Assembly (NCBI GenBank): GCA_947493255.1
Contig: CANLQK010000007.1
Span: forward strand, 1-64,000
DNA length: 64,000 nucleotides
Origin: an uncultured Paracoccaceae bacterium
GTDB lineage: Bacteria > Pseudomonadota > Alphaproteobacteria > Rhodobacterales > Rhodobacteraceae
Direction: 5' to 3'
Shown: positions 1-64,000 of the stretch, one piece after another
How positions within the stretch are numbered: position 1 is the stretch's first letter
How the letters are laid out: the number at the start of each line of letters is the position of its first letter
Made by a program: the position numbers and the translations under genes
The notes under the pieces: model-generated
What the model was told of the DNA's origin: nothing
Databases searched by the model: none
What the model saw: the letters and a program-made list of their open reading frames with translations, nothing else

Positions 1-66
1 CGACAGCGGTAACGCCAAAATGCCCGTCATAACAATGGACCCCGTCATCATCAAAGACAGGTTCAT
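1..66 (-). CDS. 5' end of a divergent, probably membrane protein (runs off left edge)
   Basis: Reverse strand reads MNLSLMMTGSIVMTGILALPLS... from an ATG at 66; open and hydrophobic to the window edge; too short for family assignment. Confidence 0.25.
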   Translation of the reverse strand, partial: MNLSLMMTGSIVMTGILALPLS

Positions 67-86
67 GAAAGCAGTGGTTTCCTGAA

Positions 87-1202
87 ATGTGGTCAGCCGC
101 TGATCACTTACACTCTGCAAATGATGCACGGCGGTTGGCAAAACGTCGCCTACCTTGGATGGTCTTTGACTATATAGACGGTGCGGCAGGGAGTGAAACA
201 GGAGCAGCGCGTAACCGTGCTGCCTTGGATGCATTGAACCTAAAGCCTAGGATTTTACGAAATGTAGAAAACCGAGATTTGTCGTCCTCAATACTCGGAA
301 CAACTACAAAAATGCCCTTCGGCATTGCTCCGATGGGCATGTGTAACCTTTGCAGGCCAGGGGCAGATCTTATGTTGGCGCGTCTTGCGGCACGTCATAG
401 CGTACCTCTCGGGGTGTCGACTGTTGCATCGACTCCACTAGAAGAGATTCTCGAAGTTTCTGAAGGAAACGCTTGGTTTCAGCTTTACTTCAGTGGGGAT
501 GGGGGCGGATCTTTTAAGCTGGTCGAACGGGCGAAACTGGCAGGATACAAAACGCTTGTTTTGACAGTGGATGTCCCCGAGGTTGGCCGTCGCCCCCGAG
601 AATTACGCCATGGTTTCAAAATGCCATTCCGCATTGGACCAAGGCAGTTTCTTGATTTTGCATTACACCCAGGATGGTCTGTTCGATCATTGGTGGCGGG
701 TAAACCGCGAATGGCCAATTTCGATATGCAAGGGTTTGAATTTGACAGAACAGAAAGTCGCGCTGCAGCTGATTGGGATACCTTAAGGCAATTGCGGGAT
801 GCGTGGGACGGACACTTGGTTATCAAGGGCGTTCTGAATGTAGATGACGCAGTTGCCTTAAAGGTGGCTGGTGTGGATGCAATCCAAGTTTCTAGCCATG
901 GGTCGCGGCAGCTTGAAAGTGCGCCTGAACCAATCACCATGTTGCCTCCGATTAGGTCAGCGGTAGGGGCGGATTTCCCATTGTTCTTTGATACGGGATT
1001 GCGTTCAGGGGAAGATGTTATGAAGGCACTAACGCAAGGTGCAAATTTCACTTTCTTTGGCCGAATCCTACAGTTTGCAATCGCCGCTGGAGGCGAAGAC
1101 GGGTTGAAGCGTATGTGGGATATTTTGACAGAAGAGCTGTCATCGGCGATGGCGCAAACAGGTGTCACACAGATCGCTGATATCCAATCTGGGGATCTAT
1201 AA
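87..1202 (+). CDS. FMN-dependent alpha-hydroxy-acid dehydrogenase (L-lactate dehydrogenase/glycolate oxidase family)
   Basis: FDYIDGAAGSE start, PFGIAPMGMCNL, LVIKGVLNVDDA, QVSSHGSRQLE, FFDTGLRSGEDVMKAL: FMN hydroxyacid dehydrogenase signatures. Confidence 0.88.
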   Translation: MWSAADHLHSANDARRLAKRRLPWMVFDYIDGAAGSETGAARNRAALDALNLKPRILRNVENRDLSSSILGTTTKMPFGIAPMGMCNLCRPGADLMLARLAARHSVPLGVSTVASTPLEEILEVSEGNAWFQLYFSGDGGGSFKLVERAKLAGYKTLVLTVDVPEVGRRPRELRHGFKMPFRIGPRQFLDFALHPGWSVRSLVAGKPRMANFDMQGFEFDRTESRAAADWDTLRQLRDAWDGHLVIKGVLNVDDAVALKVAGVDAIQVSSHGSRQLESAPEPITMLPPIRSAVGADFPLFFDTGLRSGEDVMKALTQGANFTFFGRILQFAIAAGGEDGLKRMWDILTEELSSAMAQTGVTQIADIQSGDL

Positions 1203-1223
1203 GAAGGCTAAAGATCTAACACC

Positions 1224-2246
1224 CTAGATATCGGGAATATTGAATGGTGTGATGACCTGAATGTTCGTTGTATCGGACTTAAAGGTGCTCTGCATTAATC
1301 TGTGGTGTTGTAAAAACGCATGAAACACGTTCAACAAGTCGGCCTTTAGGTCATGATGAAGAATGAAATCTAGTCTACCCTCTATGATCAGACCTCGGTT
1401 GGCGCGATCGAGGTCATGGGCAACGTAAACATCTGGTGCCAAGCCACATGCATCGAGCCTATCAAGGATTGTTCTGTTCCCACCACCCGCTGAATAGACC
1501 GCGCGTAGGTCTTTCAGTTGATCTATGGCGTCGTCGATAACTTGTGCAGTCGCGCGGTGGATCCCGCCCCCGCCACTGATGTCGAGCAGTCGGAGGTCGG
1601 GCCTTGATTGTTCAAGAGCTTGCGTGAAAGCAATTTCGCGTTCTTCTTCTCCCCTGAACTGGTCGTTGCTGCGGGTAACCAACACTGTACCGGTCGCTTG
1701 CCCCAACGCTGTTGCGACAAGATAGGCGGCCGTACGCCCGGCGCTTTCGTTGTCTAGGCCGACATACGCAATTCGGCCTGTTGTGCGCACGTCAGTTACC
1801 AAAGTAACGACAGGAATACCCGCTGCGGCCAAACCCTCAATTGCGGTCCTCACCGCTGGGATATCACGGGCCTTTATACACACCCCTTGGCTGCCGCGTT
1901 TGGCGATGCGGGCAATTGTTTTCACGACCTCATCTTCAGTCATGACCTCTTGTATCACAAAGCGAGGACGGCAAACCGCAATGCCTATTTCTGGAATAAC
2001 CTGTTCGGCGGCAAGTTGAACTTCGCGGCTGAAACGGGACGGGGCCTCGATTACGAAGTCGAAAAACATGCGCCGCCCACGCGCAGACAACTGCGCCTCT
2101 TGTCCTTCAAGCTCGGCGAGTGCGGCATTGACCCGTGCTCGTGTTTGCGGGCTGACATGGGCGCGATTGTTGATGACACGATCAACTGTCGCCAACCCAA
2201 GGCCAGCCTGACGTGCAATTTCTTTGATGGGGAAACGATGGGTCAT
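1224..2246 (-). CDS. LacI-family transcriptional regulator
   Basis: N-terminal HTH IKEIARQAGLGLATVDRVINNRAHVSPQTRARV followed by periplasmic-binding-like domain; internal ATG at 2246 preferred over the ORF-track start. Confidence 0.88.
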   Translation of the reverse strand: MTHRFPIKEIARQAGLGLATVDRVINNRAHVSPQTRARVNAALAELEGQEAQLSARGRRMFFDFVIEAPSRFSREVQLAAEQVIPEIGIAVCRPRFVIQEVMTEDEVVKTIARIAKRGSQGVCIKARDIPAVRTAIEGLAAAGIPVVTLVTDVRTTGRIAYVGLDNESAGRTAAYLVATALGQATGTVLVTRSNDQFRGEEEREIAFTQALEQSRPDLRLLDISGGGGIHRATAQVIDDAIDQLKDLRAVYSAGGGNRTILDRLDACGLAPDVYVAHDLDRANRGLIIEGRLDFILHHDLKADLLNVFHAFLQHHRLMQSTFKSDTTNIQVITPFNIPDI

Positions 2247-2327
2247 TTGATGTGTTTTTGATGCGTTTTCTTGCGCAACACAAGCCCGCGCCAAAGTACG
2301 ATTGCAGAAAGCTATCGGAGAAACCCA

Positions 2328-3509
2328 ATGAACACCCGCGATCAAACATATGCTGCGTATTTTGAATCCACTGCCTGCGATGTCGCTGACTTACAGGCCC
2401 TGATTAACCAAACCCAAAGCATCGAATCTGTGCCCTTTGCCTGTGATGTGCAATGCAACGTGCCAATTTACGATATGATGAAGTTGCGCCCAATGCTGAA
2501 AACAACTGAGAAGCGGCGCGAAATCATGGCGGAATGGGCGCATGTTATGTTGTTGGGTGCGGGTATTATCGTGTTGAAACGTGCCTATGCCGAAACGAGA
2601 GTTCTGGATGAAGCGTCAGTGGTTTTTGAAAAAATAATCGCTGCTGAGAAAGCAAGTAATGGGAATGGTTCCGACCATTTTGCGGCCGAAGGGGCCAACG
2701 ATCGGATATGGAATTCTCTTCAAAAGCTCTGTGCCGAAAACCCTGATGTGTTCTTGCGGTACTTTGCCAACACAACAATCGCGGCAGCGAGTGAGGCATG
2801 GTTGGGCCCAAACTATCAAATGACTGCGCAAGTCAATTTGGTGCACCCAAGTGGTGCAGCTCAACAGGTCCATCGAGACTACCACCTTGGGTTTCAAACC
2901 GAAGAAGACGTCGCGAAATATCCAGCACATGTTCACGATCTCTCTCCAGTCCTGACCTTGCAAGGCGCCATTGCGCATTGTGACATGCCAGTTGAAAGCG
3001 GCCCGACTAAGTTGCTGCCGTTTTCGCAGTTGTATCGACCAGGGTACGCTGCATGGCGGCGCGAAGACTTTAAGGAATTGTTTGAGGATCGTTACGTGCA
3101 GTTGCCTCTCGATAAAGGCGATGCATTATTTTTCAATCCAGCAGTTCTGCATGCGGCCGGTGCTAATACCACCAGTAACACCCATAGGATGGCCAACCTG
3201 CTACAAGTCGGGTCGGCAATGGGGAGAGTACTAGAAGCCATTGATCGAAAGACGATGTGTTCGCAGATCTATCCGTATGCCTTGAAGGCATATCAATCTG
3301 GGGCGATCGACTCCGGTGCTTTGACTGCTGCCATCGGTGCCGCCGCAGAAGGTTATCCATTCCCTACCTCTCTTGATCGCGATCCACCTGTCGGCGGACT
3401 GGCCCCCGAAAGTCAGAAAGCCTACTTTTTGCGCGCACTAAAAGAGGGGCAAACTGCAGAGGAATTTAATCGCTATCTCGACATTATGACGGCGAAGCAA
3501 AGGGCCTAA
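2328..3509 (+). CDS. Phytanoyl-CoA dioxygenase (PhyH) family Fe(II)/2-oxoglutarate oxygenase
   Basis: HRDYHLGFQ (HxD), ESGPTKLLPFSQ, GDALFFNPAVLHAAGANTTSNTHRMANLLQ (distal His and Arg); start at MNTRDQ. Confidence 0.78.
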   Translation: MNTRDQTYAAYFESTACDVADLQALINQTQSIESVPFACDVQCNVPIYDMMKLRPMLKTTEKRREIMAEWAHVMLLGAGIIVLKRAYAETRVLDEASVVFEKIIAAEKASNGNGSDHFAAEGANDRIWNSLQKLCAENPDVFLRYFANTTIAAASEAWLGPNYQMTAQVNLVHPSGAAQQVHRDYHLGFQTEEDVAKYPAHVHDLSPVLTLQGAIAHCDMPVESGPTKLLPFSQLYRPGYAAWRREDFKELFEDRYVQLPLDKGDALFFNPAVLHAAGANTTSNTHRMANLLQVGSAMGRVLEAIDRKTMCSQIYPYALKAYQSGAIDSGALTAAIGAAAEGYPFPTSLDRDPPVGGLAPESQKAYFLRALKEGQTAEEFNRYLDIMTAKQRA

Positions 3510-3531
3510 GGGCAAACAGAAAATGTTCGGT

Positions 3532-5178
3532 TTAGTCTTTTCCGATTGGTGCTAGGGACGCAAAAGGGATCCCTGTCTCATCAAAGAACTCCACCTCATC
3601 CCAAAAGCCGATCAGAATACCCGTTGATGCGGCATCCTTCTGGCTTTCTAAAACCTTTGGGGTGGCAGTCACGCGGGTGTGGTGACGGGTGGCCCATCTT
3701 AAAAGCGCTGCCTCCATCCGCGTCCGAACATCAATGTGTACGGTCGCTCTTGAAGTGCCGAGATCGACCAGTTCGTCTGGGTCGTTCTTAAGGTCAAACA
3801 TGATAGGTTCGAACCCTTCACACCGAATGTATTTCCAGCGACCATCAAAAATCATTTTTGTATGGGCGTTTTCCTGCGGCTGGCCCAACGTTTCGGCCAT
3901 GTCGGACCAGTGATAGTCGTGTTCGCTGATGGCGTAGTTCCGACTAAACCCGTCTGTGCCATGCAAGATAGGTGTCAGGTCGCGACCCTCGATGACATGG
4001 GGTTTGGCGTCACAACCAAGGGCGGCCATGAAGGTCGGAGTAAGGTCAATCATTTCGACCAAGGCATCTGTCGTTTCGCCACGGGTGCTGTTCGCTTCGG
4101 GGCGTGGGTCCGCGATGATCATTGGAACTTTAACAGCCATTTCGTGGTAAAAGTCTTTATCTCCCATCCAGTGGTCACCCATGTAGTCACCATGATCAGA
4201 CGTAAAGGCGATGATTGTATTGTCGCTGTGGCCTTCTTCGTCCATCCAAGCGAACAAGCGGCCTAGATTGTCATCTAACTGTTTAATCAGCCCCATATAT
4301 GCTGGAATCACATGCTCGCGGACATGATCCCGGGCAAAACTTTTGCAGACGCGCGCGTTTAGGTAGGCTTGCATCAGGGGATGTACGGTGTCGCGCTCGG
4401 CAGCCGCACGTATCGGTGGGACGATGTGACTTTCATCGTACATGTCATGATAAGGTGCGGGCACGATGTATGGCCAATGTGGTTTGATATATGACAGGTG
4501 GCAAACCCAAGGTTGACTATCCTTGGCGGCGTCGGTCATGAAGTCCATCGCGCGGTCGGTCATGTAGGCCGTTTCGGAATGTTGCTCCGGAACATTGGCC
4601 GCGAGCCGTGAATTTTTCAGAAGCCACGCTGACAGTAATTCGCCATCTGCGTCGACTCCAGAGTTTGCGAATTCACCCCATGGATTGTCTGCCATAAACC
4701 CGTGTGCGACCAGATAATCATCATACGCCGACCATCGTTGCCGCGGGCTGTTGGGGTGCAACCCATCGTCACGTTCAGCCGGTTCAAATCCGCATTCTGA
4801 TACGCGCACGCCAATTTCACTTTCTGGGTCGATTCCAAGCCATGCCATACCCTCGACGTCTGCTGTCATATGGGTTTTCCCGACAAGCACAGCTCGCGCA
4901 CCAGCTTCCCGCAGATGGTCACCCAATGTAGGTTCGCCAACGCGCAGTGGCGTCCCGTTCCATGTTGCGCCATGACTACGGACATAGCGCCCAGTGTAGG
5001 CTGACATGCGAGATGGCCCGCATACAGGGGATTGCACGTAAGCATTGGTAAAGCGAACACCTCGCGCCGCCAAAGCATCGATATGGGGCGTGTGTAAATG
5101 CGGGTGGCCGTAACAACTCAGGTAATCAAACCGAAGCTGGTCTGCCATGATCCAAAGCACATTTGGGCGTTCTGTCAT
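3532..5178 (-). CDS. Sulfatase (type I, arylsulfatase/choline-sulfatase-like)
   Basis: RPNVLWIMADQLRFD start, VCGPSRMSAYTGR formylglycine motif (CxPSR), TSDHGDYMGDH metal-site segment; start at MTERPN. Confidence 0.88.
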   Translation of the reverse strand: MTERPNVLWIMADQLRFDYLSCYGHPHLHTPHIDALAARGVRFTNAYVQSPVCGPSRMSAYTGRYVRSHGATWNGTPLRVGEPTLGDHLREAGARAVLVGKTHMTADVEGMAWLGIDPESEIGVRVSECGFEPAERDDGLHPNSPRQRWSAYDDYLVAHGFMADNPWGEFANSGVDADGELLSAWLLKNSRLAANVPEQHSETAYMTDRAMDFMTDAAKDSQPWVCHLSYIKPHWPYIVPAPYHDMYDESHIVPPIRAAAERDTVHPLMQAYLNARVCKSFARDHVREHVIPAYMGLIKQLDDNLGRLFAWMDEEGHSDNTIIAFTSDHGDYMGDHWMGDKDFYHEMAVKVPMIIADPRPEANSTRGETTDALVEMIDLTPTFMAALGCDAKPHVIEGRDLTPILHGTDGFSRNYAISEHDYHWSDMAETLGQPQENAHTKMIFDGRWKYIRCEGFEPIMFDLKNDPDELVDLGTSRATVHIDVRTRMEAALLRWATRHHTRVTATPKVLESQKDAASTGILIGFWDEVEFFDETGIPFASLAPIGKD

Positions 5179-5313
5179 TTTGATACTTCTTATCCGAAAA
5201 TTCGAGACCATTGATGACACACAGCACCAACACACAAAATTGGTAACGGACCATAGACCTGCTGCCAACGCTTCACAGAACTAATGACGAATGAATTTGA
5301 ATAGAAACTCGAT

Positions 5314-6831
5314 TTATGAACCCACCAGCTCATTAGGTAGGTTTTGATAACAGACTGGGCGTAGGAACCGGCGAATTGCCAAAGTCCCTACCGATGTGGC
5401 TCCGAAGTTTGTCGATGCGGGGTAGGGCCCGCCGTGGACCATTGCATCGCTGACTTCTACGCCAGTGGGGAACCCGTTCGCCAATATTCGGCCAGCTTTA
5501 CGTTCAAGGATTGGCATCAAGGTGCGTGCAGCATCAATATCTGCATCGTCCATGTGAATGGTACAGGTTAACTGACCTTCTAATGAACGGGCAATGTCAG
5601 TCATCTCAGAAAAGTCCTTCACGTGGACAATTAGCCCAAGTGGGCCGAAAACTTCTTCTCCAAGTGTTTCGTTACCTAGCCAGTCGTTTCCTGTTGTTTC
5701 GTACAAGTATGGCATGGCTGTACGCGATCCACATGTGGACGTGACCAGTTCTGTCACACCCTTTGTTTCTGCGACGCGATCACGGCCAGCGCGGTAGGCT
5801 GCGGCAATCCCATCGGTCAACATGGTCTGACCCGGTGCATCCTCTAGTGCAGCGATTGCTGCTTGGGCGAAGGTGTTTGCGGCGGCACCGTCTTGGACGA
5901 TTGCAATTCCAGGGTTTGTGCAGAATTGGCCTGCACCCATCATCAACGAAGCGGCCCACCCTGAGCCAATGTCACCACCGCGTGTTTCGGTAGCTGACGG
6001 CAAAAGGAACATTGGGTTTACGGATCCAAGTTCGCCAAAGAACGGGATTGGCGTCGGGCGCTGGGCACACAGATCGAACAAGGCACGACCGCCGGCCAGA
6101 GACCCTGTGAATCCAACAGCATTGATCAACGGGTGCTGTACCAATGCGGTTCCAACATCGCGTTTGCCGCCTTGAATAAGGGAAAAGACGCCAGCGTGGA
6201 GTCCGCAATTTTCAATCGCAGCATGAATGGCCTCAGCAATGATTTCACCAGTTCCAGGGTGCGCACTATGCCCCTTGACGACCACAGGACATCCCGCCGC
6301 CAATGCTGATGCAGTATCACCACCCGCTGTAGAGAACGCCAAGGGAAAGTTCGATGCGCCAAAAACAGCAACTGGCCCGATAGGGCGCTGCACCAATTTT
6401 AGGTCGGGTCGGGGCATTGGCATGCGATCCGGCTGGGCTACGTCGTGTCGTCGATCTAGGTAGTCACCTTGCAAGATGTGACTTGCAAACAAGCGCAACT
6501 GGCCTGTCGTGCGGCCGCGCTCTCCGTCCAAGCGGGCCGCTGGTAGGCCTGTTTCTTGCGTTCCGATTTCAGTGATTTGTTTGCCACGTGCTTCAATCTG
6601 ATCAGCGATAGCGTTTAAAAAAGCAGCGCGAACCTCGCGGGAGGAAGAACCATAGGACCAAAACGCGTCCTCTGCGGCAACACAGGCATCGTCGATCATT
6701 TGGGGGGTGCCGACCGAAAAGGAATGGGCCACACCATGTGCAGGGTCGGAGTCAAAGGTTGCAGATCCGGCTACCCATTCTCCTGCGATCAGGTGTTTTC
6801 CGTGTGGCGTAAAGGTCATTTTCAGGCTCAT
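5314..6831 (-). CDS. Aldehyde dehydrogenase (NADP+), 2-oxoglutarate-semialdehyde / 2,5-dioxovalerate dehydrogenase type
   Basis: RPIGPVAVFGASNFPLAFSTAGGDTASALAAGCPVVVKGHSAHPGTGE, FFGELGSVNP, GAGQFCTNPG, typical of the KGSADH subfamily. Confidence 0.85.
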   Translation of the reverse strand: MSLKMTFTPHGKHLIAGEWVAGSATFDSDPAHGVAHSFSVGTPQMIDDACVAAEDAFWSYGSSSREVRAAFLNAIADQIEARGKQITEIGTQETGLPAARLDGERGRTTGQLRLFASHILQGDYLDRRHDVAQPDRMPMPRPDLKLVQRPIGPVAVFGASNFPLAFSTAGGDTASALAAGCPVVVKGHSAHPGTGEIIAEAIHAAIENCGLHAGVFSLIQGGKRDVGTALVQHPLINAVGFTGSLAGGRALFDLCAQRPTPIPFFGELGSVNPMFLLPSATETRGGDIGSGWAASLMMGAGQFCTNPGIAIVQDGAAANTFAQAAIAALEDAPGQTMLTDGIAAAYRAGRDRVAETKGVTELVTSTCGSRTAMPYLYETTGNDWLGNETLGEEVFGPLGLIVHVKDFSEMTDIARSLEGQLTCTIHMDDADIDAARTLMPILERKAGRILANGFPTGVEVSDAMVHGGPYPASTNFGATSVGTLAIRRFLRPVCYQNLPNELVGS

Positions 6832-6873
6832 TTCTTTTTGGCATCATGGTCGAAAGGTGGCTGTAACGACGAC

Positions 6874-7599
6874 CTAGCGGTCATTTTCTGTACGCCATTT
6901 TTCGAAATCTTCTAGGTTTTCTTTTTTGGTGGCGGGATACAGTCCGATGATCGTCGCACCGGATTTAACTCTGCTCATGACAAAATCCTCATATGCCGTC
7001 ATTTCGACGGCTTCGGCGGCTATTTCATCTGCCAAATGGGCGGGAATAACGATGACACTGTCATCATCACCGACAATGATATCGCCTGGGAATACGGCTG
7101 CGTCGCCACAGCCAATAGGAACATTGATATCGATTGCCTCGTTCAGGGTCAGGTTCGTAGGGCTAGACGGGCGATTGTGGTAGGCTGGCATATCCAGTTC
7201 GCCAATGTTCATTGCGTCTCGAAACCCGCCATCCGTAACAACACCCGCCGCTCCGCGTTTCATCAAGCGCGTGACCAAGATGTCACCTGCCGATGCTGCG
7301 CGGGCATCTTTTCGGCTGTCCATCACTAACACCGCGCCCTCTGGGCAAGTTTCTACGGCATGACGTTGTGGATGTTTGGGGTTTCGGAATTCGACCAATT
7401 GGTTGCGGTCTTCTCGGGCTGGCATGTAGCGCAACGTATACGCGGGCCCGACCATGTTGCGCCCTTTTGCTTTCACGGGGCGTACATCTTGAATGACCTG
7501 ACTGCGAAGGCCGCGCTTGTACAGGGCGGTCGCCAATGTCGCCACAGACACGTCTTTTAGGAATTCGATTGAAGCAGACGAGACGGGTGTTTCAGACAT
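6874..7599 (-). CDS. RraA-like / HMG-CHA aldolase family protein
   Basis: GRNMVGPAYTLRYMPAREDRNQ, GAAGVVTDGGFRDAMNI, IVGDDDSVIVIPAHLADEIA; start at MSETPV. Confidence 0.8.
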   Translation of the reverse strand: MSETPVSSASIEFLKDVSVATLATALYKRGLRSQVIQDVRPVKAKGRNMVGPAYTLRYMPAREDRNQLVEFRNPKHPQRHAVETCPEGAVLVMDSRKDARAASAGDILVTRLMKRGAAGVVTDGGFRDAMNIGELDMPAYHNRPSSPTNLTLNEAIDINVPIGCGDAAVFPGDIIVGDDDSVIVIPAHLADEIAAEAVEMTAYEDFVMSRVKSGATIIGLYPATKKENLEDFEKWRTENDR

Positions 7600-7651
7600 T
7601 GAAATTCCTTTCAGGCAATAATGCCCAAATATCATCAGGTTCACCTGCAAT

Positions 7652-7666
7652 ATTGTAAATTTCAAT
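7652..7666. promoter_or_regulatory. Candidate LysR-type regulator box (ATTG-N7-CAAT)
   Basis: ATTGTAAATTTCAAT (T-N11-A with dyad ends) in the AT-rich divergent region between the RraA-like gene and the LysR gene. Confidence 0.4.
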
Positions 7667-7711
7667 TATGGATTGTTGTGATATAGTAATTGTATCAAAT
7701 GCGAGGCGCTG

Positions 7712-8638
7712 ATGGCAAAAGGGCAATTCGAGTATTTCCAAATGCGCTGCTTTGTAGCGGTCGCCGAAGAGCTAAATTTCAGGCGCGCGGCTGACCGTAT
7801 GAACATGACCCAGCCTCCGCTTTCTCGTCAGATCAAACTGTTGGAAGAACGGCTAGGCCTTACCCTGTTCGAACGTAGTAACCGCCATGTCCGGCTCACT
7901 CCCGCCGGCGAAAATTTTTACGGCAGTGCTGTCGATATCATCCAGCGGTCTGAACACGCGGTTCTGAATGCTCGACAGGCTGAACGCGGTGAAACCGGTG
8001 CGATTGCACTGGGGTTTGTCCCTTCTGCGGCCTTCAAATTCGTTCCATTGATCGCAGTACGCATGGCCGAGGAAATGCCAAAGGTCGTACTCACTCCCAT
8101 CGAAATGATGGGGTATGAAGTGATCGAGGCACAAAGGTCTGGTCGGATCGATCTCGGGTTGACCCGTATGGAAACCCCTCGCGCCGAGATTGACCGCGCT
8201 CGGGTTGTCAGCGAGCCCTTTGTTGCGGCACTGCCGCATACCCATGCGCTGGCCGGGAAGCCGACCCTGTCGATTGCTGACTTTGACGGCGTGCCTTACA
8301 TTTCATTTACCAAAGACCGCGGCGGCTATTTGAAAGAGACGTTAGACGCGCTTTTTTATGCGGCTGAGATACTTCCTGAAACGCGCTTGGAAGCAAGCCA
8401 GACCCATGCAGTGATCAGCCTCGTTGGTCATGGCTTGGGCGTTGCATTGGTTCCACGGTCTGCGCAGGTGTTACAGATGCCTGGGGTTGTTTATCGAGAA
8501 ATTAACCTGCCATCTCAGTTTCGCTCCGACATGTATTTGGTATCACGATCTGGTCGAAGCACCGTTGTACGTGACCGTGTTAGGTCGCTTATCACAGACG
8601 TTCTGGCTCCTTATCGGGACATGGCCGACAAGATGTAA
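7712..8638 (+). CDS. LysR-family transcriptional regulator
   Basis: MRCFVAVAEELNFRRAADRMNMTQPPLSRQIKLLEERLGLTLFER HTH; divergent from the catabolic genes. Confidence 0.92.
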   Translation: MAKGQFEYFQMRCFVAVAEELNFRRAADRMNMTQPPLSRQIKLLEERLGLTLFERSNRHVRLTPAGENFYGSAVDIIQRSEHAVLNARQAERGETGAIALGFVPSAAFKFVPLIAVRMAEEMPKVVLTPIEMMGYEVIEAQRSGRIDLGLTRMETPRAEIDRARVVSEPFVAALPHTHALAGKPTLSIADFDGVPYISFTKDRGGYLKETLDALFYAAEILPETRLEASQTHAVISLVGHGLGVALVPRSAQVLQMPGVVYREINLPSQFRSDMYLVSRSGRSTVVRDRVRSLITDVLAPYRDMADKM

Positions 8639-8711
8639 AGTGAACTAACTTGTTTAGATGCCTTTCCCTCACCCGATAGTCAGATTATGGTGCGTTCAAA
8701 GGAATATAAAC

Positions 8712-9641
8712 ATGACGAATATTGTAGAGGTCTCGAACCTTACCAAGCGTTACGATGGCGGTTTTGAGGCGTTATCATCAGTGGATCTTTCTATTGAACA
8801 GGGCGAGATAATTGCACTGTTGGGACCGAACGGCGCAGGAAAAACGACGTTGATCTCCACAATATGTGGGATCACGCGTTCGACATCTGGCGAGGTGAAG
8901 ATTGGCGGCCATGACAACGTCACGGACTTCCGTGCAGCTCGTGCGTTGGTTGGCCTTGTACCGCAAGAGATTAACCTCGAGCCCTTTGAAAAGGTCATCA
9001 ATACCGTCAAGTTTTCTCGTGGGTTGTTCGGCAAGGCGCCTAATGATGCCTATTTGGAAAAGATACTGCGTTCGTTGTCCCTGTGGGACAAAAAGGACTC
9101 CAAAGTCATGATGCTTTCGGGCGGTATGAAGCGGCGTGTATTGATCGCAAAAGCGTTAGCCCACGAACCGCGTATACTGTTCTTGGATGAACCGACGGCC
9201 GGTGTTGATGTTGAATTGCGCAAAGACATGTGGGACGTCGTCGCAAAGTTGAAAGAAGATGGAGTCACCATCATTCTTACAACGCACTATATCGAAGAGG
9301 CCGAAGCAATCGCCGACCGGATCGGGATCATCGCCAAGGGTGAAATCCTTTTGGTCGAGGACAAAGACCACTTGATGAAACGCATGGGCAAAAAATCTCT
9401 CAAGGTTGAACTTGCAGAGCCCGCCACCGAGATTCCCGAAGAATTGGCCGATTACAATTTATCGTTGGATGCTGGGAACTTGGTCTACACCTATGACACA
9501 ACAACCGATCGTACCGGAATTACGAGCCTTTTGGGGGACCTTCAAAAAGCGGGTTTCCGGATGACCGATCTTCAGACACAACAGTCCTCGCTAGAAGAGA
9601 TTTTCGTGTCTCTCGTGGCCGACAAGGAGGGCGTGGCATGA
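8712..9641 (+). CDS. ABC transporter ATP-binding protein (ABC-2/DrrA-like)
   Basis: Walker [10 protein letters not shown], signature LSGGMKRR, Walker [13 protein letters not shown]; start at [10 protein letters not shown]. Confidence 0.92.
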
Positions 9642-10399
9642 ATTTTCAAGCTGTAAAGTCCATCTACATCTTCGAAATGGCTCGGTTTTTTCGAACATTG
9701 ATGCAGAGTTTCATAAGCCCAGTAATCTCAACGTCGCTATACTTTGTCGTTTTCGGCACTGCCATCGGTAGCCGCATTCAAGAAGTCGAGGGCGTTGGTT
9801 ACGGGGCCTTTATCGTTCCGGGGTTGATCATGCTGTCTGTCATGACACAGGCCACGAGCAATGCATCGTTCGGAATCTATTTCCCGAAATTTATCGGTAC
9901 AATTTACGAATTGCTGTCCGCGCCGGTCAGCTTCTTGGAAATCACTATCGGCTATGTCGGCGCAGCCGCAACGAAAGCGATGTTCATCGGACTGGTGATC
10001 TTAGGGACGTCATTCTTGTTCGTCGACATTACGATCCAGCACCCGATTGCAATGTTTGCGTTCCTGACGTTGACTTGCTTATCGTTCTCACTGCTTGGGT
10101 TTATCATCGGTATTTGGGCAGGGAACTTTGAGCAGTTGCAGCTGATCCCTCTGCTGATCATTACACCGTTGGTGTTCTTGGGCGGGTCATTCTATTCGGT
10201 GTCCATGTTGCCACCAGTCTGGCAAACGATCACCATGTTTAACCCAGTTGTCTACTTGATCTCGGGGTTTCGCTGGTCGTTCTTCGGCACCGCGGATGTG
10301 CCAATCGGACTGAGCTTGTTTGCTATTGCGCTATTTACTGCACTTTGTGTCGGCGTCATCGCATGGATATTCAAAACAGGGTGGCGGATTCGACAGTAG
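9638..10399 (+). CDS. ABC-2 type transporter permease
   Basis: Overlaps the ATPase by 4 nt; multi-[42 protein letters not shown]-2 signature. Confidence 0.9.
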
Positions 10400-10443
10400 G
10401 GTCGGCCTTGTTTTCAGCCGTTAACCGACTTAGATGCTAGCCC

Positions 10444-11235
10444 ATGAAACGCTGGATCCCATTCGTAAAGACGCCGCCCCATGTTGCCATCATTCGCTTG
10501 CAAGGTGCGATTGCTACCTCTGGGCGTGCGCTTTCGGATCGTGGACTGGCTGATGCCATTGAAAAGGCGTTCAAATCCAAACCAGCTGCCGTCGCGTTAG
10601 AGATTTCCAGCCCAGGAGGTTCGCCTGTGCAATCATCCTTGATTGGCGCACGCATTCGCCGGTTGGCTGATGAAGAAGATATCCCCGTTTATGCGTTCGT
10701 CGAAGACGTAGCCGCGTCTGGTGGATACTGGCTCGCGGTTGCTGCTGATGAAATCTATGTCGATCGTGGGTCCGTCGTCGGGTCTATTGGTGTGATTTCG
10801 TCTGGCTTTGGCTTACAGGGTACATTGGAGAAGATTGGCGCCGAACGCCGCGTCTATACGGCAGGTAAATCAAAGAGCATGCTAGATCCGTTTCAGGCTG
10901 AAAAACCGGCCGACGTTAAACGCTTGAAGGTGCTCTTGGATGACATGCATGTCTATTTCAAAGACCACGTCACAGCCCGTCGTGCCAACAAACTTGATAT
11001 TGAAAAAGACCTGTTCACCGGCGAAATCTGGATTGGCGAAAAAGCGATCGAGGTTGGATTGGCTGACCACGTGGGTCATCTTGTTCCGGTGATGAAAGAC
11101 AAGCTGGGCGAAAAGGTTGGGTTCCGCCGGTTTGGCCAGAAACGGTCATTCGTTTCGCGGTTTGGCGCGCAGATCGTAGATGACGCCGTAGCGGGCATAG
11201 AAGAACGCGCCGCCTATGCTCGGTTTGGCCTTTAG
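10444..11235 (+). CDS. S49-family peptidase (short SppA-like)
   Basis: EISSPGGSPVQSSLI, DVAASGGYWLAVAADEIYVDRGSVVGSIGVI, AGKSKSMLDPF. Confidence 0.88.
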   Translation: MKRWIPFVKTPPHVAIIRLQGAIATSGRALSDRGLADAIEKAFKSKPAAVALEISSPGGSPVQSSLIGARIRRLADEEDIPVYAFVEDVAASGGYWLAVAADEIYVDRGSVVGSIGVISSGFGLQGTLEKIGAERRVYTAGKSKSMLDPFQAEKPADVKRLKVLLDDMHVYFKDHVTARRANKLDIEKDLFTGEIWIGEKAIEVGLADHVGHLVPVMKDKLGEKVGFRRFGQKRSFVSRFGAQIVDDAVAGIEERAAYARFGL

Positions 11236-11397
11236 ATGATTTTCAAGATTGTTTCCCTCTTTCTTATCGGTATGGGTGTGCTTGCTATGTTCGGCAAGCT
11301 GACGTTGCCGGGGGCGAAACAACTGACCAAAGCCAAGTGTTCCCGTTGTGGAAAATTTACGTTTGGCAAAACATGTGACTGCAAGGAACGACATTAA
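11236..11397 (+). CDS. 53-aa membrane-anchored zinc-ribbon-like small protein
   Basis: ATG immediately after the S49 stop; MIFKIVSLFLIGMGVLAMFGKLTLPGAKQLTKAKCSRCGKFTFGKTCDCKERH; its TAA overlaps the next ATG (TAATG); below the ORF-track length cut-off. Confidence 0.72.
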   Translation: MIFKIVSLFLIGMGVLAMFGKLTLPGAKQLTKAKCSRCGKFTFGKTCDCKERH

Positions 11398-12383
11398 TGG
11401 CGGACTGGCTATCCCTTCCCCCGGGGCCTGTAACTGATTGGGTTTTTACGATTATTGGTTTGGTGTTGTTGCTTTTGGCTGGGGATAGTCTTGTCAAAGG
11501 CGCGGTGAATTTATCGCTGCGGCTTGGCGTTCCGGCCCTGATTGTATCGTTGACGATTGTTGCGTTCGGGACTTCAGCACCCGAGCTGTTGATTTCCATT
11601 CAAGCGATTTGGGACGGTGTCCCTGATTTGGCATTGGGTAACGTAGTTGGTTCAAACACGGCAAACGTTTTGCTGGTCTTGGGCGTGCCTGCGTTAATGG
11701 CTGTCATGCGGACAGGTGAATGCAACACACGTGTTTCTTACCTTCAAATGTTAGGTGCAACGGTTCTATTTATCGCTCTGGCCTGCCGAGGAAAATTTGA
11801 TTGGATCGCGGGTATCATTTTGTTGTTGGCTTTGGTTGCAATGCTTACGCATGCCGCACTAGAAGCCCGTCGCCATCGAAAGAGGGGCGAGGCACCGGCA
11901 GAGGATGACCTAGAAGACCTTGAAGGCGCTGACCCAGATCTTCCGTGGTCAAAAATCGGCTTGTTTTTGCTTTTGGGTATGATCGGCCTGCCATTAGGCG
12001 CGAACCTTTTGGTCGAAGGTGCATCAAGCATTGCGACTGATTTCGGTGTCAGCCAAGCGGTGATTGGGCTGACCCTTGTGGCGATCGGTACGTCACTACC
12101 CGAATTAGCAACCACCGTTATGGCCGCGTTGCGCCAACAGGCAGACGTGGCATTGGGCAATGTTATCGGGTCGAACATGTTCAATTTGCTGGGTATTATC
12201 GGTGTTGCATCACTGGTTGGGCCAATCCCGGTTAGTCCAAATTTCTTTGCGTTTGATTTCTGGGTTATGCTCGGCGCGACCCTTTTGCTGATACCATTTG
12301 TCTTCTTTGGTCAAAACCTGACAAGGATTTGGGGCGTTATTTTGTCGGCGGCGTATGTGACCTATCTTGTGGTGGTGCTGTAA
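11397..12383 (+). CDS. Calcium/sodium antiporter (CaCA family, YrbG-like)
   Basis: Two alpha repeats: GTSAPELLISIQA...GNVVGSNTANVLLVLG and GTSLPELATTVMA...GNVIGSNMFNLLGIIG. Confidence 0.9.
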   Translation: MADWLSLPPGPVTDWVFTIIGLVLLLLAGDSLVKGAVNLSLRLGVPALIVSLTIVAFGTSAPELLISIQAIWDGVPDLALGNVVGSNTANVLLVLGVPALMAVMRTGECNTRVSYLQMLGATVLFIALACRGKFDWIAGIILLLALVAMLTHAALEARRHRKRGEAPAEDDLEDLEGADPDLPWSKIGLFLLLGMIGLPLGANLLVEGASSIATDFGVSQAVIGLTLVAIGTSLPELATTVMAALRQQADVALGNVIGSNMFNLLGIIGVASLVGPIPVSPNFFAFDFWVMLGATLLLIPFVFFGQNLTRIWGVILSAAYVTYLVVVL

Positions 12384-13162
12384 TGCCGGCGGCCTTGGTC
12401 ACGGGTGGAGCAGCGCGACTTGGTCGCGCGATGGCGTTATATCTCGCAGACCGAGGCTATGATGTCGCGATCCACTTCCATTCTAATGCTGCAGCCGCGA
12501 ATGAAGTCGTGGATTTTATCAAAGGCAAGGGCCAGAATGCGGTGGCCCTTCAAGCTGACCTCTTAAACGAGGAAGAAATTGAACGCCTGCTTCCGGCAGC
12601 TGTGTTGGGGTTGGGCGCCCCTATCTCAGTTCTAATCAATAATGCATCTGTGTTCGAGTATGACACGGTGCGTACCGCGACGAAAGAAAGTTGGGACCGG
12701 CATATTGGTTCAAACCTTCGGGCGCCGTTTGTTTTGACCCAAGCCCTGGCTGCACAGGTGCCTGACGCTGTAGCCGATGAAAGCGGGGAACCGGCCGCGT
12801 CTGGTCTCGTTATTAATATGGTGGACCAACGTGTTCGAAAGTTAACCCCCGAGTTCATGACCTACACCATCGCCAAGATGGGCTTGTGGGCATTTACACA
12901 AACCGCGGCCCAAGGGTTGGCGCCACATGTCCGTGTCAATGCAATCGGTCCCGGGCCGACGTTGCAGGGCGCGCGGCAGTCTGAAGATCATTTTACCAAC
13001 CAGCGGCAGAACACTGTTTTGAACCGTGGGTCGAACCCGGCTGACATCACTGCAGCGTTGGGGTATTTTTTAGATGCACCAGCCGTGACGGGGCAATTGT
13101 TGTGTGTAGATGGCGGGCAACACCTTGGTTGGCGCACGCCTGATGTTCTCGGCGTGGAGTGA
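12383..13162 (+). CDS. SDR oxidoreductase, pteridine-reductase/FolM-like
   Basis: LVTGGAARLGRAMA, LINNASVFEYD, YTIAKMGLWAFTQTAA; TAATG overlap with the antiporter stop. Confidence 0.8.
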   Translation: MPAALVTGGAARLGRAMALYLADRGYDVAIHFHSNAAAANEVVDFIKGKGQNAVALQADLLNEEEIERLLPAAVLGLGAPISVLINNASVFEYDTVRTATKESWDRHIGSNLRAPFVLTQALAAQVPDAVADESGEPAASGLVINMVDQRVRKLTPEFMTYTIAKMGLWAFTQTAAQGLAPHVRVNAIGPGPTLQGARQSEDHFTNQRQNTVLNRGSNPADITAALGYFLDAPAVTGQLLCVDGGQHLGWRTPDVLGVE

Positions 13163-13459
13163 TTTTGGAGTTTTGTCAGTAAAGAGTTGTGCACTGACCT
13201 AAGCTCACCTTCACAAATCATTTACTTTCCTTAATGTTTTCAGATATTTGCCGCGCGTAAATAATTTTCTGCATACGTTTCAATGGCTTGCGGTTGTGCC
13301 TAAAAAATAGGCAATTAGGTGAACCCCCCTGTAAACAACGGAAAAAGCGACGCGTCCCAGATTAACCCACGGGGTTATCCACAGATTCAGTGGGTATGTT
13401 TAAGCTTGCTACACGCGCTATCTCATTGCAGCGAAGCCAGAGAATCATAAGTTAGACCC

Positions 13460-15325
13460 ATGAGCATTGAAGCAACTCCGACCAAGACCGGCCATGAGGT
13501 CATTCACGACTATCTACGCACATTGGATTCGTCACCTGGCGTCTACCGGATGCTCGATAGTGAAAGCCGTGTGCTCTATGTGGGGAAAGCGCGAAATCTG
13601 AAGAACCGTGTCAGCAATTATGCACGACAGTCCGGCCATTCAGGGCGGATTGCAACGATGATCTCGCATACGGCCTCGATGATGTTCTTGACGACGAAGA
13701 CGGAAACCGAAGCGTTGTTGCTAGAGCAGAACCTGATCAAACAGCTGAAGCCAAAGTACAATGTGCTGCTCCGCGATGATAAGTCGTTCCCCAATATCTT
13801 GATCTCGAAAGACCACGACTTTCCGCGGATCGACAAGCATCGCGGTGCGAAGAAAAAGAAGGGAACCTATTTTGGCCCCTTCGCCAGCGCAGGTGCCGTG
13901 AACCAAACCTTGAACACGTTACAACGTGCGTTTCTTCTCCGGACATGTTCTGACAGCGACTATGAAAGCCGAACTCGGCCTTGTTTACAGCATCAGATCA
14001 AGAGGTGCAGCGCGCCCTGTGTGGGAAAAGTTCCGCAGAGTGAATACAAGCAGCTGGTGAAAGACGCCGAACGGTTTTTGTCCGGTAAGTCGACTGAAAT
14101 GCAGGCCCAGCTCGCAGAACAGATGCAGGCCGCGAGCGCCGATATGGAATTTGAACGGGCTGCAGCGCTGCGTGACCGGATCAAGGCGCTTACGCAGGTG
14201 CAAACGTCACAAGGGATCAACCCGCGTGGTGTCACAGAAGCCGATGTGATCGCGTTACATCCCGAGGGCGGTCAGGCTTGTGTGCAGGTTTTCTTTATCC
14301 GGGCAAATCAGAACTGGGGAAACCGCGACTATTACCCTCGTGTCAGCGGGGATGAGGACCCGTCTGAGGTGATGCAAGCATTCATCGGGCAGTTCTATTC
14401 TGACCGTGAACCGCCACGTATGCTGCTTGTGTCCCATGGCGTGGATGATGAAGATTTGGTGCTAGAAGCATTGTCAGACAAGGCTGGCCGAAAAGTTGAA
14501 TTGATTGTGCCCCAGCGTGGCGAAAAAGCTGAACTGGTCAGCAATGCCGCCCGCAACGCTCGCGAAAGTTTAGGGCGCAAGATGGCTGAAACCGCAACAC
14601 AAGCTCGATTGTTGCGTGGTCTGAAGGACGCGTTTAATCTGCCGGCCGTTCCCCAGCGGGTCGAAGTCTATGATAACTCGCACATCCAAGGCGCATTCGC
14701 AGTTGGCGCGATGATCGTTGCTGGGCCCGAAGGGTTCGACAAAAACCAATACCGCAAGTTCAACATCAAGGGTGAAGAGCTGACGCCCGGTGACGACTTT
14801 GGCATGATGAAAGAAGTCCTGACACGGCGTTTCAAGCGGTTGCTAAAGGAAGACCCTGACCGCGAATTGGGGACCTGGCCGGGGCTGTTGTTGATCGACG
14901 GCGGTGCTGGGCAAGTGTCAGCAGTGCGAGAAATCATGAATGACCTTGGGGTGTCGGATGTGCCCATGGTTGGCGTTGCCAAAGGTGTAGACCGCGATCA
15001 CGGTAAAGAAGAGTTTTACCGAACGGGTCAGCCGGTGATGGCACTGCAACGCAACGACCCTGTGCTTTACTTTATTCAGCGCCTTAGGGACGAGGCCCAC
15101 CGTTTTGCCATTGGTACGCACCGAGCGAAACGGTCCAAGGCAATCGGTGCAACTCCGCTGGACGATGTCCCTGGTGTCGGGGCGACCCGAAAACGGGCGT
15201 TGTTACAACACTTTGGATCTGCAAAGGCCGTTGGTCGCGCCGCGTTAGCAGACCTTAAGGCCGTGGACGGGATATCGGACAATATGGCAGAAACGATTTA
15301 TGGTTACTTCAATGAGAAAGGGTGA
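13460..15325 (+). CDS. uvrC: Excinuclease ABC subunit C
   Basis: GIY-YIG start [56 protein letters not shown]-terminal Hh[20 protein letters not shown]. Confidence 0.97.
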
Positions 15326-15482
15326 GCTTGTCCGTGGGAAATGTTCTCATTTGTTAACAGTTCGCGAATGAGTTTCTTGGGGGGCGACACGCCTCGTTGA
15401 TAGACTTTCGGTGTGGCAGAGTTTTTTTGAGCTAAAGACGTGCGGGTGTGGTGTGTCACCTTTTAAGGGCGTAAAAGACGAT

Positions 15483-16145
15483 ATGACTTGGAACATCCCT
15501 AATATTCTGACGCTTTTGCGTCTTCTGGCTGCACCTGGCGTTGCGGTTATGTTTTTGTATTTCGCACGGCCTTGGGCGGATTGGTTTGCGTTGATCCTAT
15601 TTGTCGTGGCGGCGTCTACGGATTGGCTTGACGGGTATTTGGCCCGTGCATGGAACCAACAAACTAAATTCGGCGCGATGTTGGACCCAATCGCCGACAA
15701 AGCTATGGTAATTATTGCGTTGTTGGTGATCACCGGATTTTCCGGAATGAACCCATGGATTTTGCTGCCTGCGACACTCATCATGTTCCGCGAAACATTT
15801 GTTTCTGGTTTGCGTGAATTCTTGGGCGACACTGCCGGCACCTTGAAGGTGACGAAACTGGCTAAGTGGAAAACAGCCGCACAGATGACTGCTATTGCAG
15901 TTTTGTTTTCAACAGGTGCATTCGAGACTTATTTCAACATGGCGATTGAAGGCATGGACCAAGCTACGTTTGATGGAATTCGGGCTGGAACCATTGAAGA
16001 CGAAGGTGGCGTCATGTGGAAACTGAATGGGATGCAAACGTCATGGTGGATTGGCATCGTTCTCTTGTGGGTCGCAATGGTTCTGACAGTTGTGACCGGC
16101 GCTGATTACCTGCGTAAGGCGACGCCATACCTCAAAGACGAATGA
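15483..16145 (+). CDS. pgsA: CDP-diacylglycerol--glycerol-3-phosphate 3-phosphatidyltransferase
   Basis: MTWNIPNILTLLRLLAAP, CDP-alcohol phosphotransferase motif TDWLDGYLARAWNQQTKFGAMLDPIADK. Confidence 0.93.
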   Translation: MTWNIPNILTLLRLLAAPGVAVMFLYFARPWADWFALILFVVAASTDWLDGYLARAWNQQTKFGAMLDPIADKAMVIIALLVITGFSGMNPWILLPATLIMFRETFVSGLREFLGDTAGTLKVTKLAKWKTAAQMTAIAVLFSTGAFETYFNMAIEGMDQATFDGIRAGTIEDEGGVMWKLNGMQTSWWIGIVLLWVAMVLTVVTGADYLRKATPYLKDE

Positions 16146-16167
16146 TAATTTTACAAAGGTGCACGTG

Positions 16168-16413
16168 ATGCAGATTCTATATTTCGCATGGGTGCGCGAA
16201 CGCATCGGACTTCCACGAGAGAACGTGGAAACGTCTGCGAAAACTGTGAATGAGCTTGTTGCAGAACTGTCTGCACGTGAGGAACGTTATGCGGTGGCAT
16301 TCGCGGATACGTCCGCGTTACGTGTGGCGCTTGATCAAGAGCTGTCCGAGTTTGATGCGCCGCTTGAAGGCGTTCGAGAAGTTGCATTCTTTCCACCGAT
16401 GACAGGGGGGTAG
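16168..16413 (+). CDS. moaD: Molybdopterin synthase sulfur carrier subunit (MoaD)
   Basis: MQILYFAWVRERIGL..., C-terminal VAFFPPMTGG with terminal Gly-Gly. Confidence 0.92.
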   Translation: MQILYFAWVRERIGLPRENVETSAKTVNELVAELSAREERYAVAFADTSALRVALDQELSEFDAPLEGVREVAFFPPMTGG

Positions 16414-16418
16414 GATCA

Positions 16419-16856
16419 ATGATCCGTGTCCAAGCGGCCGCGTTTGACGCTGGTGCTGAACTAAACATGTTTACGGAACAGACAGCCGGTGCGGGCGCAG
16501 TCGTGAGTTTCACTGGCATCGTTCGTGATGTTGATGGCGGCTTGTCAGGGATGGAGATTGAGCACTACCCAGGTATGACGGAAAAGGCGCTCGGCACTAT
16601 CCGCGACGAAGCGATGCAGCGATGGTCCTTGGCTGGTGCATTGGTCATTCATCGGCACGGTCCTTTAGCAACGCATGACACAATTATGATGGTGGCCACC
16701 GCGTCTAAGCACCGAAAGGATGCCTTTGAAGCTGCGGAATTCTTGATGGATTATTTGAAGTCGCGAGCGCCGTTCTGGAAAAAAGAGATGACATCGGATG
16801 GCCAGGATTGGGTCGCGTCTAAGGCCGAAGATGAAGATGCGTTGACACGTTGGTAA
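16419..16856 (+). CDS. moaE: Molybdopterin synthase catalytic subunit (MoaE)
   Basis: GAVVSFTGIVRD, LEIEHYPGMTEKAL-like, IHRHGPLATHD, FLMDYLKSRAPFWKKE. Confidence 0.93.
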   Translation: MIRVQAAAFDAGAELNMFTEQTAGAGAVVSFTGIVRDVDGGLSGMEIEHYPGMTEKALGTIRDEAMQRWSLAGALVIHRHGPLATHDTIMMVATASKHRKDAFEAAEFLMDYLKSRAPFWKKEMTSDGQDWVASKAEDEDALTRW

Positions 16857-16858
16857 AT

Positions 16859-17419
16859 TTACGCGAGAGCCCTGCATTTTTCATGTTGTGGGCAATTGAT
16901 GAGGTGGTCATTTACCAATCCGCAGGCCTCCATCCACGCATAGACAATGGTGGGACCACAAAATTTGAATCCCATCTTTTTGAGGTCCTTTGAGAATTGC
17001 GCTGAAACTTCCGTCGACGGAGGGACATCGTCGAGGGTTTCAAACCGATTTTGTTGTGGTGTACCCCCAACATATGACCAGCATAATGCGGAAAAATCTT
17101 CGATCTCTAAATAAGCTTGGGCGTTTGTGATAGTGGCTTCTATCTTGCCACGGTGGCGGATGATGCCTTCGTTTTGAAGTAACTTCTCGACTTCAGATTC
17201 GCCCCATGTCGCGATGATTTCAGGGTTAAACCCTTCAAACGCCGCTCGAAAATTATCACGTTTCTTCAAGATTGTGATCCAGCTAAGGCCGGCCTGAAAT
17301 CCATCAAGGACCAGTTTTTCCCACAAGGCTCGACTGTCCCATTCGGGTACACCCCATTCGGTGTCGTGATAGTCTGTGTAGATCTTTTCTGATCCGGCCC
17401 AACCGCAGCGTTCCGACAT
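16859..17419 (-). CDS. tag: DNA-3-methyladenine glycosylase I
   Basis: MSERCGWAGSEKIYTDYHDTEWG, LVLDGFQAGLSWITILKKRDNFR, C-terminal INCPQHEKC. Confidence 0.93.
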   Translation of the reverse strand: MSERCGWAGSEKIYTDYHDTEWGVPEWDSRALWEKLVLDGFQAGLSWITILKKRDNFRAAFEGFNPEIIATWGESEVEKLLQNEGIIRHRGKIEATITNAQAYLEIEDFSALCWSYVGGTPQQNRFETLDDVPPSTEVSAQFSKDLKKMGFKFCGPTIVYAWMEACGLVNDHLINCPQHEKCRALA

Positions 17420-17528
17420 GTGGTCCTCCACTTAATGTTAACAATTGATTTCAAATTGAAGACCTTTACCAGCCCTTAAACGCTTTTGGCCTAACTTAAC
17501 GTGCGATGTCGGAAAGGGCGGTAAAGCG

Positions 17529-18326
17529 GTGGTGAAGTCATTGGAAGCATGGGATGATCAGGTCCCCCGAGATCCGTTGGAATATGCGGTCAGCGTACGA
17601 GATCGCGATGTGTTATCTATGGTACGCGATGCTTTGGCCACCAACAATTGCCGCCTGGCTTTACAGCCAGTTTGTGCAGCGCACAGCAATTTTCCAGTCG
17701 CGTTCCATGAGTGTCTGATCAGGGTGATGGATGTGACTGGTCGCATCATTCCAGCTGCGCAATTCATGGGGCAAATTGAAGACACCACATTGGGGCGCGA
17801 TATTGATGTGGCCAGCCTGAAACTAGCGTTTCAACTTCTTAAGCAGTCACCTGATTTAAGGCTTTCGGTGAATGTTTCGGCTCGGTCTTTAGGGGATGCT
17901 GCATGGCGCCGTGTTCTAGACGCTGAATTGGCGAACGCAGCACTTCATGCAGAACGGATGATTTTAGAAATCTCTGAAGACAGTGCGATGCAATTACCCG
18001 AGGTTGTGATCCGCTTTATGGAAGAAATGCAGCCACATGGCATCGCGTTTGCGCTTGATGATTTCGGGGCAGGCATGACCGCATTCAGGTATCTTAAGGA
18101 CTTCTTATTTGACCTAGTAAAGGTCGATGGCCACTTCGTACGCAACATTCACAATGATCCTGACAATCAAGTGTTGGCGGAATCCCTTATCACTGTCGCA
18201 CATCAATTCGAGATGTTTGCAGTTGCGGAAGGTGTGGAAAGCCAAAGCGAAGCAGATTTCCTACTGTCGATTGGGGTGGACTGCGTCCAAGGTTATCATT
18301 TTGGTGTACCAAAATTCTCACTTTGA
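17529..18326 (+). CDS. Stand-alone EAL-domain protein (c-di-GMP phosphodiesterase-like)
   Basis: HECLIRV in place of EAL-(L/I)-R, LSVNVSARSL, LEISED, ALDDFGAGMTAFRYL, VKVDGHFV, AEGVES, GVDCVQGYHFG. Confidence 0.88.
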   Translation: MVKSLEAWDDQVPRDPLEYAVSVRDRDVLSMVRDALATNNCRLALQPVCAAHSNFPVAFHECLIRVMDVTGRIIPAAQFMGQIEDTTLGRDIDVASLKLAFQLLKQSPDLRLSVNVSARSLGDAAWRRVLDAELANAALHAERMILEISEDSAMQLPEVVIRFMEEMQPHGIAFALDDFGAGMTAFRYLKDFLFDLVKVDGHFVRNIHNDPDNQVLAESLITVAHQFEMFAVAEGVESQSEADFLLSIGVDCVQGYHFGVPKFSL

Positions 18327-18521
18327 TGAACCCAAGTAGAACGGCGTCTGAATGCGCGTGACAGTTTGCGGCAGTGCAGCATTGCGGTTTTCGCACCGAC
18401 AGCATATGCATGACGCAACGGCGGGCGGAGGCTCGTTTCAACCAGTAGCGATCGCACCGATTGATACTTGGGGCCTCTGATATTCCGCCGCGCCGGTTGG
18501 AATAGCAGGAGGACTTACTTA

Positions 18522-19697
18522 ATGACCAACGTCGTAATCGCATCAGCTGCCCGGACTGCCGTCGGCAGTTTTGGTGGATCATTCGCCAATACACCCGCAC
18601 ATGACTTGGGGGCCGCAGTTTTGGAGGAGGTTGTTGCCCGCGCTGGCATCGACAAATCTGAAGTTTCAGAAACGATACTCGGCCAGGTTTTGACAGCTGG
18701 ACAGGGCCAAAACCCTGCTCGTCAGGCACATGTTAACGCCGGTTTGGCAAAAGAAGCCGCGGCATGGTCAATTAACCAGGTCTGCGGGTCTGGGCTTCGC
18801 GCTGTTGCGCTTGGTGCACAGCACATCATGCTCGGAGACGCGTCTATTGTCGCAGCTGGCGGTCAAGAAAACATGACGTTGTCCCCGCACGCACAAGGCA
18901 TCCGCGCAGGGCAAAAGATGGGTGATATGAAGCTTATCGATACGATGATCAAAGACGGTCTTTGGGATGCGTTTAACCAGTACCATATGGGGCAAACAGC
19001 GGAAAACGTGGCCGAGCAGTGGCAAATCTCCCGAGATATGCAGGACGAATTTGCGGTTGCTTCGCAGAACAAGGCGGAAGCCGCGCAGAAGGCCGGCAAG
19101 TTTGCAGATGAAATCGCTGCCTATACCGTAAAGACCCGTAAAGGAGGCATCATCGTGGATAGCGATGAATACATCCGGCATGGCGCAAACATCGAGGCGA
19201 TGGCAAAGATGCGCCCCGCCTTTGCAAAAGACGGGTCAGTTACAGCGGCCAATGCCTCTGGTCTGAATGACGGCGCTGCTGCCACCCTTTTGATGTCCGC
19301 GGATGATGCCGAAAAACGTGGGATCGAACCTCTTGCCAGGATTGTGTCCTATGCGACAGCAGGTTTGGACCCATCCATCATGGGGGTCGGTCCGATTTAT
19401 GCATCGCGTAAGGCACTGGACAAAGCTGGTTGGTCCGTTGCGGATCTTGACTTGGTTGAAGCGAACGAAGCTTTTGCTGCACAGGCATGTGCAGTCAACA
19501 AGGACATGGGTTGGGACCCGTCCATCGTTAACGTAAATGGCGGCGCAATTGCGATTGGTCACCCGATTGGTGCGTCTGGGTGCCGTGTCCTGAATACGCT
19601 TTTGTTTGAAATGAAGCGCCGTGACGCTAAAAAGGGCCTAGCAACATTATGTATCGGCGGCGGTATGGGCGTTGCGATGTGTGTTGAGCGGCCTTAA
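18522..19697 (+). CDS. phaA: Acetyl-CoA C-acetyltransferase (beta-ketothiolase)
   Basis: [50 protein letters not shown]. Confidence 0.93.
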
Positions 19698-19784
19698 TTC
19701 GTAATTTCTCTGCGCAATATTGTTGCGCAGGGAGTTCTTTGCGGGTAATTAGATTTCAGGGAAAATATGATACAGGAGAGAACT

Positions 19785-20507
19785 ATGGGACGAGTTGCAC
19801 TGGTCACCGGGGGGAGCCGCGGAATAGGCGAAGCGATTTCCAAGAAACTCAAGGCCGACGGTTACACAGTTGCAGCGACGTATGCTGGCAACGACGAAGC
19901 AGCAGCCAAGTTTACCGAAGCTACAGGCATCAAAACATACAAATGGGATGTGGCAGACTACGAAAGTTCGGCCGCAGGCATCGCACAAATCGAAGCTGAT
20001 CTTGGCCCGATTGAAGTCGTTGTTGCAAATGCAGGTATCACCCGCGATGCACCGTTCCATAAAATGAAGCCAGAACAGTGGAAAGAGGTCATCGACACCA
20101 ATTTGACCGGTGTTTTCAACACCGTTCACCCTGTTTGGCCTGGCATGCGCGAACGTAAATTTGGGCGGGTGATCGTCATCTCTTCGATCAACGGCCAGAA
20201 AGGGCAGTTCGCTCAGGTGAATTATGCTGCAACTAAAGCGGGCGATCTGGGGATTGTGAAATCGCTGGCGCAAGAAGGTGCCCGTGCCGGGATCACAGCG
20301 AACGCTGTGTGCCCTGGTTATATCGGGACTGAGATGGTGATGGCGGTTCCAGAAAAGGTCCGTGAAAGTATTATCGGTCAAATTCCGGCTGGCCGATTGG
20401 GCGAACCAGATGAGATTGCACGATGCGTCGCGTTTTTGGCATCGGACGAGAGCGGGTTTATCAACGGCTCTACGATTTCTGCCAATGGTGCCCAGTTCTT
20501 CGTGTAA
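19785..20507 (+). CDS. phaB: Acetoacetyl-CoA reductase
   Basis: MGRVALVTGGSRGIGEAISKKLK, NAGITRDAPFHKM, ISSINGQKGQFAQVNYAATKAG. Confidence 0.92.
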   Translation: MGRVALVTGGSRGIGEAISKKLKADGYTVAATYAGNDEAAAKFTEATGIKTYKWDVADYESSAAGIAQIEADLGPIEVVVANAGITRDAPFHKMKPEQWKEVIDTNLTGVFNTVHPVWPGMRERKFGRVIVISSINGQKGQFAQVNYAATKAGDLGIVKSLAQEGARAGITANAVCPGYIGTEMVMAVPEKVRESIIGQIPAGRLGEPDEIARCVAFLASDESGFINGSTISANGAQFFV

Positions 20508-20525
20508 AGCTGGTACTCAAACGAC

Positions 20526-20554
20526 AAAAGGGCGGGGTTATCCCCGCCCTTTTT
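20526..20554. terminator. Bidirectional intrinsic terminator
   Basis: AAAAGGGCGGGG-TTAT-CCCCGCCCTTTTT; serves phaB (+) and the small ORF on (-). Confidence 0.88.
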
Positions 20555-20571
20555 GTTTACGGCAAAGGCGT

Positions 20572-20679
20572 TTAGCGATGGAAGATGCCTTTGAACAAGC
20601 GAGACATAGCTTTGTTGCGCTCGATGCTTGCACGTTTGATCAGTTGATCAATCTCTTTTTGGTTTAGTTGGTGGTACAT
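20572..20679 (-). CDS. 35-aa basic small protein
   Basis: MYHQLNQKEIDQLIKRASIERNKAMSRLFKGIFHR, preceded by GGAGA Shine-Dalgarno, followed by a strong terminator; shares I..A..ER..A...F.. with the 38-aa ORF at 20867-20983. Confidence 0.65.
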   Translation of the reverse strand: MYHQLNQKEIDQLIKRASIERNKAMSRLFKGIFHR

Positions 20680-20683
20680 CGGA

Positions 20684-20721
20684 GTTCTCCGTCGGTGTGT
20701 GGTTCCTCCCACACGGAGAAC
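20684..20721 (-). promoter_or_regulatory. 5'-UTR hairpin enclosing the Shine-Dalgarno of the 35-aa ORF
   Basis: Minus strand GTTCTCCGT-GTGGGAGGAACCACACACCG-ACGGAGAAC-TCCG-ATG: 9-bp perfect outer stem pairing GTTCTCCGT with ACGGAGAAC, which contains GGAGA; inner GTGG/CCAC stem. Confidence 0.6.
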
Positions 20722-20813
20722 GTAACGGCCATAGGTCGTTGAAAAAACCTCTTAACTCGCAGGTCCGCGTTGCAGTTTTTGCAAAGCTATCAAAGGCTCG
20801 TAAATTAGAATGC

Positions 20814-20836
20814 GGCCATCCCAAGTTGGGATGGCC
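20814..20836 (-). terminator. Hairpin, possible terminator downstream of the 38-aa ORF
   Basis: GGCCATCCC-AACTT-GGGATGGCC perfect 9-bp stem followed on minus strand by GCATTCTAATTT (weak U tract). Confidence 0.45.
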
Positions 20837-20866
20837 TGTCACCGTTCGGCTGGACTGGTGGTTGAC

Positions 20867-20983
20867 CTAAGCCTGCCGCAGCGATGTTTTTCGGCGAAAC
20901 ATGCCTTTCAGAACGGCACCGCGTTCGGCATGGGCTGTACGAATGGCATCTCGGGTGCGGGCGTTTGTGGTTGCTTCGAACAT
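20867..20983 (-). CDS. 38-aa basic small protein, related to the neighbouring 35-aa ORF
   Basis: MFEATTNARTRDAIRTAHAERGAVLKGMFRRKTSLRQA; AAAGGA Shine-Dalgarno; divergent from the LysR gene. Confidence 0.62.
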   Translation of the reverse strand: MFEATTNARTRDAIRTAHAERGAVLKGMFRRKTSLRQA

Positions 20984-21089
20984 TGTATGTCCTTTCATGG
21001 CTGTCTTTGCTTGCTGTTAAGATGGACTTATTCGAGCAGCCTTACAAACGAGACTTCCTATGTCTTCAGTTAAGTTATACTAATGTGAA

Positions 21090-22025
21090 ATGAATGATCG
21101 ATTACCCCCCCTGACGGCTTTACGCGCATTTGATGCTGCTGCGCGCCATATGTCTTTTGCACTGGCTGCTGCAGAGCTGAATGTGACCCCCGCTGCGCTG
21201 TCGTTTCAAATCAAGTCGCTTGAAGCACATTTGGGACAACCTGTGTTCCGCCGTTTGAACCGGGCCGTGGAGCTGACTGAAGCCGGGAGAATGTTGATGC
21301 CAGGAGTGGCTGATGGGTTCTCTGCCTTGTCTGCCGCATGGCGAAATACCCAAAGATCATTTGATAACAACATCTTGAATGTGACGGCAGGACCTGCCTT
21401 TACATCTAAATGGTTGGCGCCACGGCTGTATGAGTTTGCCCAAGCACACCCAGAAACCGAGCTGCGCTTTTCGGCGTCGTTGCGGTTGATGGATTTTGAC
21501 CGAGACGAGGTCGACGTCGCCATTCGGTTTGGAGTTTCGAACGACGAGGGCCTCTTTTCCGAACCATTGGTACAAGAATGGTTAACGCCGATGATGAGCC
21601 CTGAACTTGCACAGAAATACGACACACCAGAAAAGCTTTCGGATGCGGTGCTCATACACGACGATTCTATTGCTTTTTTGGACCACCCGGTAAATTGGGC
21701 AACCTGGGCGCAAGCGGCAGGGATGAACTTTGATACCGGGTCTGGGCCACGCTTTAGTCAAGCAGACCATGCATTGGATGCAGCCATTTCAGGGGCAGGG
21801 GTAACCTTGGGCCGGATTTCATTGACATCTCGCGCGTTAGAGGTGGGAAACCTCGTTGCGCCCTATGACATCGGTGTTTGGAGCCAAGGGCAGTTCAGGG
21901 TGATTTGCCCGAAAGGAACACAAGATAGGCCCCATGTTGCGGCGTTTCGGAAGTGGGTTTTTCATGAAATGCAGGGTGTGTCTGCTTTTGCAGATGGTCG
22001 TACAATCGTCGATCCATTGCGTTAG
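21090..22025 (+). CDS. LysR-family regulator, GcvA-like
   Basis: LPPLTALRAFDAAARHMSFALAAAELNVTPAALSFQIKSLEAHLG, RFSASLRLMDFDRDEVDVAIRFG. Confidence 0.92.
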   Translation: MNDRLPPLTALRAFDAAARHMSFALAAAELNVTPAALSFQIKSLEAHLGQPVFRRLNRAVELTEAGRMLMPGVADGFSALSAAWRNTQRSFDNNILNVTAGPAFTSKWLAPRLYEFAQAHPETELRFSASLRLMDFDRDEVDVAIRFGVSNDEGLFSEPLVQEWLTPMMSPELAQKYDTPEKLSDAVLIHDDSIAFLDHPVNWATWAQAAGMNFDTGSGPRFSQADHALDAAISGAGVTLGRISLTSRALEVGNLVAPYDIGVWSQGQFRVICPKGTQDRPHVAAFRKWVFHEMQGVSAFADGRTIVDPLR

Positions 22026-22050
22026 GCGTTGGCACCATTGTGCCAACGCC
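22025..22050. terminator. Bidirectional terminator between convergent genes
   Basis: GGCGTTGGCAC-CATT-GTGCCAACGCC, 11-bp perfect stem, followed by ATTTAAATT. Confidence 0.7.
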
Positions 22051-22057
22051 ATTTAAA

Positions 22058-22225
22058 TTACACTGCCGTTAGGCGTGAAATCTCTTCTTTAAGGTGGAGT
22101 TTTTCTTTCTTGAGGCGCGAGACCTCAAGACCATCAATGCCGGGACTTCGTTGCGCTTGTTCAACAGCGTTGGAAAGGTCTTCGTGCTTTCGCTTCAGTT
22201 CCTGTAGGTGGGACGTCAAGCTCAT
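22058..22225 (-). CDS. DUF465/YdcH-family small coiled-coil protein
   Basis: MSLTSHLQELKRKHEDLSNAVEQAQRSPGIDGLEVSRLKKEKLHLKEEISRLTAV. Confidence 0.85.
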   Translation of the reverse strand: MSLTSHLQELKRKHEDLSNAVEQAQRSPGIDGLEVSRLKKEKLHLKEEISRLTAV

Positions 22226-22349
22226 GGGTATCCTCCGTAACTGATAAAATTGGTAGCCCGTTGATAGGACCACATTTGGGGCCACCTGTCACGCCGCACG
22301 GCAGAAAATCGCCCTCGCCTAAGGACACACTGAAATTGTTGCCAAATAG

Positions 22350-23111
22350 TTAATCAGTGAAAGGGAAAGCTGCACCATTGCGCAAGACTGCCGAAACTTC
22401 GGCACGATAGTCTTCGCCATCTTGAATGTGTGATGGGCCTTCATGCAAAGGTACAGACGCAGCAAGGCGAAACGCCGCACGCCCGCCTTTTCGTGCTTGA
22501 AGCAAAATGCGATCGGCATCCCGACCCAAACGGCCGCAGATCGGAGTTACCACAACGGATCCAAGGCGATCATCGATCGCATGAAGAACATCCAAGGTCC
22601 GGTGTGCTTTAATGATCAACGTAAAGTGGCCCTTGGGCTTTAGCCGCCGTGTGGCGACGTCGACCCAATCGGCTAAATCAGTGTCTCCTGCGAAGGCGAT
22701 GTCTTTGTCCGCCGACTTACTTGGGTTTCCCGACGTTCGATCAAAATAGGGCGGGTTGGCGATGACATGATCAAAGGTCATTTCCCGTAGCGGAGGCGGG
22801 AGGGTCCGTAAGTCCGTAGTATGAATGGTCGCTGAGATGCCATTGGTTCCCGCATTCTCTCGGCACAGGTCAGCGTAGGGCGCCTGCACCTCGACACCGT
22901 GTAGTTCCAAACCAGCAACCCGCGCGGCTAGGCACAACAATGCGGCGCCTGTCCCACACCCAAGTTCCAATACCGATTGTCCGGCCTTTGCTTTGATGGC
23001 CGAGGCTAACAGGACCGGATCAACACCCGCGCGGTATCCGACGACAGGTTGCCTTAGTCGAATCCGTCCCCCAAGGAACGCGTCATTTGTTGTATCAGAA
23101 CCCGAGGTCAA
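22350..23111 (-). CDS. tRNA1(Val) N6-methyltransferase-like SAM methyltransferase
   Basis: GRIRLRQPVVGYRAGVDPVLLA, VLELGCGTGAALLCLAARV, HVIANPPYFDR (NPPY motif). Confidence 0.85.
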   Translation of the reverse strand: MTSGSDTTNDAFLGGRIRLRQPVVGYRAGVDPVLLASAIKAKAGQSVLELGCGTGAALLCLAARVAGLELHGVEVQAPYADLCRENAGTNGISATIHTTDLRTLPPPLREMTFDHVIANPPYFDRTSGNPSKSADKDIAFAGDTDLADWVDVATRRLKPKGHFTLIIKAHRTLDVLHAIDDRLGSVVVTPICGRLGRDADRILLQARKGGRAAFRLAASVPLHEGPSHIQDGEDYRAEVSAVLRNGAAFPFTD

Positions 23112-23310
23112 TTTCGTTGGCTTTCAAAACAGAGGTCGCGAGGAAGTGGTCTTTGTCTAAAACCATAAGGCGGCGTGGCAATATGCCCAAGGACCCATCT
23201 AGTATGCTCATATTTACGTCCATCTCGAACACCTCTATATCCTCTCCTTGAAGAAGGGCTTTGGCAAAGGCGATGGCGGTCATGTCATTGGTGCGTAAAA
23301 GTTCTTTCAT
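23095..23310 (-). CDS. DUF2007-like small protein
   Basis: MKELLRTNDMTAIAFAKALLQGEDIEVFEMDVNMSILDGSLGILPRRLMVLDKDHFLATSVLKANEIDLGF; overlaps the methyltransferase start; ORF-track start is too far upstream. Confidence 0.82.
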   Translation of the reverse strand: MKELLRTNDMTAIAFAKALLQGEDIEVFEMDVNMSILDGSLGILPRRLMVLDKDHFLATSVLKANEIDLGF

Positions 23311-23364
23311 AGTCCAGACATAGGGTGCTTTGTCAGCCTTTGTCGAGCAACTGACGGAGCCGTG

Positions 23365-24363
23365 ATGAGCCTGGACCACGCCGCAACGAAACCTCATGAA
23401 CGCCTTGCTGCTGCATTGGCCGACGAAATGGCTGATGTGAATGTCTTGATCCGCGACAGGATGGCATCTGAACATGCACCGCGCATTCCCGAAGTCACGG
23501 CCCACTTGGTCGAAGCAGGTGGTAAGCGGTTGCGCCCGATGATGACGTTGGCGGCAGCCAAGATGTGTGGCTATCACGGTCCGTACCATGTGCATCTGGC
23601 TGCAACGGTTGAATTTATTCACACAGCGACCTTGCTGCATGATGATGTTGTTGACGAAAGCGAGCAGCGCCGTGGGCGCCCGACGGCTAATCTGTTGTGG
23701 GACAACACCAGCAGTGTTTTAGTGGGGGACTATTTGTTTGCGCGTTCGTTCCAGCTGATGACTGAAACTGGAAATTTGGACGTCCTGCGTATTCTATCGA
23801 ACGCAGCGGCTACAATCGCGGAAGGCGAAGTTCTGCAACTAACTGCAGCACGAGACTTAACCACAACAGAAGATATTTACCTAAAGGTCGTGCGCGGAAA
23901 AACCGCGGCACTGTTTTCGGCGGCAATGGAAGTGGGCGGTGTCATTGCCGGCAAAGACGCGGAATTAGTGAAGGCTTTGTATGACTACGGCGATGCGTTG
24001 GGCGTTGGTTTCCAGATCGTGGATGACTTGTTAGATTACACGGGCACGGATGCAACAGGTAAAAACATCGGTGACGATTTCCGTGAACGCAAACTGACCC
24101 TGCCCGTGATTAAAGCCATCGCATTGGCAGATGATGAAGAGCAGGCATTCTGGGTTCGAACAATCGAAAAAGGACGTCAGAACGACGGCGATGTGGACAC
24201 TGCCATCTCGATCATGACAGCACATAACACGCTCGAGACTACCCGTCTCGAGGCGTTGGATTGGATGGAGACCGCCAAGGCCGCGCTTGCGCCTTTGCCG
24301 GACCATGACATCAAAGATATGCTGCTCGATCTGGCGGATTATGTCGTTGCGCGGGTGCGCTAA
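23365..24363 (+). CDS. Polyprenyl (octa/decaprenyl) diphosphate synthase
   Basis: GGKRLRPMMTL, LLHDDVVDESEQRRGRPT (first DDxxD), GVGFQIVDDLLDYTG (second). Confidence 0.92.
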   Translation: MSLDHAATKPHERLAAALADEMADVNVLIRDRMASEHAPRIPEVTAHLVEAGGKRLRPMMTLAAAKMCGYHGPYHVHLAATVEFIHTATLLHDDVVDESEQRRGRPTANLLWDNTSSVLVGDYLFARSFQLMTETGNLDVLRILSNAAATIAEGEVLQLTAARDLTTTEDIYLKVVRGKTAALFSAAMEVGGVIAGKDAELVKALYDYGDALGVGFQIVDDLLDYTGTDATGKNIGDDFRERKLTLPVIKAIALADDEEQAFWVRTIEKGRQNDGDVDTAISIMTAHNTLETTRLEALDWMETAKAALAPLPDHDIKDMLLDLADYVVARVR

Positions 24364-24366
24364 ACG

Positions 24367-25224
24367 TCAAACTTCGGCTGCACCTGTTTCAGCAACCCAC
24401 CAATCTGGATGTGCGACCCTTAGGTTTGAGGCCGCCGCATCCCGCGTGTCGGCGTCTTCAAAAATCGCGAAACACGTCGCGCCAGAGCCAGACATCCGTA
24501 CCAGTTGACAACCGGTTTGCACTAAGAACGCATCAATCACGACATTTATTTCCGGGGCGATTGTGCATGCAGGTGTTTCAAGATCATTGCGCTGGGCGAT
24601 GACCCAGCTCGTCCAAGTATCGGCGTTCGATGGATCTGGCATGTCGTTTGGCATTGCCGCGTTGGTCTTGGTAGCAAGCCCTTTGAAAACCTTTGGCGTT
24701 GGAACTGCGACACCGGGATTGACTAAGATCATGTTTAACGGTGGTGCCGCGCCGAGGTGGTCTAACACATCTCCAACCCCACGCATGCGTGTCAATTCAC
24801 GGGTCATGCAAACAGGTACATCCGCACCTAACTGCACCTGTGCATCACGTGGTGGGACCGGTAGGTCCCATAGCTGGGACAGCGCGCGCAAAGTTGCTGC
24901 TGCATCCGCTGACCCGCCGCCGATGCCTGACGCAACGGGGAGGTTTTTCGTTAACGTAATTGCAGCACCTCTGTCGGTGCCGAATAACCGCGCGGCTTGA
25001 AATACAAGATTGTCGTGCCCTGCCGACAAACCAGCTGAAAATGGCCCCTCAATCGTAAGTGAAAGATGGTCAGACGGTGCGACCGTAATGACGTCGCCGA
25101 CCACGGTAAAGACGACCAGTGAGTCAAGCAAATGGTACCCGTCAGGGCGTTGGCCTGTTACGTGCAATGACAGGTTGATCTTGGCGTTTGCGGGTTCAGA
25201 TACTGCGCCACTAATTGGCGTCAT
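24367..25224 (-). CDS. ispE: 4-diphosphocytidyl-2-C-methyl-D-erythritol kinase
   Basis: PANAKINLSLHVTGQRPDGYHLLDSLVVF, LPVASGIGGGSADAAATLRAL (GHMP motif), MSGSGATCFAIF. Confidence 0.93.
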   Translation of the reverse strand: MTPISGAVSEPANAKINLSLHVTGQRPDGYHLLDSLVVFTVVGDVITVAPSDHLSLTIEGPFSAGLSAGHDNLVFQAARLFGTDRGAAITLTKNLPVASGIGGGSADAAATLRALSQLWDLPVPPRDAQVQLGADVPVCMTRELTRMRGVGDVLDHLGAAPPLNMILVNPGVAVPTPKVFKGLATKTNAAMPNDMPDPSNADTWTSWVIAQRNDLETPACTIAPEINVVIDAFLVQTGCQLVRMSGSGATCFAIFEDADTRDAAASNLRVAHPDWWVAETGAAEV

Positions 25225-26944
25225 TTGCGACCTCTAGCGATGGCATGTCTTGGCCCTCTTCAGCATAGACTGCTGTAAGCCCGATTTCCAGCTTCCGCCG
25301 GATGCGTTCCGCTTCGTCTTCTTCAGGATTAAACGAAAGCGCGCGACGCCATTGGAAACGGGCTTCAATTTCACGGCCAACCATCCAATAAATGTCACCC
25401 AAATGGTCGCTTACAACGGGATCATTTGGCTCTAGCTCCACGGCTTTTTCCATAGGGGAAACGGCGTCTTCGAACCTGCCCAATTTGTAATAGACCCAAG
25501 CGAGGCTATCGATGATCGCTCCACTGTTTGGACGAAGGGACGCGGCAGTTTCGATCATGCCTAACGCCTCGTCATATTTGAATCCGCGATCCACAAGGGA
25601 ATAGCCGAGGTAATTCAAAATCGACGGGTTTTCGGGGTTGAGTGCTAACGCAGCGCGGAAGTCGCGTTCGGCTTCATCCCACTTGTCCAGCCTCTCGAAG
25701 GTGATTCCGCGCGAATACAACAGCCACCAGCGAACGGGGGCATCTTCGCTGAACCCATTCAGAGCCTCTTCATAGGCTGAATTCGCGTTTTCGAAATCCC
25801 TTTGCTGACGGTAAATGTCGCCCAGGGATGCATATGTCATCGGTTGGTCCGGTTGGCTGCGGGCCAATTGCGATAAGACCTCCACAGCTTGGTCCAGCCT
25901 TCCGGCACGCCGCAATGCATCCGCGCGCCCCATTTCAGCGCTTTGATAGGCAGCACTTTCCGTCGAAACTTGCGCGAAGGTGTTCGATGCTGCGTCGTAT
26001 TGCTCCATAGCGTTCAAAAGCCGCGCCGACGCAAGATGCGTATCAGGGTCGTGCGGCGCAATGAAACGGGCTGCCTGTGTGTACAGCAACAGATAGCTTG
26101 CGTTTGCCTCGTCTTGTAGGACGTCGGCAAGTCCAAGGAATGCGACGGCAACACCTTCACTTGGGTTTGACACCATACTCTCTAACGGCGGTACCTGCTG
26201 TGATTGGATCGCTTCGCGGAACGTGGCGACTTCGGGCGCTGTATCAGACGAAAATACACGAGACATCAGATCGGACGCCCGGTCAAAATCGCCCAAACGG
26301 CATAGGATTTGCAAGTGCGCCAAGACTGACCCACGCGTAGGCGTTAGACCTTGATCAGGTGGTAGCGAATAAATTTCGTCGGCGGCGGACAAATCGCCCA
26401 TAACGGTCAATGCCATAGCTTTATGGTGTTGCCCAAACGAACGCATACCGGGTGTAACGATGACTTCATCAAAACTACCTAGCGCACGGTCCATTTGCCC
26501 TTTGCCGACATATGCCCATGATTGCACCAATCCATCCAAAAGTGGCCCAACTTCATGGCCGGCCTCGATCTGGCTGAAAAGAGCGTCCCAATCTTCGGCC
26601 TTTACGGATTGCGCCATGATCGCAATATTGGCGGCTTGGCTTTCAGCACCAGCGTCGATCAGTGCCTTTCCCAGTTCTGCGGCATTTTCGACCTGCCCTG
26701 TGCCCAGGGCCGCTGTCATTGCTTGTTCTAACAATTGCAGATTACCTGGGTCCGCGATGAGAGCATCTTGAAAAAATACAGACGCAGAGGTGTAGTCACC
26801 GTCAATACCAGCTTGGCGCGCCGCAAGATACGCGCCTGCATCCGGTTCCGCCCAAGTGGGGGTGGACAAGCACGACACTGATAAAGCGAGGAAAACTGTA
26901 GAGCGAAGGCGGCTTCGTAGGCGCAATTTCAAGGGCGATTCCAA
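25211..26944 (-). CDS. Exported TPR-repeat protein
   Basis: N-terminal signal-like segment, many TPRs (e.g. AERDFRAALALNPENPSILNYLGYSLVDRG). Confidence 0.85.
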   Translation of the reverse strand: MESPLKLRLRSRLRSTVFLALSVSCLSTPTWAEPDAGAYLAARQAGIDGDYTSASVFFQDALIADPGNLQLLEQAMTAALGTGQVENAAELGKALIDAGAESQAANIAIMAQSVKAEDWDALFSQIEAGHEVGPLLDGLVQSWAYVGKGQMDRALGSFDEVIVTPGMRSFGQHHKAMALTVMGDLSAADEIYSLPPDQGLTPTRGSVLAHLQILCRLGDFDRASDLMSRVFSSDTAPEVATFREAIQSQQVPPLESMVSNPSEGVAVAFLGLADVLQDEANASYLLLYTQAARFIAPHDPDTHLASARLLNAMEQYDAASNTFAQVSTESAAYQSAEMGRADALRRAGRLDQAVEVLSQLARSQPDQPMTYASLGDIYRQQRDFENANSAYEEALNGFSEDAPVRWWLLYSRGITFERLDKWDEAERDFRAALALNPENPSILNYLGYSLVDRGFKYDEALGMIETAASLRPNSGAIIDSLAWVYYKLGRFEDAVSPMEKAVELEPNDPVVSDHLGDIYWMVGREIEARFQWRRALSFNPEEDEAERIRRKLEIGLTAVYAEEGQDMPSLEVANDAN

Positions 26945-27049
26945 TCTTTGTTCAAGAAAAGGTTAGGGATCGCGGCGGCAAGGCGCAAATAACTTATTGT
27001 GAAGTACGCGATTTACTGCGCCTATTTTCGCTATCGCCTTCAGAAATTA

Positions 27050-27073
27050 AGGGCCCCGCAGTGCGGAGCCCCT
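27050..27073 (-). terminator. Probable terminator downstream of ETF-QO
   Basis: Imperfect GC hairpin GGGC.CCGC-AGT-GCGG.GCCC followed on minus strand by TTAATTT. Confidence 0.45.
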
Positions 27074-27078
27074 ATTTC

Positions 27079-28713
27079 TTACATATTTGGGTAATTCGGC
27101 CCATCTCCGCCTTGGGGAACCGTCCAAGTGATGTTTTCGCTTGGATCTTTGATATCGCAAGTTTTGCAATGGACGCAGTTCTGAAAGTTGATGACGAATT
27201 TGTCGTCTACAATTTCATAGACCCCAGCCGGACAATATCGTTGCGCGGGTTCTGCAAATTCGGGCACGTTAACAGCCGTCGGAATGCTCGGGTCCTTTAG
27301 ATGCAGGTGGGCAGGTTGGCTTTCTTCATGATTTGTCATTGAAAAGCTGACATTGGTAAGGCGATCGAACGAAAGTTTGCCATCTGGTTTTGGATAGTCG
27401 ATTGGCTTGAAATCTGCCGCCTTCCCGGTGGACTGCGCATCGTTCTTGCCGTGTTTAAGGGTGCCAAATATCGAGAAACCGAATGTGTTGGTCCACATGT
27501 CCAAGCCCCCGCCAACAAGCGATGCCAGCATGCCGTATTTGGACCATAGCGGTTTTACATTGCGGACTTTTTTCAGATCTTTGCCGATCGCACCTTCGCG
27601 AACTTCGGCTTCATAATCAGTTAACTCATCGGACGCGCGGCCTGCGGAAATCGCCCTGTGTGCGGCTTCTGCGGCTGCTTTACCAGACAGCATGGCGTTA
27701 TGGTTGCCTTTAATGCGCGGGACGTTGACCATACCAACCGAACAGCCAAGCAATGCGACGCCTGGCGCCGTCATCTTCGGCATCGATTGATAGCCACCTT
27801 CGGTGATGGCCCGTGCGCCGTAAGCAATGCGTTTCCCGCCTTCCAAAAGGTCCGCGATCATTGGGTGATGTTTGAACCGCTGGAATTCCATATAGGGGAA
27901 CAGATGCGGGTTCTCGTAATTCAAGTGTACCACGAAACCAACGTACACTTGGTTGTTCTCAAGGTGATAAATAAATGAACCGCCGCCTGCGTTACTACCC
28001 AACGGCCAACCCGACGTGTGCGTTACTGTGCCTTCTTTGTGTTTGGCGGGGTCAATTTCCCAAATCTCTTTCATGCCAAGGCCAAATTTCTGCGGTTCTG
28101 AATCTTTGGCAAGGTCGTATTTTTCGATCACCTCTTTGGAAAGGGAACCCCGAACACCTTCTGACAGGAAGACGTATTTGCCGTGTAATTCCATTCCTGG
28201 TTCGGTGTTTTCACCGATCGAGCCATCAGCTTCGAGCCCGAATACGCCTGCAACTACACCTTTAACTTCGCCATTGTCGCCAAACACGAGTTCGGAACAG
28301 GCCATACCAGGGAAGATTTCAACGCCTAATTCTTCGGCTTGCTCTGCCATCCAGCGGCAAACATTGCCCATAGAGACAATGTAATTGCCGTGGTTGTTCA
28401 TCAATGGCGGCATAGGGAAGTTTGGAATGCGTATTTTTCCCGCTTCGCCTAGAACATAGAAATTGTCTTCTTCAACCGGCGTGTTCAAAGGTGCGCCTTT
28501 AGCCTTCCAATCCGGAATCAAGGAATCCAAACCTGATGGGTCCAGCACTGCACCCGACAAGATATGTGCGCCGACTTCTGACCCTTTTTCCAGAACGACC
28601 ACATTCAGGTCTGCATCTAGTTGCTTCAGTCGGATAGCTGCTGACAGGCCAGCAGGGCCCGCACCAACGATGACAACGTCGTATTCCATTGATTCGCGTT
28701 CGATATCGGCCAT
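27079..28713 (-). CDS. Electron transfer flavoprotein-ubiquinone oxidoreductase
   Basis: DVVIVGAGPAGLSAAIRLKQL, GCSVGMVNVPRIKGNHNAMLSG, C-terminal FQNCVHCKTCDIKDPSENITWTVPQGGDGPNYP 4Fe-4S region; start at MADIERE. Confidence 0.95.
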   Translation of the reverse strand: MADIERESMEYDVVIVGAGPAGLSAAIRLKQLDADLNVVVLEKGSEVGAHILSGAVLDPSGLDSLIPDWKAKGAPLNTPVEEDNFYVLGEAGKIRIPNFPMPPLMNNHGNYIVSMGNVCRWMAEQAEELGVEIFPGMACSELVFGDNGEVKGVVAGVFGLEADGSIGENTEPGMELHGKYVFLSEGVRGSLSKEVIEKYDLAKDSEPQKFGLGMKEIWEIDPAKHKEGTVTHTSGWPLGSNAGGGSFIYHLENNQVYVGFVVHLNYENPHLFPYMEFQRFKHHPMIADLLEGGKRIAYGARAITEGGYQSMPKMTAPGVALLGCSVGMVNVPRIKGNHNAMLSGKAAAEAAHRAISAGRASDELTDYEAEVREGAIGKDLKKVRNVKPLWSKYGMLASLVGGGLDMWTNTFGFSIFGTLKHGKNDAQSTGKAADFKPIDYPKPDGKLSFDRLTNVSFSMTNHEESQPAHLHLKDPSIPTAVNVPEFAEPAQRYCPAGVYEIVDDKFVINFQNCVHCKTCDIKDPSENITWTVPQGGDGPNYPNM

Positions 28714-28932
28714 GTTCCGCTCCTTGGCTAAACGGGTTTTACTATTCTCGATATTCCATATCTTACGGCTGCACGCGCAGCAATCTCGCCGCGACATAAA
28801 ATTGCGCTTAGACGTCGGAAACGTAACGTATGCAAATAACAGCCCAACGATGTGTTAAGCCTCTTGAGGATCAAGGTGCGGGCAGGTTATGCAAGAGCAC
28901 TTGGAAAATCAGACCTCTTCGGGACAACCGCC

Positions 28933-29403
28933 ATGGACAAGATACCGCTGACTCGCGCCGGATTCGACAAACTGGATGCTGAACTCAAACATCTGAAATC
29001 TGTTGAACGCCCAGCGATCATCCGTGCAATTTCAGAAGCGCGTGAACATGGCGACCTGTCAGAGAACGCGGAATACCATTCTGCCAAGGAAAAACAGTCT
29101 TTCATCGAAGGACGTGTTAAGGAATTAGAAGGCGTGATTTCGCTGGCCGATGTCATTGATCCGGCGAAATTGTCTGGCACGATCAAATTTGGTGCAACGG
29201 TCACGTTGGTGGACGAAGACACAGACGAAGAGAAAACCTATCAGATCGTTGGCGAATACGAAGCCGACATCGAGAATGGTAAGCTGAACATCAAGTCACC
29301 CATTGCACGGGCACTGATTGGCAAAGAGGACGGCGATAGCGTCGAAGTCCGCACACCAGGTGGTCAAAAATCTTACGAGATCCTTGAAATCGTCTACAAA
29401 TAG
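28933..29403 (+). CDS. greA: Transcription elongation factor GreA
   Basis: [76 protein letters not shown]. Confidence 0.96.
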
Positions 29404-29415
29404 GGCCCTTGCTCA

Positions 29416-30429
29416 ATGACGGATGGTTCGAACAAAACTGAAGCCCAACAGCGTTCCGGTACAAACGGTCCGGCCATTCAGGTGACCGCAATCGAAGTGA
29501 TTGCGATTGTTGTTAGCTTGATCTGGCTTATCGGTGTTGCATTGTTTTTCTTGGTCCTTCCGGGGGCAGATGACGGAGCGTCGCAGATAGATAGCCTTCG
29601 ATTTGTAATGACTTTGATGGCAATCTTCTTGCCGATTGCGATGATCTGGATTGCCGCAATGGCGGCCCGTTCAGCCCGCGTGGTGCGCGAAGAAAGCCAG
29701 CGTTTGCAGGCGGCGATTGACGGGATACGGCAGACCTATTTGGCGGACCGCAATGCGCGCGGGGCGGGGATAGAACCAACCGTCGAACGCAAATTGAACG
29801 AAATCGCACGTGCGACCCAGAAGACAGAAACAACGCTAGCGACATTTGCAACATCACGCCCCACCGCGACTGTCGCTGCGGCCCCTCGGCCAGCGCCAAC
29901 CTCGGGTGATGATCAGCCTAGCCTAGCCTTGGGAACCACCGCAGAAGAAATTTCCCCGCCCATTTCCAAACCAGATTTGGTGCGTGCGCTAAATTTCCCT
30001 GACACGGAAGCAGACGAAGTCGGGTTTGCGGCATTGCGACGTGCGTTGAAGGACCGAACTGCGAAACAGTTGATCCAAGCGAGCCAAGACGTCCTGACGT
30101 TGTTAAGCCAAGACGGGATTTATATGGATGACTTGCGTCCAGATCGCGCGCGGCCCGAAATTTGGCGCCGCTTTGCTGGTGGCGAACGAGGTAAAACCGT
30201 TGCGCCTTTAGGCGGCGTTCGCGACCGGTCGTCGCTTGCGTTGACTGCTGGACGCATGCGTGAAGACATGATCTTCCGCGATACAGCTCACCATTTTTTG
30301 CGTAAATATGATCAAATGTTGGTGGCCTTCGAACAAGATGCATCGGACGAAGACATCGCCGCTTTGGCTGAAACACGCACAAGCCGTGCCTTTATGCTGT
30401 TGGGCCGTGTAACTGGTGCATTTGACTAA
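29416..30429 (+). CDS. Conserved hypothetical membrane protein
   Basis: Two N-terminal TM segments, then a soluble region; no recognised family. Confidence 0.7.
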   Translation: MTDGSNKTEAQQRSGTNGPAIQVTAIEVIAIVVSLIWLIGVALFFLVLPGADDGASQIDSLRFVMTLMAIFLPIAMIWIAAMAARSARVVREESQRLQAAIDGIRQTYLADRNARGAGIEPTVERKLNEIARATQKTETTLATFATSRPTATVAAAPRPAPTSGDDQPSLALGTTAEEISPPISKPDLVRALNFPDTEADEVGFAALRRALKDRTAKQLIQASQDVLTLLSQDGIYMDDLRPDRARPEIWRRFAGGERGKTVAPLGGVRDRSSLALTAGRMREDMIFRDTAHHFLRKYDQMLVAFEQDASDEDIAALAETRTSRAFMLLGRVTGAFD

Positions 30430-30435
30430 CCGGTA

Positions 30436-31014
30436 CTAAACTTGACGGATCATTGGCGTTGCCGTTTTGAACCCAAATACATGGCGTAGTAGTCCAAGTT
30501 TTTGTGCGGGCAGGGCGATGAACCCTAGTCTTTCATAAAGGGCACGTGCACGGGGGTTCGAGTCGATGACATCAAGCCGAACCTCTTTGTAACCACGGTC
30601 TCTTGCTTCTGCCGTGACGGCGTCAAGTAACATGGTCCCCACGCCTTGCCCTCGGGCAATATCGCGCACGAAAATACCATCCATCAGGAACCGTTCGTTT
30701 TCGACATCACGTTCCAACAACGACAGCAGCACTGCCCGCCAGATTGCGCCGAACCAACCGTAATGACGCAGCATGTCGTTCCAGGTGCCGCCAACTAGCG
30801 CGCTTTCAAAGGTCTTGAACCCGACAACTCCCAGTAACATCCCTTTTTCGTCGCGGGCGCAGATGGCGTGCGTTGGGTCCAACATTTCGCAAAGAAACGC
30901 AATCGCCCTATCATCTGGCCCCATAACGCGACCAAGCTTTGATCCAAAAGCTTGCCAATACATTTGTGCAACAAGCTCACGTTCATGTTCATCAAAGCCT
31001 TTTGTCACAACCAT
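30436..31014 (-). CDS. GNAT-family N-acetyltransferase
   Basis: FVRDIARGQGVGTMLLDAVTAEARDRGYKEVRLDVIDSNPRARALYERLGF. Confidence 0.9.
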   Translation of the reverse strand: MVVTKGFDEHERELVAQMYWQAFGSKLGRVMGPDDRAIAFLCEMLDPTHAICARDEKGMLLGVVGFKTFESALVGGTWNDMLRHYGWFGAIWRAVLLSLLERDVENERFLMDGIFVRDIARGQGVGTMLLDAVTAEARDRGYKEVRLDVIDSNPRARALYERLGFIALPAQKLGLLRHVFGFKTATPMIRQV

Positions 31015-31586
31015 TGAGTTGCGATTTCTAGTTGCTGTGGTGTGTTGATATTGAAAAACGCGTCCGGGACTGTGGTTGCAAAGACGGCCGTCGCGGCGTT
31101 GTGCTGTTCGGTGAACGTGCGTACCTTCCGATGTCCTTGATCCAAGAATTCACGCAAAGGTTCGATCAATTTTGTTGGCCAAATTCCGAACGTTCCATGC
31201 AACCCATCAGTCGTTATAGCGATGGCGAATCCGTCCGGGTGATTTAACCCTGCAAGGATCAAGTTTGGGGTCAGGTCGCAGGGAAAAAACGGTGTGTCCA
31301 CAGCAACGGTCACGATGTGGGAATGGTCGTGCGTATGTGCATATTCTAATCCTGAAAGTACGCCAGCAAGCGGGCCTAAATGCCCGGTCATACTATCGGC
31401 GATCACGGGCAGTTTTGTCTGAACAGGCGCATTGGCGACGACGACGACATCACAACTTTGCGGCGCTAATCGCCCTTCACAACGGGCCAACAGCGTTTCA
31501 GATCCCAAAGCCAGATCGCCCTTAGGCACCATGCCCATTCGGGTGCCCTTACCACCGGCCAAAATAACACCAAGTGGTTCACGCAT
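31005..31586 (-). CDS. mobA: Molybdenum cofactor guanylyltransferase
   Basis: LGVILAGGKGTRMG-PKGDLALG, GPLAGVLSGLEYA, VAVDTPFFPCDL. Confidence 0.92.
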   Translation of the reverse strand: MREPLGVILAGGKGTRMGMVPKGDLALGSETLLARCEGRLAPQSCDVVVVANAPVQTKLPVIADSMTGHLGPLAGVLSGLEYAHTHDHSHIVTVAVDTPFFPCDLTPNLILAGLNHPDGFAIAITTDGLHGTFGIWPTKLIEPLREFLDQGHRKVRTFTEQHNAATAVFATTVPDAFFNINTPQQLEIATQWL

Positions 31587-31690
31587 GGTGCAGTTCCTTA
31601 TGGCCGACAGTTGGTGAGTACTGCGTAGCGGTTAGGTTGTATTGCATTATTTTGACCGTTAACTGGTTTAAGTAAATGTAGGACAGAACC

Positions 31691-32404
31691 ATGACCGAGG
31701 CGACCGGGAAATTATACTACTGGATGGGCTTTCGTGCGGGCCTGCCTTTTCTCTTGGTGGTCATGCCATTCGGGTTGTTGTTTGGTGTCGTCGCATCGGA
31801 AGCCGGATTGACGCCGGTACAGGTATTGGCGTTTTCATCCGTCGTTTTCGCAGGGGCAGCCCAATTCGCGGCTTTGCAATTGATGGTCGATAATGCGCCA
31901 ATCTTGATTGTGGTCGCAACAGCGTTGGCTGTGAACCTGCGCATGGCGATGTATTCGGCATCGCTAGCTTTGTGGTTGGGTAAAGCGCCATTGTGGCAGC
32001 GGGCGCTGGTTGGTTACGTCAATGTTGATCAAAGCTATGCGGTGTCTATCAACAAATTCGAAGATGCTCCCGACCTGACGACCGGCCAACGGATCGCATA
32101 TTTTTTCGGTGCAGTGTCACCGGTTTGCCCGATGTGGGTTGTCGCGACGGCGTTGGGCGTTTGGTTAGGGGATGGCATCCCTGAATGGATGGCGTTGGAT
32201 TTTGCCGTGCCGATCTGTTTCTTGGCAATAATTGCACCAATGATGAGGACGTTAGCGCATATGCTGGCGGCCGTCGCATCGATCGTGTTCGCGTTGTTGT
32301 TTGCCGGTCTACCGTACAACTTGGGGCTACTGATCGCGGCTGTGATTGCATTGGTCGTTGGTGCACAGGTCGAGCTCTGGTTCGAACGGAGGGCGGCACA
32401 ATGA
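31691..32404 (+). CDS. azlC: AzlC-family branched-chain amino acid exporter large subunit
   Basis: GFRAGLPFLLVVMPFGLLFGVVASEAGL, FAGAAQFAALQL, NLRMAMYSASLA. Confidence 0.9.
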   Translation: MTEATGKLYYWMGFRAGLPFLLVVMPFGLLFGVVASEAGLTPVQVLAFSSVVFAGAAQFAALQLMVDNAPILIVVATALAVNLRMAMYSASLALWLGKAPLWQRALVGYVNVDQSYAVSINKFEDAPDLTTGQRIAYFFGAVSPVCPMWVVATALGVWLGDGIPEWMALDFAVPICFLAIIAPMMRTLAHMLAAVASIVFALLFAGLPYNLGLLIAAVIALVVGAQVELWFERRAAQ

Positions 32405-32730
32405 CAGATGGCTATATCTGGATCATAATCATCGTGCTGGGCATTGGCACCTATATCATCCGCTTTTCGTTTCTTGGGCTGATCGGAGGTCAAGATCTAC
32501 CAGAATGGATCCTGCGCCATCTGCGTTACACGGCCGTTGCGGTTCTGCCAGGTTTGGTCGCACCATTGGTGTTGTGGCCAGCTGCCACGCAGGGCGAGGT
32601 TGACCCTGCACGCCTTTGCGCGGCTTTGGTTACATTTGGTGTTGGGCTCGTCACACGCAATGTCGTCGCCGCAATCCTTTGCGGCGGGATGACATTGTTT
32701 GGAATGATTTGGGCGCTTGGCGCCTATTGA
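32401..32730 (+). CDS. azlD: AzlD-family small subunit
   Basis: ATGA overlap with azlC; MTDGYIWIIIIVLGIGTYIIRFSFLGLIG...LRYTAVAVLPGLVAP; ORF track start is too far upstream. Confidence 0.9.
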   Translation: MTDGYIWIIIIVLGIGTYIIRFSFLGLIGGQDLPEWILRHLRYTAVAVLPGLVAPLVLWPAATQGEVDPARLCAALVTFGVGLVTRNVVAAILCGGMTLFGMIWALGAY

Positions 32731-32766
32731 TGGGCCAAGTTACCGTGTGACATTGGCACAAGCCGC

Positions 32767-33402
32767 TTACAGTGTCGGCGTTGGTCCGGTAAGGGCACGA
32801 TCGATCTCATCGGCGGCAACGGATTTGTCGTCGCTGTCTGATTCAAAATACTCGCGCGACCGCACGCCAGGAATCTGGGCAAACTGATCGGCCAGGTTAT
32901 TTGGGAAGAACGATGATTTGATGTGGGTAAAGCCCGGCAATTGCGCCAACAAACGCGATGTATGGCGGGTGCAGTTGGCCTTTGCTGTTGGGCCATTTGC
33001 TATGGCCAAGCGCAAGGCCATTTCGGCGACTTCCGGAGACACATCAATCTCTTGAATGAGGGTATAATACGTCACGCGCGAATGGAACGAGATATAAAAT
33101 TGTTCAATCCGCGGTGTGATTCCGAAGTGGACGTCGTTACGCTCTGGGATGGACGGATGCCCAAACGTCCCAGCTGGGTCCCACAAAATACGTTGGCTTG
33201 CGTTTATGAACATGCCGGTGTGCGCGCCGTTACCTGACCCCGTGTTCTTCATCGTCATCAGGGTCAACGATTTCGGGCCTGGGTGAACATAGGCCACCCG
33301 GTCTACTTCTGCTTGCGACGCAAGCACTTCATCGCGCAACACGACATCTGTACAACCTACCAGCAGCGCTGGTGCACCAATCAAGAACGCGCGACGTTTC
33401 AT
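32767..33402 (-). CDS. Conserved hypothetical lipoprotein
   Basis: MKRRAFLIGAPALLVGCTD lipobox; no recognised catalytic motif. Confidence 0.7.
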   Translation of the reverse strand: MKRRAFLIGAPALLVGCTDVVLRDEVLASQAEVDRVAYVHPGPKSLTLMTMKNTGSGNGAHTGMFINASQRILWDPAGTFGHPSIPERNDVHFGITPRIEQFYISFHSRVTYYTLIQEIDVSPEVAEMALRLAIANGPTAKANCTRHTSRLLAQLPGFTHIKSSFFPNNLADQFAQIPGVRSREYFESDSDDKSVAADEIDRALTGPTPTL

Positions 33403-33406
33403 TTGC

Positions 33407-33541
33407 TTACCCGTTGATCAGAGCAAGAAGAACGAGTGCGACAATACAGATTATAGAGCCCTTAGTGACCATGCTGATGAAACCATCAAAGGTTTTTTCT
33501 TGAACCGTGGTGTCCATTTCGCCGTGCTTATGATCAGCCAT
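33407..33541 (-). CDS. aa3-type cytochrome c oxidase subunit IV-like 44-aa protein
   Basis: MADHKHGEMDTTVQEKTFDGFISMVTKGSIICIVALVLLALING; single TM after an MxxTxQEKTFxGF block; missing from ORF track. Confidence 0.8.
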   Translation of the reverse strand: MADHKHGEMDTTVQEKTFDGFISMVTKGSIICIVALVLLALING

Positions 33542-33613
33542 TTTGTTTTTCCTCTAAATACGTTGGGTGTGGCTTAGCCGATTCAACTGTGCTTGTCAGC
33601 CCCGAACGACGGG

Positions 33614-34069
33614 TCAGGACGTCACATCTGCGTTGTCTAGATCTGCTGCCAAACGAAACCCAATCCTGTTGGGCTCTTCGGTTTCCATTTGTTTGGGCAG
33701 CGCGCGCAGCATGACCGACAATTGACTAACGTGTTGAACAAGCTGAGTCTTTGCACCGGTCGGGTCAGACCCGTAAAACGTAATAATGTCAGGGTCAAAA
33801 TACCCCATCCCTTCAATCCGGATGACGCCAGTTTCGCCACCAGCAAATCCCATCGCGACTTCGTGTTCGTTGTCCAACGTTTTCTCAAAATTCTGAATAT
33901 ACAGAATCAACCGCTCATAGGCCCAGCGTGACGGGCTTTTCGGGCAGTCAGAGCCTTTGATTGCGCTCGCATCAGGCGCCGTTTGCTCAGGATCTGTGTG
34001 AACCTCGTGAAGGTGCGGGATTGCCGCGGCCTCTAAGGCTTCGGCAGAGGTCTTGATGTCGTTGTCCAT
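33614..34069 (-). CDS. DUF6173-like conserved protein
   Basis: SPSRWAYERLILYIQNFEKTLDNEHEVAMGFAGGETGVIRIEGMGYFDPDIITFYG... Confidence 0.6.
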   Translation of the reverse strand: MDNDIKTSAEALEAAAIPHLHEVHTDPEQTAPDASAIKGSDCPKSPSRWAYERLILYIQNFEKTLDNEHEVAMGFAGGETGVIRIEGMGYFDPDIITFYGSDPTGAKTQLVQHVSQLSVMLRALPKQMETEEPNRIGFRLAADLDNADVTS

Positions 34070-34079
34070 AAATCGTCCT

Positions 34080-34541
34080 TCACAGCGGTAATGCGGTCGT
34101 ATCTTTCAAATCTTCCATAACGAAACTTGCGGAAATATCCGATACAGAAATGCGTGATGTCAGACGTTTATAGAAATGGTCATACGCGGCGACATCTGCA
34201 AGACGCACCATTAACACATAGTCTAGGTCGCCCGTCATTCGGTGCGCCGATGTTATTTCAGGCATGGCTGATACTGCTGATGCGAATTCCTTTCGCCATT
34301 CATCTGAATGATGGTCTGTTCGGATCAAGACCAGCGCAGACAGCGGGCAGCCGATCTTTTTTGGGTCCAACAAGGCAACGCGCTTTCGGATGATGCCCCC
34401 AGCTTCCATCACCTTAATGCGCCGCCAACAGGCATTGCGCGAAAGGGCGACTTGCTCGGAAATGGTGTCGATAGATGCGCTGCTGTCTTTTTGCAGAATC
34501 GCGAGGATTTTGTGGTCCAGTATGTCGATTTCTAATGTCAT
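34080..34541 (-). CDS. Lrp/AsnC-family transcriptional regulator
   Basis: LDHKILAILQKDSSASIDTISEQVALSRNACWRRIKVMEAGGII, RAM-domain MTGDLDYVLMVRLAD. Confidence 0.92.
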   Translation of the reverse strand: MTLEIDILDHKILAILQKDSSASIDTISEQVALSRNACWRRIKVMEAGGIIRKRVALLDPKKIGCPLSALVLIRTDHHSDEWRKEFASAVSAMPEITSAHRMTGDLDYVLMVRLADVAAYDHFYKRLTSRISVSDISASFVMEDLKDTTALPL

Positions 34542-34646
34542 GATGGGATTTAATCCCAAGTAACGCCAAAAGTAACGACAAATTTGGGACCTGTTCTTGT
34601 TTGTTCAAGCCTATTCTAAAGGTATCTCAATTCTTAAGGTTCTAGA

Positions 34647-34883
34647 ATGCACCAAACTAATGCCTCCTCCCGATCTGGTTTGTTGAACCGTTGGTTCTTG
34701 TCCCACCCAGCATCCGTTGATGAAACGTATTTTCAGCACATGCGCTTTGCGTTCAGTTTTGCGTTCTGGCTTGGCCTTGCTGGTTGCGCCGCGCTGGTGC
34801 ACGCCGTGTTTCCGGCGCTGTGTGAAACCACGGCAAGTCGTATTTTGCGCAGGCTGATGGCGCGTATGGAGGCGCGTCACTGA
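34647..34883 (+). CDS. DUF6356-like small membrane protein
   Basis: RWFLSHPASVDETYFQHMRFAFSFAFWLGLAGCAALVHAVFPALCETTASRILRRL. Confidence 0.7.
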   Translation: MHQTNASSRSGLLNRWFLSHPASVDETYFQHMRFAFSFAFWLGLAGCAALVHAVFPALCETTASRILRRLMARMEARH

Positions 34884-35620
34884 TGTGTCGAATTGCAGCG
34901 TATTGCGGTCCATCCATTCCGCTTGAAAACATTGTCGTTCGGCCGCGGCATTCCTTGCTTGAACAAAGCCAACATGCTGTTGAATCGAAACTGGCTGTTA
35001 ACGGTGATGGCTTTGGCATCGCATGGTATGGGTCGCACGAACGTCCCGGTGTTTACAAAGATGTTTTGCCAGCTTGGGCAGACGGAAACCTAACTAATCT
35101 GTGTCGCATGGTGCAATCTGGATTGTTCTTAGCCCACGTGCGTGCGTCGACGATCGGCGAGACAAGCCGCCAAAATTGCCACCCGTTTGCTTTTGGCCGT
35201 TGGTCGTTCTGCCACAATGGGCAGGTTCCGCATTTCCCAAAGATACGCCGTAAGCTCGAAGAAGCATTGCCTGATGATTTGTATGACGCGCGGGTCGGGT
35301 CCACCGACAGCGAAATGATTTTCCTAACCCTGTTGGCCAATGGTTTGGACCAAGATCCAGACCGCGCTATGGCCCTAACACTTCATCAATTCGGCGTCGG
35401 ATCTTTACCCGTTAAAATCACGTGTGTCTTTACAGATGGTTCTAACCTTTATGGGTTTCGGTACGCGTCCGTTGGCCGTGCGCCCACCCTTTATAAGTCG
35501 GGGTTGCTAGACAGTGGTGGCCGTGCATTCGCGTCAGAGCCACTGAATGGACTGCAATGGGATAAAGTTCCTGAAGGACAGATCGTCACCTTGCCATCGT
35601 CTGTCGCTCAGGCCGCTTGA
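34883..35620 (+). CDS. Class II glutamine amidotransferase (YafJ-like)
   Basis: MCRIAAYCG with N-terminal catalytic Cys, HVRASTIG, NCHPFAFGRWSFCHNGQV; TGATG overlap with the upstream ORF. Confidence 0.92.
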   Translation: MCRIAAYCGPSIPLENIVVRPRHSLLEQSQHAVESKLAVNGDGFGIAWYGSHERPGVYKDVLPAWADGNLTNLCRMVQSGLFLAHVRASTIGETSRQNCHPFAFGRWSFCHNGQVPHFPKIRRKLEEALPDDLYDARVGSTDSEMIFLTLLANGLDQDPDRAMALTLHQFGVGSLPVKITCVFTDGSNLYGFRYASVGRAPTLYKSGLLDSGGRAFASEPLNGLQWDKVPEGQIVTLPSSVAQAA

Positions 35621-36633
35621 AACCAATAGGCGCCGTCCCGCAGTTCGCGTGTGGCGGCCCCGATTTGGTGAAGGTGGTTCAGGTGGGCTAACGCCTCGAC
35701 CAAGGCCAAACCATATTCGCCCTCGCCGATGTCGCGTTTGAACAGCGGCTTAAAACAATCGCCCGCCCGCTTAGGTTTGTCGATATAGGCGACCAACCGC
35801 TTCAACGCACCATGGTGGTTTTCAATCAACTGTTGCATGCGTTTTGGCAGACCAATGAAAGGCAGCTTGTGCCCGCCAAGGACCAGTTGGTCGGCTTTGG
35901 CAAAAGGGGCCAATCGTTCGCAAGCCTCTAGCCATTCTGCCAACGGGTCAGCGTCGGGTTCTGTAGGGTATACGCCGATGTTAGGGCTGATCGATGGAAG
36001 CAATTGGTCGCCCCCAATGACCAAGTTGTCGTCGCGGCTCCAGAATGTTGCATGTTCAGGAGCGTGTCCGTTGCCCATGCGAATGTCCCATGTCCGCCCT
36101 GCCATCGTGATTTCACCGCCTTCTTGAAGGCGCGTAAAGCCAAGGGGCATGGGGTGAACACAATCCGCAAAATTGAACGGTCGGTCGGTTTCGCGCTTTG
36201 ACAAAATAGCCGCGTCCATTCCCGCGCGCCGATAAAAATCTATCGTCCGAGATGGGTAGGTGGGCTGTTCATCCAACGTCAGCATCCGCGCCATCAACCA
36301 CGCTGTTCGTGGCATCGCCAGATCGGCACCAGCCTCTTGAAACCAACCTGCCAACCCAATGTGGTCTGGGTGATGATGAGTACCAATCACGCGTGTCACG
36401 GGTTTCCCCGATAATGGGCCCGACAAAAGGGTGTCCCAAATCGCGCGGGTTTTGCGGCTGTCGAATCCCGTGTCGATCACGGTCCATCCGTCACCGTCAT
36501 CCAAGGCGTAGACGTTCACGTGGTCCAATGCCATCGGCAGCGGAAGGCGCAGCCACAAAATGCCATCAGCAACTTGTGTCGCCTCGCCAGTGGCCGGCGG
36601 TTCTGGCCAAGGGTATTGGATTGTATCAGCCAT
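35608..36633 (-). CDS. MBL-fold metallo-hydrolase
   Basis: VIDTGFDSRKTRAIW, VIGTHHHPDHIGLAGW, GNGHAPEHATFW; start at MADTIQ. Confidence 0.9.
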   Translation of the reverse strand: MADTIQYPWPEPPATGEATQVADGILWLRLPLPMALDHVNVYALDDGDGWTVIDTGFDSRKTRAIWDTLLSGPLSGKPVTRVIGTHHHPDHIGLAGWFQEAGADLAMPRTAWLMARMLTLDEQPTYPSRTIDFYRRAGMDAAILSKRETDRPFNFADCVHPMPLGFTRLQEGGEITMAGRTWDIRMGNGHAPEHATFWSRDDNLVIGGDQLLPSISPNIGVYPTEPDADPLAEWLEACERLAPFAKADQLVLGGHKLPFIGLPKRMQQLIENHHGALKRLVAYIDKPKRAGDCFKPLFKRDIGEGEYGLALVEALAHLNHLHQIGAATRELRDGAYWFQAA

Positions 36634-36856
36634 TGCGCGGGTGTCCTTTGGCAAGGCGTTCGTTCCCTCGCCGATAGTTTCCAGTCAACCTTGCCATGAT
36701 TTCCTGCGCTTCGGCGTCGTCGGTCCCGTCCATGTCTTCAAGAAACTCAGATGCTTTTTCGTTGCGCAATGTAGTTGCCCGCCGCCCATGATGGGAAATC
36801 ACAACGTCTCCGTTTTTCTGGTTTCGAAAACTAAAGCCGGAAGGCGCATTTGTCAT
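36626..36856 (-). CDS. Hypothetical protein
   Basis: 76-aa ORF overlapping the MBL gene start and the ACAD stop on the same strand (ATGA-type junction). Confidence 0.65.
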   Translation of the reverse strand: MTNAPSGFSFRNQKNGDVVISHHGRRATTLRNEKASEFLEDMDGTDDAEAQEIMARLTGNYRRGNERLAKGHPRNG

Positions 36857-38553
36857 GAAGCTAAGTCGTCCAGTGTTATTGCCATCAGGTCGCTCGCGCC
36901 TTCGCGCACATGGGCCAACAGGGCTGCGTGTTCTGGCAATAGCCGTTTGATATAGAATGTTGCAAGGCGTTCGCGTCCTTCGTCACCCTGCAGCGCCGCC
37001 AGTAAATGGTAGTGTCCGCCCAAGACACGCGCAAAAGCACGCAAGTAGGGAACAGCGCCAGCAAAACGGTCTGGCATGTCCTGTGCAACCAACCATTCGG
37101 TTGTTTCGCGCAGTGTTTCGCAAGCCTGCCAAACAGGTTCTACCAGTTCGGGTGCCTTGTCACGCGCGGCTTCTGCCGTTGCCTCGATTTCGTCGAACAG
37201 CGCGAATGCGGCATCACCGCCATCCATCATTTTACGGGCTACAAGATCCATCGCTTGAATGCCGTTTGTGCCTTCATAAATTGCAGTCACACGGACATCG
37301 CGCAGGTATTGGGCTGCGCCCGTTTCTTCGATGAACCCCATACCGCCATGTGTTTGAATTCCCGCTTCAGCGACGTCTATACCGGTATCCGTTCCAAATG
37401 CCTTTGACAGCGGCGTCAATAGCGCGGCACGTGCCTTCCAAGCGGCATCAGATGTCGCTGTGCTCATATCAATCGCGACGGCATTTGCCATTGCAATGGC
37501 GCGTGCCACGTAGGTGTCTGCTTTCATTGTCGCCAGCATCCGGCGAACATCAGCATGTTCGACAATTGTGCCGGTGCCGCCTGCTTTGCCTTGTTTGCGG
37601 TCCATCGCATAGGCCAACGCATGCTGGTAAGCGGCTTCAGCCACGCCGATACCCTGTGTCGCAACGCCCAAACGAGCGTTGTTCATCATTGTAAACATGG
37701 CTGCCATACCGCCATGTTCCGGTCCAACCAGCCAGCCCTTTGCACCGTCAAACTGCATCACAGCGGTGGGCGACCCGTGTAGGCCCATTTTGTGTTCAAG
37801 GCTGACAACCCGCAGGCTGTTTCTCTCGCCCATTGTGCCGTCGTCATTTGGAATGATTTTGGGGACCATGAAAAGGCTAATGCCTTTGGTGCCCGCCGCG
37901 CCGTCCGGCAATCGCGCAAGAACAAGGTGGCATACGTTTTCGGTAAAATCGTTGTCACCCCACGAGATGTAAATTTTCTGGCCTGTCACCGCATAGCTGC
38001 CATCGCCATTGGGTTCGGCTTTTGACCGCAATGCGCCGACGTCGGAGCCGGCCTGTGGTTCGGTCAGGTTCATGGTGCCTGTCCATTCGCCGGAAATCAG
38101 CTTGGGCAGATAGATGTCTTTGATCGTATCCGAGGCATGATGTTCCAATGCTTCGATCTGGCCTTGGCACATCAACGGATTCAGCTGCAGTGACAAACAG
38201 GCGCCAGCCATCATATCGTTTACGGCTGTGGTTAGCGTAAGGGGGAGCCCCATTCCGCCGTATTCCGGGTCAGCAGACATGCCGATCCAGCCACCTTCTG
38301 CGATAGCTTTGAAACCATCGGCAAAACCTGGCGACGTACGCACGACACCGTTTTCCAGGACGGCGGGGTGCAGGTCACCGGGCCGTTGCAATGGCGCGAG
38401 AATTTCATCGCTCAGCTTTGCCGCTTCAGTCAGGATTGCATCGCAGGTGTCAGATGTTGCGTCTGCAAATCGATCCGTCGCCGCGACCTGTGCAAAGTCC
38501 ACGACATGGTCCATCAAAAAGCGAAAATCAGCGGTGGGCGATTGATAGGGCAC
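36853..38553 (-). CDS. Acyl-CoA dehydrogenase (long form, DmdC-like)
   Basis: NLTEPQAGSDVGALRSKAE, YISWGDNDFTEN, QTHGGMGFIEETGAAQYLRDVRVTAIYEGTNGIQAMDL. Confidence 0.9.
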   Translation of the reverse strand: MPYQSPTADFRFLMDHVVDFAQVAATDRFADATSDTCDAILTEAAKLSDEILAPLQRPGDLHPAVLENGVVRTSPGFADGFKAIAEGGWIGMSADPEYGGMGLPLTLTTAVNDMMAGACLSLQLNPLMCQGQIEALEHHASDTIKDIYLPKLISGEWTGTMNLTEPQAGSDVGALRSKAEPNGDGSYAVTGQKIYISWGDNDFTENVCHLVLARLPDGAAGTKGISLFMVPKIIPNDDGTMGERNSLRVVSLEHKMGLHGSPTAVMQFDGAKGWLVGPEHGGMAAMFTMMNNARLGVATQGIGVAEAAYQHALAYAMDRKQGKAGGTGTIVEHADVRRMLATMKADTYVARAIAMANAVAIDMSTATSDAAWKARAALLTPLSKAFGTDTGIDVAEAGIQTHGGMGFIEETGAAQYLRDVRVTAIYEGTNGIQAMDLVARKMMDGGDAAFALFDEIEATAEAARDKAPELVEPVWQACETLRETTEWLVAQDMPDRFAGAVPYLRAFARVLGGHYHLLAALQGDEGRERLATFYIKRLLPEHAALLAHVREGASDLMAITLDDLAS

Positions 38554-38659
38554 GGATGGATTCCTTTAACGTTCTTGGATTCAGCGCGGCGCGCGCGTAT
38601 GTGGTCGTTGTAGCAGAGGCTAATACCATGGGTCTGTCCCGCAACCAGAACGCAGCGTC

Positions 38660-39607
38660 ATGAGCGATATAAGCACACAGATATTTACCTCTCAGCCTAA
38701 TGGATTGGCAAAAGCAGCCGAAACACTGGGCAAGGGCGGGCTCGTCGCCTTTCCGACCGAGACTGTTTACGGCCTTGGGGTCGATGCACGCAACACCGAA
38801 GCTGTGGCGCGGCTTTATGCCGCAAAAGGCCGGCCCAGTTTTAACCCATTGATCGTGCATGTTGCATCCCTTGATATTGCTGAAACACTGGTCGAATTCG
38901 ATGAAACAGCCCGCAATCTGGCGCGCACATTTTGGCCGGGTGCGCTGACATTGGTTTTGCCACTACGAACGGGTGCGGGCATCTCACCTTTGGTGACAGC
39001 AGGGCTAGAAACGCTCGCGATCCGGTTGCCCGATCACCAAGTTGCAGCGGGACTATTGCAGGCGTTTTCGGGCCCAATTGCAGCGCCCTCTGCGAACCCG
39101 TCTGGTCAGGTTAGCCCGACAAACGCGCGCCATGTCATTGATCACATGACTGGCCGCATTGAGGGGATCGTCGATGGTGGGGTGTGTGGCGTTGGCGTTG
39201 AATCGACGATTGTTGCGACCACGCCCGTTCCAACCTTATTGCGGGCAGGCGGCATTCCAGCCGAGGTTATTGAGCAAGCCATTGACCGTGATCTAGCGCA
39301 TGCTGGCGAATCCGCAGCCCCGTCATCCCCGGGTCAACTGGCGTCCCACTATGCGCCACAGGGAACAGTTCGCTTGAGTGCAGACACAGTGGAGGATGGT
39401 GAGATCCTTCTGGGGTTCGGCAACGTAGATGCCGAAATCAATCTATCAAAAACGGGTGATTTGGTTGAAGCTGCATCGCGCCTGTTTGATGCGTTGCACC
39501 AACTGAATGCGCTTGGCGCGCAACGCATTGCGGTATCGCCTATCCCAGAACATGGGCTTGGCGCCGCGATAAACGACAGGTTGCGCCGCGCCGCCGCGCC
39601 GCGCTAG
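38660..39607 (+). CDS. L-threonylcarbamoyladenylate synthase (Sua5 type)
   Basis: GGLVAFPTETVYGLGVDA, AAKGRPSFNPLIVHV, SANPSGQVSPT, plus C-terminal Sua5 domain (SPGQLASHYAP). Confidence 0.93.
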   Translation: MSDISTQIFTSQPNGLAKAAETLGKGGLVAFPTETVYGLGVDARNTEAVARLYAAKGRPSFNPLIVHVASLDIAETLVEFDETARNLARTFWPGALTLVLPLRTGAGISPLVTAGLETLAIRLPDHQVAAGLLQAFSGPIAAPSANPSGQVSPTNARHVIDHMTGRIEGIVDGGVCGVGVESTIVATTPVPTLLRAGGIPAEVIEQAIDRDLAHAGESAAPSSPGQLASHYAPQGTVRLSADTVEDGEILLGFGNVDAEINLSKTGDLVEAASRLFDALHQLNALGAQRIAVSPIPEHGLGAAINDRLRRAAAPR

Positions 39608-40170
39608 GCCGACCCGCCCGAAGCAGACAACAATAACGGATCGATCCCCAGCACCTTTAATGCGGCTGTCCATTTGTGTTCTGCCGCGCGGCCAAACAGA
39701 ATGTCTTCGTTGGCATCACATACCAACCAGCCGTTCTGCACCAATTCGCCTTCTAATTGGGCAGGGCCCCAACCGGCGTATCCCAACCCCAACATCGATC
39801 GTTTCGGCCCACTGCCAGACGCGATGTCTTCCAAAATATCCAGCGTTGCGGTCATGCCTATTCCGTCGGCGACATCCATCGTGCCTGCGCCAGATGTATA
39901 ATCGGATGTGTGCAACACAAAACCGCGGCCCGTTTCAACCGGACCACCGTAATGAACCCGAACATCTGCTGCCATATCACCATCATCAATAGACAGTTGT
40001 TCCAGCAGGTCCGTCAGGCGAATTTCGGGTGTCGGTTTGTTTACAATCAACCCCATTGCCCCCTCGGGGGAATGTGAACACATATAAATGACCGCGTTTT
40101 CAAATCGCGGATCCCCCATGTCGGGCATTGCAATCAAAAGCTTGCCGGTAAGATCGGTACTGTTGCTCAT
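39604..40170 (-). CDS. YqgE/AlgH family protein
   Basis: LTGKLLIAMPDMGDPRFENAVIYMCSHSPEGAMGLIVNKP, GYAGWGPAQLEGELVQNGWL. Confidence 0.93.
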   Translation of the reverse strand: MSNSTDLTGKLLIAMPDMGDPRFENAVIYMCSHSPEGAMGLIVNKPTPEIRLTDLLEQLSIDDGDMAADVRVHYGGPVETGRGFVLHTSDYTSGAGTMDVADGIGMTATLDILEDIASGSGPKRSMLGLGYAGWGPAQLEGELVQNGWLVCDANEDILFGRAAEHKWTAALKVLGIDPLLLSASGGSA

Positions 40171-40245
40171 ACCACGATAGTGGTGGGTGGCGCGTTGGTG
40201 TGCAAGGTCTACGATCTGGAGTTATGACATGCACCTGACCCAAAC

Positions 40246-41085
40246 GTGACTTTCACTAACCAGCCGATTGCGAGAAGAAGGGGCATGATGAATCGCATTT
40301 TCACCTCTGTCGCAGCCTTGTGTGTTGCATTCCCTGTCCTTGCAGGCCCCGCCGATGGTGTGGTCGAGCTAGAGGTTTTACCTGGGTGGCGCACAGAAAC
40401 CGGCACCCATATCGCGGGTCTTCAAATTACTTTGGCACCAGGGTGGAAAACGTATTGGCGCGTTCCTGGTGATGGCGGCATTCCCCCACGTTTTGCGTGG
40501 GATGGGTCGCAAAACATGAACGAGATCGGGTTTCATTGGCCGGTACCAGAAGTGCACCACATCAACAGCATGCGATCTATCGGTTACGAAGGGATCGTTG
40601 TCATTCCAATGGAAGTGACGCTTGACGATGCTTCGGAACCGGCTCGGATGACGGGACAGGTGCAAATCGGTGTGTGTGAAGAAATCTGCGTGCCTGTGAC
40701 GTTGCCGATCGATGCTGTTTTGGCACCAGATGGCCGGCGCGACCCTGCGATCGTTGCCGCATTGGTAGACCGCCCTCAAACCGCGAACGAAGCAAATGTT
40801 GGTGCTGTTACATGTGCTATTGCACCCATTTCTGATGGCTTGCAAATCACGGCGCGCATCGCCATGCCGGCTATCGGTTCTAACGAAGAGGTTGTGATCG
40901 AAACCGGCGATCAGCAGGTCTGGGTTTCTGAACCAAAAACGCAGCGCGAAGGAAATGTGCTCGTTGCGCAGTCCGACATGATTCACGTGAACGGCGGCGG
41001 TTTTGCCGTCAACCGGTCCGAAATGCGCATCACGGTTTTCGCGGGCAATCAGGCTGTCGACATTCAAGGATGCAGCGCGGGTTAG
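40246..41085 (+). CDS. DsbD N-terminal-domain-like exported protein
   Basis: Signal-like start, GWKTYWRVPGDGGIPPRFAWDGSQN, GYEGIVVIPMEVTL, GVCEEICVPVTLP. Confidence 0.8.
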   Translation: MTFTNQPIARRRGMMNRIFTSVAALCVAFPVLAGPADGVVELEVLPGWRTETGTHIAGLQITLAPGWKTYWRVPGDGGIPPRFAWDGSQNMNEIGFHWPVPEVHHINSMRSIGYEGIVVIPMEVTLDDASEPARMTGQVQIGVCEEICVPVTLPIDAVLAPDGRRDPAIVAALVDRPQTANEANVGAVTCAIAPISDGLQITARIAMPAIGSNEEVVIETGDQQVWVSEPKTQREGNVLVAQSDMIHVNGGGFAVNRSEMRITVFAGNQAVDIQGCSAG

Positions 41086-41096
41086 GCCCCTATCTT

Positions 41097-44000
41097 TCAG
41101 CGGCTCGATGCAATCACCAACGCCGTGACACAATAAACAGCCAATAGCCAAACCAACGTTGCCGCGACGAACAGCCCAATTGCAGCCAAGACACTTGAAT
41201 CAATCATCGGCAAACGGTCTGACAGAATAGACCAAGCGGCTCCTGTTGCCAAAACAGGCAACACGATCGCGGCAAACAAACCAAACGTTCCCAAAGCAGC
41301 TAGCCGCGTCGGTAAAGCGATTGCGCGTGTCGAGCTAGAGAATGCGCGTTTCGCTGATTGGATCTGCACAGCAACATCACCCTGCATCGCCATCAGTGAC
41401 GGTACGATGAACAAAACCAACACCATTCCAAAGCCCAACCCATAGACCAACGTGATAACCGTCGGTTTTAGAAATTCGGCCTGTGAGGACCCTTCGTACA
41501 ATAACGGGGCGAGCCCCAAAACTGTGGTTAATGTCGTCAGCAGAACGGGCCGTAATCGGTCACTCACCCCATCGATAATTGCGGGCACACGTCCACGGGT
41601 TTCGGCGTACTCATCGATTGTTCGCACCAACACAATTGAATCATTGATAATAATTCCGGTCATGCCCAGCAGCCCGATCACAGTGAACATCGACAACGGG
41701 ACGCCCCACTGGGCGTGTCCGTAGATCGTCCCGATCAAGCCAAACGGAATAATTGCCATAACAACCATCGGTCGAGTCCAGCTTTGGAAAATCCACGAAA
41801 GGGTCAAAAAGATACCTGTCAGGCAAAACACCAATCCAATGCGCGCATCGTTCAAGAAATCGTTTTCCTGCTCGCTTAGGCCGGAAAGAGAGGTCGAAAC
41901 GCTATAAGCAGATTCAATGCGCGGGAGGATGTCGTCTTGGATAAGTTGTTGAATTTCAGCGGCGCGGTCATCGTCATCATCGGTCAAATCGCCAGTTACA
42001 GAAATCAATTGTACCCCGTTTTCGCGGGTCACTGTGCTGAAACCAGTACGCGACTGAACCGTAACAATATCGGCCAAAGGTACGTAGATGCCGCTTTGGG
42101 CACGCATTTGTGTGCGATCAAGGAAATCTGCCGTCAGTTCGCCATCGGGCAATTCAACACGGATCGTCGCAGACCGTGGCCCATCAGGGTAGGTCGCCGC
42201 CTCGATCCCGCCCAACCGGTCGCGCAAAACGTTCCCTAATGCGTCAATCGTAAACCCCAACGCTTGGCCCTGTGGCGTCAGCTCAAGGATCAGCTCTTCT
42301 TTGTCATAGGCAAGGGAATCCTCGACAGCAGAGATTTCACCGAACTGGGCCAGCTCGGCCTTCAGCGCCTCGGCGGCCGCTTTCAAAATTTCGGAATTTG
42401 CCCCGAACAGTTCAACATCAATGTCATCACCACCAGGCCCAGACCCAAACGACCGGAAGCTGACAGTTTCGACCATAGGGTGGCGAACCACGCGGCTTTG
42501 CAGGTCGGCAACGAAGGCAAAGCTTGAATAGGGGCGGCTGTCGGCATCGATCAATTCAATCGCGATGGCGCCCAATTGATCCGCGTCTTTTGTTTCAGTG
42601 CCTGCAATGCCTCGGCCGGAGTTCCCGCCAATTTCGGCGATTACGTAATCAAGCGGGTTTACGCCATGTTCGGCCTCGTATTCAGCGCCCAATGCTTCTG
42701 TCACCTCTTGCAGAGACGCCATCATTTCCAAAGTATCTTCGCGGGTCGCACCGGGCAGCATGGCGAAGTTGCCTGTTACGCTGCCTTGTTCGGGTGCGTT
42801 AAAGAACCGCCATTGAACATCACCGCGAATAAAGACGGCGGCTTGCGACGCCAGCAATAAAAGCGCCAACGCCATCACTGGATAACGTGCCCAAATGACG
42901 CCTGCCATGAAGGGCCGGAATAAGTGCAATTTCACCCAGTCAAACCCAATGTTCACTATACGTGACGGCATATCGTACCAACGATCTCCGCGGGCGCTTG
43001 CGGACAGCGCTTTGTACATGTGGTGAGGCAAGATAAAGAAACATTCAATCAACGATGCGATTAGGACGACGATCACTGTAAACGGGATATCGGCAATAAG
43101 GTCGCCAAACCGCCCGCCGACCAACACCAGCCCAAAGAATGCGATGATCGTGGTCAGCGTTGCGGAAAACACTGGACTGAACATTTTTTTGGCCGCGTTT
43201 TCGGCGGCTTCTGCTGGGCTTTCACCTAAATGCCGGAACCGATAATCGGCGTGTTCGCCCACGACAATTGCATCGTCCACCACAATGCCCAACGTGATGA
43301 TCAGCGCGAACAGTGAAATCATGTTAATGGTCAGCCCCGCCGCCCACATCAACGCAATTGCGCCACACATCGCGACAGGAATACCGGCTGCGACCCAAAA
43401 CGCGGTACGTGCGTTCAGGAACAGAAACAATAGCGTCACGACCAAGGCAAGGCCCACCAAGGCGTTTTCATATAGAATGGTCAGGCGGCCTGTAATCAGT
43501 TCGGCCCGCGCGCGGATCAATTCAATCGATGTACCAGCGGGCAGGGTGGCAGCGTAAATGTCAGCCGTTTCTTGTACGATGTTTTGGACTTCGATCGCAT
43601 CGCCAGTCGCTGGCCTATCCACGCGGATTGTGATCGCCGAGTCCGAACCAACGAAATAGGCGCGCACGCGATCGACCCCTTCCACATAGACATCCCCGAC
43701 ATCCCCAATCGTTAGCGTGGCACCACTTGCGTCTGTGCGCAGGGCAATTGCCTCAATCTCGTCAGCTGACCGTTTCTCGACACCGGTGCGCACGCGTGCC
43801 GCTCCGCTGACATCACCTGCAGGATCTGCGTTCACCTCTTCTGAAATCGCGCTCGCGATCTCTTGCATGCTGATGTCGTATTGGATCAACGCAAGCGAAG
43901 GGACTTCGATGATCGTCGATGGAGCGGCAATGCCGCGAATAGTGGTGTTCGTCACGCCTTGGGCAAAAAGGCGAACGGTGAATTCGTCTGCAAACCGCCC

Positions 44001-44456
44001 GAGCTGCGCTGGGTCAACGGGCCCCGTAATAACAACATCTGTAACACGATCGGACCATTGCCCGCGTCGCACGCTGGGGTCTTCGGCATCTTCGGGAAGG
44101 TCCGAAGTTGCATCGACGGCCAGCTGCACATCTTCGGCAGCCTTGGCCATATCCCAACCTGGTTCAAATTCCATCCGGATACGGGCGCTTCCCTCCGAAG
44201 AGGTCGAAGTGGTGTTCGTCACGCCTTCAACGGCCAAAAGGGCGGGTTGCAACACCTGTACCACGGCATTGTCGACATCTTCTGCACCCGCACCAGACCA
44301 TTGAGCAGTGACCGTCACGTTGTCCACGATCACATCAGGAAAGAACTGTGCGCGCATTTTTGGGTAGGCGGCAAATCCAGCTGCTAGCAGGATCACCATC
44401 AAAAGGTTCGCGGCGGTGCGGTGGCGAGTTAGGTAGGAAAGAACACCTTTGGTCAT
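41097..44456 (-). CDS. RND-family efflux transporter permease (AcrB/HAE1-like)
   Basis: 1119 aa; LFALIITLGIVVDDAIVVGE, two RND repeats, FTVIGLLGMTGIIINDSIVLV. Confidence 0.94.
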   Translation of the reverse strand: MTKGVLSYLTRHRTAANLLMVILLAAGFAAYPKMRAQFFPDVIVDNVTVTAQWSGAGAEDVDNAVVQVLQPALLAVEGVTNTTSTSSEGSARIRMEFEPGWDMAKAAEDVQLAVDATSDLPEDAEDPSVRRGQWSDRVTDVVITGPVDPAQLGRFADEFTVRLFAQGVTNTTIRGIAAPSTIIEVPSLALIQYDISMQEIASAISEEVNADPAGDVSGAARVRTGVEKRSADEIEAIALRTDASGATLTIGDVGDVYVEGVDRVRAYFVGSDSAITIRVDRPATGDAIEVQNIVQETADIYAATLPAGTSIELIRARAELITGRLTILYENALVGLALVVTLLFLFLNARTAFWVAAGIPVAMCGAIALMWAAGLTINMISLFALIITLGIVVDDAIVVGEHADYRFRHLGESPAEAAENAAKKMFSPVFSATLTTIIAFFGLVLVGGRFGDLIADIPFTVIVVLIASLIECFFILPHHMYKALSASARGDRWYDMPSRIVNIGFDWVKLHLFRPFMAGVIWARYPVMALALLLLASQAAVFIRGDVQWRFFNAPEQGSVTGNFAMLPGATREDTLEMMASLQEVTEALGAEYEAEHGVNPLDYVIAEIGGNSGRGIAGTETKDADQLGAIAIELIDADSRPYSSFAFVADLQSRVVRHPMVETVSFRSFGSGPGGDDIDVELFGANSEILKAAAEALKAELAQFGEISAVEDSLAYDKEELILELTPQGQALGFTIDALGNVLRDRLGGIEAATYPDGPRSATIRVELPDGELTADFLDRTQMRAQSGIYVPLADIVTVQSRTGFSTVTRENGVQLISVTGDLTDDDDDRAAEIQQLIQDDILPRIESAYSVSTSLSGLSEQENDFLNDARIGLVFCLTGIFLTLSWIFQSWTRPMVVMAIIPFGLIGTIYGHAQWGVPLSMFTVIGLLGMTGIIINDSIVLVRTIDEYAETRGRVPAIIDGVSDRLRPVLLTTLTTVLGLAPLLYEGSSQAEFLKPTVITLVYGLGFGMVLVLFIVPSLMAMQGDVAVQIQSAKRAFSSSTRAIALPTRLAALGTFGLFAAIVLPVLATGAAWSILSDRLPMIDSSVLAAIGLFVAATLVWLLAVYCVTALVIASSR

Positions 44457-44459
44457 GGC

Positions 44460-45917
44460 CTAGGTCCCCATCCGTTCTTCTAACCGCTCAATGACATCTG
44501 ACGGGACCTCGTCCTGTTCAAGCTGCTCCAATATACGTGTTTTCACTGGCGGGGGCATTCTGCTTTCTTCGACAAACGCAACCAAACGAGCGCGCCGGTC
44601 GGGCGCAAGGGTAACCATTTCCGGTGCCTCTGGCGCGACGGTTTCTGCATTGGGGTCGATGGGCTGCACCGCAATCCCTTGCCCTAACAACGGCGACCGT
44701 TCTGCCACGATCTGCCGGCCATACGTTTCACGCCCACGGATAAGAACATCATCACCTTGACGGCGGACCAGTTCGATCTCGACCTCCTCCAGTCTATTCT
44801 CATCACCAAGAACGAGGACCGTTTCGTTTGCACCTACAGCGGTGGACGGCACGCGCGCCACGCCGCGCAATTCCGGTTCGGTCACTGTGACTGTCACAAA
44901 ATCACCTGGCCGTAGTGCAGCGGATGTTTCGAGTTTCGCAAAAATCAAACGGCCTGTCTGACCTTCGCCCACCAATGCGCTTTCTCGTGAAATCTGACCT
45001 TTTGCGGTGATCGTCAGCCCTTGGGCTTCTAAAGTGACCAGTATGTCGGCGTTGCTAAGGTTTCCATCCTCTCCGACCAGTCGTGCATACTGGGCGGTAG
45101 AAAGGCGGAAAGAAACTTCTAGGTCGTCTTTGCGAATAAGTTCCCCCAGCCGTTCGTTGGCTGTTACACGAACCCCTGTCGCAACACTGACATCCGCTAA
45201 AGTTCCAGAAAACGGCGCAAGGATTTCGGTATCGGCCAAAACGCGATCCGCATCCGCAAGGTTAAGCTGTTCGCGGCTTAGCTGAGTTGCGGCTTGGTCC
45301 AATCGAGCTTGTGCCTGCGCGTCGGCCTGTCTGCGCGACAGGACCGCTTGGCGGGCAGAAGACAGCGCCAATTCAGCCGTTTCGGTTGCGGCTGCCGTGC
45401 CAACGCCCCTTTGTTCAAGGTCCCGTTGACGGGTCAAAGCCTGTTGACGAAGTTCGGCTTGTTCAACCGCTGCCGCCATTTCGTCTTGTGCCAGAACCAG
45501 CGCGCGCTCTGCATCTCGTTTTTCAGCCTCTGCGTCGCGCAAATCTGCGGCGACGCGATCACGTGCAGATTGAGCGTCTCGTGCGTCAATCCGCACCAAG
45601 ACTTCGCCTTCCGACACCCGCCCACCGTCAACAAAATTTTCTGAAACTTCGAGGATTGTTCCGCCAGATAACGCCCGAATGCCAAGCGTGTTTGCGCTGT
45701 CCAACTGACCAAACACGACCAGCTCCGGTGCAACTGTTTGGGGGGTGACGGTTACAACATTTACGGACAAAACCCGTTCTCGCTGGGGAAAACTTCGAGG
45801 TTCGGCGTTCATCCGTTCCTGAACGGCCAACCGAACTGTATTTCCTGCCCAAGCAAACAACGCCAAAGTTACCGCCAGCAGGAAAATGCCAATCAGGCTT
45901 CTGCGAATGAACTGCAT
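44460..45917 (-). CDS. RND periplasmic adaptor (membrane fusion protein)
   Basis: N-terminal TM, coiled-coil hairpin, TEILAPFSGTLADVSVATGVRVTANERLGELI; start at MQFIRR. Confidence 0.9.
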   Translation of the reverse strand: MQFIRRSLIGIFLLAVTLALFAWAGNTVRLAVQERMNAEPRSFPQRERVLSVNVVTVTPQTVAPELVVFGQLDSANTLGIRALSGGTILEVSENFVDGGRVSEGEVLVRIDARDAQSARDRVAADLRDAEAEKRDAERALVLAQDEMAAAVEQAELRQQALTRQRDLEQRGVGTAAATETAELALSSARQAVLSRRQADAQAQARLDQAATQLSREQLNLADADRVLADTEILAPFSGTLADVSVATGVRVTANERLGELIRKDDLEVSFRLSTAQYARLVGEDGNLSNADILVTLEAQGLTITAKGQISRESALVGEGQTGRLIFAKLETSAALRPGDFVTVTVTEPELRGVARVPSTAVGANETVLVLGDENRLEEVEIELVRRQGDDVLIRGRETYGRQIVAERSPLLGQGIAVQPIDPNAETVAPEAPEMVTLAPDRRARLVAFVEESRMPPPVKTRILEQLEQDEVPSDVIERLEERMGT

Positions 45918-46005
45918 CTTATAAAATTCTCCGTTTGCCCATAAAAGACAGATAGCCCGCGCGGCCAATTAGCAAAGGCAATTAAGCGTTATACGTAGCA
46001 GCACA

Positions 46006-46545
46006 CTATTTCCGTCGCTGATGTTCGTCCAATCGCGGTAGAATTTCTACAAAGTTGCAAGGACGGTGCCGATAGTCCAGTTGCCACACCAAAATGTCAT
46101 CCCATGCGTCTTTGCACGCGCCAGTGCTGCCGGGCAAAGCAAACAGATAGGTGCCATTTGCAACGCCCCCGGTTGCCCTAGATTGCACGGCGCTTGTGCC
46201 GATCTTCTTCATCGACACCATCGTGAAAACCGTCCCGAACGCGTCGATCTCTTTTTCGTAAACGTCACGGTGCGCCTCGACTGTCACATCCCGTCCTGTC
46301 AGGCCGGTTCCGCCAGTCGACAATACAACGTCAATGTCAGGGTCCGCGCACCATGCGCGCAGTTGGTCAGCAATTTGCTCCCGCTCATCGCGCACCATCT
46401 TGCGGTCGGCCAGATGGTGGCCCGCTTTTTCAAGGCGATCCACCAGTGTTTGGCCTGATCGATCGTCATCCAACCCGCGGGTGTCACTGACGCTCAATAC
46501 AGCGATGCGTACAGGAATAAATTCGCGAGTTTCATCTAGGCTCAT
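46006..46545 (-). CDS. moaB: Molybdenum cofactor biosynthesis protein B
   Basis: VRIAVLSVSDTRGLDDDRSGQTLVDRLEKAGH, VVLSTGGTGLTGRDVTVEA, NGTYLFALPGSTGACKDAWD; TGATG overlap with the upstream stop sets the start at 46545. Confidence 0.92.
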   Translation of the reverse strand: MSLDETREFIPVRIAVLSVSDTRGLDDDRSGQTLVDRLEKAGHHLADRKMVRDEREQIADQLRAWCADPDIDVVLSTGGTGLTGRDVTVEAHRDVYEKEIDAFGTVFTMVSMKKIGTSAVQSRATGGVANGTYLFALPGSTGACKDAWDDILVWQLDYRHRPCNFVEILPRLDEHQRRK

Positions 46546-47321
46546 CAGTGATCTTTCATTCGAGATTTTAGCGCCAAAAGGTCTGCCCACGCATCGCGCT
46601 TGGAAGGTCCGTTGGTCAAAAGGTAGCTGGGTGCGAACACAGGTAGGGCAGGCACGTTTTCGACGTCGGCCCATTTGCCGCGCAGGCGGGTCATACCACT
46701 GCGACCCATCAATGCGTGACACGGGCCGTTGCCCATCAAAACCAAAACTTTTGGGGCAGCGAGTTCGATATGGCGTTTCAAGAAAGGCACCATCATGGCC
46801 AATTCAGTTGCATTCGGGTCGCGGTTTTGCGGCGGGTTCCAAGGGATGACCGGTGCCATATAAACCGCGTTGTCACCGGTTCTGGCGAGCCCGATGGCCG
46901 CAAACATTTTGTCAAACAACACACCGGCGCGTCCGGCCATCAATTGCCCTGCGCGATCGTCATCGCGGTCTGGCGCATCGGTGATGATCATCACGTCAGA
47001 CCCAGCGGTCCCGTCAGAAAAAATGAAATTACGTGCGGCTGCTTTCAAATCGCAATGTTCAAACGCCAACATCGCGGCGCGCAAGCCGTCCAAATCTTGT
47101 GCCGCTTGTGCTGTGCTTTGGGCAATGGCAGCGGTATCTACCTGCGGTTCTGGCGTGGGTTCTGGCGGTGCCGTATCTGCCGGTTTCACCTTAGGTGCAG
47201 GCTTCTTGTCTTCCAGCGCATACCGATCAATGGGTTCATCGCACATAGCCTCGTCTGCGCCCATCTCGACCTGCCAGTCGAGAAGCGCTTTCGATGTCCA
47301 ATAATCCACAGCCGATTCCAT
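46545..47321 (-). CDS. Family-4-like uracil-DNA glycosylase homologue with degenerate motifs
   Basis: Overall UDG fold signatures (AGRAGVLFDKMFAAIGL, PWNPPQNRDPNATE, RLRGKW, YLLTNGPSKRDAWADLL) but GEAPG reads TDAPD and HPAY reads APSY. Confidence 0.75.
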   Translation of the reverse strand: MESAVDYWTSKALLDWQVEMGADEAMCDEPIDRYALEDKKPAPKVKPADTAPPEPTPEPQVDTAAIAQSTAQAAQDLDGLRAAMLAFEHCDLKAAARNFIFSDGTAGSDVMIITDAPDRDDDRAGQLMAGRAGVLFDKMFAAIGLARTGDNAVYMAPVIPWNPPQNRDPNATELAMMVPFLKRHIELAAPKVLVLMGNGPCHALMGRSGMTRLRGKWADVENVPALPVFAPSYLLTNGPSKRDAWADLLALKSRMKDH

Positions 47322-47429
47322 GCCCCATGTTAGCGCGCCCTGCATAGGACTTCACGCTCGTTCTTACCTCTCTGGCTTGCCCCGTCTGGCCGTCGTCCCT
47401 ATAAGCAGCCAAACCAGATCGGAGGCTTC

Positions 47430-48392
47430 ATGGCATTTCGCGCATCGCACCTTTTGGGCATCGAACATCTCCACCCCACGGAAATAACGACTTTGTTGGA
47501 TTTGGCGGACCGTTACGCCGAAGATAACCGGCTGGGTCGCCCACACCGTGACGTGCTGGAGGGGCTGACCCAAATCAATATGTTTTTCGAAAACTCGACC
47601 CGTACACAGGCGAGTTTTGAAATTGCTGGGAAACGTTTGGGGGCCGATGTGATGAACATGGCGATGCAGGCCAGTTCCATCAAGAAGGGCGAAACGCTGA
47701 TCGATACAGCCCTAACCTTGAACGCCATGCACCCTGACCTGTTGGTCGTGCGCCACCCTAATTCTGGTGCGGTGGATCTTTTGTCCCAAAAGGTGAACTG
47801 CGCAGTACTGAATGCAGGGGACGGTAAACACGAACATCCCACACAAGCACTGTTAGACGCGCTGACAATCCGTCGTGCCAAGGGCCGTTTGCACCGCCTG
47901 TCGATCGCAATTTGCGGCGACGTTGCCCATAGTCGCGTGGCGCGTTCGAACATCATGTTGCTGGGTAAAATGGAAAACCGCGTGCGGCTTGTTGGCCCTC
48001 CGACCTTGCTGCCATCTGGCATTGAACATTTCGGCGTCGAGGTTTTTCATGACATGCGCGAAGGTTTGAAAGACGTCGACGTCGTGATGATGTTGCGTCT
48101 TCAAAAAGAACGCATGGATGGTGGGTTTATCCCGTCCGAACGCGAATATTTCCATCGCTACGGGTTGGACGCAGAGAAATTAAGCCATGCCAAAGACGAC
48201 GCAATCGTCATGCACCCAGGGCCAATGAACCGCGGCGTTGAAATCGACGGCACAATCGCGGATGACATCAACCGCAGCGTTATCCAGGAACAGGTCGAGA
48301 TGGGCGTCGCCGTCCGTATGGCTGCAATGGATCTTCTGGCGCGTAATTTGAAGGCCAAACGCGGTGCAAAAGCAGCAGGGGTTATGGTTTGA
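47430..48392 (+). CDS. pyrB: Aspartate carbamoyltransferase catalytic subunit
   Basis: [54 protein letters not shown]. Confidence 0.97.
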
Positions 48393-48802
48393 CCAAAGGC
48401 CTTCCTCCGCTTGAAGACGATGAAACCGTATTGCACGACCATGTGCCGAGCATGCGGAAATTTCGCAAAGCGGCCTTGATTGCTATCGCAATCACGCTCG
48501 TCCCAACGGTGGTCTTTGCTGCGCTTTGGCCAGACACTGGCGCAGCTGTTGTGCCGCTTTTGTTAACCTGCGTTGTGTTGGTGCAAGAACGGCTAACATT
48601 GGGTCGCCACCGTGCGTGGGTCACAAACCAAAGGGTGATCTTGCAAGGTGGACGTGACGCGCCGCTGTGGGATGTTGCAGGGGTTACGCCGCGCTGGGCT
48701 GGCGTTATCCTCGATGGGGTCGATCTCCGGCTTGCTTATGTGGCCGACGTACAGGTTTTGCGCGATGTCATTACGTTCGCCCAATCAAAAGGTGACACAT
48801 GA
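48389..48802 (+). CDS. Small membrane protein, bacterial-PH-like; first of three ORFs between pyrB and pyrC-like
   Basis: TTG start overlapping the pyrB TGA (TTGA); two TM segments then [25 protein letters not shown]. Confidence 0.75.
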
Positions 48803-49341
48803 CTGACGTTGTTGGCGAATACGAACATGGGGTCGTGCGGGTCTTCCTTCTCGACGCCGGGTTGCGTGCCGAAATTCAAGAAACAGGGGCCTACGATGCG
48901 TTCTGCACGGCGCTGGGCATCACGGGTATCAACGCCGACGACGTGCTACAGCTCGAAACGCTGTCGCTGGAAGATATGCCATTGGCAGATTTTTTGCAGT
49001 CGGGATATGACGCCAACGAAGATGACCTGACCGAGTATCAGTTCCAGCTCGACGCAGTCAGCGACAGTGATGCAATGGTTTTGATCGTTCGCTCTGGTGC
49101 GTTTGTTGAACGCCCAGCGACGTTCGCCACCGAAGGCCCCGCCCGCCTGATCGCCACGCTGCGCGAACCCGATTTCGAGGTCCCAATGACACCGCTGCCG
49201 AACCCAGACCCAACAGCGGTTCTTGAAGATGTCCCCGCAAAAAAGAAACCATCAGACGCCGCAATGTCGGGTCGCATCGCGACCATCGCGTTGTTGCTGA
49301 TGGCGTTGCTGGTTTGGTTGATGATTAGGATTGCTGGATGA
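48799..49341 (+). CDS. Hypothetical acidic protein with C-terminal TM anchor
   Basis: ATGA overlap both sides; soluble acidic domain, C-terminal MSGRIATIALLLMALLVWLMIRIAG. Confidence 0.78.
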   Translation: MTDVVGEYEHGVVRVFLLDAGLRAEIQETGAYDAFCTALGITGINADDVLQLETLSLEDMPLADFLQSGYDANEDDLTEYQFQLDAVSDSDAMVLIVRSGAFVERPATFATEGPARLIATLREPDFEVPMTPLPNPDPTAVLEDVPAKKKPSDAAMSGRIATIALLLMALLVWLMIRIAG

Positions 49342-49880
49342 CGCAAACAACACAGCCCTCTGAATGGAAAAATATCTTGTCTGAAGACGAGAATATCCTT
49401 TGGCAGGGTGCGCCGGATAGATCGTTTCACGTTCCGCCAAAGAACCTTTTCCTTGTCATCTTTGGTTTGTTCTTCGCGGGTTTCGCATTGTTTTGGATGA
49501 CGATGGCCTACAGTGCCGGCGGAACATTCTGGATGTTCGGGCTTCTGCATTTTTCCGTTGGTGTCGGGATCATCGCGATTGCCCTATTTGGTGGGACGTA
49601 TAAGCGCCGTCACACGTTTTACACGCTTACAGACCAAAACGCCTATATCGCGACGAACTTGCCAATCGTCGGCAGAAAGCTGAACACGTTTCGGATAACA
49701 GATACTACGCCGATTTCTTATGCACCTGGGCATCTCGCAACGGTTCACTTTGCTACAAAACAGGTGCGTACCAAGAACGGGTATCGCACAGTTGATATAG
49801 GGTTTGAACGCATCGAGGATGGCGGCGACGTGTATCGGTTGATACGTCAACTCCAAGACCCAAAAGAAGGGGACATGTAA
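49338..49880 (+). CDS. Membrane protein, bacterial-PH-like
   Basis: SEDENILWQGAPDRSF, two TM segments, HTFYTLTDQNAYIATNLPIVGRKLNTFRI. Confidence 0.78.
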   Translation: MTQTTQPSEWKNILSEDENILWQGAPDRSFHVPPKNLFLVIFGLFFAGFALFWMTMAYSAGGTFWMFGLLHFSVGVGIIAIALFGGTYKRRHTFYTLTDQNAYIATNLPIVGRKLNTFRITDTTPISYAPGHLATVHFATKQVRTKNGYRTVDIGFERIEDGGDVYRLIRQLQDPKEGDM

Positions 49881-49926
49881 TGACCTGTTCCTTGAAACTA
49901 AAACGAGCCACTGGTGAAGGGTAAAT

Positions 49927-51198
49927 ATGCGCACTCTTTTTGAAAACGCCCGACTGATTGATCCCGAAGCAGGGACAGACACGCTGGGGTCCCTGATGGT
50001 TGAAGACGGTTATATCGTCGATGTTGGCGGAAAAGCGGACCAAGTGATCGACTGTCGCGGTAAATGTCTTGCGCCGGGTATTGTAGATATCGGCGTGAAA
50101 GTGTCCGAACCGGGCGAACGCCACAAAGAGAGTTTCGCCTCTGCTGGTCGTGCTGCGGTGGCTGGCGGGGTGACCACAATGGTAACACGTCCCGACACAG
50201 ACCCGGCCATCGACACGCCAGAAACATTGGAATTTGTCGAACGCCGCGCGTCAATCGATGCCGCCGTGAATGTTTTGCCGATGGCGGCCCTGACGAAAGG
50301 GCGCGATGGCCGCGAGATGACCGAGATTGGTTTTCTGATGGATGCAGGCGCGATTGCCTTCACAGATTGTGACCGCGTGGTCACCGACACAAAAGTGTTC
50401 ACACGTGCGCTGACCTACGCCAAATCTTGCGGCGCCCTGGTGATTGGCCATGTGCAGGAACCGGGATTGTCGAAAGGTGCGGCAGTCACATCCGGGAAAT
50501 TCGCGTCGCTACGGGGCTTGCCGGGTGTGTCTCCGATGGCTGAACGCATGGGCGTGGACCGCGATGTTGCCTTGTTGGAAATGACAGGCGCGGCCTATCA
50601 TATTGACCAGATCACAACAGCACGTGCGCTGCCAGCACTGGAACGCGCGAAAGCCAATGGGCTTAACATCACTGCGGGGGTCGGCATCCACCACCTGACG
50701 CTGAACGAACTCGACGTGGCCGACTACCGGACGTTCTTTAAACTTAAGCCACCGCTGCGGTCCGAAGACGACCGGCTGGCTGTGGTTGAAGCGGTCGCAA
50801 CTGGTGTGATCGATATCATTTCGTCTATGCATACGCCGCAAGACGAAGAGTCTAAAAGGTTGCCATATGAGGAAGCTGCAAGCGGGGCGGTGGCCCTTGA
50901 AACGTTGCTGCCTGCGGCGCTTCGATTGGTCCATGCAGGACATATGGACCTGCCACAACTGTTCCGCGCGCTTTCGCTAAACCCTTCAAAACGTTTGGGT
51001 TTGAGCTGCGGTCGCCTGACCGTTGGGGCGCCGGCGGATTTGGTTTTGTTCGACCCAGATGCAAGCCTGAAGCTGGATCGTTTCAAGCTTAAGTCGAAGT
51101 CCAAAAACACGCCATTTGACGGGGCTATGTTGCAAGGTAAGGTGATCGCGACCTATGTGGGTGGCGTGAACAAGACTGAAAGCCTGACCGATGCCTGA
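49927..51198 (+). CDS. Dihydroorotase-like protein, probably non-catalytic (PyrC'/PyrX type)
   Basis: Full-length DHOase homology (GGVTTMVTRPDTDP, HHLTLNELD, KPPLRSEDDRLA) but HxH reads GVK, the HVS position reads QIT, and ATDHAPH reads SSMHTPQ. Confidence 0.85.
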   Translation: MRTLFENARLIDPEAGTDTLGSLMVEDGYIVDVGGKADQVIDCRGKCLAPGIVDIGVKVSEPGERHKESFASAGRAAVAGGVTTMVTRPDTDPAIDTPETLEFVERRASIDAAVNVLPMAALTKGRDGREMTEIGFLMDAGAIAFTDCDRVVTDTKVFTRALTYAKSCGALVIGHVQEPGLSKGAAVTSGKFASLRGLPGVSPMAERMGVDRDVALLEMTGAAYHIDQITTARALPALERAKANGLNITAGVGIHHLTLNELDVADYRTFFKLKPPLRSEDDRLAVVEAVATGVIDIISSMHTPQDEESKRLPYEEAASGAVALETLLPAALRLVHAGHMDLPQLFRALSLNPSKRLGLSCGRLTVGAPADLVLFDPDASLKLDRFKLKSKSKNTPFDGAMLQGKVIATYVGGVNKTESLTDA

Positions 51199-51799
51199 GA
51201 TTGTAAACACCATTGCGACCTTCGGCATTTGGGCTGTCATTGCCTACCTGATCGGGTCGATCCCCTCGGGTGTGATCATTGCGCGCGTGATGGGGTTGGG
51301 CAATTTGCGCGAAATTGGTTCGGGCAACATCGGGGCCACAAACGTACTGCGCACGGGGTCCAAAAAGGCCGCCGCGTCTACCCTTCTACTTGATATGGGC
51401 AAGGGGCTCGCGGCGGTGTGGTTGGCGTCGGCATTTGCTGGACCGGACGTGGCGCAAGTGGCTGGTTTTGTTGTTCTAATTGGCCATTGTTTTCCTGTTT
51501 GGTTGGGGTTTCGGGGTGGCAAGGGTGTCGCCACATTCTTTGGGGTTCTGTTTGGCCTTGCTTGGCCTTTGGGGATCATCGCGGCCGTCGCATGGCTTGG
51601 CACTGCGGCGCTCTTTCGGATCTCTTCATTGGCGGCCTTGGTGGCAAGCCTGAGCGCCCCCGTCGCGGCCTATTTCATCGGACCACAAACCGTGTTCTTT
51701 TTGATGGTTTGCCTGTGTTCGCTGATTTTCCTGCGCCACCGCGGCAACATTCAGCGGTTGGTTGATGGCACTGAGACCAAGATAGGGTCGAAGGGTTAA
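51191..51799 (+). CDS. plsY: Glycerol-3-phosphate acyltransferase PlsY
   Basis: AYLIGSIPSGVIIARVMGLGNLREIGSGNIGATNVLRTG, GHCFPVWLGFRGGKGVATFFG. Confidence 0.96.
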   Translation: MPEIVNTIATFGIWAVIAYLIGSIPSGVIIARVMGLGNLREIGSGNIGATNVLRTGSKKAAASTLLLDMGKGLAAVWLASAFAGPDVAQVAGFVVLIGHCFPVWLGFRGGKGVATFFGVLFGLAWPLGIIAAVAWLGTAALFRISSLAALVASLSAPVAAYFIGPQTVFFLMVCLCSLIFLRHRGNIQRLVDGTETKIGSKG

Positions 51800-52046
51800 C
51801 GGCCCGTCCGCACAAGTTCCAAAATCCGCGCGACTCAAAGGTTAATGCCTTATTTTGCTACGTTCTGGCGATATGGGTCGGGTATGGGGGCAGTATGGGT
51901 TTGGTATTGCTCTGGACCCAACATTTGCATGGTTAACACACCGAACTGTGGGGTTTGTTAAGAGGTGTGGTTGCAGCGAATGGCTGCTTGTAGAGCCAAG
52001 CCCACCTAGTCGTACTTATCGTTCCCTATTTACGTAAAAACATAGC

Positions 52047-52691
52047 CTATTGGCTGTTTTGCTTTTGACGTTTCCTGAAGGCCGCGACTTTCGCACGATT
52101 GCCGCATACCGCTTGGCTACACCATCTGCGGCGGTGGCCCTTTGTCCGGTCATAGAACCACATTGTGCACGGGCCGTTATGACAGTTTCGAATAAGGTCG
52201 AAATCGCCGTTACATAGAAGGTCAGCCATCGCTGCAGCCAACGGTGCAAGCAGATCATCGGAGTTTTGCCAAGACCGTTTGGCGGCCAAGCGCAATCCTG
52301 TGTCTTGAACGTCTTCGATATGCTGAAAGGATACACCCTGGGCTAGGATCGCATTCAATCGATCGATGTCTGTGGGCGATAACGCACCAGTGCCAGATGT
52401 TTTCACCTGAACAAGCACGTCGCGAAACCATTCACGTAAAGTAACCGCATCTCGCGCAGTCTGGTCTAAAGCCTGTGATGAGAACTGCGACAAGACGTTT
52501 TGCGCTTCGTGCTGTTCGATCACGTTCGTTCTAACCAGCCACGCCACGAAATCAGGTCCGTTTGCAATCCAATCGACCATTTCTCCGTTTGAATCTGCGA
52601 ACGAGTTCAAAAAATCAAGCGCAACATGATCGCCCACCAATGCGGGTGGCTGGCGGCCGGTTGGGTCGTGGGAAAGTGCGATATCGGTCAT
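52047..52691 (-). CDS. CGNR zinc-finger (ABATE-domain) regulator
   Basis: NCHNGPCTMWFYDRTKGHRRRWCSQAVCGNRAKVAAFRKRQK; N-terminal LVGDHVALDFLNS; start at MTDIALS. Confidence 0.88.
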   Translation of the reverse strand: MTDIALSHDPTGRQPPALVGDHVALDFLNSFADSNGEMVDWIANGPDFVAWLVRTNVIEQHEAQNVLSQFSSQALDQTARDAVTLREWFRDVLVQVKTSGTGALSPTDIDRLNAILAQGVSFQHIEDVQDTGLRLAAKRSWQNSDDLLAPLAAAMADLLCNGDFDLIRNCHNGPCTMWFYDRTKGHRRRWCSQAVCGNRAKVAAFRKRQKQNSQ

Positions 52692-52719
52692 CACAAGTTT
52701 GTAACCCAATAAATAGCCG

Positions 52720-52744
52720 TTGACAAGTTACAGGTAGATGTAAC
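52720..52744 (+). promoter_or_regulatory. -35 element with overlapping inverted-repeat operator candidate
   Basis: TTGACA (52720-52725) followed by GTTACA-GGTAGA-TGTAAC (52727-52744); further GTTACA/TGTAAC half-sites nearby. Confidence 0.45.
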
Positions 52745-52788
52745 ATGTAAAAGAACACTTAAACGGTTACACGTGAGAAAGAACCATC

Positions 52789-52839
52789 ATGACCGTCATA
52801 CAACCGCAACATCCAACTGCTGATGGAAACACCAAATGA
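52789..52839 (+). CDS. Possible 16-aa leader peptide coupled to the SDR gene
   Basis: ATG...TGA encoding MTVIQPQHPTADGNTK; its TGA overlaps the ATG at 52836 (ATGA); GAGAAAG upstream. Confidence 0.35.
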   Translation: MTVIQPQHPTADGNTK

Positions 52840-53741
52840 AATTCCTTCAGCTCTTCAGAAAGAAAAAACCAATGACAAAAGTTGTACTTATTACCGGCGC
52901 ATCCAGTGGCTTTGGCCGTGACACCGCTGAAACCCTAGCCCAAGCAGGTCACACAGTGTTTGCCGGCGTCCGCGATCACGAAGGTCGCAATAGCAGTGTC
53001 GCAGAGGAACTGCGCGCAAAGGGAATTGAGCCGGTTGACCTGGATGTCACCGATGAAGCAACCATAACTGCGGCTGTAGCAGCCGTGCTTTCAAAATCTG
53101 GCGGCAAACTTGATGTTGTCATCAACAACGCAGGCATTGCTTCGGCAGGCGTGTCTGAAAGCTTTACGCCAGAGCAGGTGCGTGACTTGTACGACGTAAA
53201 TGTCTTCGGCATCCAACGCGTATTACGCGCAACATTGCCAACGCTACGGTCAGCGGGTGATGGCCTTGTCATCAACGTGGGGTCTATCCTCGGTCGTGTA
53301 ACATTCCCATTCTTCGGCCATTACGGTGCTTCGAAATTCGCTGTCGAAGCGATGACCGAAAGCTATCGCTATGAGTTGTCTAAGATGGGTGTTGATGTTG
53401 TCTTGGTGCAGCCAAGTGCTTATCCGACCAATATGTATGCCGCGGCACAGCAGCCATCCGACACAGCGCGTGCAACAAGTTACGGTGAAATTGGCGAAAT
53501 ACCGGGGAAGATGTTCGAGACGTTTATGGGCATCTTTGCGGCAGACGATGCACCTAATCCGCATGACATTGCTGAGAACATCGTCACACTTATCGATACA
53601 AAGAATGGGGAACGCCCTGACCGTATCGTTGTAGGCCAACCATTTGGTGCAGATGCCGTTAACACCGCTGTACACCCGATCCAGAAAAGCGTCCTCGAAG
53701 GCCTTGGGCTCGGTGACCTTGAAACCCTAGAAACCAAATAG
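52836..53741 (+). CDS. SDR-family oxidoreductase (start could be 52872)
   Basis: VVLITGASSGFGRDTAETLA, INNAGIASAG, INVGSILGRVTFPFFGHYGASKFAVE. Confidence 0.9.
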   Translation: MKFLQLFRKKKPMTKVVLITGASSGFGRDTAETLAQAGHTVFAGVRDHEGRNSSVAEELRAKGIEPVDLDVTDEATITAAVAAVLSKSGGKLDVVINNAGIASAGVSESFTPEQVRDLYDVNVFGIQRVLRATLPTLRSAGDGLVINVGSILGRVTFPFFGHYGASKFAVEAMTESYRYELSKMGVDVVLVQPSAYPTNMYAAAQQPSDTARATSYGEIGEIPGKMFETFMGIFAADDAPNPHDIAENIVTLIDTKNGERPDRIVVGQPFGADAVNTAVHPIQKSVLEGLGLGDLETLETK

Positions 53742-53747
53742 AACCAT

Positions 53748-53778
53748 GCCCAGTGCCGTGCGACGAACGGCACTGGGC
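53748..53778 (+). terminator. Intrinsic terminator after the SDR gene
   Basis: GCCCAGTGCCGT-GCGACGA-ACGGCACTGGGC, 12-bp perfect stem followed by AGATTTTTGTTT. Confidence 0.88.
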
Positions 53779-53946
53779 AGATTTTTGTTTCCACACAGCG
53801 GTGAATGAAGCGGCCTTTCAACAGCCATCTGACGAAACCATGAGCCCAAACCGAGTGATGGATCTGCGGTCATTTCATAATCAAATGGCGGTTGGTCGAA
53901 GACAACAAGCGGTTCCGTTGTCCGCAAAGTGCCCTCTTGCGTGCGC

Positions 53947-55317
53947 TTAGTAACTATACGCGTCGTAGATTTTGCTGAGGTCACCGTTCCAGTCGCCGTT
54001 GTAGTGGTCGAGGAGTTCGTCGGCGGGCGTCTTGCCGGTCTCGATGCTTTCTTTCAGGGCGTTGAGGAAGTGGGTTTCGTCGGGGACCAAACCGCCTGCA
54101 CCGGGCATGGCGCGATTTTTGAGGCCAGTTTCGGCGATGGCCACAACCTCGCGGGCGATGTCATGCATGGATTGGCCGTTTACCTTTGCCTGTAATCCGT
54201 GAACGGAGGCTTCGACGCGCCATGCTTCGCGGGTTTCGGCATCCCAGTCTTTGCACAGGTCCCACGCGGCATCGAGGGCCGTTTGATCGTAGGTCAGGCC
54301 GACCCAGAAGGCGGGCAGGGCACAGAGGCGGCGCCATGGACCACCGTCGGCGCCGCGCATTTCGATGAACTGTTTTAGGCGCGCTTCGGGGAAGGCGGTT
54401 GTGAGATGGTCGGCCCAATCGGACAGGGTTGGCTTTTCACCTGGTAGGGCGGGCAGTTCGCCTTTGAGGAAGTCGCGGAAGGATTGACCCAAGGCGTCGA
54501 CATATTGGCCGTCGCGGTAGACGAAATACATGGGCACATCGAGGGCGTATTGCACCCAAGCCTCGAACCCGAAGCCATCATCAAACACAAATGGCAACAT
54601 ACCTGTGCGGTCGTCATCAAGGTGGCGCCAGATGCGGCTGCGCCATGATTTGTGACCGTTTGGCTTGCCCTCGAAAAATGGCGAGTTCGCGAACAGCGCG
54701 GTGGCGACCGGTTGCAGGGCCAAGGCCACGCGCATTTTTTGCACCATGTCGGATTCAGATCCGAAATCGAGGTTCACCTGAACGGTACAGGTGCGGCGCA
54801 TCATCATTTTGCCCGATGTGCCGACCTTGTCCATGTAGGCGTCCATCAGTTTGTAGCGCCCTTTTGGCATGAGGGGCATTTGGTCGTGGGTCCATTCAGG
54901 GGCCGCGCCGAGGCCGATGAATTTCACGCCAATGTGGTCGGCGATGGATTTTACTTCTTCGAGGTGGGAATTCACTTCGTCACAGGTTTGGTGGATGGAT
55001 TCGACCGGTGCGCCGGATAGTTCCAGCGCGCCACCTGGTTCGAGCGATACGTTTGCGCCGTTCTTTTCCAGACCGATCAGAAACCCGCCTTCAGTAACCG
55101 GTGCCCAGCCGTATTTGTCGCGCAACCCGCTTAGCACGGCCTCGATCGAGCGTTCGCCCGAGAACGGCAGAGGTTTATGTGTGTCTTTGCAATAGCCGAA
55201 CTTTTCATGCTCGGTGCCGATGCGCCAGTCGGCTTTGGGTTTGCACCCATCTGCCAGATATTGTGCTAGCTGATCATGATGTTCGATTGGGCCGCCGCCG
55301 GACTGTGGAATGGACAT
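53947..55317 (-). CDS. gshA: Glutamate--cysteine ligase (plant/alphaproteobacterial type)
   Basis: WRIGTEHEKFGY, GAALELSGAPVESIHQT-like segment, MMRRTCTVQVNLDF, FIEMRGADGGPWRRLCALPAFWVGL. Confidence 0.93.
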   Translation of the reverse strand: MSIPQSGGGPIEHHDQLAQYLADGCKPKADWRIGTEHEKFGYCKDTHKPLPFSGERSIEAVLSGLRDKYGWAPVTEGGFLIGLEKNGANVSLEPGGALELSGAPVESIHQTCDEVNSHLEEVKSIADHIGVKFIGLGAAPEWTHDQMPLMPKGRYKLMDAYMDKVGTSGKMMMRRTCTVQVNLDFGSESDMVQKMRVALALQPVATALFANSPFFEGKPNGHKSWRSRIWRHLDDDRTGMLPFVFDDGFGFEAWVQYALDVPMYFVYRDGQYVDALGQSFRDFLKGELPALPGEKPTLSDWADHLTTAFPEARLKQFIEMRGADGGPWRRLCALPAFWVGLTYDQTALDAAWDLCKDWDAETREAWRVEASVHGLQAKVNGQSMHDIAREVVAIAETGLKNRAMPGAGGLVPDETHFLNALKESIETGKTPADELLDHYNGDWNGDLSKIYDAYSY

Positions 55318-55376
55318 GGGTTACTGGCTCCAATTGCTATTCGGTTTTGAACGGTTGGCCCGCCGCTGCAGGAGTG

Positions 55377-55886
55377 TCAATGCAACACTTCATACGGTTT
55401 GTGGTCTGGGGCCATCCAAACGGTCATTTGTGCGTGAGTTGCGCTGTTCAAAACAGACAACATGTATTCGGTTTTGATGCCGGGCAGGGCGATAAACACG
55501 TCAAACAGGGCCTCTACGCCTTTGGCATTGGTTGGAATGTCCAGATATGTCCGGTCTGCGTTAATTAATCGCCAAGCCGAAGCTGCTGTCAGGTCCAATT
55601 GCACCATCAAATCCAATTCCGCGACGCCGCCGTCCAGCGGGCCTAAATATGTAACACGGCGTTCGTCGAGGGTTACAACACCGGGCCCATTATCCAACGA
55701 TTGAAACCGGACCTTTTGTGCGGCCGACATGGCCAGTGCGATGCCCAACCCAAAGATGGCCCATCCGATCCATTCCATGATCCCAAAAGAAGCGAATGCG
55801 AACCACATGCCCAAACCGGCAAGGCCCAATGCCGCCAGAACTTCGCGCCAACGCCAAATCCCATCTTTGATTTCTGGGCGGATCAT
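55377..55886 (-). CDS. Conserved hypothetical membrane protein
   Basis: Start at MIRPEIKDG; two TM segments; upstream partner rsmE overlaps by 4 nt. Confidence 0.72.
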   Translation of the reverse strand: MIRPEIKDGIWRWREVLAALGLAGLGMWFAFASFGIMEWIGWAIFGLGIALAMSAAQKVRFQSLDNGPGVVTLDERRVTYLGPLDGGVAELDLMVQLDLTAASAWRLINADRTYLDIPTNAKGVEALFDVFIALPGIKTEYMLSVLNSATHAQMTVWMAPDHKPYEVLH

Positions 55887-56635
55887 GTCCAATCCCCCAG
55901 TGTGGCCTGCCAAAGGGTCATTGCCGCCACAGCCGCGGTTTCCGCCCGCAAAATACGTGGCCCCAGCCCGATCGACAGAATGGTGCCTTGGTGGTCGTTG
56001 GTTAGGCTGGCTTTTTCATCGGGTGAAAAACCACCTTCTGGACCGATCAAGATTGCCCATGGTCCAGCGGGGCGGGTGAATTGAGACAGGCCGTTGTGGG
56101 CCTGCGCATCGGCCATGTCTTCGTCGCAGTGCAAAATCATGCGTTCTGCGTCCCATTGCGACAAAACAGTCTTTAGCTTTTGAACATCCAAAACCTGCGG
56201 GACATACAGTGCCTCGCATTGTTCTGCGGCCTCGGTCGCGGTGGCCTGCAATTTGTCTTGGCGTACTCGGTTTGCCCCTTGGGTGAATTCGGTTTGCACG
56301 GGGACAATTTTTGAAACGCCCAACTCCACGGCTTTTTCCACCATGAACGCCATGCGTTCTTTGCGGATGGGGGCACACAACAGCCACAGGTCGGGGGGTG
56401 TTGATTGGACGCGCGTTTGCTGGTCGCAGACCAATACGCCGCCCTTTTTGCCGGCTTCGGAAACGCTGGCCTGCCATTCCCCGTCCGCGCCATTAAACAC
56501 GATCACAGAATCGCCCACGGTCATCCGCATCACGTTGAACAAATAATGCGCTTGGTCCCGCGACAGAGGGACCCGTTGCGCAGCGGATAAAGGGTGATCT
56601 ACATAGAGACGACGAAGTGAAGCATTCCGAACCAT
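55883..56635 (-). CDS. rsmE: 16S rRNA (uracil1498-N3)-methyltransferase
   Basis: QAHYLFNVMRMTVGDSVIVFNG, KAVELGVSKIVPVQTEF, AILIGPEGGFSPDE, LRAETAAVAAM. Confidence 0.94.
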   Translation of the reverse strand: MVRNASLRRLYVDHPLSAAQRVPLSRDQAHYLFNVMRMTVGDSVIVFNGADGEWQASVSEAGKKGGVLVCDQQTRVQSTPPDLWLLCAPIRKERMAFMVEKAVELGVSKIVPVQTEFTQGANRVRQDKLQATATEAAEQCEALYVPQVLDVQKLKTVLSQWDAERMILHCDEDMADAQAHNGLSQFTRPAGPWAILIGPEGGFSPDEKASLTNDHQGTILSIGLGPRILRAETAAVAAMTLWQATLGDWT

Positions 56636-56646
56636 ACGGGGAACAT

Positions 56647-57606
56647 ATGACCGACACCGACCGGACACCAGAGCCCGTCATTGCCGATTCCGTGAAAGGC
56701 AATTGGGTTGATGTTTATGCGCCCGCCGCCGCACGCCCCTATTTGCGTCTAAGCCGCGCAGATCGGCCGATTGGCACTTGGTTATTGTTGTTGCCCTGTT
56801 GGTGGGCGTTGCTGTTGGCAATGCTTCATACCGGACAGGCCAGCTGGTTTGATGCATGGATCGCGCTGGGCTGCGCCATTGGAGCGTTTTTGATGCGTGG
56901 GGCGGGGTGCACGTGGAACGACATTACGGACCGCCACATAGATGGATCGGTCGAGCGCACGGCAAACCGGCCCATTCCAGCGGGGCAGGTGACAGTAAAG
57001 GGAGCCGTTGTCTGGATGGCGATACAGGCGTTGGTGTCTTTGTTGATCCTGCTGACGTTTAACCTGAACGCTATTTTGCTGGGCTTTGCGTCGATCATCC
57101 CTGTCGTAATTTACCCCTTCGCCAAACGGTTCACGTGGTGGCCGCAGGCGTTTCTGGGTATCGCGTTAAACTGGGGCGCTTTGCTGGTGTGGACCGCGCA
57201 TACGGGCACCTTGGGTTGGCCTGCTGTGGCCCTTTATATTGGTGGCATTGCATGGACCCTGTTTTACGACACGATCTATGCCCATCAGGATGCGGATGAC
57301 GACGCGCTGATTGGTGTGAAATCTACCGCGCGGCTGTTTGGCGATAAGACGCAGCTTTGGTTGCGCTATTTCCTTGTGGCGACTGTTACCTTTATGGGCA
57401 TCGCGGTGATCATGGCCGTGCTTGGGACCTCACCTTTGGCGCTGGCTTTGGCGTTGGGTGGCCCATGGGCGATGGGGTGGCACCTTGCGTGGCAGCAACG
57501 TGGTTTTGACGCCGACGACAGCGAAGGATTGTTGCGGGCCTTTCGTTCAAACCGTGACGCAGGGCTCATACCCTTGCCGTTTTTCGCCGTAGCGCTGTTG
57601 CTATGA
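56647..57606 (+). CDS. ubiA: 4-hydroxybenzoate octaprenyltransferase
   Basis: RADRPIGTWLLLLPCWW, GAGCTWNDITDRHIDGSVERTANRPIPAG, YPFAKRFTWWPQAFLG, YDTIYAHQDADDDALIGVKSTA. Confidence 0.95.
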   Translation: MTDTDRTPEPVIADSVKGNWVDVYAPAAARPYLRLSRADRPIGTWLLLLPCWWALLLAMLHTGQASWFDAWIALGCAIGAFLMRGAGCTWNDITDRHIDGSVERTANRPIPAGQVTVKGAVVWMAIQALVSLLILLTFNLNAILLGFASIIPVVIYPFAKRFTWWPQAFLGIALNWGALLVWTAHTGTLGWPAVALYIGGIAWTLFYDTIYAHQDADDDALIGVKSTARLFGDKTQLWLRYFLVATVTFMGIAVIMAVLGTSPLALALALGGPWAMGWHLAWQQRGFDADDSEGLLRAFRSNRDAGLIPLPFFAVALLL

Positions 57607-57663
57607 TTGAACCTTTGGCAACAACCGCCTAAGCACGATGCAACGTTTCTAAAGGACCGGAAC

Positions 57664-59589
57664 ATGCGGCTTTCTGAACTATTTATTCGATTGGGTGCTT
57701 TTGGGCTGGCTGCTGTTGTTTGCGGTTTCGGTGCGCGGGTTGCAGTTGCGACCGTTGAAAGTCGGTCGGTCGAAGCTGTCCAGCTGTCTTTGGAAGAGAA
57801 CGGGCATGGCTTTGCGACAGTGCTGGGCGATGGGCTTCAGGTTATCTTGCAAGGTGAAGCCCCGTCGGAAGCTATTCGGTTCCGTGCAATTTCGACAGCG
57901 GGTGGAATGGTGGATGCCAGCCGCGTCATCGACAATATGACCGTCGAAGACAGTGCTGATTTGGAAGCGCCAGAATTTTCGATGGAGATTTTGCGCAACG
58001 ACAGTGGGATTTCGATTATCGGTCTTGTTCCGGTTTCGATTGATCGGGAAGAATTGACCGAAACGCTATCGGACATGGCAGGGGAAGACGCCAGCTTTGC
58101 CGATCTTTTGGAATCTGCTGACTATGCTGAACCCGAAGGTTGGGACGACGCCGTTGGTTTTGCGCTACGCGCCCTAGAGCGTTTGCCACGATCCAAAATA
58201 TCTGTGCGTGCAGGACGGGTCACCATCGAAGCGATTTCGGACTCCCGCGAAGAAAAAGCAAGATTAGAAGCCGAGCTGCGCCGGATCAGCCCGCGGGGTT
58301 TAGCAACGGCACTAGACATCATGGCGCCGCGCCCTGTTGTTTCGCCTTATGTCACCCGTTTCATTCTGGACGATGAAGGCGCGCGTTTTGACAGCTGCGT
58401 TGCCGACACTGCGCAGGCTGAACGCCGTATCGTTGCGGCCGCCCAAGCTGCTGGTGTGGGTGAACGGGTTGGGTGCACTTTGGCGCTTGGGTCGCCGACA
58501 ACCCAATGGGCTGATGCGGTCGCGCTTGCGATTGCTTCGGTTGAAGATTTGGGTGGTGGCGCGGTCACGATCTCGGACGCGGATGTGACCCTTGTTGCGC
58601 CGATTGGGACTGCGCAAGGCAATTTTGATCGCGTCGCAGGTGAGCTGGAAAATGCCCTTCCTGAAGTTTTCGCGCTTGATGCTGTTCTGCCGGAAGCCCC
58701 CGCGGCCGGTAACGAAGGCCCCCCACAGTTTATTGCAACCCTAAGCCCTGAAGGTTTGGTGCAATTGCGCGGCCGTGTTTCTGATGATTTGTTGAATACA
58801 ACCGCAGAAAACTTCGCCCGAGCCAAATTTGGGTCTGCCGACATTTCAATGGCAACCCTCGTTTCCGACGGTATGCCAACCGGTTGGCCGGTGCGCGTTT
58901 TGGCTGGGATCGAGGCCTTGTCGAAACTTTCTAACGGGTCGGTCACGGTTGAACCCACATCCATTGTTGTGCGTGGCAACACCGGTTCTGAAAGCGCTGG
59001 TGGCGAAATCACACGTTTGCTGGTTGAAAAGCTTGGGTCGACTGATGCGTTTTCGGTTGATGTAACCTACGTCGAGGCATTGGACCCAATCGCGGCGCTG
59101 CCCACTGAGGATGAATGCCTAGAGCAGATCGGTACAGTCACCGAGACGCGCAAGATCACATTCGAGCCGGGGTCTGCGACGATTGCAGGCGAAGGGGCTG
59201 GCATCATCGATGACATTGCCGAAATTTTACAAAAGTGCGCAGAGCTGCGCCTTGAAATTGCCGGGTATACGGACAGCCAAGGGTCAGAAGACGGCAACCA
59301 ACGACTGAGCCAACAACGGGCAGATGCGGTTTTGGATGCGCTACGAATTCGACGGGTTCCTGTTTCCAAATTCCGTGCAATCGGGTATGGCGAAGAAAAT
59401 CCGATTGCGGATAATGAAACCGAAGACGGTCGTGAAGCGAACCGCCGGATTGAATTTACGCTGATCATGCCAGAAAGCACCGAAGAACCTTCGGCACTTG
59501 ATCAGATAGAAGAAGAGGCCGCGACAGCGGCTGAAGAAGGCGCCGAGGCCGCGGACGGGGCCACTGATGGGGACGGAACGACCGAATGA
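57664..59589 (+). CDS. OmpA-family protein with long N-terminal region
   Basis: C-terminal ITFEPGSATIAGEG...LRLEIAGYTDSQGSEDGNQRLSQQRADAVLDAL...GYGEENPIADNETEDGREANRRIEF. Confidence 0.88.
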   Translation: MRLSELFIRLGAFGLAAVVCGFGARVAVATVESRSVEAVQLSLEENGHGFATVLGDGLQVILQGEAPSEAIRFRAISTAGGMVDASRVIDNMTVEDSADLEAPEFSMEILRNDSGISIIGLVPVSIDREELTETLSDMAGEDASFADLLESADYAEPEGWDDAVGFALRALERLPRSKISVRAGRVTIEAISDSREEKARLEAELRRISPRGLATALDIMAPRPVVSPYVTRFILDDEGARFDSCVADTAQAERRIVAAAQAAGVGERVGCTLALGSPTTQWADAVALAIASVEDLGGGAVTISDADVTLVAPIGTAQGNFDRVAGELENALPEVFALDAVLPEAPAAGNEGPPQFIATLSPEGLVQLRGRVSDDLLNTTAENFARAKFGSADISMATLVSDGMPTGWPVRVLAGIEALSKLSNGSVTVEPTSIVVRGNTGSESAGGEITRLLVEKLGSTDAFSVDVTYVEALDPIAALPTEDECLEQIGTVTETRKITFEPGSATIAGEGAGIIDDIAEILQKCAELRLEIAGYTDSQGSEDGNQRLSQQRADAVLDALRIRRVPVSKFRAIGYGEENPIADNETEDGREANRRIEFTLIMPESTEEPSALDQIEEEAATAAEEGAEAADGATDGDGTTE

Positions 59590-59912
59590 ACAGAACTGAA
59601 TTCATTGTCGCGACAGCGATTATCCTGTTTGTGGCATTTTGTTTAGGCTGGTTCGCAAGCTGGTTGATCAATCGGTTCACACGCGTGTCAAAAGCTGAGG
59701 TTGGCGAATTAGACCGCATGGCACAGGCATTGCACGAAGCCGAAGAAACCCGCGATCAGGCGATTACCTATCTTCAGCAACGCGAAGCAGAAATCACCAA
59801 CCAGCTGAGCCAAACCGAAGCCGAACTTCGCGCGGCCATGGATGGTCTTCGTGATGCACGTCAAGAAGCAGAAGAGCTGCGGTCTTACATCGAACGCCAG
59901 AACGCAGGCTAG
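59586..59912 (+). CDS. Small TM-anchored coiled-coil protein
   Basis: ATGA-type overlap with the OmpA gene; N-terminal TM then Glu/Gln-rich coiled coil. Confidence 0.75.
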   Translation: MNRTEFIVATAIILFVAFCLGWFASWLINRFTRVSKAEVGELDRMAQALHEAEETRDQAITYLQQREAEITNQLSQTEAELRAAMDGLRDARQEAEELRSYIERQNAG

Positions 59913-59917
59913 TTGGC

Positions 59918-61201
59918 CTAAGGCGCGCACCCGCTTTCACCGTCAAAGGTCCAACAAATTGTGTTTCGACCGGCATCTTTTGCCCGATACAGCATTTGAT
60001 CGACCCGTTTCAGGAACGTATCCGCTGTGTCGTCAGGTTGGAGACTGCAACAGCCCACGCTCACAGTCAGCGAAAACTGCTGGTCGCCATATGTTAGCTG
60101 CGCGTGCTGCACCTCGGTTTTGATACGCAATGCCATGTCTTTGACTGCGGCTTGGTCGATATTTGGGAGGATGACCATAAACTCCTCCCCGCCAAATCGG
60201 CATAACTTGTCTTCCGAACGTGTGTTCCGTCGCAGGATTTCAGCGAATTCTTGTAAAGCGTAGTCGCCGGCATCATGGCCGAATTTATCGTTCACGTTCT
60301 TAAAGTGATCTATGTCAAACATCAGCAATGAAGGCATTTTGCCGTTTTCTAATGCAGCTGCCACGGCACGCTCGAATTCGGTTTCAAAATACCTTCGATT
60401 GCCGAGCCCAGACAGGGTATCTGTTTGGGCCTGGACGAGGGACCTGCGTGCGCTTTGGGTTGCTTGGATGCTCAATTCATGAAAATGCTGTCTGCTTTTC
60501 ACTTCTTGGCGAACAGATGGGTAGACCACAAAAATAGCTAGAACGCAGGACACCAGCATCAAAAGAAAGAGCAAGAAAGCCTCTGTCTGAGAGTAAAGAG
60601 TTGTAGGTGCGACTGTGATTAACACCTCGCGAACGCCACGCACATCACCGACTTTCCAGTCGTGGCGGGCTAGCTCCCAACTGATGTCGTTGTGACATGC
60701 AACGCAGCCTTCGCGCATGATGATTGGGACGGCAAGACGGACCCTTTGCCGACCATCAGGCAAGGTTTCGATTTGGCGCATTTCGGTGCGGTCCCCTTTA
60801 GATAGGGTTTCCAGCGCACGCTGAGCAAATTCGTCTAACTGGCGGTCTCTGGTCGATTCAAAGGGGTAATTGCTGTATATCTGGAATTGGCTTTCAGGGT
60901 GGTCTGCGTTGAAAAAGCGCGTGTAAGTTCGACCGAACGTTGCCGGATACATCAGCGCATTTGATGTTATTTCCGGAGTGGTCGTGAATTCAACGCCGGT
61001 CACGTTCGAAATATTTATGGTGTAGTGTTCTTGGGTAAGTTCAAAAAAGTCTGACAGCATCCCGGCAGTTTCAAACGCCCGATTGACGACATCTTCGGTT
61101 GCGCGTTTTGATTGGCTGAACAGTGCAAGTAGGCAAACCAACAATGCCGCCACCAGCAGAATCACCGAACCTTCAGATTTGTTGAGACTAAACATTACCA
61201 T
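59918..61201 (-). CDS. Heme-motif sensor diguanylate cyclase (DUF3365/Tll0287-like + GGDEF)
   Basis: Two TM segments flanking a region with REGCVACHND (CxxCH); C-terminal DTLSGLGNRRYFE...CRFGGEEFMVILP; RSED I-site five residues before GGEEF. Confidence 0.88.
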   Translation of the reverse strand: MVMFSLNKSEGSVILLVAALLVCLLALFSQSKRATEDVVNRAFETAGMLSDFFELTQEHYTINISNVTGVEFTTTPEITSNALMYPATFGRTYTRFFNADHPESQFQIYSNYPFESTRDRQLDEFAQRALETLSKGDRTEMRQIETLPDGRQRVRLAVPIIMREGCVACHNDISWELARHDWKVGDVRGVREVLITVAPTTLYSQTEAFLLFLLMLVSCVLAIFVVYPSVRQEVKSRQHFHELSIQATQSARRSLVQAQTDTLSGLGNRRYFETEFERAVAAALENGKMPSLLMFDIDHFKNVNDKFGHDAGDYALQEFAEILRRNTRSEDKLCRFGGEEFMVILPNIDQAAVKDMALRIKTEVQHAQLTYGDQQFSLTVSVGCCSLQPDDTADTFLKRVDQMLYRAKDAGRNTICWTFDGESGCAP

Positions 61202-61294
61202 TCCCCAAATGGTTGAAATGTGGCTACGCGTTAAACGTTAACCAATTCTCTATACGCAGCAAGAAATGGATGATCCTCTATAAATCTTGCTGAT

Positions 61295-62260
61295 TTATAG
61301 CGAATTCGGCTGTCTGGTTGGTGAAATCGAGTTTGGGATGGTGCCGATAATTTCTGAAATTGCTGAGACTGCTATAAATGATGCATTGCGCAGCGACGGG
61401 ACAAGCCCGATTGGGCCTTGCAGCCGGGACAAGTCATCATCGGCCACGCCCAACCCGCGCAGCGTTTCTAGACGCATCTGATGTGTTCTGCGGCTGCCAA
61501 GGCTGCCGATGAAATGTGCCTTTGTCTTCAGCGCGGATTTCAACAAGAACGGTTCCCAATCGTGGTCGTGAAACAGGGTCACAAAGGCTGAATGAGGGTC
61601 CAGAACGTCCAATGCGATATCGGTATCTGGTGTGGTCAAATGTTGTGACGTTAAGGTGGTAACGGCACGAACGGCATCCAAGTCTTCCAGATCGGGCGAA
61701 ATCGCAGCGACCTCAAAACCGGTCGATCGCCCGACCTGTGCCATCGCCCGAAAAATTGCGCCCCGGCCTGCCAGCACCAATCGGAAGACTGGGGCGTATG
61801 TGAACGTAAACGAAGACTGGTTTAGGCCCGCATCTGACGGCACCGAAAATTCCAGCGAAACAGTTTCGCGTGCGCTGAATGCGTTTTGTGCCGCTAATAT
61901 GGCGGCGTGGTCTGGCGCCGGATCTATCAGGATCGTTAAGGCCCCGCCGCATGGGAGTTTGAGATCGAGAAACCGTGACCCTTCGCCGTAGCGGATGACC
62001 TTCTTTTCAGATGTCGCAAGTGCATCCAACGCCTGAAGCTGGATATCTTTATCGATACATCCGTTTGATAGATATCCGGTCATCAGGCCGCTTTCCTCAA
62101 CCAAGGCAAGCGACCCGGTTTCGCGGGCCGCGCCACCTTCGATGGCCAAGGATGTGATCAAAACAAAACGCCGAGACTGACGGATCAACTCCGCAGCCTT
62201 GGCGATAATGTCTGACGCATGTTCAGCGTAAACGATTTGATCAGGCAACGGCGTCCTCAT
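61295..62260 (-). CDS. XdhC/CoxI-family maturation protein
   Basis: GYLSNGCIDKDIQLQALDAL, KLPCGGALTILIDP, GSLGSRRTHQMRLETLRGLGV. Confidence 0.88.
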   Translation of the reverse strand: MRTPLPDQIVYAEHASDIIAKAAELIRQSRRFVLITSLAIEGGAARETGSLALVEESGLMTGYLSNGCIDKDIQLQALDALATSEKKVIRYGEGSRFLDLKLPCGGALTILIDPAPDHAAILAAQNAFSARETVSLEFSVPSDAGLNQSSFTFTYAPVFRLVLAGRGAIFRAMAQVGRSTGFEVAAISPDLEDLDAVRAVTTLTSQHLTTPDTDIALDVLDPHSAFVTLFHDHDWEPFLLKSALKTKAHFIGSLGSRRTHQMRLETLRGLGVADDDLSRLQGPIGLVPSLRNASFIAVSAISEIIGTIPNSISPTRQPNSL

Positions 62261-62696
62261 CGACCACACTTGCAAAGGATTTAAAGAACTTCGCGGCCAG
62301 TTTTTTGGCCGTGCTTTGGATCAAACGGCTGCCAAGTTGTGCCAGCTTGCCACCTATGTCTGCTTTTGCTTCGTAGCGAAGGATTGTTTTGTCTGGGCCA
62401 TCTTCGGTTAACGTCACATCAGCACCGCCCTTGGCGTGACCAGCGGCACCGCCGTTGCCCTGACCTGTCAATGAAAACGCATCCGGCGCACCAGAGGTAT
62501 CCAATACAACATCCCCACTAAACTTTGCTTTAACAGGGCCGACCTTCAACACCACTTTGGCTTCTAGTTCTGTGTCGGAATGTTTGATCAGCTCTTCGCA
62601 TCCGGGGATGCACTGTTTCAAAATTTCTGGGTCGTTCAGGGCTTCATAAACGCGTGCCTTGGGTGCGTTGATGATGATTTCGTCCGCGAGTTCCAT
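62241..62696 (-). CDS. coxG: CoxG / SRPBCC family (CO dehydrogenase subunit G)
   Basis: MELADEIIINAPKARVYEALNDPEILKQCIPGCEELIKHSDTELEAKVVLKVGPVKAKFSG. Confidence 0.9.
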   Translation of the reverse strand: MELADEIIINAPKARVYEALNDPEILKQCIPGCEELIKHSDTELEAKVVLKVGPVKAKFSGDVVLDTSGAPDAFSLTGQGNGGAAGHAKGGADVTLTEDGPDKTILRYEAKADIGGKLAQLGSRLIQSTAKKLAAKFFKSFASVVDEDAVA

Positions 62697-62711
62697 GTGT
62701 TTTCGTCCTTT

Positions 62712-62813
62712 TTAACAACAAGGGAATTTTATTGACGCAAGCTGGTCTGCTTGTTCAGGGGTAAGGGCGGCCTTTCGGCGCAATCGGGTAATCCATGACA
62801 AAAGCGATTTCAT
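62712..62813 (-). CDS. 33-aa small protein ending in Cys-Cys
   Basis: MKSLLSWITRLRRKAALTPEQADQLASIKFPCC; ATGA overlap with the upstream MobA-like stop; GGAGGAAA upstream; absent from ORF track. Confidence 0.68.
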   Translation of the reverse strand: MKSLLSWITRLRRKAALTPEQADQLASIKFPCC

Positions 62814-63412
62814 GAGCTTTCCTCCAGATCTACCAAATTTTCGTATGCCTCAGGTGTGTCGATATCCGTGTAAAAGCCCCGCGCAGTTAGATTCTGAAAC
62901 TGTACATGGTCCGGATGGCTTCGTGTGAATTTTTTGCACCCTGGCGCGCGTGGATCTTCGAGGAGACGCGCATGCAAATGAGCTGGGATAACAATGGGGT
63001 TGCCGCGGGCCCCGTTGTGCATGGGAATAGAGATGCGGCCTGCATCAGCATTTTCGTGTGCAGAGATAAGGGTGTTAAGGTTGGCGGCGGTCAACAATGG
63101 TTGATCACCCAGGCCCATCAGAACCATATCCGCGTCCGGCGCGTTCCGAAGGCCGCAAGCGACGGATGTTGCTTGTCCCAACTCATAATCGGGATTGAAA
63201 TGGGTCGCGGCCATGCTGCCTTTCAATGCCGCTTCGACCTTGGCGTGTTCATGTCCTGTCACCACAAGGATCGGGCAATTGGTGGCCTTTTCATAGACGT
63301 TCACCATGTGGCGGATCATCGGTGTGCCATTGACGGGCAACAGTAGTTTGTTGCGCGCGCCCATGCGGCGGGACAGGCCCGCGGCCAAAAGGATTGTTGC
63401 CACCTTAGCCAT
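62810..63412 (-). CDS. MobA-like NTP transferase (MocA/CTP:molybdopterin cytidylyltransferase-like)
   Basis: ATILLAAGLSRRMGARNKLLLPVNGTPMIRH, VLMGLGDQPLLTAANLN, GARGNPIVIPAHL. Confidence 0.88.
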   Translation of the reverse strand: MAKVATILLAAGLSRRMGARNKLLLPVNGTPMIRHMVNVYEKATNCPILVVTGHEHAKVEAALKGSMAATHFNPDYELGQATSVACGLRNAPDADMVLMGLGDQPLLTAANLNTLISAHENADAGRISIPMHNGARGNPIVIPAHLHARLLEDPRAPGCKKFTRSHPDHVQFQNLTARGFYTDIDTPEAYENLVDLEESS

Positions 63413-64000
63413 TGCGGGCCACCACAGCGCGTCGGACCTGCACAAGGTCTGCCAAGATCGACAGTGCGATTTCTTCAGGTGTGACCGCCCCGATATTAAG
63501 GCCAGCTGGGGCTTTCACCGCGTCAATGGCTGCGCTGTCGAAACCGGCGTCTGCCAATTTGCCAGCGAGGGTTGCGAATTTGCGGGCGCTGCCAACGAAG
63601 GCGATATGTTCTGCGCCGCTGGTGAGCGCCGACTTTAGCGCATCCATGTCGCCTTGGCCTTGGGTCGCAATGACGATGAATTGTTTTGCCGCTGTTGGTT
63701 CGACACCGGAGTCCGGTGAAACGGCCCAATGAAATTGCGGTGCCAATTCTGCAAGCGCCTGAGCGACGGGGGAGGCGCCCAGCACCACAAGTCTTGGCAT
63801 GGGCAAACAAGGTTCGATGAAAATATCCACGGTCCCACGCGAGGGGCATCCGTTGCGCGCGAATTTCGTACCGTCCACTTCATCGCCTGCGGCGATCCCT
63901 TTTTCGGCCAACAGATCTTCGGGTGTGACTGAAACAAGTTGTGGATTGCCATCGGTCAATGCCTGCAACGCGGCGCGTTTTACGGCCCCACGGGTGCATC
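63405..64000 (-). CDS. XdhC-family protein (5' end beyond right edge)
   Basis: Frame stays open to the window edge upstream of the track start: CTRGAVKRAALQALTDGNPQLV...; PRLVVLGASPVAQALAELA. Confidence 0.85.
   Translation of the reverse strand, partial: CTRGAVKRAALQALTDGNPQLVSVTPEDLLAEKGIAAGDEVDGTKFARNGCPSRGTVDIFIEPCLPMPRLVVLGASPVAQALAELAPQFHWAVSPDSGVEPTAAKQFIVIATQGQGDMDALKSALTSGAEHIAFVGSARKFATLAGKLADAGFDSAAIDAVKAPAGLNIGAVTPEEIALSILADLVQVRRAVVARNG

Follow-up and report, generated by a model that had tools for sequence, protein, structure and literature searches.

A pseudo-dihydroorotase linked to pyrB in Rhodobacteraceae, a probable structural subunit of aspartate transcarbamoylase

A marine-type Rhodobacteraceae bacterium carries a gene annotated as dihydroorotase at 49927-51198 (+) of the 64,000-nucleotide stretch of DNA analyzed here (the window), and the locus raises the question of whether its product is still a dihydroorotase (DHOase) and, if not, what it is retained for. 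The open reading frame starts with ATG, contains zero internal stops and encodes 423 amino acids. Profile searches and structure comparison identify the product as a type-I DHO homologue over its full length, and on combined profile, structure-relative and model evidence we refer to it as a pseudo-dihydroorotase (pDHO; also PyrC' or PyrX). General protein-family models label it dihydroorotase. The top-scoring one, NF006558 (PRK09059, a dihydroorotase equivalog), gives 498 bits, under its curated cut-off of 645, and the subfamily-domain model TIGR00857 (pyrC_multi), which is blind to catalytic residues, gives 316.6 bits, above its curated cut-off of 279.05. The closest solved relative is the DHO of A. 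aeolicus (3d6n, E 1.9e-77). The AlphaFold2 model, for which 40 family sequences were used (pTM 0.88), has as its top PDB match 3d6n_A, the A. aeolicus DHO complexed with aspartate transcarbamoylase (ATCase), with a TM of 0.87. The predicted fold is intact.

In A. aeolicus DHO, the alpha-site zinc ligands are His61, His63 and Asp153, with Asp305 nearby, while His180 and His232 form the beta-site, and an H180A/H232A double mutant stays active (PMC3880350). Residue-level alignment of pDHO to this enzyme places G56, K58 and C148 at the positions of the three alpha-site ligands and M301 at that of D305. At the beta-site H232 is replaced by Q228, and H180 is retained as H175. Five of the six metal ligands of type-I DHO (HxH, Asp, His, His, Asp) are replaced, and the sole one retained, H175, is one that is dispensable in A. 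aeolicus. The alpha-site loss is decisive because in A. aeolicus the alpha-site alone suffices for catalysis (PMC3880350), and with G56, K58, C148 and M301 at its positions this essential site is wholly gone. The preliminary description had quoted three motifs, PGIVDIGVKVSEPG, YHIDQITT and SSMHTPQ, which read as given, and had proposed that the metal ligands were lost. The alignment bears this out more strongly than was claimed: the three segments are indeed lost, but the loss of the D153 segment and the retention of H180 had been overlooked. Judging from these residues, pDHO lacks the zinc site and almost certainly catalyses nothing.

The remains of the active site can be followed along the gene, all on the forward strand. 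The one-time HxH zinc motif is now G56-V57-K58 (50092..50100); G56 is invariant among the 118 core family sequences and K58 is found in 117 of them. By alignment, the one-time ligand D153 is now C148 (50368..50370) and the beta-site H232 is now Q228 (50608..50610; Q228 in 115/118). The retained beta-site histidine, H175 (50449..50451), is invariant (118/118). The one-time catalytic loop, ATDHAPH, has become SSMHTPQDEESKRLPY (50821..50868), with M301 for D305 and Q305 for H309; Q305 occurs in 117/118 core sequences. Further positions of A. aeolicus DHO, which we take to be those contacting the substrate, are replaced as well. The arginine R65 is now S60 (50104..50106), a position occupied by C, S or G in the core family set, and the asparagine N95 is now D90 (50194..50196), with D in 118/118. 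N278 has become K274, and H309 is the residue replaced by Q305 in the catalytic loop.

The gene for the aspartate carbamoyltransferase catalytic chain, pyrB, is found upstream of pDHO (47430..48392, +), and scores above cut-off with both NF002032 (405.9 bits) and TIGR00670 (299 bits). Its active-site motifs, including STRT and HPTQ, are kept in an alignment to the B. subtilis ATCase. It is the only ATCase of the genome, the one further match (141.9 bits) being under the cut-off. There are zero matches to TIGR00240 (pyrI) in the genome, which is 99.78% complete, and the absence of a PyrI chain excludes a class B ATCase. Of 80 named family loci, 78 have a co-oriented pyrB upstream of pDHO, as do 152 of 157 stretches from across the Alphaproteobacteria. 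Outside Rhodobacteraceae the two genes abut, with a gap of less than 110 bases in 146 of 152 class stretches. Within the family at least one gene lies between them in 75 of the 78 named loci, and the operon argument is weakened because one to several genes part pyrB from pDHO in the window and in most relatives. As a neighbour control we used plsY, encoding glycerol-3-phosphate acyltransferase (51191..51799, +; PF02660, 177.9 bits), which overlaps the end of pDHO. Across 154 genomes the distance matrices of pyrB and pDHO correlate at 0.78, compared with 0.54 and 0.53 for each with plsY, and none of 2000 permutations matched the partial correlation of 0.69; a mirror-tree correlation of this kind may be inflated by shared ancestry or by joint replacement of the gene pair. 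The co-variation supports a physical partnership of PyrB and pDHO, short of proof.

The protein is very probably a non-catalytic DHO homologue that acts as a structural subunit of a class A2 ATCase. This role had already been suggested in the preliminary description, and purifying selection (see below), the linkage to pyrB, the co-variation, the lack of pyrI and the known precedents all fit it; from these we infer binding to PyrB. Most likely, pDHO dimers would link PyrB trimers to form a dodecamer of the kind seen in A. aeolicus and P. aeruginosa, and PyrB would depend on pDHO for its assembly or sustained activity. Carbamoyl aspartate produced by PyrB would be cyclised by a separate type-II PyrC.

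The most conserved stretches of pDHO within the family are EPGERHKE, which follows the former HxH, and PQDEESKR, which follows the former DHAPH. The monomer model has its lowest confidence in these very loops, at 61-66 and 303-318, with pLDDT < 50 in the latter. In A. aeolicus DHO, loops near the active site are disordered when the protein is free and ordered in the complex with ATCase (PMC3880350). Because the former active site has a conserved rim that is modelled with low confidence in the monomer and has counterparts that become ordered upon ATCase binding in A. aeolicus, the loops of this rim are probably kept as an interface with PyrB. A near-invariant rim around a dead active site thereby offers a testable PyrB interface. 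A re-used pocket could also be envisaged, in which a small ligand such as a nucleotide or carbamoyl aspartate is bound through G56, K58, D90, H175, Q228, M301 and Q305 and pDHO regulates ATCase in addition to serving as a scaffold. The near-fixation of six of these residues (115/118 to 118/118 core sequences, as given above) is in keeping with such a pocket. However, contact with PyrB accounts equally well for the conservation of the rim, and nucleotide inhibition in P. aeruginosa has been ascribed to destabilisation of the complex and not to allostery (PMC7053772). We consider a regulatory pocket quite unlikely.

If pDHO is a structural subunit, a functional DHOase was expected elsewhere in the genome, as the preliminary description had predicted, and a candidate was found. 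A single type-II PyrC is encoded on another contig, C8 (TIGR00856, 427.6 bits, cut-off 292.95). Its metal and substrate motifs, WHLHLRDG, VKLYPAGATTN, VHGEVTD, EHVTT and GTDSAPH, are intact in comparison with a solved bacterial DHOase, and it is predicted to be active. A second close type-I copy was also considered as the active DHOase; the sole other match proved to be a dihydropyrimidinase/D-hydantoinase (TIGR02033, 552.5 bits, above cut-off). A type-II PyrC is present in 146 of 151 family genomes. Two of the five negative genomes (G016 and G049) encode a PRK09060-type dihydroorotase above cut-off instead. In G036, G103 and G142, which carry a degenerate or presumed degenerate pDHO, no active DHOase was recognised by type-II and PRK09060 profile searches, a point against the structural-subunit reading. 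In one further family genome the type-II PyrC match falls in two adjoining pieces (G008:C3:890595-891619), which suggests a frameshift or sequencing error. That the genome encodes an intact type-II PyrC alongside pDHO also speaks against the idea that pDHO still has dihydroorotase activity, either through an unorthodox metal site or by a metal-free mechanism. Retention of H175 and of the overall fold, together with a score above the TIGR00857 cut-off, would agree with residual activity. However, the counterparts of H61, H63, D153 and D305 and of the substrate residues R65, N95 and H309 are all replaced, making this idea very improbable.

The degenerate site is a family trait, and 149 of 151 sampled family genomes carry pDHO. 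The nearest named relatives of the window protein are, at 93%, that of an uncultured Rhodobacteraceae bacterium and, at 87%, that of an Octadecabacter MAG. The signature GKCHQM is exact in 100 of 125 distinct Rhodobacteraceae sequences, and in 124 none of the residues corresponding to H61, H63, D153 and D305 is kept, which excludes chance or sequencing error. Where computable, dN/dS against relatives is 0.03-0.085, indicating purifying selection, and these values are rough given nearly saturated synonymous sites. The core family set has 91 invariant columns out of 423. Loss of catalytic residues by itself would fit a decaying pseudogene, but pDHO is full length, and its low dN/dS, its invariant columns and its presence nearly throughout the family leave that reading with a negligible probability, and we rejected it.

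The interval between pyrB and pDHO contains genes for three proteins in the window. The middle one, at 48799..49341 (+), encodes a tail-anchored membrane protein of an unknown family, with a globular domain of about 125 amino acids and a C-terminal helix (153-179) that is probably transmembrane (model pLDDT 92). No Pfam or NCBIfam family matched this fast-evolving protein, and a fold search with its model returned no meaningful match (best E 0.22, TM about 0.2). Matches occur in 88 of 151 family genomes, and 88 of the 89 best matches listed precede pDHO in the same orientation, with a median gap of 397 bases. The genes on either side (48389-48802 and 49338-49880, both +) encode small membrane proteins, and the product of the latter shows a weak match, under the cut-off, to the photosynthetic assembly protein PuhB (NF040894, E 5.6e-7). 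In relatives the interval holds 0 to 6 genes, with six in Shimia (L264). From its position, the protein at 48799-49341 is a possible accessory of the ATCase complex. That it is a third, Rhodobacteraceae-specific component of the PyrB-pDHO complex, tethering it to the cytoplasmic membrane or regulating ATCase, is conceivable but unlikely, and the other inserted membrane proteins may perhaps share in such a function. Vertical inheritance of gene order would equally yield the adjacency with pDHO.

We extended the comparison to Alphaproteobacteria with a sample drawn from matches to the window pDHO, so that the counts describe homologues of this protein and not all DHOases of the class. Most pyrB-linked homologues have lost metal ligands, by many different replacements. 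Since this applies to all but a few of those sampled, inactivity is apparently the rule across Alphaproteobacteria and not a curiosity of Pseudomonas. These genomes usually encode a DHOase of PRK09060 type or type II, and the PRK09060 type scores above cut-off in 135 of 290. A type-II PyrC as universal backup, true in Rhodobacteraceae, was rejected for the class, where it is above cut-off in just 74 of 290 genomes.

Among class genomes, no alternative DHOase was recognised in six of seven with a metal-retaining homologue (five or six ligands), compared with 8 of 161 others (Fisher p 7e-7). However, the association comprises only two phylogenetically independent contrasts (sign test p 0.5, not significant), and for this reason we do not rely on it; the link between retention of the metal site and lack of another DHOase is suggestive only. 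Four of the eight have an alternative under the cut-off, of type II in G314 and G379 and of PRK09060 type in G332 and G247. The type-II and PRK09060 searches recognised no active DHOase in G399, G248, G385 and G187, whose pDHO is degenerate or presumed degenerate. In these four genomes, as in the three Rhodobacteraceae above (G036, G103 and G142), the pattern may reflect an assembly gap or an unrecognised DHOase.

Some pyrB-linked homologues in the class depart from the common pattern. Those at L206 and L209 (G236, G435) and at L106 and L192 (G232, G376) read QHDHHD, in which Gln replaces the first HxH histidine and five ligands are kept, and their host genomes have no other recognised DHOase. 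These proteins are possibly active with an altered ligand. In a quick tree, three intact HHDHHD sequences (L120, L165 and L186, from G364, G209 and G172) are nested among inactive relatives, and such an intact clade may have arisen through repeated loss, regain or transfer.

For Rhodobacteraceae, metabolic models that assign the DHOase reaction to pDHO, or that count two isozymes, are probably wrong. The type-II pyrC would be expected to be the only DHOase gene of the family, and pDHO to behave as a pyrimidine gene like pyrB.

A literature search that covered few subscription journals found no paper on the Rhodobacteraceae pDHO. However, related systems are described elsewhere. The class A2 ATCases combine an active PyrB with an inactive pDHO, and inactive DHO subunits required by ATCase are established in Pseudomonas (PMC7053772). 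The PyrC' of P. aeruginosa and P. putida resembles pDHO in being a type-I DHO homologue that is inactive and pairs with PyrB, but it is gammaproteobacterial, and its activity, stoichiometry and dodecamer have been measured, whereas the window protein is likened to it by description (PMC7053772). Unlike Pseudomonas, the window has membrane-protein genes between pyrB and pDHO. A second counterpart is PyrX of S. meliloti (smc01361), whose disruption causes pyrimidine auxotrophy and which has been proposed to be an inactive DHO needed by PyrB (PMC5929573). Like pDHO it is alphaproteobacterial, adjoins pyrB and coexists with an essential PyrC encoded elsewhere; it belongs to another alphaproteobacterial lineage, and the likeness is again by description (PMC5929573). 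The DHO of the A. aeolicus DHO-ATC dodecamer (3d6n, 4bjh; PMC3880350) shares its fold and PyrB partner family with pDHO but belongs to class A1: its zinc alpha-site is intact and it is an active enzyme. The pseudo-DHO domain of fungal Ura2 similarly has a DHO fold without zinc ligands and is joined to ATCase (PMC7053772), although it is part of a multifunctional eukaryotic protein and not a separate bacterial subunit. Like the class A2 subunits, pDHO is a full-length type-I DHO homologue that has lost the zinc and substrate residues and is linked to pyrB, in a genome with a separate type-II PyrC, as identified by sequence, and no PyrI. On these features the window pDHO fits the already known class A2-type inactive DHO subunits.
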